A stretch of DNA of 42,590 nt from Bacteroidota bacterium. Lineage in GTDB: Bacteria; Bacteroidota; Ignavibacteria; Ignavibacteriales; Melioribacteraceae. The DNA lies in contig JAHJTX010000279.1 in NCBI GenBank assembly GCA_018829545.1, positions 1-42,590 on the forward strand. Direction: 5' to 3'. A model generated the notes under the pieces. It saw nothing but the letters and a program-made list of their open reading frames with translations, did no database searches and was not told the origin of the DNA. Of this stretch, positions 1 through 42,590 are shown one piece after another. Every line of letters starts with the position of its first letter. The first letter of the stretch is position 1. Position numbers and translations under genes: made by a program.

Positions 1-1
1 C

Positions 2-235
2 ATGACACAGAGAAGAGAAATTAAACTAATTGATGAAGCCCTAGAAACACTAGGGTTCATTCAAAAAAAATATTTCAAAGTGATTTTTCAAAGTGATGAT
101 TTATCTCACTGCTTTACTGTTGTTGATTCATTCCTTGAATCAAAATCCTTTGAACTAGATCAAGAACTAATCGAGATCAGCAATGACGAAATTATGGAAG
201 CATATTTAGAACAAAAACAAATGTATAATTTTTAA
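2..235 (+). CDS. Hypothetical small protein (phage/element-like cassette)
   Basis: Not recognised. A 77-residue, acidic, mostly helical-looking protein with no signal peptide, membrane segment or metal motif. The ATG is the second base of the window, so the true start may lie further upstream and the entry may be 5'-partial. It is the first of four same-strand genes separated by 1-13 bases, the packing typical of phage or integrative-element early genes. The TAA stop is followed directly by the AGGAGTTAAAGAAG leader of the next gene, so translational coupling is likely. Reality of the gene is inferred from packing and ribosome-binding-site context, not from family recognition. Confidence 0.55.
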   Translation: MTQRREIKLIDEALETLGFIQKKYFKVIFQSDDLSHCFTVVDSFLESKSFELDQELIEISNDEIMEAYLEQKQMYNF

Positions 236-248
236 GGAGTTAAAGAAG

Positions 249-485
249 ATGATTCAAAATATATCTGATGATTTTTACAAATTTGATTCAAGACACAAGG
301 CTTTGAGCTTCGCGCAGTCTTGGAGCAATAATGAAAATTGTTACATAGCCGTAATTGATTCTTTTAATGCTGTCGCTGATGCTCATACTTATTTTATTGA
401 AAAGTCTGTCGGAATTTTAAGAAATGGCGAAAAGCTAATTGCTGAATTTGAAAATGGTTTTAACTTAACAAAAGGGAGTTATTGA
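249..485 (+). CDS. Hypothetical small protein (phage/element-like cassette)
   Basis: Not recognised. A 78-residue soluble protein containing one Cys, with a predicted alpha/beta character and no signal or membrane segment. A clear Shine-Dalgarno AAGGAG lies about 10 bases before the ATG, which supports this start. Its stop overlaps the region that carries the GGGAGTTATTGAA leader of the following gene, one base before that gene's ATG. It is the second gene in the element-like cassette. Function unknown; a small phage accessory or DNA-metabolism protein would fit the neighbourhood, but nothing in the sequence shows this. Confidence 0.6.
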   Translation: MIQNISDDFYKFDSRHKALSFAQSWSNNENCYIAVIDSFNAVADAHTYFIEKSVGILRNGEKLIAEFENGFNLTKGSY

Positions 486-486
486 A

Positions 487-696
487 ATGACTTTTAAAGA
501 TGATCCTCGTTGGATTAAAGCCCGTTTTAATTCTATTTGTTCATGCTCTCAATCAATTAAAAAAGGCGATGATATTTTTTACTATCCAAAATCTAAAACC
601 GCAATTTGTAAATTTTGCGGAGAATCAGCTTCGAAACAATTTAATTTAGAAGCACAAGACGAACAATTTTTTAATTCACAATTTAGGAGTAATTGA
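487..696 (+). CDS. Small putative zinc-ribbon protein (phage/element-like)
   Basis: A 69-residue protein with two paired cysteine knuckles: C18-x-C20 and C41-x2-C44 followed by Gly. They are separated by a GDDIFYYP-type segment, a pattern seen in small zinc-ribbon proteins of phages and mobile elements. Zinc binding is inferred from the four-Cys arrangement; the first knuckle has one residue between its cysteines rather than the usual two. The ATG is preceded by GGGAG at good spacing, one base after the stop of the upstream gene, and its own stop sits one base before the next gene's ATG. Possible roles are nucleic-acid binding or protein-protein contact with the downstream ATPase. The specific function is unknown. 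Confidence 0.65.
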   Translation: MTFKDDPRWIKARFNSICSCSQSIKKGDDIFYYPKSKTAICKFCGESASKQFNLEAQDEQFFNSQFRSN

Positions 697-697
697 A

Positions 698-1819
698 ATG
701 AAACTAACTGATTTCGCTACTGAATTAGTCAGTAAAAACAATTTTATTAAAGCCAGCTTTGGCGGCTTTCAAGGTGCGGGTAAATCCCGCACTGCTACTG
801 AATTTATTATCGGCGCTTATAAAGACATGAAATGTAAAAAGCCGATTCTAATCATTGACAATGAAAAAGGTTCTCGCTTCTTAATCCCTATTTTCAAAAA
901 AGCTGGAATCGAAGCAATCGCAAAGGATACAACTTCCTTAGCAGATGTTATTCAAGCATTTGATTTTATACAGAAAGGAGAAGTTGATTTTCTTTTCATT
1001 GATTCAATGACAAAGATTTATTACAAATTCGTAAGAGATTATAAAGCAAAGAATAGAAAATCTTTTATGGCCCTAAACGACTGGGGAAAACTTCTCCCCG
1101 CATGGCAAGAAGAATTTTCCGACCGTTTTGTTAATACTGATGGAAATATTGTTTTTACTGGAAGGGGAGGATTTGAATACGAAAAGGAAGAAGATACAAA
1201 AGATGAAAACGGAGTAGTTGTAGAAAAAGGTTCTTTTGTTAAGTCTGGAATCAAAATGAAAATAGCTGGCGAAACACCTTATGAAACCGATCTCAATATT
1301 TGGATGCAGCTTGAAAAAGAAATTACAAAAGACGGTAAACCTAAGCAGTTGAATGTTGCTTATGTTCTCAAAGACAGATCAGACACCATCAACGGTAAAA
1401 TCTTTGAAATGCCAAAGTATAAGAGCTTCAAACCGATTATCAATTTTATTCTTGGCCTGCCAATTGGCGATGTTGCTCAAGAGTCAACTAATGTCAATCT
1501 AACGCCTGGAAATGATTTTGATTATTACGAAAGGCTGACTAATCGTAAAATAGAAATCGAAAAAATTGAATCACTTTTTGAATTAAATAATCTTGGCTCT
1601 CCACGCTCCGCAGAAGAAAAGAAAATCAAGACAATGATTATTCAGAAGATTTTCGGAACTACTTCTAAAACTGAAATTGAAAAGATGGACGCTGCCCAAC
1701 TCAATTTTAAAAGAAGTGAACTGGATTCATTCTTTAATGCTTTTTCTACTGTGGATGATGATAAAATCTCTTTTATCGAATCCTACAACATCGCTAAAGA
1801 ACAGTTATTTGCAGTCTGA
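698..1819 (+). CDS. RecA-like P-loop ATPase, phage nucleotide-binding type (AAA_24/Sak4-like)
   Basis: A 373-residue P-loop NTPase. A Walker A motif GFQGAGKSR lies at residues 23-31 near the N terminus, a LIIDNE strand at 51-56, and a Walker B strand VDFLFIDS at 96-103 with D102. This order, with the P-loop near the N terminus and a long charged C-terminal part, matches phage nucleotide-binding proteins of the AAA_24/Sak4 type. Those act with single-strand DNA-binding and annealing proteins in phage recombination. The GGAGTAATTGAA leader is almost identical to the one before the previous gene. It is the last gene of the cassette and is followed by a strong hairpin. The ATPase fold is well supported; the recombination role is inferred from family and context. 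Confidence 0.75.
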   Translation: MKLTDFATELVSKNNFIKASFGGFQGAGKSRTATEFIIGAYKDMKCKKPILIIDNEKGSRFLIPIFKKAGIEAIAKDTTSLADVIQAFDFIQKGEVDFLFIDSMTKIYYKFVRDYKAKNRKSFMALNDWGKLLPAWQEEFSDRFVNTDGNIVFTGRGGFEYEKEEDTKDENGVVVEKGSFVKSGIKMKIAGETPYETDLNIWMQLEKEITKDGKPKQLNVAYVLKDRSDTINGKIFEMPKYKSFKPIINFILGLPIGDVAQESTNVNLTPGNDFDYYERLTNRKIEIEKIESLFELNNLGSPRSAEEKKIKTMIIQKIFGTTSKTEIEKMDAAQLNFKRSELDSFFNAFSTVDDDKISFIESYNIAKEQLFAV

Positions 1820-1850
1820 TACAAATTCATTCTAAGCAGTAAATCCACAG

Positions 1851-1875
1851 AAAAGGGAGTTTTTAGCTCCCTTTT
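1851..1875 (+). terminator. Intrinsic terminator after the element cassette
   Basis: A stem AAAAGGGAG / CTCCCTTTT (1851-1859 with 1867-1875) closes a 7-base loop and is followed by a T-rich tail TCTTGTGTATTATTTG. It lies 31 bases after the stop of the P-loop ATPase gene. The A- and T-rich stem base would also let it work for transcripts coming from the tmRNA side. Confidence 0.75.
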
Positions 1876-1928
1876 CTTGTGTATTATTTGTGTAATGTCT
1901 GTAAGTTGTTGTAATATAACGACTTTAG

Positions 1929-1962
1929 TGGAGGTGGCGGGAGTTGAACCCGCGTCCGAAAT
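1929..1962. other. Candidate attachment site: tmRNA 3' end (T arm and acceptor)
   Basis: The T arm and 3' acceptor strand of the tmRNA gene border the element-like cassette at 2-1875. Known tmRNA-targeting integrases recombine within this part of ssrA and leave the element downstream of the intact 3' end, which is the side on which the cassette lies here. No second copy of the motif and no integrase are visible in the window, so this is an inference from position. Confidence 0.35.
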
Positions 1963-2288
1963 TACATTTCAGAGAACGTCTACATACATAGTTTATTTTT
2001 TAGATCTTACACAATGAACTCCAATAAACAGGATTTCATTCCGCCAGTCCGGTTACCGCTTTCGCGGATTCGCCTCCTTTACCCGGGCGCTAAATTCGGC
2101 TAGTGTGCCAAACGGCGTTCTTCCTTAACTCGGCACACGTAGCTAAGGAGAACGGCTGCGTATTTTTTTACGCAGCTAAAGCGTAATCGTAATTATCGAT
2201 TATTTTTTTCCCAATGATTAACGTGGTTCGGGGATCACGGTATGCAGTTCAAAGAACAAATAATCCCGTCGAAGCCAATTTCACCCCC
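1929..2288 (-). ncRNA. ssrA: tmRNA (transfer-messenger RNA)
   Basis: Rescues stalled ribosomes and tags the incomplete peptide for proteolysis. The 5' end reads GGGGGTG followed by the conserved GGCTTCGACGGG block. The 3' end has a T arm GCGGGTTCAACTCCCGC and the strand CACCTCC, which pairs with the 5' heptamer (one G-U pair). The discriminator A is followed by CTA, so CCA is not encoded. The tag frame starts at GGG (2210-2212) and ends at TAA (2168-2170), encoding GKKIIDNYDYALAA; the ALAA end is the usual protease degron. The stop codon lies in the hairpin GCTGCGTA/TACGCAGC. Pseudoknot-like GC-rich repeats occupy 2040-2160. One-piece, 360 nt, a usual size. Confidence 0.96.
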
Positions 2289-2332
2289 AAGGAATTTAAG
2301 AATTGTAAATGGGAATAGAAAATTACAGGATT

Positions 2333-2884
2333 CTAATCTTTCTTCCAGTAAATATCGCGATTGCCGGAGACAGAGTTTTCATATCGCGCCAATACGAACA
2401 ATAAATCAGAAAGACGGTTCAAATATACTACAATTTTGGGATTAATCTCAACTAGTTCTGACAGCGACACGCAAATACGCTCCGCTCTTCTGCAAACTGA
2501 TCGCGCAAAATGAATAAACGATGCGGCAGTATTTCCACCGGGAAGAATAAACGAAGTTAGAGGTTCGAGACTCTGCTCAAAATAATCTATACTAACCTCA
2601 AGTTCAGATATAGACTTTGGAGATATGGGAGTAATGGAATTTCTTGAGTTGGTTTTATCAATTGGCGTTGCTAGGTCTGCGCCAACATTAAAGAGTTGGT
2701 TTTGAATTGAGGTAAGTAACTTTTTAATTTCAGTATTATTCGTCAATGAAACGACAACTCCCAAAATGGAATTTAATTCATCGACTGTGCCGTATGATTC
2801 TAGTCTTAAATTATTCTTCTTCACACGGTCGCCCCCGAATAGCGAAGTTTCACCTTTATCACCGGTTTTAGTGTAAATCTTCAT
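2333..2884 (-). CDS. Cob(I)alamin adenosyltransferase (PduO type)
   Basis: Transfers the adenosyl group of ATP to cob(I)alamin to make coenzyme B12. The 183-residue protein starts MKIYTKTGDKGETSLFGG, the family's conserved N-terminal ATP-binding segment. It continues with YGTVDELNS and ends with a helix carrying ARSVCRRAER, whose Arg/Glu residues bind ATP in the PduO/MMAB family. The frame is open for 25 more codons upstream, but they overlap the ygfZ-like gene and are not conserved in character, so the internal ATG at 2884 is chosen. It lies 7 bases after the ygfZ-like gene, apparently one transcript. No cobalamin riboswitch was seen nearby. Confidence 0.93.
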   Translation of the reverse strand: MKIYTKTGDKGETSLFGGDRVKKNNLRLESYGTVDELNSILGVVVSLTNNTEIKKLLTSIQNQLFNVGADLATPIDKTNSRNSITPISPKSISELEVSIDYFEQSLEPLTSFILPGGNTAASFIHFARSVCRRAERICVSLSELVEINPKIVVYLNRLSDLLFVLARYENSVSGNRDIYWKKD

Positions 2885-2891
2885 GATACAA

Positions 2892-3956
2892 TTACAACTC
2901 GATAATTTTATATTCGTTTTTATCTTTATTGAAAAGGATGCCGTTTTCAACACACGCATTTTTTCTTATTAATGCTAATCCTACTTTTTCATTCTTCGAA
3001 ATTGAATCGGTGATTGAAGTAATTGTACCAGCCTCTTCTTTGTCAACCGAATAAAGTTCAATTGGTGCGGATGAATTATTTGTTTTCGCAGTCGAAACGA
3101 CGCACAATTTCCTCTGAACTTTATCATAGGTTTCAAGTCTCGCAATCACTTCCTGACCAATATAACAGCCCTTGCTCGAACTAACATGCTGCATCAAGTT
3201 CAACTCATGCGGATTGTACTGATCATTAATCTCTTCCGGATATTGAGGAATTCCTTTTTCAATTCTAAAATTGTTATAAGCCAAAAAGCCGATTCTCTTT
3301 AAAGAAAAGATGGAATTTTCTGACAATAATTTTGAAAGCAGCAAATCGCCAAAATCAGTATCAACAATAATTTCATACCTATAACAATTTTGTTCGGTAC
3401 GCAATTTTAAAATGTGAACAAAAAAACTATCAAGCTGAAGACGCAAAATATTTTCATCAGTTAGGTCGTTAGCATTTTTACCGAATATTAACGTCATGAA
3501 CGATTCTGCTTGCGGTCCAAGAATTTCAAACACTCTGAATTCATTGGATGGCTCAGTATGAATGTCTTCTGTAATTATATACCGGCTAATCCACCGATTA
3601 ACTAACGGCGCCGCGTCAATAGAGCATATTAAGTAATGCGCCTCATTCAATGACAGCAAATTGGTTCTGTCTATCAGTCTTCCTTTACCATTTGTGAAAA
3701 GAGTTGATTTGTGTTTTAAAATACCGAGTCGGGAAAGATCGTTCGTTGATACTCTCTGCAGAAAAGATAAGGTGTCATTCCCCTTCAATTTTATTATTGA
3801 ATTGTAGGAGATATCTCTTAAACCCACCCCATGCAGAAGTGTGTCATATTCCTCTTCAACGCTGGTAAAGTTTGGAATTTTAAACTCATCAAAGCCATTA
3901 TCTTTAAATGAATCTATTTTGATTGAATCGCTGTTGTCAAAATTTTCAAAGCTCAA
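2892..3956 (-). CDS. ygfZ: YgfZ/GcvT-like folate-binding protein
   Basis: A 354-residue member of the aminomethyltransferase-like family. YgfZ proteins use folate and assist repair or assembly of certain Fe-S enzymes. The diagnostic signature KGCYIGQEVIARLETYDKVQRK is present in the second half (about residues 261-282), with the preceding RIEKGIPQYPEEI segment also typical. It lacks the full catalytic set of glycine-cleavage T protein, and no gcvH or gcvP is nearby, so YgfZ is favoured over GcvT. The start is a TTG, preceded by AGGAAAGG at suitable spacing with no in-frame ATG upstream. Co-transcribed with the adenosyltransferase downstream. Confidence 0.88.
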   Translation of the reverse strand: MSFENFDNSDSIKIDSFKDNGFDEFKIPNFTSVEEEYDTLLHGVGLRDISYNSIIKLKGNDTLSFLQRVSTNDLSRLGILKHKSTLFTNGKGRLIDRTNLLSLNEAHYLICSIDAAPLVNRWISRYIITEDIHTEPSNEFRVFEILGPQAESFMTLIFGKNANDLTDENILRLQLDSFFVHILKLRTEQNCYRYEIIVDTDFGDLLLSKLLSENSIFSLKRIGFLAYNNFRIEKGIPQYPEEINDQYNPHELNLMQHVSSSKGCYIGQEVIARLETYDKVQRKLCVVSTAKTNNSSAPIELYSVDKEEAGTITSITDSISKNEKVGLALIRKNACVENGILFNKDKNEYKIIEL

Positions 3957-3985
3957 TATGAATCCTTTCCTGATCGAATGAAATA

Positions 3986-4843
3986 CTAAAACTTTCTAAA
4001 CCATTTTTTATTTCTCTTTGTAACATAAAGCTCTCGCTGCGTATCCCAATAAAATTTAACAGAGTCAATTAATTTAATTCGCACCGAGTCGTCAATAAAT
4101 CTATACTCCAAATAATCCGGGAATTTATCATCATTCTCATTTATTAGTATGCGCTTATGAGCGATGCCTAAATAAGTTTCCATTAAATGCGGTTTATTTC
4201 GGATGCCGTCAACGAAAAAGTAATTATAATTGCGATGCCCTGAAATAATACCCGCTTCAAAATTTAATTCAATGTAACTCATGTTCTTATTCTTCCAAGT
4301 TTTCATTTTCATTGAATTAAACCCGCCGTGGATAGGCACTTCTGATTCCCAAACAACGTTAAAATTATTATCACTACATTCAAGCAGTACTAGATAAAAG
4401 AAAGCTGTCCCCAGTCGCGTGCTGTCCAAATTAATAAAACTCGATTCATAACCGATTATGTTCTTTCTTTCAATCGGACGTTCACCTTCTTTTGATTTTG
4501 CTATTGCTGTAAAAATATATTGAGTTCTATCCCGGTCGATGAAATAAAGCACAGCCGGTTTTGGAATATTGTAAGTATACGTTCTATCAAACTCAACTAA
4601 GCTAGTGCCTTCCGGATATGTTGCAAGAATAAATTCCTGAACAGCAATTGTATCGCAAGGAGTGCGGTTAGCAGCTAATTCCTTTTTCTTTTCGATATTA
4701 TATTCTTTTAAATCCCGGTCAACATCTCTGCTTAGATTTCTATCACCATATGTTCTTTTAGCATCTTCTGTGTCTTCAGTATCACCACAGCCAATAAAAA
4801 CCAACGCCAACAACAAAAGCAGTAAATATTTTGCTGTCTTCAT
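3986..4843 (-). CDS. Lipoprotein of unknown function
   Basis: A 285-residue protein with a type II signal peptide: a Lys near the start, a run of seven leucines, and the lipobox FIGC with the lipidated Cys at about residue 19. The Asp after Cys+1 (CGD) does not match the strict inner-membrane retention rule. A highly charged linker (residues 20-60) precedes a globular part rich in beta-strand-like segments. No family recognised. The start is fixed by AAAGGTGAAG just before the ATG. It sits 29 bases upstream of the ygfZ-like gene and downstream of the M20 peptidase on the same strand; a functional link is not evident. Confidence 0.8.
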   Translation of the reverse strand: MKTAKYLLLLLLALVFIGCGDTEDTEDAKRTYGDRNLSRDVDRDLKEYNIEKKKELAANRTPCDTIAVQEFILATYPEGTSLVEFDRTYTYNIPKPAVLYFIDRDRTQYIFTAIAKSKEGERPIERKNIIGYESSFINLDSTRLGTAFFYLVLLECSDNNFNVVWESEVPIHGGFNSMKMKTWKNKNMSYIELNFEAGIISGHRNYNYFFVDGIRNKPHLMETYLGIAHKRILINENDDKFPDYLEYRFIDDSVRIKLIDSVKFYWDTQRELYVTKRNKKWFRKF

Positions 4844-4902
4844 TTCTTCACCTTTATATAGTTACAACTCCTGACCATGTAATAGAATTTTTTTCCGCTT
4901 GT

Positions 4903-6267
4903 CTACTTCGAGATTTCATCAAGGAAGTAAACCGAACTTAAAATGCCTAGCTCAAAATTCTTAAGACTAAAATGCTCGTTCGGAGAATGTATATCATCTG
5001 TATCTAATCCCAATCCCATTAAAACAATCGGAGCTTTGAGGATGTTAGCAAATTCAACGACAATTGGAATTGATCCGCCTTCTCTTGTAAAGACAGTTTC
5101 TTTACCGAATGCTCTTGTTGTTGCCCTTGCTGCAGCTTCAATAGTTGGGTTATCCAAATCCATTAGAAACGCTAAACCGCCGTGCATTTCCGTAACATTT
5201 AGTTTAACGGATTTTGGCGCAAGAGATAAAACATGTTTAGTAAATTCTTTTGCAATTTCTTTCGGATCTTGATTCGGAACTAATCTCATGGAAATTTTAG
5301 CAGACGCCTTTGATGGCAGAACAGTTTTTGCACCTTGTCCAATAAATCCGCCGACAATACCGTTGCAATCCAAAGTAGGTCTGCCGGATAATCTTTCAAG
5401 AGTCGAGTAACCAGCTTCTCCTTGCAAGGCGCCAACATTCAGTTCCTTTGCCAATGATGCGTCAGAGAAATTGAGTTTTTTGTAATTGGCTTTTTCTTTC
5501 GGCGTAATTTTTTTTGCGTTTTTATAAAAATTAGGAACAGATACTTTTCCGTTTTTATCGTGCAGTTTAGTAATAATTTTTGCTAGTTCATTAATTGGAT
5601 TAGCAACTCCGCCGCCGAAACTTCCGGAATGAAGATCGCGGTTCGGTCCAACTACTTCAACTTCCATATAGCAAAGTCCGCGCAATCCATAATTAATAGT
5701 TGGAATGCCATCACCGTACATACTCGTATCCGAGATTAATACAGAATCGCACTTCAACATTTTATTATTTTTCTTAAGGAATTTTCCTAAATTCTGGCTG
5801 CCGATCTCTTCTTCACCCTCAATAATAAACTTAACATTTACAGGAAGTGAACCCACGGTTTTCAAATATGCTTCAACGCTTTTAATATGAACAAGATTTT
5901 GACCTTTATTATCATTCGCACCGCGCGCATAAATTTTTCCTTTTTTTACAACAGGTTCAAATGGATGGTTAGTCCACTCATCAATAGGATCAACTGGTTG
6001 AACATCGTAATGTCCGTAAATTAAAACGGTAGGTTTATCTTTTGCATCCAGCCATTCGCCGTAAACAATCGGGTGACCATCTGTCTTAAAAATCTCAACT
6101 TTGTTAAGTCCGGCATCTTTCAATTTGCCGGCAACAAAATTTGCACACTTTTCAATATCCTTTTTATTTTCAGCTAAAGTGCTGATGCTCGGAATTCGCA
6201 AGTAATCTTTTAATTCTTCAACGTATCCTTTTTTATTCTTTTTAATATAACTAAGTACTTGTTTCAC
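4903..6267 (-). CDS. M20-family metallo-dipeptidase
   Basis: A 454-residue zinc dipeptidase, probably cytoplasmic since no signal peptide is seen. The whole M20 active site is visible: H86 and catalytic D88 in YGHYDVQPVD, metal ligand D119 in ARGANDNKGQ, the Glu pair in EGEEEIGS (152-154), D180 in ISDTSMYGDGIP, the dimer-domain His in DLHSGSFGG, and the last metal ligand H427 in DIHSPNEHF. The catalytic domain is interrupted by the lid/dimerisation domain (about 200-320), as usual. The start is GTG, preceded by AAGAAGGGAAAC. It is divergent from lptF across a 204-base spacer, which must hold both promoters. Exact substrate (dipeptides, Xaa-His or tripeptides) cannot be told. Confidence 0.93.
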   Translation of the reverse strand: MKQVLSYIKKNKKGYVEELKDYLRIPSISTLAENKKDIEKCANFVAGKLKDAGLNKVEIFKTDGHPIVYGEWLDAKDKPTVLIYGHYDVQPVDPIDEWTNHPFEPVVKKGKIYARGANDNKGQNLVHIKSVEAYLKTVGSLPVNVKFIIEGEEEIGSQNLGKFLKKNNKMLKCDSVLISDTSMYGDGIPTINYGLRGLCYMEVEVVGPNRDLHSGSFGGGVANPINELAKIITKLHDKNGKVSVPNFYKNAKKITPKEKANYKKLNFSDASLAKELNVGALQGEAGYSTLERLSGRPTLDCNGIVGGFIGQGAKTVLPSKASAKISMRLVPNQDPKEIAKEFTKHVLSLAPKSVKLNVTEMHGGLAFLMDLDNPTIEAAARATTRAFGKETVFTREGGSIPIVVEFANILKAPIVLMGLGLDTDDIHSPNEHFSLKNFELGILSSVYFLDEISK

Positions 6268-6471
6268 ATGTTTCCCTTCTTATGAAAAAAATAAAATTAT
6301 GTTTGCCTAATTTACGCCTATATTTGAAGCATTTCAAGAAATGAATAATTTTATCTAAAGTAATTGTTTTTTTTAGATGCTTGTCTCATGCAAGTTAAAG
6401 AATAATAAGCGAATTTTATATTAGCCGTTAATTCTGTAATTTTGTCTGTAATTTGCGAGAACAATTGATTA

Positions 6472-7845
6472 ATGATTTTATTCCGATATATAATTAAAGC
6501 GCATTTGATACCGTTTTTATTTTCGGTGTTCACTTTAATGTCTGTATTTCTTCTTCAGTTTTTTATGAAATTTGCAGACAAACTCGTTGGCAAGGGTTTA
6601 TCGTTATTCGTAATTATTAAGTTAATAGCCTACAATTTGGCATGGATGCTTGTTCTGGTTGTGCCCATGTCTGTCCTTGTTGCAACTCTAATGGCTTTTG
6701 GAAGCATGGCTCAGAACAACGAAGTTTCAATCATGAAAGCTTCCGGAATAAGTTTATATAAAATGATGATGCCTCCGCTTTTAGGAAGTATACTAGTTGG
6801 ATTTCTGCTCATCCAATTCAACAATTATGTTTATCCCAACGCTAATCATCAAGCGCGAATACTACGTTATGATATATCGAGAAAAAAGCCGACTCTATCT
6901 TTGGTGCCGGGAGTTTTTTCACAAGAAGTTTCGCGGTATTCAATTTTAGTTAGAGATATTGATCAAGAATCAAATGAGTTAATTGGCGTTACGATATATG
7001 ATAATACCGATCCTAGGAATATTGCTGTCGTAACTGCCGAGAAAGGATACCTTTACTTTTCTAAATCTCAAGATAAACTTATAATGGATCTTTGGAGCGG
7101 CGAAATTCACACTAACGACGTAACCAAGTCTGAAGCATACCGCAAATTAATTTTCGAGAAGCATAAAATTATTATGGATGCCGATCAATTTTCATTCAGA
7201 GAAACTGAACCAGGGCAGCTATCACGAGGAGAAAGAGAACTAGGCAGCGCAGAGTTGCTGGCAATTGTGGATAGTTTGAGAGGATTGCGAGCCGAACAAA
7301 TTGTAGAATTTGAGGACAAAATTTACGTTCACTTTGTTGTGCCTTCTCTTAAAGGTGAATCCAGAAGGAATTATTCCAACACAAAAAAGTTTATATATCT
7401 TCGAGTTGAAGACAGAATTAAAAATGCGCGAAGCAATATGAAATCTACTTTGAGAAGACTGGAAATCAACAATAAAAATATTAATAAGTATCTTGTTGAA
7501 ACTCATAAAAAATATGCGATACCGGTTGCATGTATTGTTTTTATACTTATCGGCGCGCCGCTTGGAACAATGACGCGCAATGGCGGTATTGGAGTTGCCG
7601 GAGGAATCAGTTTAATTTTCTTTTTAATTTACTGGGCGTTTTTAATGGGAGGCGAAAAATTTGCAGATAGAGGTTTGCTTTCACCATTTTGGGGAATGTG
7701 GTCTGCTAATTTTGTACTTGGCGCGCTTGGATTGTATTTCACGTATAAGAGCGCCAAAGAGCGCATCACAATTGATTTTTCTTTCTTGATGAAATTAATT
7801 CCCAAGAACTGGAGAACTGGTAATAATAATAATGAAAATTCTTGA
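6472..7845 (+). CDS. lptF: LptF/LptG-family permease (LPS export), first copy
   Basis: An inner-membrane subunit of the LptB2FG transporter that extracts lipopolysaccharide and passes it to LptC/LptA. The 457-residue protein has the family layout: three N-terminal membrane helices (about 10-33, 55-80, 98-118), a large periplasmic domain (about 125-340), and three C-terminal helices (about 348-425). The conserved NNEVSIMKASGISLYK coupling segment is visible near residues 82-97, and the GAPLGTMTRNGG motif near the C-terminal helices. The periplasmic domain is longer than in the second copy. The gene overlaps the next one by 14 bases, so the two are translated together. Calling this one LptF rather than LptG rests on order only. 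Confidence 0.9.
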   Translation: MILFRYIIKAHLIPFLFSVFTLMSVFLLQFFMKFADKLVGKGLSLFVIIKLIAYNLAWMLVLVVPMSVLVATLMAFGSMAQNNEVSIMKASGISLYKMMMPPLLGSILVGFLLIQFNNYVYPNANHQARILRYDISRKKPTLSLVPGVFSQEVSRYSILVRDIDQESNELIGVTIYDNTDPRNIAVVTAEKGYLYFSKSQDKLIMDLWSGEIHTNDVTKSEAYRKLIFEKHKIIMDADQFSFRETEPGQLSRGERELGSAELLAIVDSLRGLRAEQIVEFEDKIYVHFVVPSLKGESRRNYSNTKKFIYLRVEDRIKNARSNMKSTLRRLEINNKNINKYLVETHKKYAIPVACIVFILIGAPLGTMTRNGGIGVAGGISLIFFLIYWAFLMGGEKFADRGLLSPFWGMWSANFVLGALGLYFTYKSAKERITIDFSFLMKLIPKNWRTGNNNNENS

Positions 7846-8914
7846 CCGTTATTTAGTTAAGCAGTTCCTTCAAACAGTTCTGTTTGGTGTAATTGCATTT
7901 GCATTAATATTCGTGATAATCGATATGATGGAACATCTTGATGAATTCATCGACGAGGATGTTCCTGGAAATATTATCATTCAATATTATTTTGCATTCA
8001 TACCGGAAATTATTCGGTTAATGATTCCGGTTGCAGTTCTTTTATCGGGTCTTTTTGTTGCTGGTAAAATGTCTAACCTTAATGAATTGACCGCAATCAA
8101 ATCTTGCGGTGTTAGTCTTTACAGATTTATGACTCCTTTCATTCTGACGGCATTATTCATTAGTATCATTTCAGTATACTTCGGCGGATATGTAGTTCCA
8201 CTTGCCAATAAACATAAGGTGAATATCGAACGGCTGTATATGCGGAAAGATGTTATTCACTCTGGAATGAACATAGTTTTTCAAGATTCACAAACTAGAA
8301 TCGTAACAATTGCTTCTTATAATGTCGGTAGTAATCAAGCGCATCGTGTAAGCATACAGGATTTCGATAAAAACGATTTAACAAAGATGATTGAGAGATT
8401 TGATGCCGAACGGATGAAATATGACACACTTGAAAATATTTGGGTTATGTACAAAATTGTTCAAAGAGAATTTACAGATGAAAGTGAAGTAAGCAATTCC
8501 TTTTCCGAATATAAATTTCCCGACCTAAATTTTTCGCCTGGAGAGGTAGTTTCAAAACAGCGCAAAAATGAAGAGATGTCACTTTCCGAGTTGAGCGATT
8601 TTGCCGATAGTCAAATCCGATCCGGAAATGATCCGACTAGAGTTTTAATTGAATATCATTCGAGATTTGCTTTTGCCTTTGCCAGTGTAATAACCGTACT
8701 ATTTGGGCTTCCCATTTCTGCGAACAAACGAAGGGGTGGTTTGGCGGTTCAATTTGGAATAAATCTTTTAATAACTTTTTTCTATTTGGTGTTTATGAAA
8801 ATCAGCCAGGCGTTCGGCAAGAACGGAGTTTTAAATCCGTTCCTTACCGCCTGGTTTGCAAATTTTGTTTTTCTAGCCGCTGCAATTCTAAATGTAATCA
8901 GAGCCAGAAAATAA
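7832..8914 (+). CDS. lptG: LptF/LptG-family permease (LPS export), second copy
   Basis: Partner permease of the preceding gene in the LptB2FG complex. It has 360 residues, the usual length, with three N-terminal membrane helices (about 12-34, 50-75, 97-120), a periplasmic beta-jellyroll-type domain and three C-terminal helices (about 270-356). The NLNELTAIKSCGVSLYR coupling segment and the GLPISANKRRGG loop are family hallmarks. The start ATG lies inside the end of lptF (14-base overlap), with a GGAG about 17 bases upstream. The ATPase LptB is not in the window. It converges with the barrel gene at 8917-10350; the two stops are two bases apart, with no room for a terminator between them. Confidence 0.92.
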   Translation: MKILDRYLVKQFLQTVLFGVIAFALIFVIIDMMEHLDEFIDEDVPGNIIIQYYFAFIPEIIRLMIPVAVLLSGLFVAGKMSNLNELTAIKSCGVSLYRFMTPFILTALFISIISVYFGGYVVPLANKHKVNIERLYMRKDVIHSGMNIVFQDSQTRIVTIASYNVGSNQAHRVSIQDFDKNDLTKMIERFDAERMKYDTLENIWVMYKIVQREFTDESEVSNSFSEYKFPDLNFSPGEVVSKQRKNEEMSLSELSDFADSQIRSGNDPTRVLIEYHSRFAFAFASVITVLFGLPISANKRRGGLAVQFGINLLITFFYLVFMKISQAFGKNGVLNPFLTAWFANFVFLAAAILNVIRARK

Positions 8915-8916
8915 TT

Positions 8917-10350
8917 TTAGAATCTCCAGCGAGTTCCCATAGAAATGCCAACTCTCTTTGCAGAGTTACCGGCAACTAAGCTCTGGAAATCGGAAGTAGC
9001 CAAATTAAATTCGAAAAGTCCCGCGTCAAACCCAAAACCGAATCCCCAGTTAAAACCATGAAGTCCGCCAAAAGAAAATCCGGTTCTTAAAGGGAACCAT
9101 GCCCATGGTCTATACTCAGTACCGATTGAGAATCTAGGCGTAGTACTGTTTGATGGCAGATCGTTAAATCCTTGATTGTAATCAACTACAACCAGCAAAG
9201 TGCCATAGAAACTGTCGAAGTATTTATCTACTTGCGCGCTTGCGCCTAAGCGTAGTGCGGTTGGTAAACCTGAATTGAAACCTTTTGTATACTGTCCCTC
9301 GCCTTTGAAGGACTCCGCAAGGGAATCTATCAATTCTGAGTTAGTTGGATCATTTATAACAAATTCATCTCCGGAAGATGTATACTCAACTGTACCTTCG
9401 TCCCATGAAATTGAGCCGATATCAGTAATAGCAAATCCGAATGACCAGATATCATTCAGCTTAGCTGAGACTCCGAGATCAAAACCAACACCGCTGCCTG
9501 CCGGCGAAGGAAATGGACCAATATTTTGAGCTTTGGTAGTATCTTCAAAATCATAAACAATTCCAAAATCCGGAGAGGCGGCAACATTCATTTTCATATT
9601 TCCGCTAACAGAAATATTGCTGTTGTCCAATGTTGTCATTGCTGTATTTATTTTATCGAGACCGACATAAAAATATCCATGCACTATTTTTAGTGAAACG
9701 CCTGCGGTAACTCTTTCAAAGAACTTTGGCAGCAATGGCGTTAAATCTCTTGCGTAGGATAATGTGTAATCTCTTAAATACCATGCACGGGCATCCATAT
9801 CATCAAAAGTAAAAGTTTTACCCACTGTATTGCCCTCGAATGCTAAATCGAGCAAATCTTTTGGAAAAGCTGCTCGAACAGACAGTTTATCATTTATTGA
9901 GAAACCGAATGCGCCTATTGCAGCGCTAGGATAATATGTAATTGCAAAAAGATTGAATGAAACATTTGTTCTAATTGCTGTTCCGGCATCAAAAAGATCG
10001 AGGAATTTGTTCTTTTCGGATCCTTCAAGATACCTTCCAACGCGGTTTCCGGTGCTGTCCAGTACGCCGGTAAAATATTTTTTATAATCATCTAATGTGA
10101 AGAAATCGTTGCCAAGCCTTAAATTCATGTTAGGCATTGGGAAAAAGGTTGAGAGTTCAAAAGCATTACTTTCCGGAATGGCTAAATTTGCAGGGTTTTT
10201 GCCGATTGCATATACGCCTCTCGAGCTAGCCATAAATGTATTTCCCATACCTGCGGAACGGGGATCCCCAATTCCAATTGATCCGTTACCTTGAGCAAAA
10301 GCAATTGAAAAACTGAAGGACAGCACTATTAGGTTTTTTAGAATTTTCAT
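8917..10350 (-). CDS. Outer-membrane beta-barrel protein, DUF5723-like
   Basis: A 477-residue exported protein with a type I signal peptide (MKILKNLIVLSFSFSIAFAQ). Next comes a segment DPRSAGMGNTFMASSRGVYAIGKNPANLA, which resembles the N-terminal plug region of FadL/OMPP1-like and DUF5723 barrels of Bacteroidota. Alternating hydrophobic strands fill the rest, and the protein ends in an aromatic residue (GTRWRF), the outer-membrane assembly signature. The start is one base after the stop of the upstream lipoprotein gene, so the two are surely co-translated. Possibly the two proteins act together at the outer membrane. Ligand or transport function unknown. Confidence 0.75.
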   Translation of the reverse strand: MKILKNLIVLSFSFSIAFAQGNGSIGIGDPRSAGMGNTFMASSRGVYAIGKNPANLAIPESNAFELSTFFPMPNMNLRLGNDFFTLDDYKKYFTGVLDSTGNRVGRYLEGSEKNKFLDLFDAGTAIRTNVSFNLFAITYYPSAAIGAFGFSINDKLSVRAAFPKDLLDLAFEGNTVGKTFTFDDMDARAWYLRDYTLSYARDLTPLLPKFFERVTAGVSLKIVHGYFYVGLDKINTAMTTLDNSNISVSGNMKMNVAASPDFGIVYDFEDTTKAQNIGPFPSPAGSGVGFDLGVSAKLNDIWSFGFAITDIGSISWDEGTVEYTSSGDEFVINDPTNSELIDSLAESFKGEGQYTKGFNSGLPTALRLGASAQVDKYFDSFYGTLLVVVDYNQGFNDLPSNSTTPRFSIGTEYRPWAWFPLRTGFSFGGLHGFNWGFGFGFDAGLFEFNLATSDFQSLVAGNSAKRVGISMGTRWRF

Positions 10351-10351
10351 T

Positions 10352-12421
10352 TTATCCTCTTCCTTCTTCTAGGTCAACCAGATAGCTTGCTTCGGCAGTT
10401 ATTCTTGCTTGAATTGTATCTGTTATTTTAAATTTCACAGGGTTTGTATTTGAAACGGGCGCGGTATCCAATGAGAATACGAGTACCAATCTTTTATTGC
10501 CAAGTAACTTTTTAACATCGTCGCTGTAAAGCTTTATTGTTTGTGTAACGGTACCCGCAGAAACAACGTTTCCATTCTGATCCACGGTAGGAGCAGGAAC
10601 TTTAATTTCGGTAACATCATTATGAGTTGGAGGTAGGATCAATAAAATATTTCCTAGCGAATCCAAAACCTCTCCAGTAAAAGTAATATTAACCGGAATC
10701 TTATTTGTTAATTCAACAGTAACAGCGGCAAAATTAATTTTTTCGATATCCTTCTCATTATCCTTGCTTATATCGATATCAACTGTATCTCTGAAACTTC
10801 CTCCGCCAATACCAACATTCAATGGGAATTCAATTTCAGTCTGCCCAGAAATGGAGTCTGATTGAGATATGCTTGAGACTTTATAATTTGGATTGACAAT
10901 AACACCACCCTCAAAGAAAAACTCATTCGGCAGCGCAGAATCGAAAGAATTCATCATATCATTCAAACCGTAATCAGATAGATTGATGATAGTGGCCGGA
11001 GGAGAACTGGTAATTAAAATATTATTCATTTCAATTGAGCGCTCAATAATTCCGTTTGATGCTCGCAATTTAGCGCTCAATTCAAATTCTATATCAGCAG
11101 ATGAATTAAGAACTAAGTCAATATTTGTTGACTTAAAGTTAATGTCATCATACTTAAACGTCTCGCTCAAATCTCCTAAATCCATAGAAAATGTCGTAGG
11201 TTCAATATTAAAACTAGTCGGCTTAATCTTGCCTTCAATTTCTGCAAATGAAAGTGAGCCAAAATTTATATCTATGCCGATGCTGTCTTCCTTAGAAAGA
11301 ACTCTGGCATCGTTGGACGGTAATGTTGAAATAACTGCCGAATACTCCAATTCATTTGTCGGCGTGCCGGGAGTTTGAGTAGCAATACTCCATCCTTTAA
11401 TATCGGGTTCGCTTATCGATTTGTTAGCTTCTGAACGAGATAAAGAAATTGTTTCAACAAAGCTTGAGCCATTCGGTCGTTTAAGATTTTTAATCTCGAG
11501 ACGTAGAGAGATATCAACATCAAGATGGTTATTAAAGACAATTTCAAAGGAGCCTGAACCGAAAACTGCTTTTTCGATATACGTCGAATCATCAATTGCA
11601 ACGTTTCCATCTTTCGTGAAAGGGTCCTGCTCTGGAAGCGGAGCAACAGTCTCGCTGACAGATAAATTTTCGAATGAAACTTCTAGTTCAGTTCCGGCTT
11701 CAGAAGGTAGAGTTACAATAACGCCGCCGCTTCCCGGTGAATAAAGAGTGCCGTCATATTTAAGCGCATTTTTAATTTTCTTTCCGGCTAAATCAAAAAT
11801 TACTGACGCGCTGTCGTTCGGCGGAATAGTAATTTTTTCGGAGGCTGGTTTTTGTGCAACAACGCTGTTATCGTCGGCATTTTTAATTATAATTCCTCTT
11901 AATTCGGTAATAACCGGAAGTTTGTTTCTTATCTTGATATTCAATGTACCGCTTTCTAACGTTACAGATTGAAAAGCAGAAATTTCAGGGAATGAAATTG
12001 AAACCGCGTTCTCATTCTCCGGGAAGATAGCTTGTGAACCGCTCGTAAGCGAAGTCCAGTCCTCCAACAATATACCGGTAATTATTGGATCAACATTATT
12101 AATTTTAATTGAGCCAATTTTTTGAGATGCATGAGTTGAAAATCCCGCCACATTCAAGTTATCTGCAATTTTTATTGCTGATATTGGCTGAACATCCGAA
12201 TAGTATAGCAAACCTTCTCTGCCGGGATCCGTATACCACCGAATAATTGATGTGTCTTTTTCGATTGCTTCCTGAATGGTATAAGACTTTTCCGTAATCG
12301 GAGCAGTTATATTTACGTCCCACCTTGGCGCCACAAAATCACCCGGGGCATCAAAACATGAATTCAGCCCAAAGATCATAAGCATAAAAATCGGAATTAA
12401 AGTTCCAAATCTTTTAAGCAT
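10352..12421 (-). CDS. Large outer-membrane-type lipoprotein of unknown function
   Basis: A 689-residue lipoprotein. The signal peptide MLKRFGTLIPIFMLMIFGLNSC ends in a lipobox with the Cys at about residue 22. The rest is strand-rich with repeated Ile/Thr/Ser-rich stretches, suggesting several beta-sandwich domains. The frame is open for 19 more codons, but those codons lie in a terminator hairpin; the ATG at 12421 has AAGAGG about 6 bases upstream and is followed directly by the signal peptide, so it is chosen. Neighbours are the co-translated barrel gene downstream and the T9SS cargo gene upstream. Family not recognised; a surface-exposed structural or accessory role for the barrel is an inference. 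Confidence 0.75.
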   Translation of the reverse strand: MLKRFGTLIPIFMLMIFGLNSCFDAPGDFVAPRWDVNITAPITEKSYTIQEAIEKDTSIIRWYTDPGREGLLYYSDVQPISAIKIADNLNVAGFSTHASQKIGSIKINNVDPIITGILLEDWTSLTSGSQAIFPENENAVSISFPEISAFQSVTLESGTLNIKIRNKLPVITELRGIIIKNADDNSVVAQKPASEKITIPPNDSASVIFDLAGKKIKNALKYDGTLYSPGSGGVIVTLPSEAGTELEVSFENLSVSETVAPLPEQDPFTKDGNVAIDDSTYIEKAVFGSGSFEIVFNNHLDVDISLRLEIKNLKRPNGSSFVETISLSRSEANKSISEPDIKGWSIATQTPGTPTNELEYSAVISTLPSNDARVLSKEDSIGIDINFGSLSFAEIEGKIKPTSFNIEPTTFSMDLGDLSETFKYDDINFKSTNIDLVLNSSADIEFELSAKLRASNGIIERSIEMNNILITSSPPATIINLSDYGLNDMMNSFDSALPNEFFFEGGVIVNPNYKVSSISQSDSISGQTEIEFPLNVGIGGGSFRDTVDIDISKDNEKDIEKINFAAVTVELTNKIPVNITFTGEVLDSLGNILLILPPTHNDVTEIKVPAPTVDQNGNVVSAGTVTQTIKLYSDDVKKLLGNKRLVLVFSLDTAPVSNTNPVKFKITDTIQARITAEASYLVDLEEGRG

Positions 12422-12443
12422 GCAAAACCTCTTAACTTTTATT

Positions 12444-12507
12444 AAAAAAAAGGATGAACTATAATTTTCTGCAATCAAAAGTGCATGTGAAAATTATAAT
12501 TCATCCT
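12444..12507 (-). terminator. Intrinsic terminator between the T9SS cargo gene and the lipoprotein gene
   Basis: A 19-bp stem (12489-12507 with 12451-12469, a single G-U-type mismatch) closes a 19-base loop and is followed on the minus strand by eight T residues. It lies 13 bases after the stop of the sorting-domain gene. Only about 22 bases separate the end of the T run from the ATG of the large lipoprotein gene. Confidence 0.85.
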
Positions 12508-12520
12508 GCAATGAAAAATA

Positions 12521-13474
12521 CTATTTAACTAAAAGCATTTTCTTTGTGAGACTTATTTTTCCACTCTTGATTGCATAGAAATATAAACCTGACGCTAAAT
12601 TTTCTGCGTGGAAAGTCGCTTCGTAAGTTCCGGCAGAAAGATTTTTTGAAACTAAGGTTTCGACTTCTGTACCGAGAATATTATAAACTCTCAAATCAAC
12701 AAAACCTTGGGTTGGAATACTGAAACGAATTTTTGTTGATGGGTTGAACGGATTTGGATAATTCTGTTCAAGATTGAAATCTGACGGAATGTAATTCATT
12801 CCTTCCAATTCAACGCTGGTTGCAGATGAAATTTGTCCCTTTCCTCCGCCGAATTTTGACAAGTGTCTTGCCTTAAACGCTATAGAATCGGGAGTGCTAA
12901 TCGTAACAATATCGTCAGCATTCCAGCCGGTATCTGTTATGTATGCAAATCCTAAATCGTCAGACTTAAGTCCAATTAACTGAAGCCAGTTTAGGAATTC
13001 CGGATGTTTTGGAATAGTAAGAGAAAGAATTTTATCTCCATTAAAGAAGTAGTCTCCCTCATATAAAGTAGAATCTGGCAAAACGAAGACATTGATTTCT
13101 AAATTTAAGAACAGGGTGTCACCGAATACTTTGAAGTATTCTCCAGTTCCTGCATCCAATCCGCCAAGAATAATGTTGAGGTGGATATCAGTATTAATCG
13201 ATTCATTCTCGAGAAGAAATGCACCACCACGAATAGAATTATAAGCAGGCTGCAGTTTACTGAAATCGCCAGGAAGTGTGGCATCCGGAATTATGTACTT
13301 AGTACCTTCCATAAAGCTTCCTTCGTCAACAGTTGTGGTATTTGTAAACTGACCGAGAGGGAGTGTAATTGTTTGACTTACTTTAAACTTATAACTGACT
13401 GTATTCTGTGCGATCAAAGCACTAGAAAATAATATTAGAACAGTAATAACAATAAGTCTTGTAAAAACCTTCAT
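12521..13474 (-). CDS. Secreted protein with type A T9SS C-terminal sorting domain
   Basis: A 317-residue protein with a signal peptide (MKVFTRLIVITVLILFSSALIAQ), an unrecognised strand-rich middle part (about 25-225), and a C-terminal sorting domain of about 85 residues. That domain opens with FNLEQNYPNPFNPSTKI, continues through LRVYNILGTEV and SAGTYEATF, and ends in GLYFYAIKSGKISLTKKMLLV. This is the classic por/type IX secretion signal, so the protein should be moved across the outer membrane and processed at or near its C-terminal domain. The ATG follows AAAGGAG. No T9SS machinery genes lie in the window. The function of the cargo part is unknown. Confidence 0.88.
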   Translation of the reverse strand: MKVFTRLIVITVLILFSSALIAQNTVSYKFKVSQTITLPLGQFTNTTTVDEGSFMEGTKYIIPDATLPGDFSKLQPAYNSIRGGAFLLENESINTDIHLNIILGGLDAGTGEYFKVFGDTLFLNLEINVFVLPDSTLYEGDYFFNGDKILSLTIPKHPEFLNWLQLIGLKSDDLGFAYITDTGWNADDIVTISTPDSIAFKARHLSKFGGGKGQISSATSVELEGMNYIPSDFNLEQNYPNPFNPSTKIRFSIPTQGFVDLRVYNILGTEVETLVSKNLSAGTYEATFHAENLASGLYFYAIKSGKISLTKKMLLVK

Positions 13475-13567
13475 TGAGTACTCCTTTGTATTTGTTAAAA
13501 ACTTTGAATTCCAGGCTAATTTAACACAAAATCGCTATTTGTCAAATGAGATAGGTCGTGGTGTATC

Positions 13568-16500
13568 TCAAATCACAATTTCTTTAGCAACCTGAGCAGT
13601 TACAAATTTTCTTGTTGGATCAATTCCACTGTCCGGTTTAATGCCCCGAACAAAGTACATATCCATTTTTCCTTTGTTTTTGGCATCATGCTTTCCTCTG
13701 TATTCACAAAAGAAATAGTCTTTAATAAGCATATATGTAAAAGCTGAAATATTCACCTCGCCTGGTTCACCGGAACTTTCCATACGGGCGGCAACATTTA
13801 CCGTATCGCCCCAAATATCGTAAGTAAACTTTCGTGTGCCTACAACTCCGGCAATAACCATTCCTGAGTGAATGCCGGCTCTCATATCCCATTTTATAGC
13901 GGCAGTTTTGCCCCGCTCCTTCATATAATCTTGCATCGCTGTAGCCGCCAACACCATATTAATTGCGTGATGCTCGTCTTCTTCCGGTAAACCGCAAGCA
14001 GCCATATAAGCATCGCCAATGGTTTTGAGTTTCTCCAATCCATAACGTCCTACTATATCATCAAAACCTTTAAATATTTCATTGAGTTCCTTAACAAGCT
14101 TATCTGCAGGCAGAACTGAAGCTGTATACGTAAATCCTTTAAAGTCAGTAAACAATATCGAAGTGTTTTTGTAATCTCTTGGTTGAACTACTCCTGCTTC
14201 CTTTAATTCAATAACGCAACTTTCCGGCAAAATGTTCAATAAAAGTTCGTCCGATTTTTCTTTTTCCAGTTGTAATTCTTTGGTTCTCTCTTTTACCATG
14301 AGAGCGAGTTCGAGATTTCTCCTTTTAACCTGTCTTGTTTTAACCACATACAGAACGTAAACTGAAGAAATACCAATCAGAACAATTAGCGTTGTAAACC
14401 ACCATGTTGCATAAAATGGGGGGTTGATAGTAAACGACAATCTCGCAGGAATTGCGCTGTAAAGTCCATCTCCATTTCTAGCTCTAACCTCAAACTGATA
14501 GTCGCCAGCCGGAAGAAATGGATAAGGAACATATCTCTCGGAGGTTTCCCGCCACGTTGTGTCCTGTAGTCCCTGCATTCGGTATTGATAGATCATCTGA
14601 TCGGGCGAGTCAAAATCGATACCAATAAAATCGAATCGCAGATCGCTCTGTGTATGCGATAAATCGAAATAATGAGACTGCAGTGTGTCTAAAAAATATG
14701 TGCTGTCTACAATTTTGACAGTTGTTAAATGAATCTGTGGAGGATAGAGATTCGGCTTTTTCTTTGGATCGAATTTGGCAATACCAGCATGTGTTCCAAA
14801 CCATAAATAACCTTTTGAATCTTTGAAAGCTCCGCCCTGAGTCATTTCAACGCTAGGCAGACCCTGTTTATTTGTAAACTTTTTAAATGCATCTCTTCCT
14901 TTATCTTCAATAGCATTGTATTCAATTCTTGTGATGCCGCGTGTAGTACTCACATATAGGTAACCGGCATCCTCAATTATAGAATAGCAAATATCGCTTG
15001 AGAGTCCGTCGGCTGTATTGTAATTATAAAACTCTTCCCCGTCAAAACGGTAAATGCCGCTTCCCTCGGATGTAAACCAAAAGGTTCCGTATTTATCCTG
15101 CATGATTGAAAAAATAGCATTACCCGGCAATCCATCTTCTTTTGTGTATGTTATGAATCTTCTGCCGTTGAACATACTCACACCGCCATCGCTGCTGCCG
15201 AACCAAATATTACCTTTTGTATCAAGATACGAACCGTAAATCCAGCCCGGGGCAAGTCCATCAGTATCTGTAAAAGTTGTAAGTTTATTACCGTCGTATT
15301 TAGCAACTCCGCCTTCGCCGCTGAACCACATGTTTCCATCATTGTCTTGAATAACAGAGAAAACCATTTCACCTAATAGCCCGTTTTTGAGTGTGATATT
15401 AGAAAATTTTGCTCCATCCCATTTACTTACTCCACCCAAAGTTCCGAACCAAATATTTCCATCTTTATCGTTGAAAATTGAACCGACGTTATCTTCAACC
15501 AGCCCTTCTTTTGTAGTGTAACTAGTTATTTTATTATTCCGAAATTTAAAAACCCCATATCCGAATTCTGCGAACCAAATATTACCAGATCTGTCCTCCG
15601 AAATTGCGTAAACAATTCTATCCTTTGCATTATCGTTTGATCTTAGTATCTCGAACCTTTCTGCCGGATATCTAACAAGACCGTTACTTGTGCCAAACCA
15701 AATGTCACCGCGAATATCCTCAAGTGCAGATCGAACTGAATTATTTGGCAAACCGTTCTTTTCAGTATATCTTGTAAAAACATTTCCATCAAAATGAACC
15801 ACACCTTCTTTTTGATATGTGAACCAAAGATGCTGATAATTATCTTCGACAATTTGCGTAACTGCATCTTCAAAAAGACCCAATTTTAGACCGTAATTTT
15901 TAAAATTTCCATCCTTATAAATTGAGATTCCTTTCAAAGTACCGAGAACTAATTCTCCATTCTTGCGAACATGCATTGAAAATACAGAGTCGCTTAGTAG
16001 TCCATTTTTTGTTGTGAATTGCTCAAAAGAATTGTCTTTATACCTGAAAGCTCCCTGCCCGGTAGAAGAAAACCAAGTTGAGCCTTCGTTATCAAGCGCA
16101 ATATCATTAATAGATTTTGCGGTTAAGCCTTGCGCTTCTTGAATTTTTGAAAATGCACCATTAAAATAAAGGGTTGCCCCTCCATTTAAAGTTCCAATCC
16201 ATATTCCGCCCGATTGATCCTCAGCAATACAATAAATGTAGTTTTCACTTAGTCCATCCTGCATTGTGAACGAAACAAAATCATTCCCCTGTCTTTTGCT
16301 CAATCCAAGTGTGGTTCCTACCCAAAGGTTACCCTTTGAATCTTCGAACAAATAAGTTATGTGCGGCGCTGCGAGTCCATCTTTTACGCCAAAATTTTGA
16401 AAGACTTTTCCATCAAATTTGGATAATCCACCCTCGGTTCCAATCCAAATAAATCCATCGGAATCTTTGAGTAACGAATAAATACTGTTTTGGGGCAAGC

Positions 16501-16612
16501 CGGCTTTATCATCGGAAGTGAATTTATTTAAAAAGAGAGTCTGCCCGTAAACTTGACAAAAAAATGAACCGGCAAAAATTAGGAATGCAATATTTCTAAT
16601 TAAACTTTTCAA
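13568..16612 (-). CDS. Propeller-sensor transmembrane adenylate cyclase (Reg_prop - Y_Y_Y - class III cyclase)
   Basis: A 1014-residue membrane receptor enzyme. After a signal peptide come 14 two-component-type propeller repeats of the IWFGTxxGxxxFDG kind (about residues 25-645, enough for two seven-bladed propellers). A Y_Y_Y domain (about 660-730), one membrane helix (about 735-757), a short coiled coil (about 762-795) and a class III cyclase domain (about 810-1000) follow. Both metal-binding aspartates (FTDFKGFT, GDAYMA), the adenine-selecting Lys (LKTIGDAYM) and Asp (YDIWGD), and the transition-state Asn and Arg (VNVAARM) are present, so it should make cAMP from ATP. The start is TTG because a TAG stop lies two codons upstream. 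The periplasmic ligand is unknown. Confidence 0.92.
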   Translation of the reverse strand: MKSLIRNIAFLIFAGSFFCQVYGQTLFLNKFTSDDKAGLPQNSIYSLLKDSDGFIWIGTEGGLSKFDGKVFQNFGVKDGLAAPHITYLFEDSKGNLWVGTTLGLSKRQGNDFVSFTMQDGLSENYIYCIAEDQSGGIWIGTLNGGATLYFNGAFSKIQEAQGLTAKSINDIALDNEGSTWFSSTGQGAFRYKDNSFEQFTTKNGLLSDSVFSMHVRKNGELVLGTLKGISIYKDGNFKNYGLKLGLFEDAVTQIVEDNYQHLWFTYQKEGVVHFDGNVFTRYTEKNGLPNNSVRSALEDIRGDIWFGTSNGLVRYPAERFEILRSNDNAKDRIVYAISEDRSGNIWFAEFGYGVFKFRNNKITSYTTKEGLVEDNVGSIFNDKDGNIWFGTLGGVSKWDGAKFSNITLKNGLLGEMVFSVIQDNDGNMWFSGEGGVAKYDGNKLTTFTDTDGLAPGWIYGSYLDTKGNIWFGSSDGGVSMFNGRRFITYTKEDGLPGNAIFSIMQDKYGTFWFTSEGSGIYRFDGEEFYNYNTADGLSSDICYSIIEDAGYLYVSTTRGITRIEYNAIEDKGRDAFKKFTNKQGLPSVEMTQGGAFKDSKGYLWFGTHAGIAKFDPKKKPNLYPPQIHLTTVKIVDSTYFLDTLQSHYFDLSHTQSDLRFDFIGIDFDSPDQMIYQYRMQGLQDTTWRETSERYVPYPFLPAGDYQFEVRARNGDGLYSAIPARLSFTINPPFYATWWFTTLIVLIGISSVYVLYVVKTRQVKRRNLELALMVKERTKELQLEKEKSDELLLNILPESCVIELKEAGVVQPRDYKNTSILFTDFKGFTYTASVLPADKLVKELNEIFKGFDDIVGRYGLEKLKTIGDAYMAACGLPEEDEHHAINMVLAATAMQDYMKERGKTAAIKWDMRAGIHSGMVIAGVVGTRKFTYDIWGDTVNVAARMESSGEPGEVNISAFTYMLIKDYFFCEYRGKHDAKNKGKMDMYFVRGIKPDSGIDPTRKFVTAQVAKEIVI

Positions 16613-16707
16613 AAGGAGCTATGTAGTAAGTTTAAAAATGAACCGCTTTCAAACAAAGACTTCTCTCTTTAACTCAAACCGAATATACTGAATCTGATTT
16701 ATAAGAT

Positions 16708-17037
16708 TTAATTTATTTTTTCTTTAGTATTTGCATTCGAAAAACCAAATTGGTGATTAGGCTGGTTTCCCTCGATTTTAATTTCGCCGAATCTACTTTC
16801 AAATTTTTCAATATTATCCTGAAGAGCTTTCATCAACATTTTAGCATGCTGCGGTGTTGTGATTATTCTAGAGTGTACTCTTGCTTTTGGAACCCCAGGA
16901 ACAACGCGTGTAAAATCAATAATAAACTCTGCCGGCGAATGAGTAATAATCGCCAAATTTGAATAAATGCCTTCTGCTTCTTTTTCGCCTAATTCAATAT
17001 TTATCTGCTGTGAATTAGGATCTTTCACTTGATTCAT
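16708..17037 (-). CDS. DUF3467 protein
   Basis: A 109-residue soluble protein of the DUF3467 family. It is recognised by EAEGIYSNLAIITHSPAEFIIDF and by GVPKARVHSRIITTPQHAKMLMKALQDNIEKFE, the family's conserved core. The frame extends 16 codons further upstream, but the ATG at 17037 has GAGGATTA just before it and starts the conserved part. The C-terminal 20 residues are polar and probably disordered. The biochemical role of the family is unknown to me; it is common as a single conserved gene in Bacteroidota and related phyla. It lies between the cyclase gene and a TPR gene on the same strand, with spacers of about 95 and 81 bases. Confidence 0.85.
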   Translation of the reverse strand: MNQVKDPNSQQINIELGEKEAEGIYSNLAIITHSPAEFIIDFTRVVPGVPKARVHSRIITTPQHAKMLMKALQDNIEKFESRFGEIKIEGNQPNHQFGFSNANTKEKIN

Positions 17038-17118
17038 ATTAATCCTCAAATTTAAATGCCCACAATCTGTCGTCCAATTTAACAAATTGCGGGCATTTAT
17101 ATAATCTTTATTTACTTA

Positions 17119-18279
17119 TTATTTGTACATATCTGCTTTGTCGAACGCTTCTTTAGATTCTGCCTGCATTCCTAAATTAGCATAAACCCTTCCTAATAAT
17201 TCCCAAACCTTACTGTCATCGGATTTTAATTCAATATATTTTTTCAAAGGTACGAGAGATAATTTAAATTTTTCGATGTACGAATTATCATCAACATTTG
17301 TTTCAGCAGCAGCTTCGCGCATCGTGGAAGCCCACTTAACGTAGGTAACGCCTAGATTATATTGAGCATTTGCATATTCAGAATCAATCTCAACTGCTTT
17401 ATTAAATTGAACTGAGGCTTCTTCAAATTTTAATGCACCCAGAAGTAAAACGCCGTAATTGTATCTGTAGTATTGATTGGTTGGGTCTTGACTAACGCCT
17501 TGTTTAAAAGCTTCCATTGCAATATCTAATTTATCAGCAGCAACATAAGCATTAGATAAAATTAAAAGAATGTTATTATCAGAAGGATGAACTTTTTTTC
17601 CGTCTTCAAGAATTTTCAAAGTTTTATCGAACAATTCCATCGCTTTTACACTGTCAGCGCCATCATTGGAATCGTGATACGCGTTCATAGATTTAACGCC
17701 TTTGTTGTAATAGAATTCACCGAGCATAGCGTACGCATCGGCAGATTTAGTTAACGAAATAACTTTTATCAATGGAGTTTCACATTCATCATTTCTGCCT
17801 GCATTTATTAATGAATATGTTAGATTTTTGTAAGAATCTGCAGAATCCGGCTGACAAATTATTGCGCCATTAAATGCAGCTACCGATCTATCAAAGTGCA
17901 TTTTAGAGCTATCTTCACTTGTCGATTTCGTACCTCTGTTAAAATAACCAACGCCTTTGTTAAAATTATTTTGCCAGTGGTAATTCCTTGAATCAACAAT
18001 ATTCTTTTGAAACTTGCTGCTAATTTTTAATGATCTTTCAAAGTTTTTAACCATTGCATCAAAGTTGCCTTCTTCGCCGTTGATGTAACCTAATAGATAT
18101 AATCCTTCGTCGCTTTTAGGATTTTTTTGTACTTCTTTTTCTAATGATTCCTTTGCTCTGTCAAGATTTTTCTGCTGAATATATAATTTGGCGCTTGTGA
18201 TTTCAGTTGATTGGCATTGAAACGCTAAAAATCCGAACATCATGCCCAAAATTATAAAATTCCTTAAAACCTTTTTCAT
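17119..18279 (-). CDS. TPR-repeat exported protein
   Basis: A 386-residue protein with an N-terminal signal segment MKKVLRNFIILGMMFGFLAFQC; Cys22 could be lipidated, but Gln at -1 is poor for a lipobox, so a lipoprotein is only possible. The rest consists of tetratricopeptide repeats. Recognisable units begin near residues 27, 58, 125, 190, 235, 265 and 340 (for example SDEGLYLLGYINGEEGNFDA and QYYRYNYGVLLLGALKFEEA). Such solenoids usually act as protein-binding scaffolds in the periplasm. The start follows CGGAGAAGTA. It faces the adenosine deaminase-family gene across a 244-base divergent spacer. The partner protein is unknown. Confidence 0.85.
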   Translation of the reverse strand: MKKVLRNFIILGMMFGFLAFQCQSTEITSAKLYIQQKNLDRAKESLEKEVQKNPKSDEGLYLLGYINGEEGNFDAMVKNFERSLKISSKFQKNIVDSRNYHWQNNFNKGVGYFNRGTKSTSEDSSKMHFDRSVAAFNGAIICQPDSADSYKNLTYSLINAGRNDECETPLIKVISLTKSADAYAMLGEFYYNKGVKSMNAYHDSNDGADSVKAMELFDKTLKILEDGKKVHPSDNNILLILSNAYVAADKLDIAMEAFKQGVSQDPTNQYYRYNYGVLLLGALKFEEASVQFNKAVEIDSEYANAQYNLGVTYVKWASTMREAAAETNVDDNSYIEKFKLSLVPLKKYIELKSDDSKVWELLGRVYANLGMQAESKEAFDKADMYK

Positions 18280-18523
18280 TACTTCTCCGAGTTTTTTGTA
18301 AATAAATAAATAAAATTTTGTTGAAAAATTACCATTTTAGCCCTCGTATGTCAAGGACAAATTAGTCTATTTTTATTCCCCTTTTACTATAATTATTCGT
18401 TTCAATCCTTTCTTTCTGCAAAGGAATAAAAGGGTAACAATCACAGCCAAAAGAGATTATTCGCTTATTCATTGCTTTTGGAAGTCTAAAAAGATATTTT
18501 TTGAATTACAAATGGGAGCAGAT

Positions 18524-19612
18524 ATGAAGACCGAAGAAATTATTCATCAAGTGCCAAAAGTTCAGTTACACGACCATCTAGACGGCGGCTTACGAGCCCA
18601 GACTATTATTGAACTTGCAAAGGACATTAAATACAATAAATTGCCCACTTCAGATGCTGGTGAACTCGCAGAGTGGTTTCACCGGGGAGCTAATAAGGGT
18701 AATCTTGTAGAATATTTGCAGGGTTTTGAACATACATGCGCAGTGATGCAATCGAAGGAAGCGCTGGAGCGAGTAGCTTATGAAACCATCGAAGACATGA
18801 AAAAAGACAATGTCTGTTTCATTGAAACGCGATTTGCCCCAGTTCTTCATTTGGAAAAAGGACTTTATTTTGATGATGTGATAAACTCTGTTTTAAAAGG
18901 ATTAGAGCGCGGGAAAAATGATTTTGGAGTTGGTTACGGCTTAATTTTGTGCGGAATGCGAAACATGAAAAATTCACTCGAAATTGCCGAATTAGCAGTG
19001 AACTTCCGCGATCAAGGAGTTGTGGGATTTGATCTTGCCGGAGAAGAGGGCGGCTATCCTCCCAAAAAACATATTGAAGCTTTCCAATTCATTCAAAGGC
19101 AAAATTTTAACATTACGATTCATGCCGGCGAAGCATTCGGAAAAGAATCTATATGGCAGGCTATTCAATTTTGCGGCGCGCATAGGATTGGGCATGCAAC
19201 AAGATTGACGGAGGACATTGTAAAAGATAATGATGGTAATGTTGTGCAGCTTGGTGAATTAACCCAATACGTTCTTGATAAACGAATACCGCTTGAAATT
19301 TGTCTGCTAAGTAATGTTCATACCGGAGCTATCGATAAACTCGAAAATCATCCTTTCATTCTTCTATACAAACAAAAATTCCGTGTGTTTCTTAACACGG
19401 ACGACAGGCTAATGAGCGATACAACACTTACAAAAGAATATTTAACAGCATCCAATCTTTTCGACTTGAGTTTGGATGACATCGAAAAACTAAATCTTAA
19501 TGCGATGAAGTCTTCATTTATACCTTACGCAGATAGACTACATTATATTTACAAAGTTATAAAACCCGGATTCGCGTCAATGCGCGAAAAATTACTTTCA
19601 CTTAAAAACTAA
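18524..19612 (+). CDS. add: Adenosine deaminase family protein
   Basis: A 362-residue TIM-barrel amidohydrolase of the adenosine/adenine deaminase family, which releases ammonia from the purine 6-position. The zinc site is complete: H16 and H18 in QLHDHLDGG, the His of IHAGEAFG with the catalytic Glu, the His of GHATRL, and the paired Asp in NTDDR. The SNVHTG motif is also present. The DDR instead of the more common DDP or DDA may affect specificity, so adenine or a modified nucleoside cannot be excluded. An in-frame ATG lies 12 bases earlier, but GGGAG sits between the two, so the second ATG is chosen. It heads a plus-strand group with urocanase and a dehydrogenase. Confidence 0.88.
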   Translation: MKTEEIIHQVPKVQLHDHLDGGLRAQTIIELAKDIKYNKLPTSDAGELAEWFHRGANKGNLVEYLQGFEHTCAVMQSKEALERVAYETIEDMKKDNVCFIETRFAPVLHLEKGLYFDDVINSVLKGLERGKNDFGVGYGLILCGMRNMKNSLEIAELAVNFRDQGVVGFDLAGEEGGYPPKKHIEAFQFIQRQNFNITIHAGEAFGKESIWQAIQFCGAHRIGHATRLTEDIVKDNDGNVVQLGELTQYVLDKRIPLEICLLSNVHTGAIDKLENHPFILLYKQKFRVFLNTDDRLMSDTTLTKEYLTASNLFDLSLDDIEKLNLNAMKSSFIPYADRLHYIYKVIKPGFASMREKLLSLKN

Positions 19613-19620
19613 ATGAGAAG

Positions 19621-19959
19621 ATGAAGAAAAAACTATTTAAAAATTACTCCTTCGAATTCGATAAAAACGAAGCGAAAATTATTACTACTTTCTGCAAGCA
19701 GGCAATAAATCAAATGTCGTCTGACGAAAGATTCTATACAGATAAAAAGGCTTTTGCTTCTATTGTGGATAAAATAAATGCTGACCTCGCGGATGTAAAA
19801 TTAACAAAAGATGAAAAGACAAGACTCGTGCTGCAATTAAAGAATAACATTAAACACATTAACTCCAGAATTCAAAAAAGCTGGTTCATCAAAAAGTGGT
19901 TATACCGTTCCATGTTAAAACAGTATAATTCAATAATTGAAAATCATTTTGAAGAATAG
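19621..19959 (+). CDS. Hypothetical protein between deaminase and urocanase
   Basis: A 112-residue, strongly basic and almost entirely helical protein with no signal peptide or membrane segment and no family I recognise. The ATG lies 8 bases after the stop of the deaminase gene, with GAGAAG just upstream. The stop is one base before the chosen urocanase ATG, so it appears to be an integral part of the operon. The [23 protein letters not shown]-type helices resemble small RNA- or protein-binding helical bundles only in general character. Function unknown. Confidence 0.65.
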
Positions 19960-19960
19960 T

Positions 19961-21619
19961 ATGAAAACAGAAAGAAGAATAATTACGGCGCCGAGAGGAA
20001 CAGAATTATCTTGCAAGGGATGGCTTCAGGAAGCTGCATTAAGAATGCTTATGAACAATTTGGATCCAGAAGTTGCGGAAGACCCCGCAAATTTAATAGT
20101 CTACGGAGGTTCCGGGAAAGCGGCAAGAAATTGGGAATCGTTTAATTCAATAGTTGACACGCTCAAGAATTTAAATAATGATGAAACTCTTCTCGTTCAA
20201 TCCGGTAAACCTGTAGCAGTTTTCAAAACTCATACAAACGCACCGCGAGTGATTATTTCGAATTCAATGCTCGTTCCGGATTGGGCGAATTGGGATGAGT
20301 TCCGCAGATTGGAACAACTCGGATTGACGATGTACGGGCAAATGACTGCCGGAAGCTGGATTTACATCGGCACGCAAGGAATTTTACAAGGCACTTATGA
20401 AACATTTGCCGAATGCGCAAAACAACATTTTAATGGAACGCTAAAAGGTAAGTTTCTTTTAACTGCCGGCTTGGGAGGAATGGGCGGCGCTCAGCCATTG
20501 GCTGCAACAATGAACGGCGCAGCTTTTTTGGGAATTGATGTTGACAGAAAGCGGATTGAAAAAAGATTTGAAACCGGATACATCGATAAAATTACCGAAG
20601 ACATCGACGAAGCTCTGAAATTGGTACTTGAAGCAAAGGAGAATCATCAAGCCCTATCTGTTGGACTAGTCGGGAATGCCGGTGAAATTCTACCAATGAT
20701 TTTGGAGAAAGGAATTCTTCCCGATGTGTTAACAGATCAAACGTCCGCGCACGATCCTTTGAATGGATACGTTCCCATGGGAATGAGTTTGAACGATGCA
20801 TTTTCATTAAGAAATACAAATCCTACAGAGTACATTAAGAAAAGCAGGCAGACAATCGTTGCTCACGTTAATGCTATGCTCGAATTTCAAAAACGCGGTG
20901 TAGTTACTTTCGATTACGGAAACAATATCCGCGGCGAGGCAAAAGAAAACGGAGTGGAAAACGCTTTCGATTTTCCAGGATTCGTTCCCGCATATATTCG
21001 TCCGTTATTCTGTGACGGCAAAGGTCCATTTAGATGGGTTGCGCTTTCGGGCGACCCGAATGATATTTACGAAACTGATAAAGCCGTAATTGAAACTTTT
21101 CCTGAAGACGAAGCGCTTGTTAGATGGATAAAACTTGCTCAGGAGAAAGTTTATTTTCAAGGACTTCCGTCGCGAATATGCTGGCTTGGATATGGCGCCC
21201 GAGCAAAGATAGGAAAGATTTTTAACGATCTTGTAGCATCCGGAAAAGTGAGCGCGCCAATTGTAATTGGAAGAGATCACCTCGATTGCGGCTCTGTTGC
21301 TTCACCTTACCGCGAAACCGAAGCGATGCTGGATGGAAGCGATGCAATTGCAGATTGGCCTATTTTAAATGCAATGCTTAATTCAATCGGAGGCGCGAGT
21401 TGGGTTTCGGTTCATCATGGCGGCGGAGTAGGAATTGGTAAATCTATTCATGCCGGAATGGTGATTGTCGCGGACGGAACTAAAGAGGCAGAAGAACGAT
21501 TAGAGCGAGTATTGACTTACGATCCCGGAATGGGAATAGTTCGGCACGCAGATGCCGGATACCAACAAGCAATTAAAAATGCAAAAGACAGCGGTGTAAA
21601 AATACCAATGTTAAAATAA
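19961..21619 (+). CDS. hutU: Urocanate hydratase
   Basis: Converts urocanate to imidazolone propionate in histidine breakdown, using a tightly bound NAD+ as electrophile. The 552-residue length is normal. Visible signatures include [14 protein letters not shown] near the N terminus, the dinucleotide-binding [34 protein letters not shown], the active-site Cys at about residue 407 in [14 protein letters not shown], and [16 protein letters not shown] near the C terminus. The frame is open 8 codons earlier, but this would overlap the previous gene; the ATG at 19961 fits the family N terminus. No hutH, hutI or hutG is in the window, so the pathway partners must be elsewhere. Confidence 0.95.
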
Positions 21620-21639
21620 ATTGAAACATAGAGGTTAGT

Positions 21640-22560
21640 ATGAAAGTATTAGTAGCAACCGACAAACCGTTTGCGCCATCCGCGATTAAAGAAATTATGC
21701 CTATTGTTGAAGATGCCGGATATGAATTTTCACTTCTGGAAAAATATGAATCTCCCGCACAATTGATCGAAGCGATGAAAGATGCAAACGCTGTAATAAT
21801 TAGAAGTGATATTATTAGTGAAACTGTTTTGAATGAAGCCGCCAATCTTAAAATTGTTGTCCGCGCAGGCGCCGGATATGATAATGTAGATTTGAAAGCC
21901 GCTTCCGCAAAAGGAGTTGTGGTAATGAACACTCCCGGGCAAAACTCAAACGCTGTTGCCGAGTTAGCTTTGGGATTAATGGTGTATGCAGCAAGAGGAT
22001 TGTTTAACGGAAAATCCGGAACAGAGCTTAAAGGAAAAACGCTTGGCATTCACGCTTACGGCAATGTTGGAAAATTAGTTGCAAAAATTGCACAGGGATT
22101 TGGAATGACGGTTGGCGCCTATGATCCTTTTGTTTCTTCAGAATCAATTGAAGCAGATGGAGTAAAAGTATTTGATTCCGTTGAAGAACTTTATTCTTCA
22201 AGCCAGTACATTTCACTTCATATTCCTGCAAATGAAAAAACGAAGAAATCTATTAATTACGATTTATTGAACAAGATGCCAAAAGGCGCAACATTAGTAA
22301 ACACTGCCCGCAAAGAAGTTATTGACGAAGAAGGATTACTGAAGCTGATGGCTGATCGTACTGATTTCAAATATTTATCTGACATTGCACCGGACAACGC
22401 TGGCGAACTTCTTGGTAAGTATGAAGGCAGATGCTATTTTACTCCTAAAAAGATGGGAGCGCAAACTGCGGAGGCTAATAATAATGCGGGCGTTGCAGCA
22501 GCTAATCAGATTGTAAATTTCTTTAAAAACGGTGATACAACTTTTCAGGTAAATAAGTGA
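21640..22560 (+). CDS. serA: D-3-phosphoglycerate dehydrogenase-like D-2-hydroxyacid dehydrogenase
   Basis: A 306-residue NAD-dependent dehydrogenase, short like the forms that lack an ACT domain. It shows RAGAGYDNVDL, the family's substrate loop, the NAD-binding loop GIHAYGNVG (136-144) and the substrate Arg R224 in NTARKE. The usual catalytic His of TPHIGAST is replaced: the segment reads TPKKMGAQT (K270-K271), and the Glu of the DVFxxEP motif is also absent (DIAPDNA). From memory the same pattern occurs in the form annotated as serA in Bacteroides relatives, so this looks like a lineage variant. Oxidation of 3-phosphoglycerate for serine synthesis is the likely but unproven role. AGAGGT precedes the ATG. 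Confidence 0.85.
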   Translation: MKVLVATDKPFAPSAIKEIMPIVEDAGYEFSLLEKYESPAQLIEAMKDANAVIIRSDIISETVLNEAANLKIVVRAGAGYDNVDLKAASAKGVVVMNTPGQNSNAVAELALGLMVYAARGLFNGKSGTELKGKTLGIHAYGNVGKLVAKIAQGFGMTVGAYDPFVSSESIEADGVKVFDSVEELYSSSQYISLHIPANEKTKKSINYDLLNKMPKGATLVNTARKEVIDEEGLLKLMADRTDFKYLSDIAPDNAGELLGKYEGRCYFTPKKMGAQTAEANNNAGVAAANQIVNFFKNGDTTFQVNK

Positions 22561-22575
22561 CAGCCAAAAATTTCA

Positions 22576-22601
22576 ATAAGGGACGTTTGCGCGTCCCTTA
22601 T
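22576..22601. terminator. Bidirectional terminator-like hairpin between converging genes
   Basis: A perfect 10-bp stem ATAAGGGACG / CGTCCCTTAT (22576-22585 with 22592-22601) with a 6-base loop. It sits between the converging serA-like gene and the MqnA-like gene and overlaps the latter's last codons. It lacks a long T run on either strand, so it may rely on pausing or protect mRNA ends. Confidence 0.55.
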
Positions 22602-23356
22602 ACGAATCGTATTTCTTTTATCTCTTCCCCAATACCGTGATAGAAAACTAACCTCATCGTTTCGTGTAATCCGGTAATCTCGTTTTCTGTCATTTCGTAG
22701 TAAACAGAATTAATGTTGTTTTTTAAGAATGAAACAATTTCACTTTTTAAACTAAGCTGAGAAACAATTGTATCAAGTTTATCATCAATGTTTTCATCAA
22801 TGTTGCTAATCAAAGAATTAAACTCGGTAATTTTATTTTGGTCTTTAGCGGCAAAAATAAAATTTGAGTAAGGATAATTTATTATCTCCGCAAGACTCTC
22901 GGAAAAACTTACTCCGTTCCTCTTGATTAAATGTTCCAGGTTCTCGTTACCGGAAATTAAGTAGTTGTTATTTTCAAAATCTATCTCGCCGCTGTCAAGT
23001 TTAATTTCGGGATTAATTTTATAAGACTCCGAGAACAAAATTTTGCTTAAAACAATTTCATTTATGGAAACGTCACCTCTAAGCAACACAGATTCAACAT
23101 TTGCCTGTTCGGGAATAAAATACAGATATGAATTTGAGATCGGTCCATCGAATGATATTGCCGTTTTTGAGGAAACAAACAGATCGTTGTGCTTTAGCAA
23201 ATCCAGAGAAGGGATTAACGCTAAATCATAACTGCCGCTTTCCAATTCAGAAGTTATCATCGATGCCGGTTTAACTTCAATATTTGCATGCAATTCTTTT
23301 GAGACTACAAAAGCAAAAATGCTGGCAAAAATATTTTGTGGAATAATAATTTTCAT
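22598..23356 (-). CDS. Divergent MqnA/MqnD-like protein (periplasmic-binding fold)
   Basis: A 252-residue cytoplasmic protein. ESGSYDLALIPSLDLLK resembles the substrate-cleft segment of MqnA (chorismate dehydratase of the futalosine menaquinone route), and the C-terminal FLKNNINSVYYEMTENEITGLHETM resembles the MqnA C-terminal helix pair. Much of the middle is Asp/Glu/Asn-rich and unlike MqnA, so catalytic competence is doubtful; it could be a paralogue with another ligand. The frame is open 10 codons earlier, but the ATG at 23356 follows AAAGGTAAGC and begins the first beta strand. It lies just after the terminator of the rplS operon and converges with serA. Confidence 0.5.
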   Translation of the reverse strand: MKIIIPQNIFASIFAFVVSKELHANIEVKPASMITSELESGSYDLALIPSLDLLKHNDLFVSSKTAISFDGPISNSYLYFIPEQANVESVLLRGDVSINEIVLSKILFSESYKINPEIKLDSGEIDFENNNYLISGNENLEHLIKRNGVSFSESLAEIINYPYSNFIFAAKDQNKITEFNSLISNIDENIDDKLDTIVSQLSLKSEIVSFLKNNINSVYYEMTENEITGLHETMRLVFYHGIGEEIKEIRFV

Positions 23357-23370
23357 GCTTACCTTTAAAA

Positions 23371-23394
23371 GAAAAAAAGCCGCCAAAGCGGCTT
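23371..23394 (-). terminator. Intrinsic terminator of the ribosomal-protein/trmD operon
   Basis: On the minus strand a stem AAGCCGC / GCGGCTT with a TTTG loop is followed by seven T residues, then C and four more T. It begins 18 bases after the rplS stop. The T run reaches to within about 10 bases of the Shine-Dalgarno of the next gene, whose ATG is at 23356. Confidence 0.92.
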
Positions 23395-23412
23395 AATTCC
23401 GTTGAATTATAA

Positions 23413-23760
23413 CTATCTCTGATTTTTATCTTTAATTCTTGCCGCTTTACCAGATAGCTTTCTAAGATAATACAATTTTGCTCTTCGAACTTTACCTTCA
23501 CGTACAAGTTCAATCTTAGCAATTTTAGGAGAATTAAAAGGAAATATTCTTTCAACTCCCACACCGCTGGAAACTTTACGAACTGTAAAGGTTTTGCTTG
23601 CGGAACTGCCTCTAATACTAATTACGTCTCCTTCGTATGGTTGGACTCTTTCCTTATCGCCTTCAATAACTCTAACATGAACGCGAACGCGGTCTCCGGC
23701 TTTAAATGCCGGGTAGTCGTCTCTCATCTGATCCGCAACTATCTCATTTAGTTTATCCAT
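23413..23760 (-). CDS. rplS: 50S ribosomal protein L19
   Basis: A 115-residue ribosomal protein at the 30S-50S interface. The family pattern is clear throughout: [26 protein letters not shown], the [23 protein letters not shown] core and [13 protein letters not shown] at the C-terminal end. It closes the ffh-rpsP-khpA-rimM-trmD-rplS series, the usual bacterial order, 3 bases after trmD, and is followed by a strong intrinsic terminator. Confidence 0.98.
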
Positions 23761-23763
23761 AAC

Positions 23764-24444
23764 TCACTCCATAGAATTTATGTTTTTCCATTTCTTTGTC
23801 AAGATTTTTGACTGTTCTTCTTTCCAATTGTTAATTAATTTTTCATTTCCAGAAAGAAGAACATCAGGGACTCTCATGCCCTTATACTCTGCAGGTCTTG
23901 TATAACATGGCGCTTCTATATAATTCCCATCCATTAAAGAATCGTTAAGCGCCGATTCACTATCGTTAAGAACACCGGGAATAAGCCGAATCACTGCATC
24001 TGTAATCATTAATGCAGGCAGTTCTCCGCCGCTTAAAACAAAATTTCCGATTGATATTTCTTCAGTAACAAAAGCTTCGCGGACTCTATCGTCAATTCCT
24101 TTATAATGTCCCGCAAGTATAATTATATTCTCTGCAAGCGATATTCTATTCGCAAGGGATTGGTTAAATACCTTCCCTTTTGGAGATGTTAACAGAATAT
24201 GATCGTACTTTCTATCTCGCTGCAGTTTTTCAATACATTCAAAAAACGGTTCAGGTTTTAATATCATTCCTGGTCCGCCGCTGAATGGTTTATCGTCTAT
24301 CTGTTTATGTTTGTCGTAAGCATAATCCCGCAAATTGTGTATATGTATTTCAACTTTCCCCTTATCCTGCGATCTTTTAACGATGCTGGTATTTAGCGGA
24401 CTTGTTAACAGATCCGGAACGGCAGAAATTATATCAATTCTCAT
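23764..24444 (-). CDS. trmD: tRNA (guanine-37-N1)-methyltransferase
   Basis: Methylates G37 of tRNAs to prevent +1 frameshifting, using S-adenosylmethionine bound in a trefoil knot. The 226-residue protein shows DDKPFSGGPGMILKPEPFF, the knot region SIGNFVLSGGELPALMITDAV, and YTRPAEYKGMRVPDVLLSGN. In the last motif the usual His after GN is Glu. A TTG three codons upstream and a second ATG one codon upstream are alternative starts; the ATG chosen gives the standard MRIDI beginning. It overlaps the end of rimM by 11 bases, so the two are translationally coupled. Confidence 0.97.
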   Translation of the reverse strand: MRIDIISAVPDLLTSPLNTSIVKRSQDKGKVEIHIHNLRDYAYDKHKQIDDKPFSGGPGMILKPEPFFECIEKLQRDRKYDHILLTSPKGKVFNQSLANRISLAENIIILAGHYKGIDDRVREAFVTEEISIGNFVLSGGELPALMITDAVIRLIPGVLNDSESALNDSLMDGNYIEAPCYTRPAEYKGMRVPDVLLSGNEKLINNWKEEQSKILTKKWKNINSME

Positions 24445-24952
24445 CATCTTCAAAATACTCTAAATTCTTTATCAAAATAATTCGTCTCTTAACAATATCA
24501 ATTTTTTCGATATAATCTTTCACGGCAGGAATTAGAACTTCATTACCTCCGGAATCTATAATTACATAAACATCGTTTGCAGGGAATTGCATAACGTCAA
24601 TCAAAGTCCCAAAGAACTCATTCTTAAACAATATTTCACAACCGATAAGATCGTGAATAAAAAAAATATCCTTTTCTAACTTTACAGATTGCTCGGATTT
24701 AATGTAGACTTTATTTCCAACAAGCGGTTCAACGTCTTTTTGGGAATCGAAATTTTTGAACTTCATCAAAATTTCGTTACCGCTCATTTCAATTTCTTCA
24801 ATAAATAATTTCCGTAAACCGCCAAAAAGATCAACAAAAACATTCTTCAAATTGAAAAATCTTTCAGGAAAATCAGAAAATACTTTAGCCGAAACAAAAC
24901 CATCTTTATTATAGACGGAAGAGATTTCGGCAACTAAAAAAAAATTATCCAA
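24434..24952 (-). CDS. rimM: Ribosome maturation factor RimM
   Basis: A 172-residue 16S rRNA-processing factor that binds S19 and helps mature the 30S head. The N-terminal RimM barrel (residues 1-85) is divergent. The C-terminal PRC-barrel (about 95-165) is clear, with FIHDLIGCEILFKNEFFGTLIDV, DVYVI and the EVLIPAVKDYIEKID segment. The start is TTG with only AGAAAG upstream, and no ATG lies in the first 50 residues. It sits 13 bases after khpA and overlaps trmD. Position between khpA and trmD makes the identification secure despite the weak N-terminal half. Confidence 0.93.
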   Translation of the reverse strand: MDNFFLVAEISSVYNKDGFVSAKVFSDFPERFFNLKNVFVDLFGGLRKLFIEEIEMSGNEILMKFKNFDSQKDVEPLVGNKVYIKSEQSVKLEKDIFFIHDLIGCEILFKNEFFGTLIDVMQFPANDVYVIIDSGGNEVLIPAVKDYIEKIDIVKRRIILIKNLEYFEDDEN

Positions 24953-24965
24953 ACTTTCTAATAGC

Positions 24966-25199
24966 TTAATCTAGAATTTTGAGTATTGCGCGCTTACCCT
25001 CTTTAGCTGCAATTGCAGTTAATAAGGTTCTCATAGCCTGAGCCGTTTTACCCTGTTTGCCAATAACTTTACCAACATCATCCGGACCAACCTTCAGGGT
25101 AAGTTCGATTGTTTTTTCGTTGGGCTGAGCTACTTCAATACTGACGCTATCTGGAGCGTCGACAAGGTGTTTTGCGATAAATTCAACGAATTCCTTCAT
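24966..25199 (-). CDS. khpA: KH-domain RNA-binding protein KhpA
   Basis: A 77-residue single type II KH domain. The RNA-binding GxxG loop is in VGKVIGKQGKTAQAMR (about residues 41-56), followed by the conserved AIAAKEGKRA helix. In other bacteria KhpA pairs with KhpB/Jag and influences cell size and sRNA/mRNA handling; no khpB is in the window. It lies between rpsP and rimM in the standard order, 80 bases after rpsP, the longest spacer in this part of the operon. Confidence 0.96.
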   Translation of the reverse strand: MKEFVEFIAKHLVDAPDSVSIEVAQPNEKTIELTLKVGPDDVGKVIGKQGKTAQAMRTLLTAIAAKEGKRAILKILD

Positions 25200-25279
25200 G
25201 AGACTACCTTCATTATATTAGTAAAAAGGGCGCAATAAAAACTAAGTGCTTAGCCGCAACCGAACAAAAAAAAGGAAAA

Positions 25280-25759
25280 TTATTCTGAATCTTTTTGCTC
25301 GGGAGCTTCATCAGAAGCTGCGCCCTTTACTTCCGAAGCACTTTCTATCTCTATATTTGCTTCTTCTTTGGATTCAACTTTTTCTTCTTTTTTAACTTTT
25401 TTTACTTCAGCTTTTTTAGTTATTGCCGCATGCTTGGCTTCGTTTTTCTTATTCCATTCATCCATTTTTGCAGCAATTTCTTCTTCAGATAATCCTCTTT
25501 TCAATAAATCTATTCTTAAAAAGACGCCCTTCTTAGATAAAATATTTCTTACTGTATCTGTAGGTTGAGCGCCTACTCCCAGCCAATATAAAGCTCTGTT
25601 TTCTTGGATACTTATTGTTGCCGGATTGGTTTTTGGATTATACAAACCAATTGCTTCAATAATTTTTCCATCTCTTGGCGAACGTACGTCAGCAGCAACA
25701 ACCTTGTAAACCGGTTGTCTCTTCTTTCCCATCCTACTTAATCTTAACTTAACAGCCAA
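25280..25759 (-). CDS. rpsP: 30S ribosomal protein S16
   Basis: A 159-residue S16 with a long tail. Residues 1-80 are the conserved core: AVKLRLSRMGKKRQPVYKVVAAD, RDGKIIEAIGLYNPKTNP and YWLGVGAQPTDTVRNIL. Residues about 100-159 form a Lys/Glu/Ala-rich extension that looks disordered, as often seen in Bacteroidota S16. The start is TTG at 25759, preceded by AGGAG about 11 bases upstream; the following residues match the family N terminus, whereas the first internal ATG (MGKKRQ) would remove the first strand. Confidence 0.97.
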   Translation of the reverse strand: MAVKLRLSRMGKKRQPVYKVVAADVRSPRDGKIIEAIGLYNPKTNPATISIQENRALYWLGVGAQPTDTVRNILSKKGVFLRIDLLKRGLSEEEIAAKMDEWNKKNEAKHAAITKKAEVKKVKKEEKVESKEEANIEIESASEVKGAASDEAPEQKDSE

Positions 25760-25792
25760 ATTATTAATTCTCCTATTAGATTTTTTATATTG

Positions 25793-27127
25793 TCAATTAT
25801 ATTTTAAATTTTTCAAATTTCCCATCATACCGCGGTTTCCCATAGATTTGAACGCTTTCATCATTTTCTGCATTTCACCAAACTGCTTAATAAGTTTGTT
25901 CACATCTTGAACAGAGTTTCCGCTTCCAACTGCAATTCTTTTTCTTCTGCTGCCATTCAATACTTTAGGATTCTTCCTTTCAACTTTCGTCATAGATTGA
26001 ATTATTGATTCAACCTTTACCAGTTGTTTATCATCAACATCTATGTTCTTTAATTGAGAACCTAAGCCCGGAACCATAGCTAAAAGCGATTTCAAAGAAC
26101 CCATTTTTTTAATCATTTTAATCTGCTTCAAAAAATCTTCAAAATCAAACTTATTAGCAAGTAATTTTTTTTCTAGATCCTCGGTTTCCTTTTGATCGAA
26201 TTGCTCGTGAGCCTTCTCTACTAAGGAAATAATATCGCCTTTACCCAGAATTCTTGAAGCTAATCTCTCCGGATAAAACAGTTCAATTGAATCTAATTTT
26301 TCTCCGAGACTAATGAATTTAATCGGTTCATTAACCACAGACTTAATCGAAAGTGCGCATCCGCCTCTCGAATCACCATCAAGTTTTGTAAGAACAATTC
26401 CGTTGAAATCTACTTTATCATGAAAAGACTTAGCAGAATTCACCGCATCCTGACCGGTCATTGAATCGACTACAAATAAAGTTTCCGATGGATTAACATT
26501 ATTTTTTATTGCCAGAATTTCATTCATCAATTCTTCATTAACATGAAGACGACCGGCAGTGTCAATAATAACAGTGTTAAATCCGTTTTCCTTTGCGTAT
26601 GCAACTGAATCGGATGCAATTTTAACTGCATCCTTGCTTCCATCAATTGTAAACACAGAAACATTAATCTGTTTCCCAAGTGTCTGCAATTGTTTAATGG
26701 CAGCAGGTCTGTAAATATCCGCCGCAGTTAAAAGAACTTTTCTTTTTCTGGCGGAAAGATGTTTAGCAAGTTTACCGGCAAAAGTTGTTTTACCGCATCC
26801 CTGCAATCCGACAAGTAAAATTACAGTAATTCCGCTCGGATTTATAGACAAATCTGAATTTTTTCCGCCCATTAATAAAGTAAGTTCATCGTAAATGATC
26901 TTTGTTATTAATTGACCAGGCGAAACGGAAGATAAAACTTCCTTTCCAAGGGCTTTAACCTGAACATCGTCTATAAATTGCTTTGCGACTTTGTAATTTA
27001 CATCAGCATCAAAAAGAACTCTACGGATTTCTCTAAGAGTATCCGATATATTGCTCTCGGTTAGTCTCCCCTGCCCAGTAATTTTTTTTAGCGCTTTATC
27101 GAGCTTTAGGGTTAAATCTTCGAGCAT
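25793..27127 (-). CDS. ffh: Signal recognition particle GTPase SRP54
   Basis: Binds signal sequences of nascent membrane proteins and, with 4.5S RNA and FtsY, brings ribosomes to the Sec translocon. The 444-residue protein has the N domain (1-90), then the G domain with the P-loop LVGLQGCGKTTFAGKLA, DTAGRLH and TKLDGDSRGGCALS, and a Met-rich M domain (about 300-444) with GSGNSVQDVNKLIKQF and a final Met/Lys cluster. It lies 31 bases downstream of atpG and 33 bases upstream of rpsP, linking the ATP synthase genes to the translation genes on one strand. Confidence 0.98.
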   Translation of the reverse strand: MLEDLTLKLDKALKKITGQGRLTESNISDTLREIRRVLFDADVNYKVAKQFIDDVQVKALGKEVLSSVSPGQLITKIIYDELTLLMGGKNSDLSINPSGITVILLVGLQGCGKTTFAGKLAKHLSARKRKVLLTAADIYRPAAIKQLQTLGKQINVSVFTIDGSKDAVKIASDSVAYAKENGFNTVIIDTAGRLHVNEELMNEILAIKNNVNPSETLFVVDSMTGQDAVNSAKSFHDKVDFNGIVLTKLDGDSRGGCALSIKSVVNEPIKFISLGEKLDSIELFYPERLASRILGKGDIISLVEKAHEQFDQKETEDLEKKLLANKFDFEDFLKQIKMIKKMGSLKSLLAMVPGLGSQLKNIDVDDKQLVKVESIIQSMTKVERKNPKVLNGSRRKRIAVGSGNSVQDVNKLIKQFGEMQKMMKAFKSMGNRGMMGNLKNLKYN

Positions 27128-27158
27128 ACTCTAACAATTATTTGCTGAACAAATCTAT

Positions 27159-28040
27159 TTATGCGTCCTTAAGAGCATTTGCCCCGGACACGATTTCTAA
27201 AATCTCATTGGTAATTGCTGCCTGCCGTTCCTTATTATAAGTAACCTGCAGAGAGCGTATCAATTCTTTTGCATTTTCAGTTGCCATATCCATTGCCGTC
27301 ATCCTCGCTCCTAATTCAGCAGCGTAAGAATCAAGCAATACTGTCCACATCATGGAATTAAGATAACGAGGGAGCAGAGAATTTATAATGCTCACTTTGT
27401 CGGGTTCATAAATAAATTCAGCTACATTTCCTTCTGCTTTAGTTTCCATTGACGGTTCAATTGGGAGCAATTGCTTAGTTACTATTTTTTGCTGAACAAC
27501 TGACTTAAACTCATTATAAACAACAAGTACTTTGTCAATTTCTTTTTTAATAAATCTGCCGGTTAGATTATTAACCATCTCAACGGCAAACTCAAAATTC
27601 AGATGCGAAAAAACACCAACTTGTTCAGCATAGGTTTTAATTCCCTTAGCGCGGCAATAGTCGCTTCCTTTTTTGCCGATACAGTATATATCAAAATTAT
27701 TTTGGATGTAATAATCAGAGAAATTTCCTTTAACCATTTCTTCAACTTCTCTGATCGCACTCATATTGAAGCCGCCGCAAAGACCTCTATCGGAGGTAAC
27801 AAGAAGAACAGCTACACTATTTACTTCTCTTTTCTCAAGTAGATCGTTGGAATAATTTTTTTCAACATTAAGGAGTGTGTTTAACACTTCTGCAATTTTT
27901 CGAGAATATGGTCTGGCATTAATAATATTATCCTGCGCTTTTCTAAGTCTAGCAGCGGCAACCATTTTCATTGCCTTTGTAATTTGCTGCGTATTCTTAA
28001 CGCCGGTAATTCTTCTTTTTATGTCTCTTAATGTTGCCAT
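27159..28040 (-). CDS. atpG: ATP synthase F1 gamma subunit
   Basis: The 293-residue central rotor stalk of the F1 motor. The N-terminal helix ATLRDIKRRITGVKNTQQITKAMKMVAAARLRKAQ and the C-terminal ELGARMTAMDMATENAKELI with TYNKERQAAITNEILEIVSGANAL are the two coiled-coil halves. The Rossmann-like middle (SDRGLCGGFN) lies between. Preceded by atpA across a 40-base spacer that contains an inverted repeat. It is the last atp gene here. Confidence 0.98.
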   Translation of the reverse strand: MATLRDIKRRITGVKNTQQITKAMKMVAAARLRKAQDNIINARPYSRKIAEVLNTLLNVEKNYSNDLLEKREVNSVAVLLVTSDRGLCGGFNMSAIREVEEMVKGNFSDYYIQNNFDIYCIGKKGSDYCRAKGIKTYAEQVGVFSHLNFEFAVEMVNNLTGRFIKKEIDKVLVVYNEFKSVVQQKIVTKQLLPIEPSMETKAEGNVAEFIYEPDKVSIINSLLPRYLNSMMWTVLLDSYAAELGARMTAMDMATENAKELIRSLQVTYNKERQAAITNEILEIVSGANALKDA

Positions 28041-28050
28041 ACTTTTATAA

Positions 28051-28073
28051 TTGATATTCTATTTGAATATCAA
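28051..28073. repeat. Inverted repeat in the atpA-atpG spacer
   Basis: TTGATATTC and GAATATCAA (28051-28059 and 28065-28073) form a perfect 9-bp stem with a 5-base loop in the 40-base gap between atpA and atpG. It is AT-rich and lacks a T run, so full termination is unlikely; mRNA processing or stability of the atpA part is possible. Confidence 0.5.
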
Positions 28074-28080
28074 CAGATAA

Positions 28081-29628
28081 TTAATCTACCTTAAATTTCT
28101 CGACGAATTCTGTTAATGCTTTTTTCAAAGATTCTACTGTGGCATCGGATAATACTTTTGATGATCTAATAGCAGTCAATATATTTTTATACTTTAGTTC
28201 AATAAACTCATGAAGTTCCTTTTCGAATCTCTTAACATCCTTAACAGGAATGGTATCTAAAAATCCTTGAGTTCCGGCAAAAACGCTAACTACTTGCTTT
28301 TCAACAGGCACCGGCGCAAACTGCCCTTGCTTCAATAATTCAACTAAGCGTTCTCCTTTTGAAAGCGTAGCTAACGTTGATTTATCGAGATCGGAACCAA
28401 ATTTTGCGAATGCGGCTAATTCACGGTATTGCGCTAGATCGAGTTTTAACGAACCGGCAACTTTTTTCATCGCTTTTATTTGAGCATTACCGCCCACACG
28501 CGAAACACTTATACCAACGTTTATCGCCGGTCTAACGCCAGCGTTAAACAAGTTCGGTTCAAGATAAATTTGACCGTCTGTAATCGAAATTACGTTTGTA
28601 GGAATGTATGCGGAAACGTCTCCCTGCTGAGTTTCAATTATCGGTAATGCAGTAAGACTTCCACCGCCGAGTTCATTATTAAGTTTTGAAGCTCTTTCCA
28701 ATAGTCTGGAGTGAACATAAAAAACATCTCCCGGATATGCTTCTCGTCCCGGAGGTCTTCTCAATAAAAGTGAAAGTTCTCTATAAGCAACAGCCTGCTT
28801 CGAAAGGTCGTCATAAATTACTAGTGCGTGCTTGCCGTTATCTCTGAAAAATTCTCCAAGTGTTGCACCAGCGTATGGTGCAATATATTGAAGTGGTGCG
28901 GGTGTAGACGCCGGAGCGGCAATTACGGTTGTAAATGACATAGCACCCTGCTCTGTAAGTTTTGCAACAACTTGAGCAATGGTAGAATCCTTTTGACCAA
29001 CTGCAACATAAACACAGTACACTGGATCTACGCCATCTTCTTTAGCTTCTGGAGTGTGAGTATATTTTTGATTAATAATCGCATCAATAGCAACTGCAGT
29101 TTTACCTGTTTGTCTATCTCCTATTATCAACTCTCGCTGACCTCTTCCAATAGGAATCATAGAATCAACAGCGGTAATACCTGTTTGAACTGGTTCCTTA
29201 ACGGGCTGGCGGGCAATTACACCGAGCGCTTTTCTTTCAATAGGCATAAATTTTTCATGATTAACCGGACCTTTGCCGTCAACTGGCTCACCAAGAGGAT
29301 TAACCACTCTGCCCAAAAGTTTATTGCCAACCGGAAACGACGCTAATCGTTTAGTACGTTTTACCGTATCACCTTCTTTGATAAGAAAACTTTCCCCGAA
29401 TAAAACACAGCCTACGCTGTCCTCTTCCAGGTTAAGAACCATTCCCATAACGCCGTTTGGGAATTCCACAAGTTCGCTTGCCATCACTTTACTTAATCCG
29501 TAAACCCTAGCAATACCGTCACCAACTTGAAGTACAGTTCCGACATCGTAGATATCTACTTCATTATCAAAACCTGATAGCTGCTTCCTTAGAATGGCTG
29601 AAACTTCGTCCGGTTTAACTACTGACAT
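28081..29628 (-). CDS. atpA: ATP synthase F1 alpha subunit
   Basis: The 515-residue non-catalytic nucleotide-binding subunit of F1. The P-loop [13 protein letters not shown], the [15 protein letters not shown] segment, [29 protein letters not shown] and the signature [14 protein letters not shown] are all present. The length is normal. It lies 24 bases after atpH. The catalytic beta subunit gene atpD is not next to it or anywhere in this window. Confidence 0.99.
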
Positions 29629-29652
29629 TTTTATACCTATAAATTTTTAATT

Positions 29653-30207
29653 CTAGTTTAGTACTAATTCTTCTTCTAAAAATTTCTTTTTAAGCAAAGT
29701 AAGCTGATGTTTAGCGGAGCCATTAATCAAGGTGTCTCCGATTTTAATTACAAAACCGCCGATAATACTCTCGTCTATTTTATATTTTAACTCCACTTTC
29801 TTCGCTGTTCTTTTTTCCAATTTTTGAATAAGTTCTTTTTTTTGAGCATCGCTTAATTCCTGTGCGCTTGTAACTTCTGCAACTACAATTCCGTGCTTCT
29901 CATTATAAACTTCAATAAATCTTATAAATATTTCTTCAATCAAATCTTCTCTTTTCTTAGAGACTAAAAATTCAATGAAGTTTTTTGTTTCCGCACAAAT
30001 CCTCTCCGAAAATATTTCAAGCAGAATTTCTTTTTTCTTTTCTTGTTTTATGACCGGGCTTTTCAAAAACCGTTTTAACTCTACCGATTGCGACAGAGTA
30101 TTTAAAAGTAAATTAACATCCTCATGAACTTTTGGCAGTAACGCTTTCTCTTCGGAATCATCTAAGAGCGCTTTTGCATATCTGGATGTGATGTTAAAAT
30201 TACTCAT
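29653..30207 (-). CDS. atpH: ATP synthase F1 delta subunit
   Basis: A 184-residue peripheral-stalk protein (OSCP homologue) that joins F1 alpha to the b subunits. The N-terminal helical bundle begins ITSRYAKALLD, and the C-terminal signature LKYKIDESIIGGFVIKIGDTLINGSAKHQL is complete. It starts one base after atpF ends, so the two are coupled in translation. Confidence 0.96.
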   Translation of the reverse strand: MSNFNITSRYAKALLDDSEEKALLPKVHEDVNLLLNTLSQSVELKRFLKSPVIKQEKKKEILLEIFSERICAETKNFIEFLVSKKREDLIEEIFIRFIEVYNEKHGIVVAEVTSAQELSDAQKKELIQKLEKRTAKKVELKYKIDESIIGGFVIKIGDTLINGSAKHQLTLLKKKFLEEELVLN

Positions 30208-30208
30208 A

Positions 30209-30751
30209 TTAGTTCTTCGATAAATCCTTCATGTACTTATCAACAAGATTCTGCTTTTTATCTTTGTCTAAAGTTTCTCTTAAAATCTTTTCAGCCGCTT
30301 CAACAGCGATGGATGCCACCTGCTCTTTTAAGCTATTGAACGCTTCTTGATTTCGCCTTTCAATTTCTGATGCAGCGGCATCAATCATGCTTTTAGCTTC
30401 TTGCTTACTTTGATCAAGAATTTGAGTTTTTAATGATTGTGCATGTTCTTTACTTTGCGCAACAATTATTTTTGCTTCTTCATCAGCTTTGGCTAATCTG
30501 CTTTTATTTTCTTCTAAAAGCTTTTGAGTTTCATTCTGAGCAGCCTCAGCTTTTTCTAAAGATTCTCTAATAAAATTCTCTCTTTCAGAAAGCGAGGAAA
30601 GAATCGGCTTCCAAGCTATCTTTTTAAGAATCAAAAGAAGCAAAACAAATGTGATCACAGTCCAAAATATTAGACCGGGATTTACGTCTAGTAAACTACC
30701 TTGAGCGCCCGACGCAAAAGCAATTAATGCAATATTTAACATAGATACCAT
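30209..30751 (-). CDS. atpF: ATP synthase F0 b subunit
   Basis: The 180-residue stator arm. One N-terminal membrane helix ([20 protein letters not shown], about residues 25-44) is followed by the conserved AWKPIL and a long charged coiled coil running to the end. The first ATG at 30751 is used because AAGGATAT precedes it; a second ATG three codons later is possible. Only one b-type gene is present, so the stalk should be a homodimer. Confidence 0.97.
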
Positions 30752-30830
30752 TGCATATCCTTAATAATTAATTTTTATCGAAATAATTCTAATAATCAAT
30801 TAAATGATTTTTGGTGAATCAAATTCCGAA

Positions 30831-31049
30831 TTATTTTAAAGCTAATAAAATGCAGATAACTAATGCAAACAATGAAATACCTTCAATAAGAGCTGCGGCA
30901 ATAATCATTGATGTACGAATATCTCCGGCTGCTTCGGGTTGACGACCGCTAGCCTCCATTGCAGAACTAGCTAACTTACCAATACCAAAAGCACCGCCGA
31001 TAACTGTTAAACCTGCACCAAAACCAGCTGCCAAATATGCGAATTCCAT
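30831..31049 (-). CDS. atpE: ATP synthase F0 c subunit
   Basis: A 72-residue, two-helix rotor-ring protein. The polar loop GRQPEA joins the helices, and the ion-binding carboxylate is E56 in AALIEGIS. The helix-1 Gln and the Ser or Thr after the Glu that mark sodium-binding c subunits are absent (Ile and Gly instead), so a proton ring is expected. Strong ribosome-binding site AAGGAGG lies before the ATG, in keeping with high synthesis. A 79-base spacer without clear structure separates it from atpF. Confidence 0.98.
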   Translation of the reverse strand: MEFAYLAAGFGAGLTVIGGAFGIGKLASSAMEASGRQPEAAGDIRTSMIIAAALIEGISLFALVICILLALK

Positions 31050-31072
31050 TGATTCCTCCTTTATGAGTTATT

Positions 31073-31915
31073 TTAATGATCTTGATGAACTGCCATTCCT
31101 ATGAATAAGGATGACAACATTGTAAAAATATACGCTTGTATTAATGCTACTAAAATTTCCAATAGATAAATAAATAATGCAAAAGCAATAGATACAGGAG
31201 CTACTACATAGGTATTAAGAATAAAAATTAAACCCATAAGAGCTAAAATAACAATATGACCGGCAGTCATATTCGCAAATAATCTTATTGCTAACGCAAA
31301 CGGTTTTGTAAATAATCCTAACAATTCTACAACAGCCATTATCGGAATTATCCAAGCCGGAACGCCATGCGGAATAAGTCCCTTAAAATATCCGATTGAG
31401 CCGTTCTTCATCATACCGCCGATTTGAATCACAAAAAATGATAGTATAGCCAACGTAGCTGTTACCGCTATATTACTTGTAGCTGTACTGCCGTATGGTA
31501 TAAGTCCTAAAAAATTGCAAGTTAAAATGAAAAAGAAAGCCGTTAACAAATATGGAAGAAATTTTTCATATCCTTTGCCAATAGTGGGTTTTGCTATTTC
31601 GTCTCTAACAAAAATTATAAGAATTTCGAGAAAATTTGCGAGCCCTTTTGGACTTTTATTAGTTTTGTAGCTCTTTGCTGCAATTCTGAATAACACCACC
31701 AATAAAATAAATGCAAGCCATATAAAAACAACGTGCTTGGTTATAGAAATATCCATTCCAAATAGATAAATTTCAGGGAGGTGGATTGTTCCAAACGGTT
31801 CAAAATCTAATTCCCTGGAATCCAGGATATGGTGCATCAGCCAGCCGGTGTCTTGCGACTTTTCGACTGCTTTTTGCAGCGTATCTGCAACCGCAGTATG
31901 CACGTTTTCTTCCAT
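31073..31915 (-). CDS. atpB: ATP synthase F0 a subunit
   Basis: The 280-residue stator channel for protons. The essential Arg is in KPFALAIRLFANMTAGH, and FLGLIPYGSTATSNIAVT is another family motif. Five to six membrane helices occupy about residues 60-275. The N-terminal extension of about 55 residues (with GWLMHHILDSRELDFEPFG) is typical of Bacteroidota and Chlorobi forms. It begins 14 bases after the AtpI-like gene. Confidence 0.98.
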   Translation of the reverse strand: MEENVHTAVADTLQKAVEKSQDTGWLMHHILDSRELDFEPFGTIHLPEIYLFGMDISITKHVVFIWLAFILLVVLFRIAAKSYKTNKSPKGLANFLEILIIFVRDEIAKPTIGKGYEKFLPYLLTAFFFILTCNFLGLIPYGSTATSNIAVTATLAILSFFVIQIGGMMKNGSIGYFKGLIPHGVPAWIIPIMAVVELLGLFTKPFALAIRLFANMTAGHIVILALMGLIFILNTYVVAPVSIAFALFIYLLEILVALIQAYIFTMLSSLFIGMAVHQDH

Positions 31916-31929
31916 AAATGCTTAAATAG

Positions 31930-32307
31930 TTACTCTATATTTCGCGAATTCTTGTGAAAATGCAGAATTTCGAGCGTAATATAGACAAAATATAAAAAAA
32001 AGAAAACTAATATAAATCCCTGCAATTCAATATTCAAGAATTTTATCAAAATAAACACACCGAATAAAATTAAAATGAGTCTAAGTCCCATTCCTCCGAG
32101 GTTATATTTGAGAAAAACTTTATGCGATTTATTTTTAGAAATCTCAAAAAGAAAATAAGCAGAAATAAAATTTATTACATTTAGAATTAGCGCATAAATT
32201 CCGGAAAGTGCGGTTCGTTCAGAAATCAGCTCTCCTGAAAATAGAAAAAAAAGTAATAATATTACAGGAATAGAAGGGTAAAGAATATATTTAAGAAGTT
32301 CGATCAT
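31930..32307 (-). CDS. Small four-helix membrane protein, AtpI-like
   Basis: A 125-residue protein with four predicted membrane helices (about 8-25, 35-55, 73-92, 95-115). It lies between atpZ and atpB and overlaps atpZ by 17 bases. The location and the pattern of a YNLGGMGLRLILIL helix match the loosely conserved UncI/AtpI proteins, which aid c-ring assembly. Sequence similarity alone is not strong enough for a firm name. Confidence 0.65.
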   Translation of the reverse strand: MIELLKYILYPSIPVILLLFFLFSGELISERTALSGIYALILNVINFISAYFLFEISKNKSHKVFLKYNLGGMGLRLILILFGVFILIKFLNIELQGFILVFFFLYFVYITLEILHFHKNSRNIE

Positions 32308-32536
32308 TTTTTTTCTTATTTAAAGATAGCGTTGTTTTTATAAAATTATATATCCCCGATGCCCCCCCCAAGAAGGAAAACACAATTGTCCAAAGCGGCT
32401 CTGTTTCGAACTGCGCATCGAGCCATCTGCCAAAAAAAAACATTAAAATTATTGTTGCCGCTAATTGAAATCCCAACCCAAGGTAAGGTCCCACTTCTGC
32501 ATAAACCTTTCCAATGTTCTCGGATTTTTTTTTCAT
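32291..32536 (-). CDS. atpZ: AtpZ/AtpI-family F0F1 ATPase accessory protein
   Basis: An 81-residue protein with two membrane helices (about 17-37 and 47-66). YLGLGFQLAATIILMFFFGRWLD and the WTIVFSFLGGASGIYNFIKT segment are characteristic of the AtpZ family (putative F0F1-ATPase subunit, once proposed as a Mg/Ca transporter). It starts one base after the bactofilin stop and overlaps the AtpI-like gene, which ties the envelope genes upstream to the ATP synthase genes. Confidence 0.85.
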   Translation of the reverse strand: MKKKSENIGKVYAEVGPYLGLGFQLAATIILMFFFGRWLDAQFETEPLWTIVFSFLGGASGIYNFIKTTLSLNKKKNDRTS

Positions 32537-32537
32537 T

Positions 32538-32894
32538 TTATTCTCTCGCTTTTTGTCCCATAGAACTGTTGCCTTCGAAAATGGCTCCTTCCTCTATGAC
32601 CAATATTTTTGAAACAAGATCGCCAGTCAACTTTGAACCAGATTCTAAAATCAATTTATCTGCAACTTGAACAGTGCCTTCAACTTTTCCGCAAATGGTA
32701 ACATTTCTAGCTTTTACGTTTCCTTTAACATTCGAACTATCACCGAGAGTAAGATTTCCGTTTACAGTTAACTCACCGACCATCTGTCCATCAAGTCTAA
32801 CGTTTCCTTCGCTGTATAACTTGCCTTCAATTTTAATTCCACTGCTAAGTATGCTTACATCTTCCGCATTAGAATTGTCTTTTTTTTGAGCCAT
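32538..32894 (-). CDS. Bactofilin
   Basis: A 118-residue cytoskeletal protein that polymerises without nucleotide. The core is a right-handed beta-helix of short repeats (SEGNVRLDGQMVGELTVNG, DSSNVKGNVKARNVTICG, KVEGTVQVADKLILESG) flanked by short polar tails. In other bacteria bactofilins position cell-wall enzymes, often encoded by a neighbouring M23 peptidase gene; that pairing is present here, 15 bases upstream. The start follows AGGAG. Confidence 0.92.
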   Translation of the reverse strand: MAQKKDNSNAEDVSILSSGIKIEGKLYSEGNVRLDGQMVGELTVNGNLTLGDSSNVKGNVKARNVTICGKVEGTVQVADKLILESGSKLTGDLVSKILVIEEGAIFEGNSSMGQKARE

Positions 32895-32909
32895 TAAGAA
32901 TGTCTCCTG

Positions 32910-33749
32910 CTAATTAATTAATATTTCGATTGGATCGATTTGTTTATTGTTTTTCCAAATTTCAAAGTGTAGATGAGCTCCCGTGGTATTATATCCCGTA
33001 TTTCCACTAAAAGCTACTATATCTCCCTGGTTAATGTATTCCCGCTCATTCTTCAGAAGCTGATCACAGTGTTTATAAACAGTCATATAATCATTGTCAT
33101 GCTTAATAATAAGAGAATAGCCATCTTTTGCGGTATAGCCGGCAAAGATAACCAGCCCGCCTGAACTTGCGACAACAGGCGTTCCTTCCTTAACGGCATA
33201 ATCAATGCCTAGGTGACCTTTATCTGCATTAAATTTATTTAATACTATTCCAGTTGTTGGTCTAATAAAAAACTGCTTTGTAAGTGAATCCCCTTCATTA
33301 AACAGCGACTTAATTAAATTGGTTATTGATGCAAATATCGATCCCTCATTCACCATTTTCTTTTTATTGAATCTTCTCAATGAATCATAAATAGCAGAGG
33401 TGGAATCTAATGAGTCCGTTCCTGCAAGAATCATTGCATATTTTAGTCTTTTATTCGTAGACGAAATACTTTCTAATTCGAAAGTGAGAAGATTTATTTT
33501 TTCTTCTAATTCCTGAATTCGGTCTGTCTGCTCAACTAACTTTTCGTTTTCAAGAATGAATATAATATCTTTTAAAGGGGTTAGGGCAAGCAGCGTAATT
33601 ACAACCAACGCAACAAAAAATGAATAGAGCGCAACAATGTTGAATATTCCAAATAGCTTGAACTTATAACGCCTTGTTTGAAGAGTTGGAAAATTCGGCG
33701 TAATATAAACGGTAGTTTTCTTTATTGTTTCTAAAATAATTTTAAACAT
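32910..33749 (-). CDS. Membrane-anchored M23 (LytM-like) peptidase
   Basis: A 279-residue cell-wall endopeptidase. An N-terminal membrane helix (about residues 35-57) is followed by a coiled coil (about 65-100) and a C-terminal M23 domain (about 175-275). The zinc motifs are complete: HLGIDY gives HxxxD and AHLHFE gives HxH, with the YKHCD His between. It should cleave peptide cross-links of peptidoglycan in the periplasm. An upstream TTG in frame is possible, but the ATG at 33749 is preferred. Next to bactofilin, which likely localises it. Confidence 0.9.
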   Translation of the reverse strand: MFKIILETIKKTTVYITPNFPTLQTRRYKFKLFGIFNIVALYSFFVALVVITLLALTPLKDIIFILENEKLVEQTDRIQELEEKINLLTFELESISSTNKRLKYAMILAGTDSLDSTSAIYDSLRRFNKKKMVNEGSIFASITNLIKSLFNEGDSLTKQFFIRPTTGIVLNKFNADKGHLGIDYAVKEGTPVVASSGGLVIFAGYTAKDGYSLIIKHDNDYMTVYKHCDQLLKNEREYINQGDIVAFSGNTGYNTTGAHLHFEIWKNNKQIDPIEILIN

Positions 33750-33839
33750 CAGACCCAATAATTATTGTGGAAATATAAGAATTATTATAAAAAAAAACTC
33801 TATGATGTTCCACTGAGGAATGCAGATAAAGTGAGATAA

Positions 33840-34715
33840 TTAATATTTCCAAATATTATGCATCCAAAACCATTGAGCAGGAGAACGGCGAACATGATTT
33901 TCGAGGATTGTCATGTACCTTTGAATAATTTCTCTAGGCTTATCTGATTTATCTTCAGGAAGATTGGTAAGAGGAATTTCTTCAACATATGTTTTGAAAC
34001 TATGATCCGGCTGTCTTTCCATTACAACCACCATAATTGGAGAATTATTTTTAATTGCAATCGACGCGGCGCCGGGAAAAACTGCAGTTGGTCTGTTAAA
34101 AAAGTTTACACGCATTCCTTTACGAGGTCCTCTTTGATCGCCGACAATACCAATAATGCCGCCGCCATTTAATGTCCTAAATAATTCACGTACGCTTACG
34201 CCTAGCATAATTTCGCGATTGCCGAATTTTTCTCTCATCGATTTAAGCCAATTTGCTACGAATCTATTCCTCTGCCGCTTTGCCAAAATCGTTATCTGCT
34301 TTTCGAGTATAATACCGTAATAAACTGCGCCCAATTCCCAGTTGCCGAAATGAGCTGTAAATAAAATCATCCCTTTTCCCTTGGAGAGAGTTTCATTTAT
34401 TAAATCAAGACGATCGCATTCGGCAATACTGTTTATGTAAGCATTTGTTAGGGATGGGATGGAGAGCATTTCTAAAAAAGTGCAGGCAAAATTATAATAA
34501 TTCTCGAATGTAATTTGCTCTATTCTTTTTTTTGAGTATTCGGGAAATGCCAAGGAAAGGTTGGTTATAACTATTTTTTTACGAATAGGGATTACATAAT
34601 AAAACAGTAACGCTAATGGTTTAGCAATGTATTTTATTCGCTCAAAGCTGATTAAGGTAATTAATTTGGCGAATAGTCTAAAGAAAAAGAACTCGTATTT
34701 ATTTTTGTTAAACAT
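33840..34715 (-). CDS. LpxL/HtrB-like lipid A acyltransferase
   Basis: A 291-residue inner-membrane acyltransferase that adds a secondary acyl chain to a lipid A precursor. The HX4E catalytic motif is in TAHFGNWELG, and GIVGDQRGPRKGMRVNFFNRPTAVFPG is the second conserved block. A hydrophobic N-terminal segment (about 27-46) anchors it. It starts 6 bases after the GWxTD gene. LptF/LptG elsewhere in the window fit the presence of LPS. Which secondary acyl position is used cannot be told. Confidence 0.88.
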   Translation of the reverse strand: MFNKNKYEFFFFRLFAKLITLISFERIKYIAKPLALLFYYVIPIRKKIVITNLSLAFPEYSKKRIEQITFENYYNFACTFLEMLSIPSLTNAYINSIAECDRLDLINETLSKGKGMILFTAHFGNWELGAVYYGIILEKQITILAKRQRNRFVANWLKSMREKFGNREIMLGVSVRELFRTLNGGGIIGIVGDQRGPRKGMRVNFFNRPTAVFPGAASIAIKNNSPIMVVVMERQPDHSFKTYVEEIPLTNLPEDKSDKPREIIQRYMTILENHVRRSPAQWFWMHNIWKY

Positions 34716-34721
34716 ATTTTA

Positions 34722-36098
34722 TCAATTAGCCTGTATTCTGCGAACCCAGTTTTGATCACTAAGTTCACCGCGTTTGGTTGAATGCAGCAGTTCATAATCA
34801 GAGTAACCGGTAATATCACCAAACACGAACTCAACTCCGCCTTCAATACTGTGATAATACCAAATTTCGTATGGCTTTTTATCGTAATCACTCGGATGAA
34901 GTTCAATTTCATCGGGTTCACCAAACATCAAATAAATTCGCCCCCTGTCTGTTTTAATTCCTTTTCTCGTAAAAGTCTTGAACCTGCCCTCAACGTGTTT
35001 AATACGGGCGTCGTACTCTTTTTTAAATTCATTAACCTTGGTAGATTGATCGGTATCGCGAACTCGCCAAAAATTATACAAAAATTCACGTTTAGCGGAA
35101 AGGGAATCTAATTTAGAGAATCTTTCAATTTCATTTGAGCTTGCAATATATTTAGAAGCTGAAAATAACAAATCACATTCTTCATCGCTCAGAACGCCAA
35201 ATTCACTGCTCATCACGCTGAAATTACCATCACCAACTTTTTGGGTATCCTCGACGGAAGGGTTAAAAACAAAAAATCTTTTTGCTGATGAGACGCCGTT
35301 CTTTGTTTTTACATCAACCAAATTTAATATTACTGTGTAAGAACCGGTTGGGTATTTTGTAAGATTGACGACTCCAACTTCTACAATGGAGTTCCTCGAT
35401 TTACTAATTTCCTTAGATTTTTCGTAAACGAGATTTCCATAAGAATTAATTACTTGTGTATTTAAGACGAGTTCATGTGCAGATGTATCTCGAACAAGGT
35501 TATAAATTTCATTATAATAAAATAGCACGGGATAGTTCTGCCCAAATACATTCATCGGATTCGGGAAGACTTCAAGCGTATTTTTATAGAATATTGAACC
35601 GGTGTTAGCGCTCTGTGTAATTATTCTGTTAGCAAGTTGAATATCACTTAAAAGAAAATTATCTCGTGTAAAAGAAATAACTTTAATTTCTTCCGAATAG
35701 CTTTTTTTCAGAGTTGAATCGGCGGCATCGTATGCGGAAATATCAAGTTTGTACACGCCTTCGGTGAGTAAAAATCCAAGCACTCCAATTAAATTCTTTT
35801 CTATTACTTTATCGTCCCCTGCCTCAACTTGTGAGTTTACGCCATATATTTTATTTACTAATTCCTCCCCGCTAAATTTATTCGCAATATTTATCTTAAG
35901 AAGAGCAGATACAAATGATGTATCATTTTTAATCTTGCGTGTAAGATTTTCTTGCCCAATTGAATAATACAGTTCTAAATAAGCAGAAACTGAATCGTAG
36001 TTAAATCTAGCGTAGCCAAAATCGAAGTTTATGTTCTTTTGAGCAAATAAATTCGAGCATAAAATTAATAGTACAACTGCGATAAAATTTTTAATCAT
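34722..36098 (-). CDS. GWxTD-domain exported protein
   Basis: A 458-residue protein with a signal peptide (MIKNFIAVVLLILCSNLFAQ). The first 300 residues are beta-rich, and the C-terminal GWxTD-type domain (about 310-440) is recognised by FLYNFWRVRDTD, FKTFTRKGIKTDRGRIYLMFGEPDEIE and PYEIWYYHSIEGGVEFVF. The literal GWxTD motif is not conserved in this copy. The domain is common in Bacteroidota, Chlorobi and Acidobacteria; its function is unknown. First gene of the 12.7-kb minus-strand array; its promoter should lie in the repeat-rich spacer above 36098. Confidence 0.88.
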   Translation of the reverse strand: MIKNFIAVVLLILCSNLFAQKNINFDFGYARFNYDSVSAYLELYYSIGQENLTRKIKNDTSFVSALLKINIANKFSGEELVNKIYGVNSQVEAGDDKVIEKNLIGVLGFLLTEGVYKLDISAYDAADSTLKKSYSEEIKVISFTRDNFLLSDIQLANRIITQSANTGSIFYKNTLEVFPNPMNVFGQNYPVLFYYNEIYNLVRDTSAHELVLNTQVINSYGNLVYEKSKEISKSRNSIVEVGVVNLTKYPTGSYTVILNLVDVKTKNGVSSAKRFFVFNPSVEDTQKVGDGNFSVMSSEFGVLSDEECDLLFSASKYIASSNEIERFSKLDSLSAKREFLYNFWRVRDTDQSTKVNEFKKEYDARIKHVEGRFKTFTRKGIKTDRGRIYLMFGEPDEIELHPSDYDKKPYEIWYYHSIEGGVEFVFGDITGYSDYELLHSTKRGELSDQNWVRRIQAN

Positions 36099-36170
36099 TT
36101 TTATTCCTGTTTACTAACCCAAGTATTTAAGCCAAATAACAAACGGCAAATATCAAAAAAACAAAACTTG

Positions 36171-36190
36171 TCCCGAAGTTTTTTTCGGGA
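36171..36190. repeat. Short hairpin TCCCGAA / TTCGGGA
   Basis: A perfect 7-bp stem (36171-36177 with 36184-36190) and a 6-base loop GTTTTT, about 70 bases upstream of the GWxTD start. Confidence 0.6.
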
Positions 36191-36405
36191 TAAATAACAA
36201 AATATTAAAACCAAATATCAGGCATATTTAATTATTCTCACATTTCCCAAATCGATTCACTTGGAACTATTCATATTTTGGGCTTGCTATTTGCCTATTC
36301 GTTCATTGTAATTTATTTGTTATTTATTATTTGTTTTTTGTTCTTTTAAAGACAAATGAGTCCACTGCAAAAAGGTGCTTAAATCGAATTTGAAAAAGAA
36401 TTGAA

Positions 36406-36421
36406 AACCGTTGAAACGGTT
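36406..36421. repeat. Short palindrome AACCGTT-GA-AACGGTT
   Basis: A perfect 7-bp dyad with a 2-base centre. A related AACCG/CGGTT dyad with a 6-base loop occurs at 36494-36509, on the other side of the 26-base palindrome, so the three form a nested arrangement. Confidence 0.6.
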
Positions 36422-36443
36422 CACCAATTCGCTAAGTTGTTGT

Positions 36444-36469
36444 TAACCCACGACTTAAGTCGTGGGTTA
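36444..36469. repeat. Perfect 26-base palindrome (TAACCCACGACTT half-site)
   Basis: Positions 36444-36456 (TAACCCACGACTT) are followed directly by their exact reverse complement at 36457-36469, with no central gap. Flanking GCTAA-type ends continue partial symmetry. Such CCCACGACTTAAG palindromes look like members of a dispersed repeat family or a cruciform-forming site. Confidence 0.85.
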
Positions 36470-36493
36470 GCTAAACTCAGTTGTGATTCTTTT

Positions 36494-36509
36494 AACCGTT
36501 TTAGCGGTT
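36494..36509. repeat. Short hairpin AACCG / CGGTT
   Basis: A 5-bp stem with a 6-base loop, sharing its half-site sequence with the dyad at 36406-36421. It sits 25 bases after the 26-base palindrome. Confidence 0.45.
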
Positions 36510-36585
36510 TATTTGCTTTTTGGAGCAGACTCATCAATATAAATCAAAGTCCCGTAGGGATGATATGTTAAAAATAAATTTATGT

Positions 36586-36712
36586 AAAATGTATTAGCCC
36601 ATAGCATCATCTATTTCGTCCCACGTCAGAGCCGGGCAAGCCTATGGGACAATTGAAGAAGTAATTAGTTATTATACTTTTTTTTTACTTATTGACAACG
36701 CTAATACATTTT
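36586..36712. repeat. Inverted-repeat-bounded element (about 127 bases)
   Basis: AAAATGTATTAG at 36586-36597 recurs as its exact reverse complement at 36701-36712. Between them CCCATAG (36598-36604) pairs with CTATGGG (36642-36648), and GTCCCA (36618-36623) with TGGGAC (36645-36650), so the left half can fold in alternative ways. No open frame is inside. This has the layout of a small non-coding mobile or structured repeat, but clear target-site duplications were not seen. Confidence 0.5.
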
Positions 36713-36821
36713 GCCATTATTTTATACGTCACTGTATTTGTGAAATGATGCACTAAGGTAGATTAAGTTATTTGTTACGTTCTTTTGGAGAAAAAATAAT
36801 TTCTTGTTACGAGGTAGTAAA

Positions 36822-37604
36822 ATGAAAATCGCAAAAATGTTTCTTATCGCTTATATTTCTCTATTTTCGACTGTTGGTTTTGGGCAGTCGAAAGAATTTC
36901 GCAAATTAAAAAACGATGCTTTTATCGTAGGTGAAAGACTTACTTTCGACGTTAAGTATGGATTTGTAACAGCCGGCGCAGCAATCATGGAAATTCCCAG
37001 AATGAAAACAATTTCCGGCAGAGAATCGTACCATATCACATTCAAAGTAAATTCGCTGCCAAGTTTCGATCCTTTTTACAAAGTGAGAGACCGATACGAA
37101 ACCTATTTGGATAAAGAAGGTTTATTCCCATGGAGATTTGAGCAGCACATCCGAGAAGGCGGTTACTCAAAAGATTTTTCAGCATTCTTTGATCAAAGAC
37201 GCGGTAAAGCAAAAACTAAAAAAGGCACTTACGAAATTCCCGAATATGTTAATGACATTGTCTCTGCGTTTTATTTTGCTAGAACGCTCAATTACTCAAA
37301 ATTCAAGCAGGGCGATAGAATTCATCTGCAGAATTTTTATAAAAATAAAGTATATCCGCTCGACGTCGTATATCACGGCACAGAAACTATTACCGTAAAA
37401 GCCGGAACTTTTGACTGCATAATTATTGAGCCTCTCGTTGAAGAAGGCGGGTTATTCAAAAGCGAAGGCAGCATTCTAATTTGGCTTTCAGATGATGAAC
37501 TTAAAGTGCCCATAAAAGTTAAATCGAAAATTATAATTGGCTCGGTCGATGCTGAACTTACGAGTTACGAAGGACTTAAGAGCGCCGATCTGGCAAAAAA
37601 ATAA
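36822..37604 (+). CDS. DUF3108 exported protein
   Basis: A 260-residue periplasmic protein with a signal peptide (MKIAKMFLIAYISLFSTVGFGQ) and a DUF3108 domain filling the rest. Family features seen are FIVGERLTFDVKYGFVTAGAAIMEI at the start, DRYETYLDKEGLFPWRFEQ, and VKAGTFDCIIIEPLV...GSILIWLSDDELKVPIKV at the end. A TTG six codons upstream is also in frame, but GAGG lies just before the ATG chosen. The family's role is unknown; a lipid- or outer-membrane-related job has been suggested only from context in other bacteria. Confidence 0.88.
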   Translation: MKIAKMFLIAYISLFSTVGFGQSKEFRKLKNDAFIVGERLTFDVKYGFVTAGAAIMEIPRMKTISGRESYHITFKVNSLPSFDPFYKVRDRYETYLDKEGLFPWRFEQHIREGGYSKDFSAFFDQRRGKAKTKKGTYEIPEYVNDIVSAFYFARTLNYSKFKQGDRIHLQNFYKNKVYPLDVVYHGTETITVKAGTFDCIIIEPLVEEGGLFKSEGSILIWLSDDELKVPIKVKSKIIIGSVDAELTSYEGLKSADLAKK

Positions 37605-37733
37605 GATTGAGCATAGTAAAACAGATTTCCATCTGAGATTTTGCACTTCGCAAAACTGTGATTTGAACACGAGGTTTCTCCTTAAAAATTTTAATTTGAG
37701 CAAATCTTCTTTTTTTTTAATAATTTTCCCCGC

Positions 37734-38702
37734 ATGAATGATGATTACGGCAATAACCAAAATCTAGATGATGCCGGTCAGCCCGAACCGGAAAATCCGG
37801 AGCAATTAGAACCTACGATGTCGCCTGTTAAAGCGGCGCTATATGGACTAATTCTTGTGTTTCTGCTATATCAAGTTGGCGGCAGTTTACTTACCCTTGC
37901 CATATTCGGATTAGATTTTGAGAATGCAGATATTAACGCCGTTAGACTTCTAACGATGTGCGGGCAAATTCTCCTAATTCTCGCGCCGGCATTGATGCTT
38001 GCCAAACTTGTATACGAAAATGTTTCAGCGGTAATTAGATTTAAGCTTCCTTCATTAAAAGAAATTGCAGTGTTTTCAGCGGGAATGTTTATTCTAATTC
38101 CTCTAATGCAAAACTTTCTTTACATACAAAATTACCTTATCCATCATCTGGCGCTTCATTACGAGAGCGTTGCTTCCGTTAAATCTGTGATGGATAACTT
38201 GTACAAGCTAATTACAAAAACTTATCTGGAACTTTTAACAGCCACTAATGCCGTTGAATTAATTCTTATTGTTTTCGTTGTTGCAATAGTTCCTTCAATC
38301 TGCGAAGAAGTTTTTTTTAGAGGATTCATTCAAAAAAGTTTTGAATTGAAATCCCAACCGTTTATAGCGGCTTTTATAACTGCGGCTTTTTTTGGATTGT
38401 ACCACTTTAATCCCTACGGATTGATTGCATTAATAATTCTAGGTACGTATTTTGGGTTTGCGGCATATATGTCAAATTCAATAGCCGTTCCAATATTCCT
38501 TCACTTTCTTAATAATGCTGTGGCTATTGCTGCTTTTTACTTTTATGGAAGCGATGATTTTCTTGAAACAAATATCATCGAAATTGAACACGTGGGAGAG
38601 CAATTTATAAGTTTCCTAATTTTATCGTCTGTGTTTGCAATTTTTATTGTATTTATTACAAATAACTATTCACGAATATCTTCAAGGAGGAATACAGTAT
38701 GA
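37734..38702 (+). CDS. CPBP-family intramembrane metalloprotease
   Basis: A 322-residue membrane protein with eight or so helices. The three CPBP/Abi motifs are present: E191-E192 and R196 in EEVFFRGF, FFGLYHF with the His, and HFLNNAV near the C terminus. An acidic N-terminal tail of about 30 residues (Gln/Glu/Pro-rich) precedes the first helix. Homologues include the CAAX-processing Rce1 and bacteriocin-immunity proteins; the substrate here is unknown. It overlaps the next gene by four bases (ATGA). Confidence 0.9.
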   Translation: MNDDYGNNQNLDDAGQPEPENPEQLEPTMSPVKAALYGLILVFLLYQVGGSLLTLAIFGLDFENADINAVRLLTMCGQILLILAPALMLAKLVYENVSAVIRFKLPSLKEIAVFSAGMFILIPLMQNFLYIQNYLIHHLALHYESVASVKSVMDNLYKLITKTYLELLTATNAVELILIVFVVAIVPSICEEVFFRGFIQKSFELKSQPFIAAFITAAFFGLYHFNPYGLIALIILGTYFGFAAYMSNSIAVPIFLHFLNNAVAIAAFYFYGSDDFLETNIIEIEHVGEQFISFLILSSVFAIFIVFITNNYSRISSRRNTV

Positions 38703-39025
38703 TATGCCCGAATTGTGAGTCTGAGTATGTAGACGGTATTGCTGAGTGTACTGATTGCGGCAGCGAATTGGTAAGCGCTGAAGAATTCGAAGGAAATCTT
38801 GTTCACCATTCCGACTGGGTAATTGTTTACACCTGCAGCGAGTCTTTTGAAGCAGATATGTTAAAAGCAAACCTCGAAGGCGCCGGCATTGAGGTAACAA
38901 TTTTAAAACAGAAAGACAGCAGCTACCCCGCGGTTGGCGGTTTAGCTGTTATAAAAGTTTTAGTTCAAAAAAAGGACGCTGAAACAGCTTCTGAAATTAT
39001 TACTGATATTAATAAAACCGAATAA
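38699..39025 (+). CDS. Zinc-ribbon plus DUF2007-domain protein
   Basis: A 108-residue cytoplasmic protein. An N-terminal zinc ribbon (C3-x2-C6, C17-x2-C20) precedes a DUF2007 domain, called putative signal-transducing protein in some databases, seen in WVIVYTCSESFEADMLKANLEGAGIEVTIL and VKVLVQKKDAETA-like text at the end. The ATG overlaps the stop of the CPBP gene as ATGA, with AAGGAGG upstream, so the pair is coupled. A role as regulator or partner of the membrane protease is an inference from this coupling. Confidence 0.82.
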   Translation: MICPNCESEYVDGIAECTDCGSELVSAEEFEGNLVHHSDWVIVYTCSESFEADMLKANLEGAGIEVTILKQKDSSYPAVGGLAVIKVLVQKKDAETASEIITDINKTE

Positions 39026-39028
39026 AGC

Positions 39029-39850
39029 ATGAGTCTATCTAACCGTTCTGTCCGCGTAGTTGTTTCAGTTATCGCAATTCCATTAATATTATTGATTTGC
39101 TTTTATGGAAAAATTCCATTTCTATTCCTTACTCTAATAATTGGTCTTGTGTCCTTTTACGAATTTGGCGTTATGAATAGGAATAAAGAGAACTTTGTTA
39201 ACCGGATTCCCGGATTGCTAAGTGTTGGAATTATAATTTTAAATTCGTACGAGCACTTTATTGATTTTAATAATTTGGTTTTAGCAATCGTCCCTCTTTT
39301 ACTGATCTTAGAATTATTTAGGAATAGAACTTCTGCGATAAATAATTTGGGATCAACGCTTTTGGGAATATTTTATATTGGATTGTTTTCAGCCGCTCTT
39401 TTGGGCGTGCGCGAGTTCTATTCAAACTCCGAGTTAGTTTACTCGCGCGGCGGTTTGGTTATTATTTCGATGTTGATAACAATCTGGGTCTGCGATTCTG
39501 CGGCGTACTTTCTTGGAACTGCTTTTGGAAAGCATAAATTATTTCCAAGAGTTAGCCCTAACAAAAGCTGGGAAGGCGCAATTGCCGGTTTTGTCTTTTC
39601 AATAATTACAGTTATTGCATTAAAATCTTTGCTGTTGGATTTCTTCGACTGGGCGGACATAATCGTATTCGGCGTTATCGTAGGAATCGCCGGACAATCG
39701 GGAGATTTGATTGAGAGTTTGATCAAAAGAGACGCCGGCGTTAAAGATTCATCAGCGCTAATACCTGGTCACGGCGGAATATTCGACAGATTCGATTCAG
39801 TGCTTTATACTTCTCCTCTGCTGCTTTTGTACATGACATATTTTATGTAA
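39029..39850 (+). CDS. cdsA: Phosphatidate cytidylyltransferase
   Basis: Makes CDP-diacylglycerol, the precursor of all phospholipids, from phosphatidate and CTP at the inner membrane. The 273-residue protein has about eight membrane helices. The full CdsA signature is readable near the C terminus: SLIKRDAGVKDSSALIPGHG, then GIFDRFD. SPNKSWEGAIAG is the other conserved loop. It begins 3 bases after the DUF2007 gene. Length and motifs are normal. Confidence 0.95.
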   Translation: MSLSNRSVRVVVSVIAIPLILLICFYGKIPFLFLTLIIGLVSFYEFGVMNRNKENFVNRIPGLLSVGIIILNSYEHFIDFNNLVLAIVPLLLILELFRNRTSAINNLGSTLLGIFYIGLFSAALLGVREFYSNSELVYSRGGLVIISMLITIWVCDSAAYFLGTAFGKHKLFPRVSPNKSWEGAIAGFVFSIITVIALKSLLLDFFDWADIIVFGVIVGIAGQSGDLIESLIKRDAGVKDSSALIPGHGGIFDRFDSVLYTSPLLLLYMTYFM

Positions 39851-39928
39851 TTTTTTCTTATATATTAACTTAGAAATAGAAATATTGTTTTCGATTCACA
39901 GTTTTTTTCTTTCTGGGGAATTGTATCT

Positions 39929-40951
39929 ATGAAAAGATTTCATCTGCTGTTGGCAATTTTATTCTTTACGTTTTCCATTACATTTGCGCAAAACGTGCAA
40001 TTGTTTGCCGACTTAGGCGATTTTGAATTAGAAAGCGGTCAAAAAATAATTAATTGCAATATCGGTTACCGATTATTCGGTGCATTTAATCACGACTCTT
40101 CGAATATTATTTTGTATCCAACCTGGTTCGGTGGAACGAGCGAGCATTTGTCAAAGTTAATAAGCAAAGGAAATTTAATTGACGACAGTAAATATTTTGT
40201 GATTGCCGTTGACGCGCTCGGGAATGGTGTTTCATCGTCTCCATCAAATAGCATTAAGCAACCCGGCAGAGATTTCCCGGAATTTACAGTCCTCGATATG
40301 GTCAACGCTCAATATGAACTTCTTACAAATCATTTGGGCGTGAAAAAGCTTTATGCAATAATTGGCGGTTCCATGGGAAGTATGCAAGCTTTTGAGTGGC
40401 TGGTTGCTTATCCCGATTTTATGCAGAAAGCAATTCCTTATGTATGCACACCGCAGCGTTCAACTTACGATTTGCTCTCAATGCACACACAGCTCGAAAT
40501 TATTGAGACATATAAAATTTTAGGCGCAGATGATCTCCTAATTCACAAGACAATAAATATGTTCAGAGCATTGTTGGCACGGACACCAGATTACATTGTT
40601 AATAATGTAAAGCGGGATGAATTTGAAAACTATCTTAATTCATTCAATTTGGATTCGCTGCCCTTTTTTACAATTGATAATTTCCGAAGTCAGCTAAAGG
40701 CAATGATCGCATACGATATTTTTTCTGAATATGACGGTTCAATGGAGAAGACGGCTGAGAGAATTAAAGCTGATGTAATGATAATAGTAGCATCAACCGA
40801 TCACATTGTTCACCCGAAAATTTCAATAGAATTTGCCAAGCATATAAATGCGGAGCTTCATATATTAGATAGCGACTGCGGACATTTGGCAGTTGGCTGC
40901 GAAATGCGTAAATCTATTGAACTTGTAAACAATTTTTTGGATGATAAATAA
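39929..40951 (+). CDS. Exported alpha/beta hydrolase, MetX-like
   Basis: A 340-residue alpha/beta-hydrolase with a signal peptide (MKRFHLLLAILFFTFSITFAQ). The fold resembles homoserine O-acetyltransferase: the nucleophile S148 in IGGSMGSMQAFEW, Asp in ASTDHIVHP, and His in DCGHLAVG form a full triad. The FFGG-type oxyanion loop is in PTWFGGTSEH. A true MetX is cytoplasmic, so an export signal argues for another substrate, for instance an ester or acyl compound in the periplasm. GGGGA precedes the ATG. It is followed by a terminator-like hairpin. Confidence 0.82.
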   Translation: MKRFHLLLAILFFTFSITFAQNVQLFADLGDFELESGQKIINCNIGYRLFGAFNHDSSNIILYPTWFGGTSEHLSKLISKGNLIDDSKYFVIAVDALGNGVSSSPSNSIKQPGRDFPEFTVLDMVNAQYELLTNHLGVKKLYAIIGGSMGSMQAFEWLVAYPDFMQKAIPYVCTPQRSTYDLLSMHTQLEIIETYKILGADDLLIHKTINMFRALLARTPDYIVNNVKRDEFENYLNSFNLDSLPFFTIDNFRSQLKAMIAYDIFSEYDGSMEKTAERIKADVMIIVASTDHIVHPKISIEFAKHINAELHILDSDCGHLAVGCEMRKSIELVNNFLDDK

Positions 40952-40960
40952 ATAGAATCT

Positions 40961-40995
40961 AAAAACTTTTGTACGCATCAAACCCAAAAGTTTTT
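40961..40995 (+). terminator. Terminator-like hairpin after the MetX-like gene
   Basis: A perfect 11-bp stem AAAAACTTTTG / CAAAAGTTTTT (40961-40971 with 40985-40995) with a 13-base loop. The descending arm ends in five T, so it can act as an intrinsic terminator; its mirror character also allows the other direction. It ends 23 bases before the osmC ATG. Confidence 0.65.
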
Positions 40996-41018
40996 ATTGA
41001 TTATTTATTGGAGAAAGC

Positions 41019-41447
41019 ATGGCTACAAAGACTGCTGTAATAAAACAATTAAGCGGAATTACATTCGCAGGCAAAACCGATTCCGGTCACTGGATAATGA
41101 TGGACGGTCCCGAAAATTTTGGCGGAAGCAATGCTGCAATACGTCCGAAAGAGCTTTTATTATTGGCTTTGGGCGGCTGCACCGGAAGCGATGTAGTTTC
41201 AATTATGACTAAGAAAAGAATAAAATTGAATGATTTTCAGATCAACCTAAATGCTGATTTAACAGAGGAACATCCAATGGTTTTTACAAAAATTCACATT
41301 GAGTATGTTTTTACGGGAAAGGAAATAAAGGAAGCTGATGTTGAAAGGGCAATTGATCTTTCGCTCACAAAATATTGCGGCGTTACTGCCATGCTTCAAA
41401 AAGCGATGGAAATTAGTCATTCATTCAAAATTATTGAAAGTAATTAG
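41019..41447 (+). CDS. OsmC/Ohr-family protein
   Basis: A 142-residue thiol protein of the OsmC family, which reduces organic hydroperoxides. The two catalytic cysteines are C54 (ALGGCTGSDVV) and C120 (LTKYCGVTAML), at the usual positions. RPKELLLLALGGC is the conserved central helix. The general OsmC type (YhfA-like) fits better than Ohr, whose motifs differ. GGAG lies before the ATG. A MarR-family gene follows, which often controls such genes in other bacteria. Confidence 0.92.
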   Translation: MATKTAVIKQLSGITFAGKTDSGHWIMMDGPENFGGSNAAIRPKELLLLALGGCTGSDVVSIMTKKRIKLNDFQINLNADLTEEHPMVFTKIHIEYVFTGKEIKEADVERAIDLSLTKYCGVTAMLQKAMEISHSFKIIESN

Positions 41448-41470
41448 AATTATTTGCCTAATTTTAATTC

Positions 41471-41495
41471 AGCGGCAAAATATCTTTTCGCCGCT
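41471..41495. repeat. Inverted repeat AGCGGC / GCCGCT after osmC
   Basis: AGCGGC (41471-41476) pairs with GCCGCT (41490-41495), and the inner AAAA and TTTT extend the stem past one unpaired C. It lies 23 bases after the osmC stop. An A run follows it on the plus strand rather than a T run, so it is not a standard terminator. Confidence 0.5.
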
Positions 41496-41566
41496 AAAAA
41501 ACTTAAGGGCTAGATTGTTGCTGTTGGGAATTTCTCGACATATTCAGAGAAAAGTAAAAATTAAAC

Positions 41567-41595
41567 TTGACAAGATGTCTTTTATTTTATAAAAT
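41567..41595 (+). promoter_or_regulatory. Candidate promoter with overlapping palindrome, upstream of marR
   Basis: TTGACA (41567-41572) and TAAAAT (41590-41595) are separated by 17 bases, as in a sigma-70-like promoter. The perfect palindrome ATTTTATAAAAT (41584-41595) covers the -10 box, a good place for autoregulation by the MarR protein encoded 30 bases further on. Bacteroidota relatives often use other promoter elements, so this is tentative. Confidence 0.45.
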
Positions 41596-41624
41596 AGATC
41601 AAGATTAAATAGGAGGGAAACAAT

Positions 41625-42077
41625 ATGAGAAGCAATATACAATACGATGAAGAAACTGCGCTAGCGCTAAGTACTTGGGTAAAATTAGCAAGGGGCTATT
41701 CATCCTTTAACCATCGGGCTTCCGAGGACGTCAAGAAATTTGGCTTGTCTCAAGCGCAATACGCAATTCTAGATGCACTTGGATTTCTTGGATCAATGAA
41801 AATAGGTGAGCTGCATAAAAAGATGATTTTCAGCGGCGGGAATATGACTCTTGTTCTCGACCAGCTTGAGAGGAAAGGATTCACAAAAAGGATCTTTCAT
41901 CATGAGGACAGAAGGGCAATTATAATTGAACTTACGGATAAAGGGAACCAAGCTTTTCGTAAAGTTGCTGTTGAGCACGCTGTTCATATCAAATCATTAA
42001 TGAGCGCATTAACAAAAGAAGAGCAAAAAACTCTTGGCAGTTTGCTAAAAAAACTTGGAACTACAATAGCAAGATAG
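41625..42077 (+). CDS. MarR-family transcriptional regulator
   Basis: A 150-residue DNA-binding repressor or activator. The winged helix-turn-helix is visible at about residues 45-110: LSQAQYAILDALGFLGSMKIGELHKKM, the recognition helix GGNMTLVLDQLERKGF, and the wing KRIFHHEDRRAIIIELTDKG. Flanking helices make the dimer interface. No Cys is present, so control by thiol oxidation (as in OhrR) is unlikely; a small ligand is more probable. A very strong AGGAGG precedes the ATG. Located between osmC and a lipoprotein gene, which may be its targets. Confidence 0.93.
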   Translation: MRSNIQYDEETALALSTWVKLARGYSSFNHRASEDVKKFGLSQAQYAILDALGFLGSMKIGELHKKMIFSGGNMTLVLDQLERKGFTKRIFHHEDRRAIIIELTDKGNQAFRKVAVEHAVHIKSLMSALTKEEQKTLGSLLKKLGTTIAR

Positions 42078-42169
42078 TTCAACTTTGCTTTAGAGAAATT
42101 ATTTTCAGGCGATTTTCTTTGTAATAAATTATATTTTACTCATGCCAATTAAATTTTGTGGAGGAAAAT

Positions 42170-42590
42170 ATGAATAGATTATTTGCGATCTCAATTATTC
42201 TGATTGCTGCGTTTATAATTAGTTCATGCGCTGACCAAAAACCAACTCAAAAATTTTCTTTCACTCCTGAAAATCCAACGCCGGGAGAAACAATCACCGT
42301 TAAATATCTGCCCGAATTAAATGAAAATGATAGAGCGTTCGCAGTCACGATGAATGTATACCTATTCAATAAGGATTTAGATAAAACCATTGGTATTGAA
42401 CTTGAAGATAAAGGCGGTTATTGGGAAGGATCGTATCTTCCCGAGTTGAGCCATTACGGAGCGCTGATTAAATTCAAAGTTGGAGATGACGTTGATAACA
42501 ATTCTAATGCAGGCTATTTAATCAAATTCTACGATGCTCAAAAAAATGTACTCGCCGCTGCCAATGCCGGATTTGCAGTTGCTTTAGGCG
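42170..42590 (+). CDS. Lipoprotein, 3'-partial at window end
   Basis: Starts MNRLFAISIILIAAFIISSC with the lipidated Cys at residue 20, preceded by GGAGGAAAAT. About 140 residues are visible and the frame stays open to the window end. The visible part is beta-rich with FTPENPTPGETITVKYLPE, similar in character to an immunoglobulin-like or N-terminal domain of exported proteins; a later catalytic domain may lie beyond the window. No family was recognised. It follows marR by 92 bases and may be under its control. Confidence 0.8.
   Translation, partial: MNRLFAISIILIAAFIISSCADQKPTQKFSFTPENPTPGETITVKYLPELNENDRAFAVTMNVYLFNKDLDKTIGIELEDKGGYWEGSYLPELSHYGALIKFKVGDDVDNNSNAGYLIKFYDAQKNVLAAANAGFAVALG

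Follow-up and report, generated by a model that had tools for sequence, protein, structure and literature searches.

The ssrA-proximal end of a probable virus-like mobile element in an Ignavibacteriales genome

Integration by a tyrosine integrase, with restoration of the target gene, is established for the Islander-type islands and prophages found at tRNA and tmRNA genes (PMC4383910). Satellites that encode their own capsids are known from Bacillota and Gammaproteobacteria, with the cf-PICIs averaging ~14 kb (PMC10803314), and from Streptomyces (PMC10690885). Our literature search found no paper joining Ignavibacteria, prophage and satellite.

Here we analyze a stretch of DNA of 42,590 bp (the window), which is the entire contig C261 of a 4.1-Mb Ignavibacteriales MAG of 408 contigs (G000). 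As in the Islander-type islands, an intact target RNA gene, in this case the tmRNA gene ssrA, is bordered at its 3' end by apparently foreign genes, and both a tyrosine integrase and a displaced fragment of the target gene are seen in related elements; unlike in those islands, the window's own displaced fragment and integrase are not assembled. We interpret positions 1 to ~1928 as the ssrA-proximal end of an integrated virus-like mobile element, with a probability of about 0.85. The original prediction, an integrative element or prophage edge at ssrA, is supported to this degree by relatives bounded by att repeats, by an arm next to ssrA that is shared with other genomes, and by the sporadic occurrence of an ATPase gene.

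The ssrA locus and the four-gene operon

The intact ssrA gene occupies 1928-2288 on the minus strand (ARAGORN, tag DNYDYALAA; Rfam RF00023, 184 bits), and its 3' end, 1928-1960 on the same strand, is the presumed att core, with an approximate boundary (ARAGORN, Rfam). The first minus-strand gene to the right encodes a cobalamin adenosyltransferase (Pfam 3e-62), which adjoins ssrA in 29 of the 29 relatives examined, and this constant neighbor indicates that the right side of ssrA is chromosome. On the left side, four compact plus-strand genes and a terminator had been described beside the ssrA 3' end, and this description holds: the ORFs span 2-1819, with gaps of 13, 1, and 1 bases between them, and are followed by a terminator hairpin of 13 pairs at 1849-1877 on the plus strand. 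Since the arms of this hairpin are A-rich and T-rich, it probably serves both convergent transcripts. The GC content of the 1.9-kb stretch, 0.329, is the lowest of the window, where the other blocks range from 0.332 to 0.406, and is weak evidence of foreign DNA.

The first two called ORFs, ORF1 (2-235, +, 77 aa), which is the first gene visible at the contig end, and ORF2 (249-485, +, 78 aa), are without family. ORF1 gave only sub-threshold matches in Pfam and PHROGs, ORF2 had no significant homologue in any of the related loci compared, and homologues of neither were found in related elements. ORF3 (487-696, +, 69 aa) encodes a zinc-ribbon-like protein with the paired cysteines CSCS ... CKFCG typical of this pattern, and its homologues, 45% identical, lie immediately downstream of the ATPase gene in L069/G091 and L070 (E 1e-11 to 4e-13).

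ORF4 (698-1819, +, 373 aa), the marker gene of the element, encodes a Sak4-like RecA-fold ATPase, as judged from PHROGs and Foldseek. The protein has a Walker A motif, GGFQGAGKS, and a Walker B-like motif, FLFIDS, and matches the profiles of phrog_1366 (4e-27) and of the Sak4-like family phrog_124 (4e-10). Its profile found no PDB chain by sequence, and the best Foldseek matches of its structure model, which has modest confidence (pLDDT 61), are RecA and KaiC (RecA 3.5e-4). This agrees with Sak4 being a remote homologue of RecA (PMC5928155). The window protein thus resembles Sak4 of phage HK620 (PMC5928155) in combining a Sak4-like PHROG with a RecA fold, although its sequence match is weak (4e-10) and its activity is only predicted. 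In the collection searched, the sole phage record matching the ATPase was Cronobacter phage phiES15 (31% identity over 88% of the query), an enterobacterial phage that is not closely related to the window element.

ssrA as an integration site in Ignavibacteriales

Among relatives, the left flank of ssrA varies from genome to genome. Three genomes from three genera, G010, G014, and G032, share this flank with 100% identity across at least 1 kb, although their ssrA genes are only 77-80% identical. The best explanation of this contrast is an element that has spread recently and has one end at the ssrA 3' end. The three contigs (G010:C25, L169; G014:C85, L170; G032:C52, L171) all break ~3 kb into the shared element end. 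Immediately beside its ssrA, the window has a stretch of 30 bases (1898-1927, putative element-borne att arm from the flank comparison) that agrees with these genomes at 23 of 30 positions and with the related G029 at 25. For the remaining 38 usable flanks the mean is 10/30 (SD 2.4), with a maximum of 19 in G013, whose flank is terminator-like. Against this background, the window ssrA seems to bear an element-borne att arm of the kind found in G010, G014, G032, and G029. We considered the arm as inherited chromosome and rejected this, because it belongs to the mobile flank that is 100% identical in three genera. In G022, a shifted and weaker arm (12/30 without the shift) occurs with no element, and is perhaps a remnant.

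The proposal that ssrA serves as an integrase target is borne out within this order. G066 contains a 41-bp exact repeat, made of the last 29 bp of ssrA and 12 bp beyond it, at C5:4024-4064 (L210) and again on C48 (L209:9917-9957). These repeats form an att pair for an ssrA-integrated element and further indicate that ssrA serves as an integration site in Ignavibacteriales. No integrase was recognised near the C48 copy. A tmRNA-like match on G033 C118 was unconvincing as an ssrA fragment.

The genes left of ssrA could instead be ordinary chromosomal residents of this lineage, a reading to which the slight GC difference and the lack of a direct view of the far boundary on the contig lend some room. 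We regard this as very improbable, because the operon is missing from all other ssrA flanks examined, where the site is unoccupied or holds other DNA, and because close homologues of the ATPase occur in mobile elements elsewhere. The result that would have spoken against a mobile element, the same four genes beside ssrA in most relatives, did not appear: the ATPase is present in 8 of the 97 genomes compared, G000 included and the rest being relatives from the same family or order, and no other examined flank has the operon. Two of these eight are weak or partial matches.

Relatives of the ATPase in att-bounded elements

The named relatives that encode the marker ATPase are Ignavibacteriales MAGs, and in the ATPase-bearing genomes other than G000 the gene lies away from ssrA wherever ssrA was also located. 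In G043 and G091 the homologues, 69% identical to the window's ATPase, are found inside att-bounded elements. G043 is a single-contig genome with the homologue at 1678029-1679138, and a 49-bp perfect repeat places the tRNA-Met 3' half at 1680821-1680869 and a second copy at 1646595-1646643, which gives an element of 34.2 kb. Its tyrosine integrase gene (1646646-1647752, minus strand; phrog_1, 3e-47) ends 3 bp from the far repeat copy. In G091, tRNA-Thr (C43:257714-257787) lies on one side of the homologue and the contig end on the other, and a 66-bp perfect repeat of the tRNA-Thr 3' half and downstream sequence is found on another contig (C42:15929-15994), with an integrase directly before it (C42, 14774-15910) that is 43% identical to that of G043; this element measures at least 36 kb.

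The position of the ATPase between these repeats indicates that the marker gene is part of att-bounded elements, in which it lies toward the intact RNA gene. Its distance to the RNA gene is 1.7 kb in G043, ~15.6 kb in G091, where a type I restriction-like cluster lies between ATPase and tRNA-Thr, and ~110 bp in the window. By homology, members of the family would have the integrase at one end and the ATPase toward the other, where the RNA gene lies. Truncated tRNA halves were also seen, partly by eye, near ATPase homologues at L068:9406-9470 and L071:6240-6290; they break off near the anticodon, at a point similar to the limits of the repeats in G043 and G091. A tRNA-like fragment 180 bp past the ATPase of G041 C7, noticed by eye, has no intact partner on the contig, was not confirmed by BLAST, and is not counted.

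As the window is a complete contig, there is no sequence left of base 1 and a leftward search on the contig is impossible; the far end of the element is absent from the assembly. In G000 as a whole, neither BLAST nor a pattern search with 3 mismatches found a second copy of the ssrA 3' end, the best match (C401) being a tRNA-Pro gene. No integrase fitting the element was found among the G000 contigs: those on C364 and C14 look by eye like XerC/D chromosomal recombinases, and the one on C267, XerC-like and 213 aa long, has no ssrA repeat with it. We also found no capsid gene (MCP) in the G000 contigs and no large terminase (TerL) in a search on G000 alone, with no positive genome alongside. These negatives carry limited weight, because the contig stops inside the element.

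It is conceivable that the locus is a decayed remnant of which only the ssrA-proximal end is left, the contig break having another cause. Related loci are often broken, as shown by the split terminase of G041 C7 and the frameshifted ATPase homologue of L071, and the bin holds no further element gene. Nevertheless, the four ORFs of the window are intact and tightly spaced with a clean terminator at their end, and a contig break inside the element, as in G091, fits a strain-variable mobile element, so that we consider decay improbable.

Head genes, cargo, and the nature of the element

The G043 element encodes a portal, large and small terminase subunits, a head maturation protease, and a major head protein, as well as an endolysin, an integrase, and a replication initiation-like protein. 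A small protein matching phrog_673, named head scaffolding there, is possibly a decoration protein, judged by its position. The cargo comprises a Vsr-like nuclease, a cytosine methyltransferase, and Thoeris-type TIR proteins. The G091 element, partly read from sequence, has terminase, portal, endolysin-like, integrase, and type I restriction-like genes. On L213, an IMG/VR viral contig that encodes the ATPase of the window, we found portal, protease, and capsid genes and, by eye, no recognisable tail-like ORF in 20 kb. Large ORFs beside the portal in similar viral contigs encode type ISP and type III restriction enzymes and DUF2326 defence candidates. We also observed further head-gene clusters (protease, MCP, terminase, portal) in L220 (G041:C101, 43-68 kb) and L218 (G091:C5, 75-83 kb), beside tRNA-Met and tRNA-Asp genes, with restriction- or defence-looking genes and no recognisable tail ORFs.

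PHROG scans of 30 G043 and 10 G041 proteins gave 0 tail or connector matches, with ~25 smaller G043 ORFs outside the scan. The longest ORF of the G043 element has at most 421 aa, a size that makes a tape measure protein hard to accommodate. In the positive control L115, a contig with a related capsid, the same scan finds head-tail adaptor, head closure, tape measure, and tail proteins. In tailed relatives, the gene for the small head protein is followed by an adaptor-like ORF. In many tail-less loci (L091-L126), inspection by eye finds at the adaptor position a protein with an MRKxxxYLK start and a variable beta-helix or pectate-lyase-like region, possibly a spike; its structure model was unusable (pLDDT 50). 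By their predicted gene content, the related tail-less elements would be satellites or minimal phages, and their endolysin genes suggest some autonomy.

These elements resemble cf-PICIs in their location at tDNA and in having a portal, both terminase subunits, protease, capsid, and defence cargo with no detectable tail genes. They differ in that their head proteins resemble those of Mu-like phages, in having their own endolysin, and in that no head-tail connector genes were detected. The size also differs, with 34.2 kb for G043 and at least 36 kb for G091, and given 34 kb against the 14 kb of cf-PICIs we do not file the family as cf-PICI. Compared by description, the Streptomyces satellites MulchRoom and MiniFlayer (PMC10690885) likewise have their own capsid and packaging genes, and MulchRoom (PMC10690885) shares with the related elements an integrase and the lack of identifiable tail genes, whereas both differ in their virulent helpers, direct terminal repeats, and host phylum.

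The window may also hold the end of an integrative element of another kind, such as an ICE, a mobilisable island, or a defence island, combining the Sak4-like operon and the ssrA module with no capsid genes. This would refine rather than contradict the view of an integrative element. The arm-sharing element of G010, G014, G032, and G029 has a replication-relaxation-like protein (by reading) near ssrA and no head genes in 3 kb, the searches of G000 gave neither MCP nor terminase, and modules are freely swapped among such elements. We find this alternative rather unlikely, since every ATPase-bearing contig long enough to judge (G043, G041 C7, G091, L213, and L067) has portal, terminase, or capsid genes belonging to the same element.

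The virus-like element that we favor would, by homology, belong to a tDNA-integrated family of Ignavibacteriales with a capsid and packaging module, lysis genes, and anti-phage defence genes. A tyrosine integrase, absent from the assembly, would have recombined the attP of the element with the conserved ssrA 3' end, so that the element would restore the 3' end of the tmRNA gene and separate its last operon from ssrA by a terminator of its own. The Sak4-like ATPase would most likely promote single-strand annealing and recombination during replication of the element. If the element is like its relatives, it would be packaged in its own capsids, and the heads may borrow tails, as those of cf-PICIs do, or use the spike-like protein. 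The operon, the intact ssrA gene, the homologues within att-bounded elements, and the shared arm are observed. For the window's own element we infer an integrase and a far att copy and, by homology only, head genes. A more specific proposal, which we put forward tentatively and with somewhat less than even confidence, is that the window is the end of an undescribed family of Ignavibacteriota, head-encoding, tail-less, with defence cargo and in many members a beta-helix-like protein at the adaptor position, that would spread via the tails of helper phages or as a spiked minimal virion.

By itself, the window finding accounts for the end of a contig and places a strain-variable mobile element at ssrA. 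The family of tail-less elements with head genes matters more than the window itself and is the stronger lead, its support lying in the relatives. The att-bounded members in G043 and G091 make the spread of a tail-less head element, and its coupling to defence cargo, testable.
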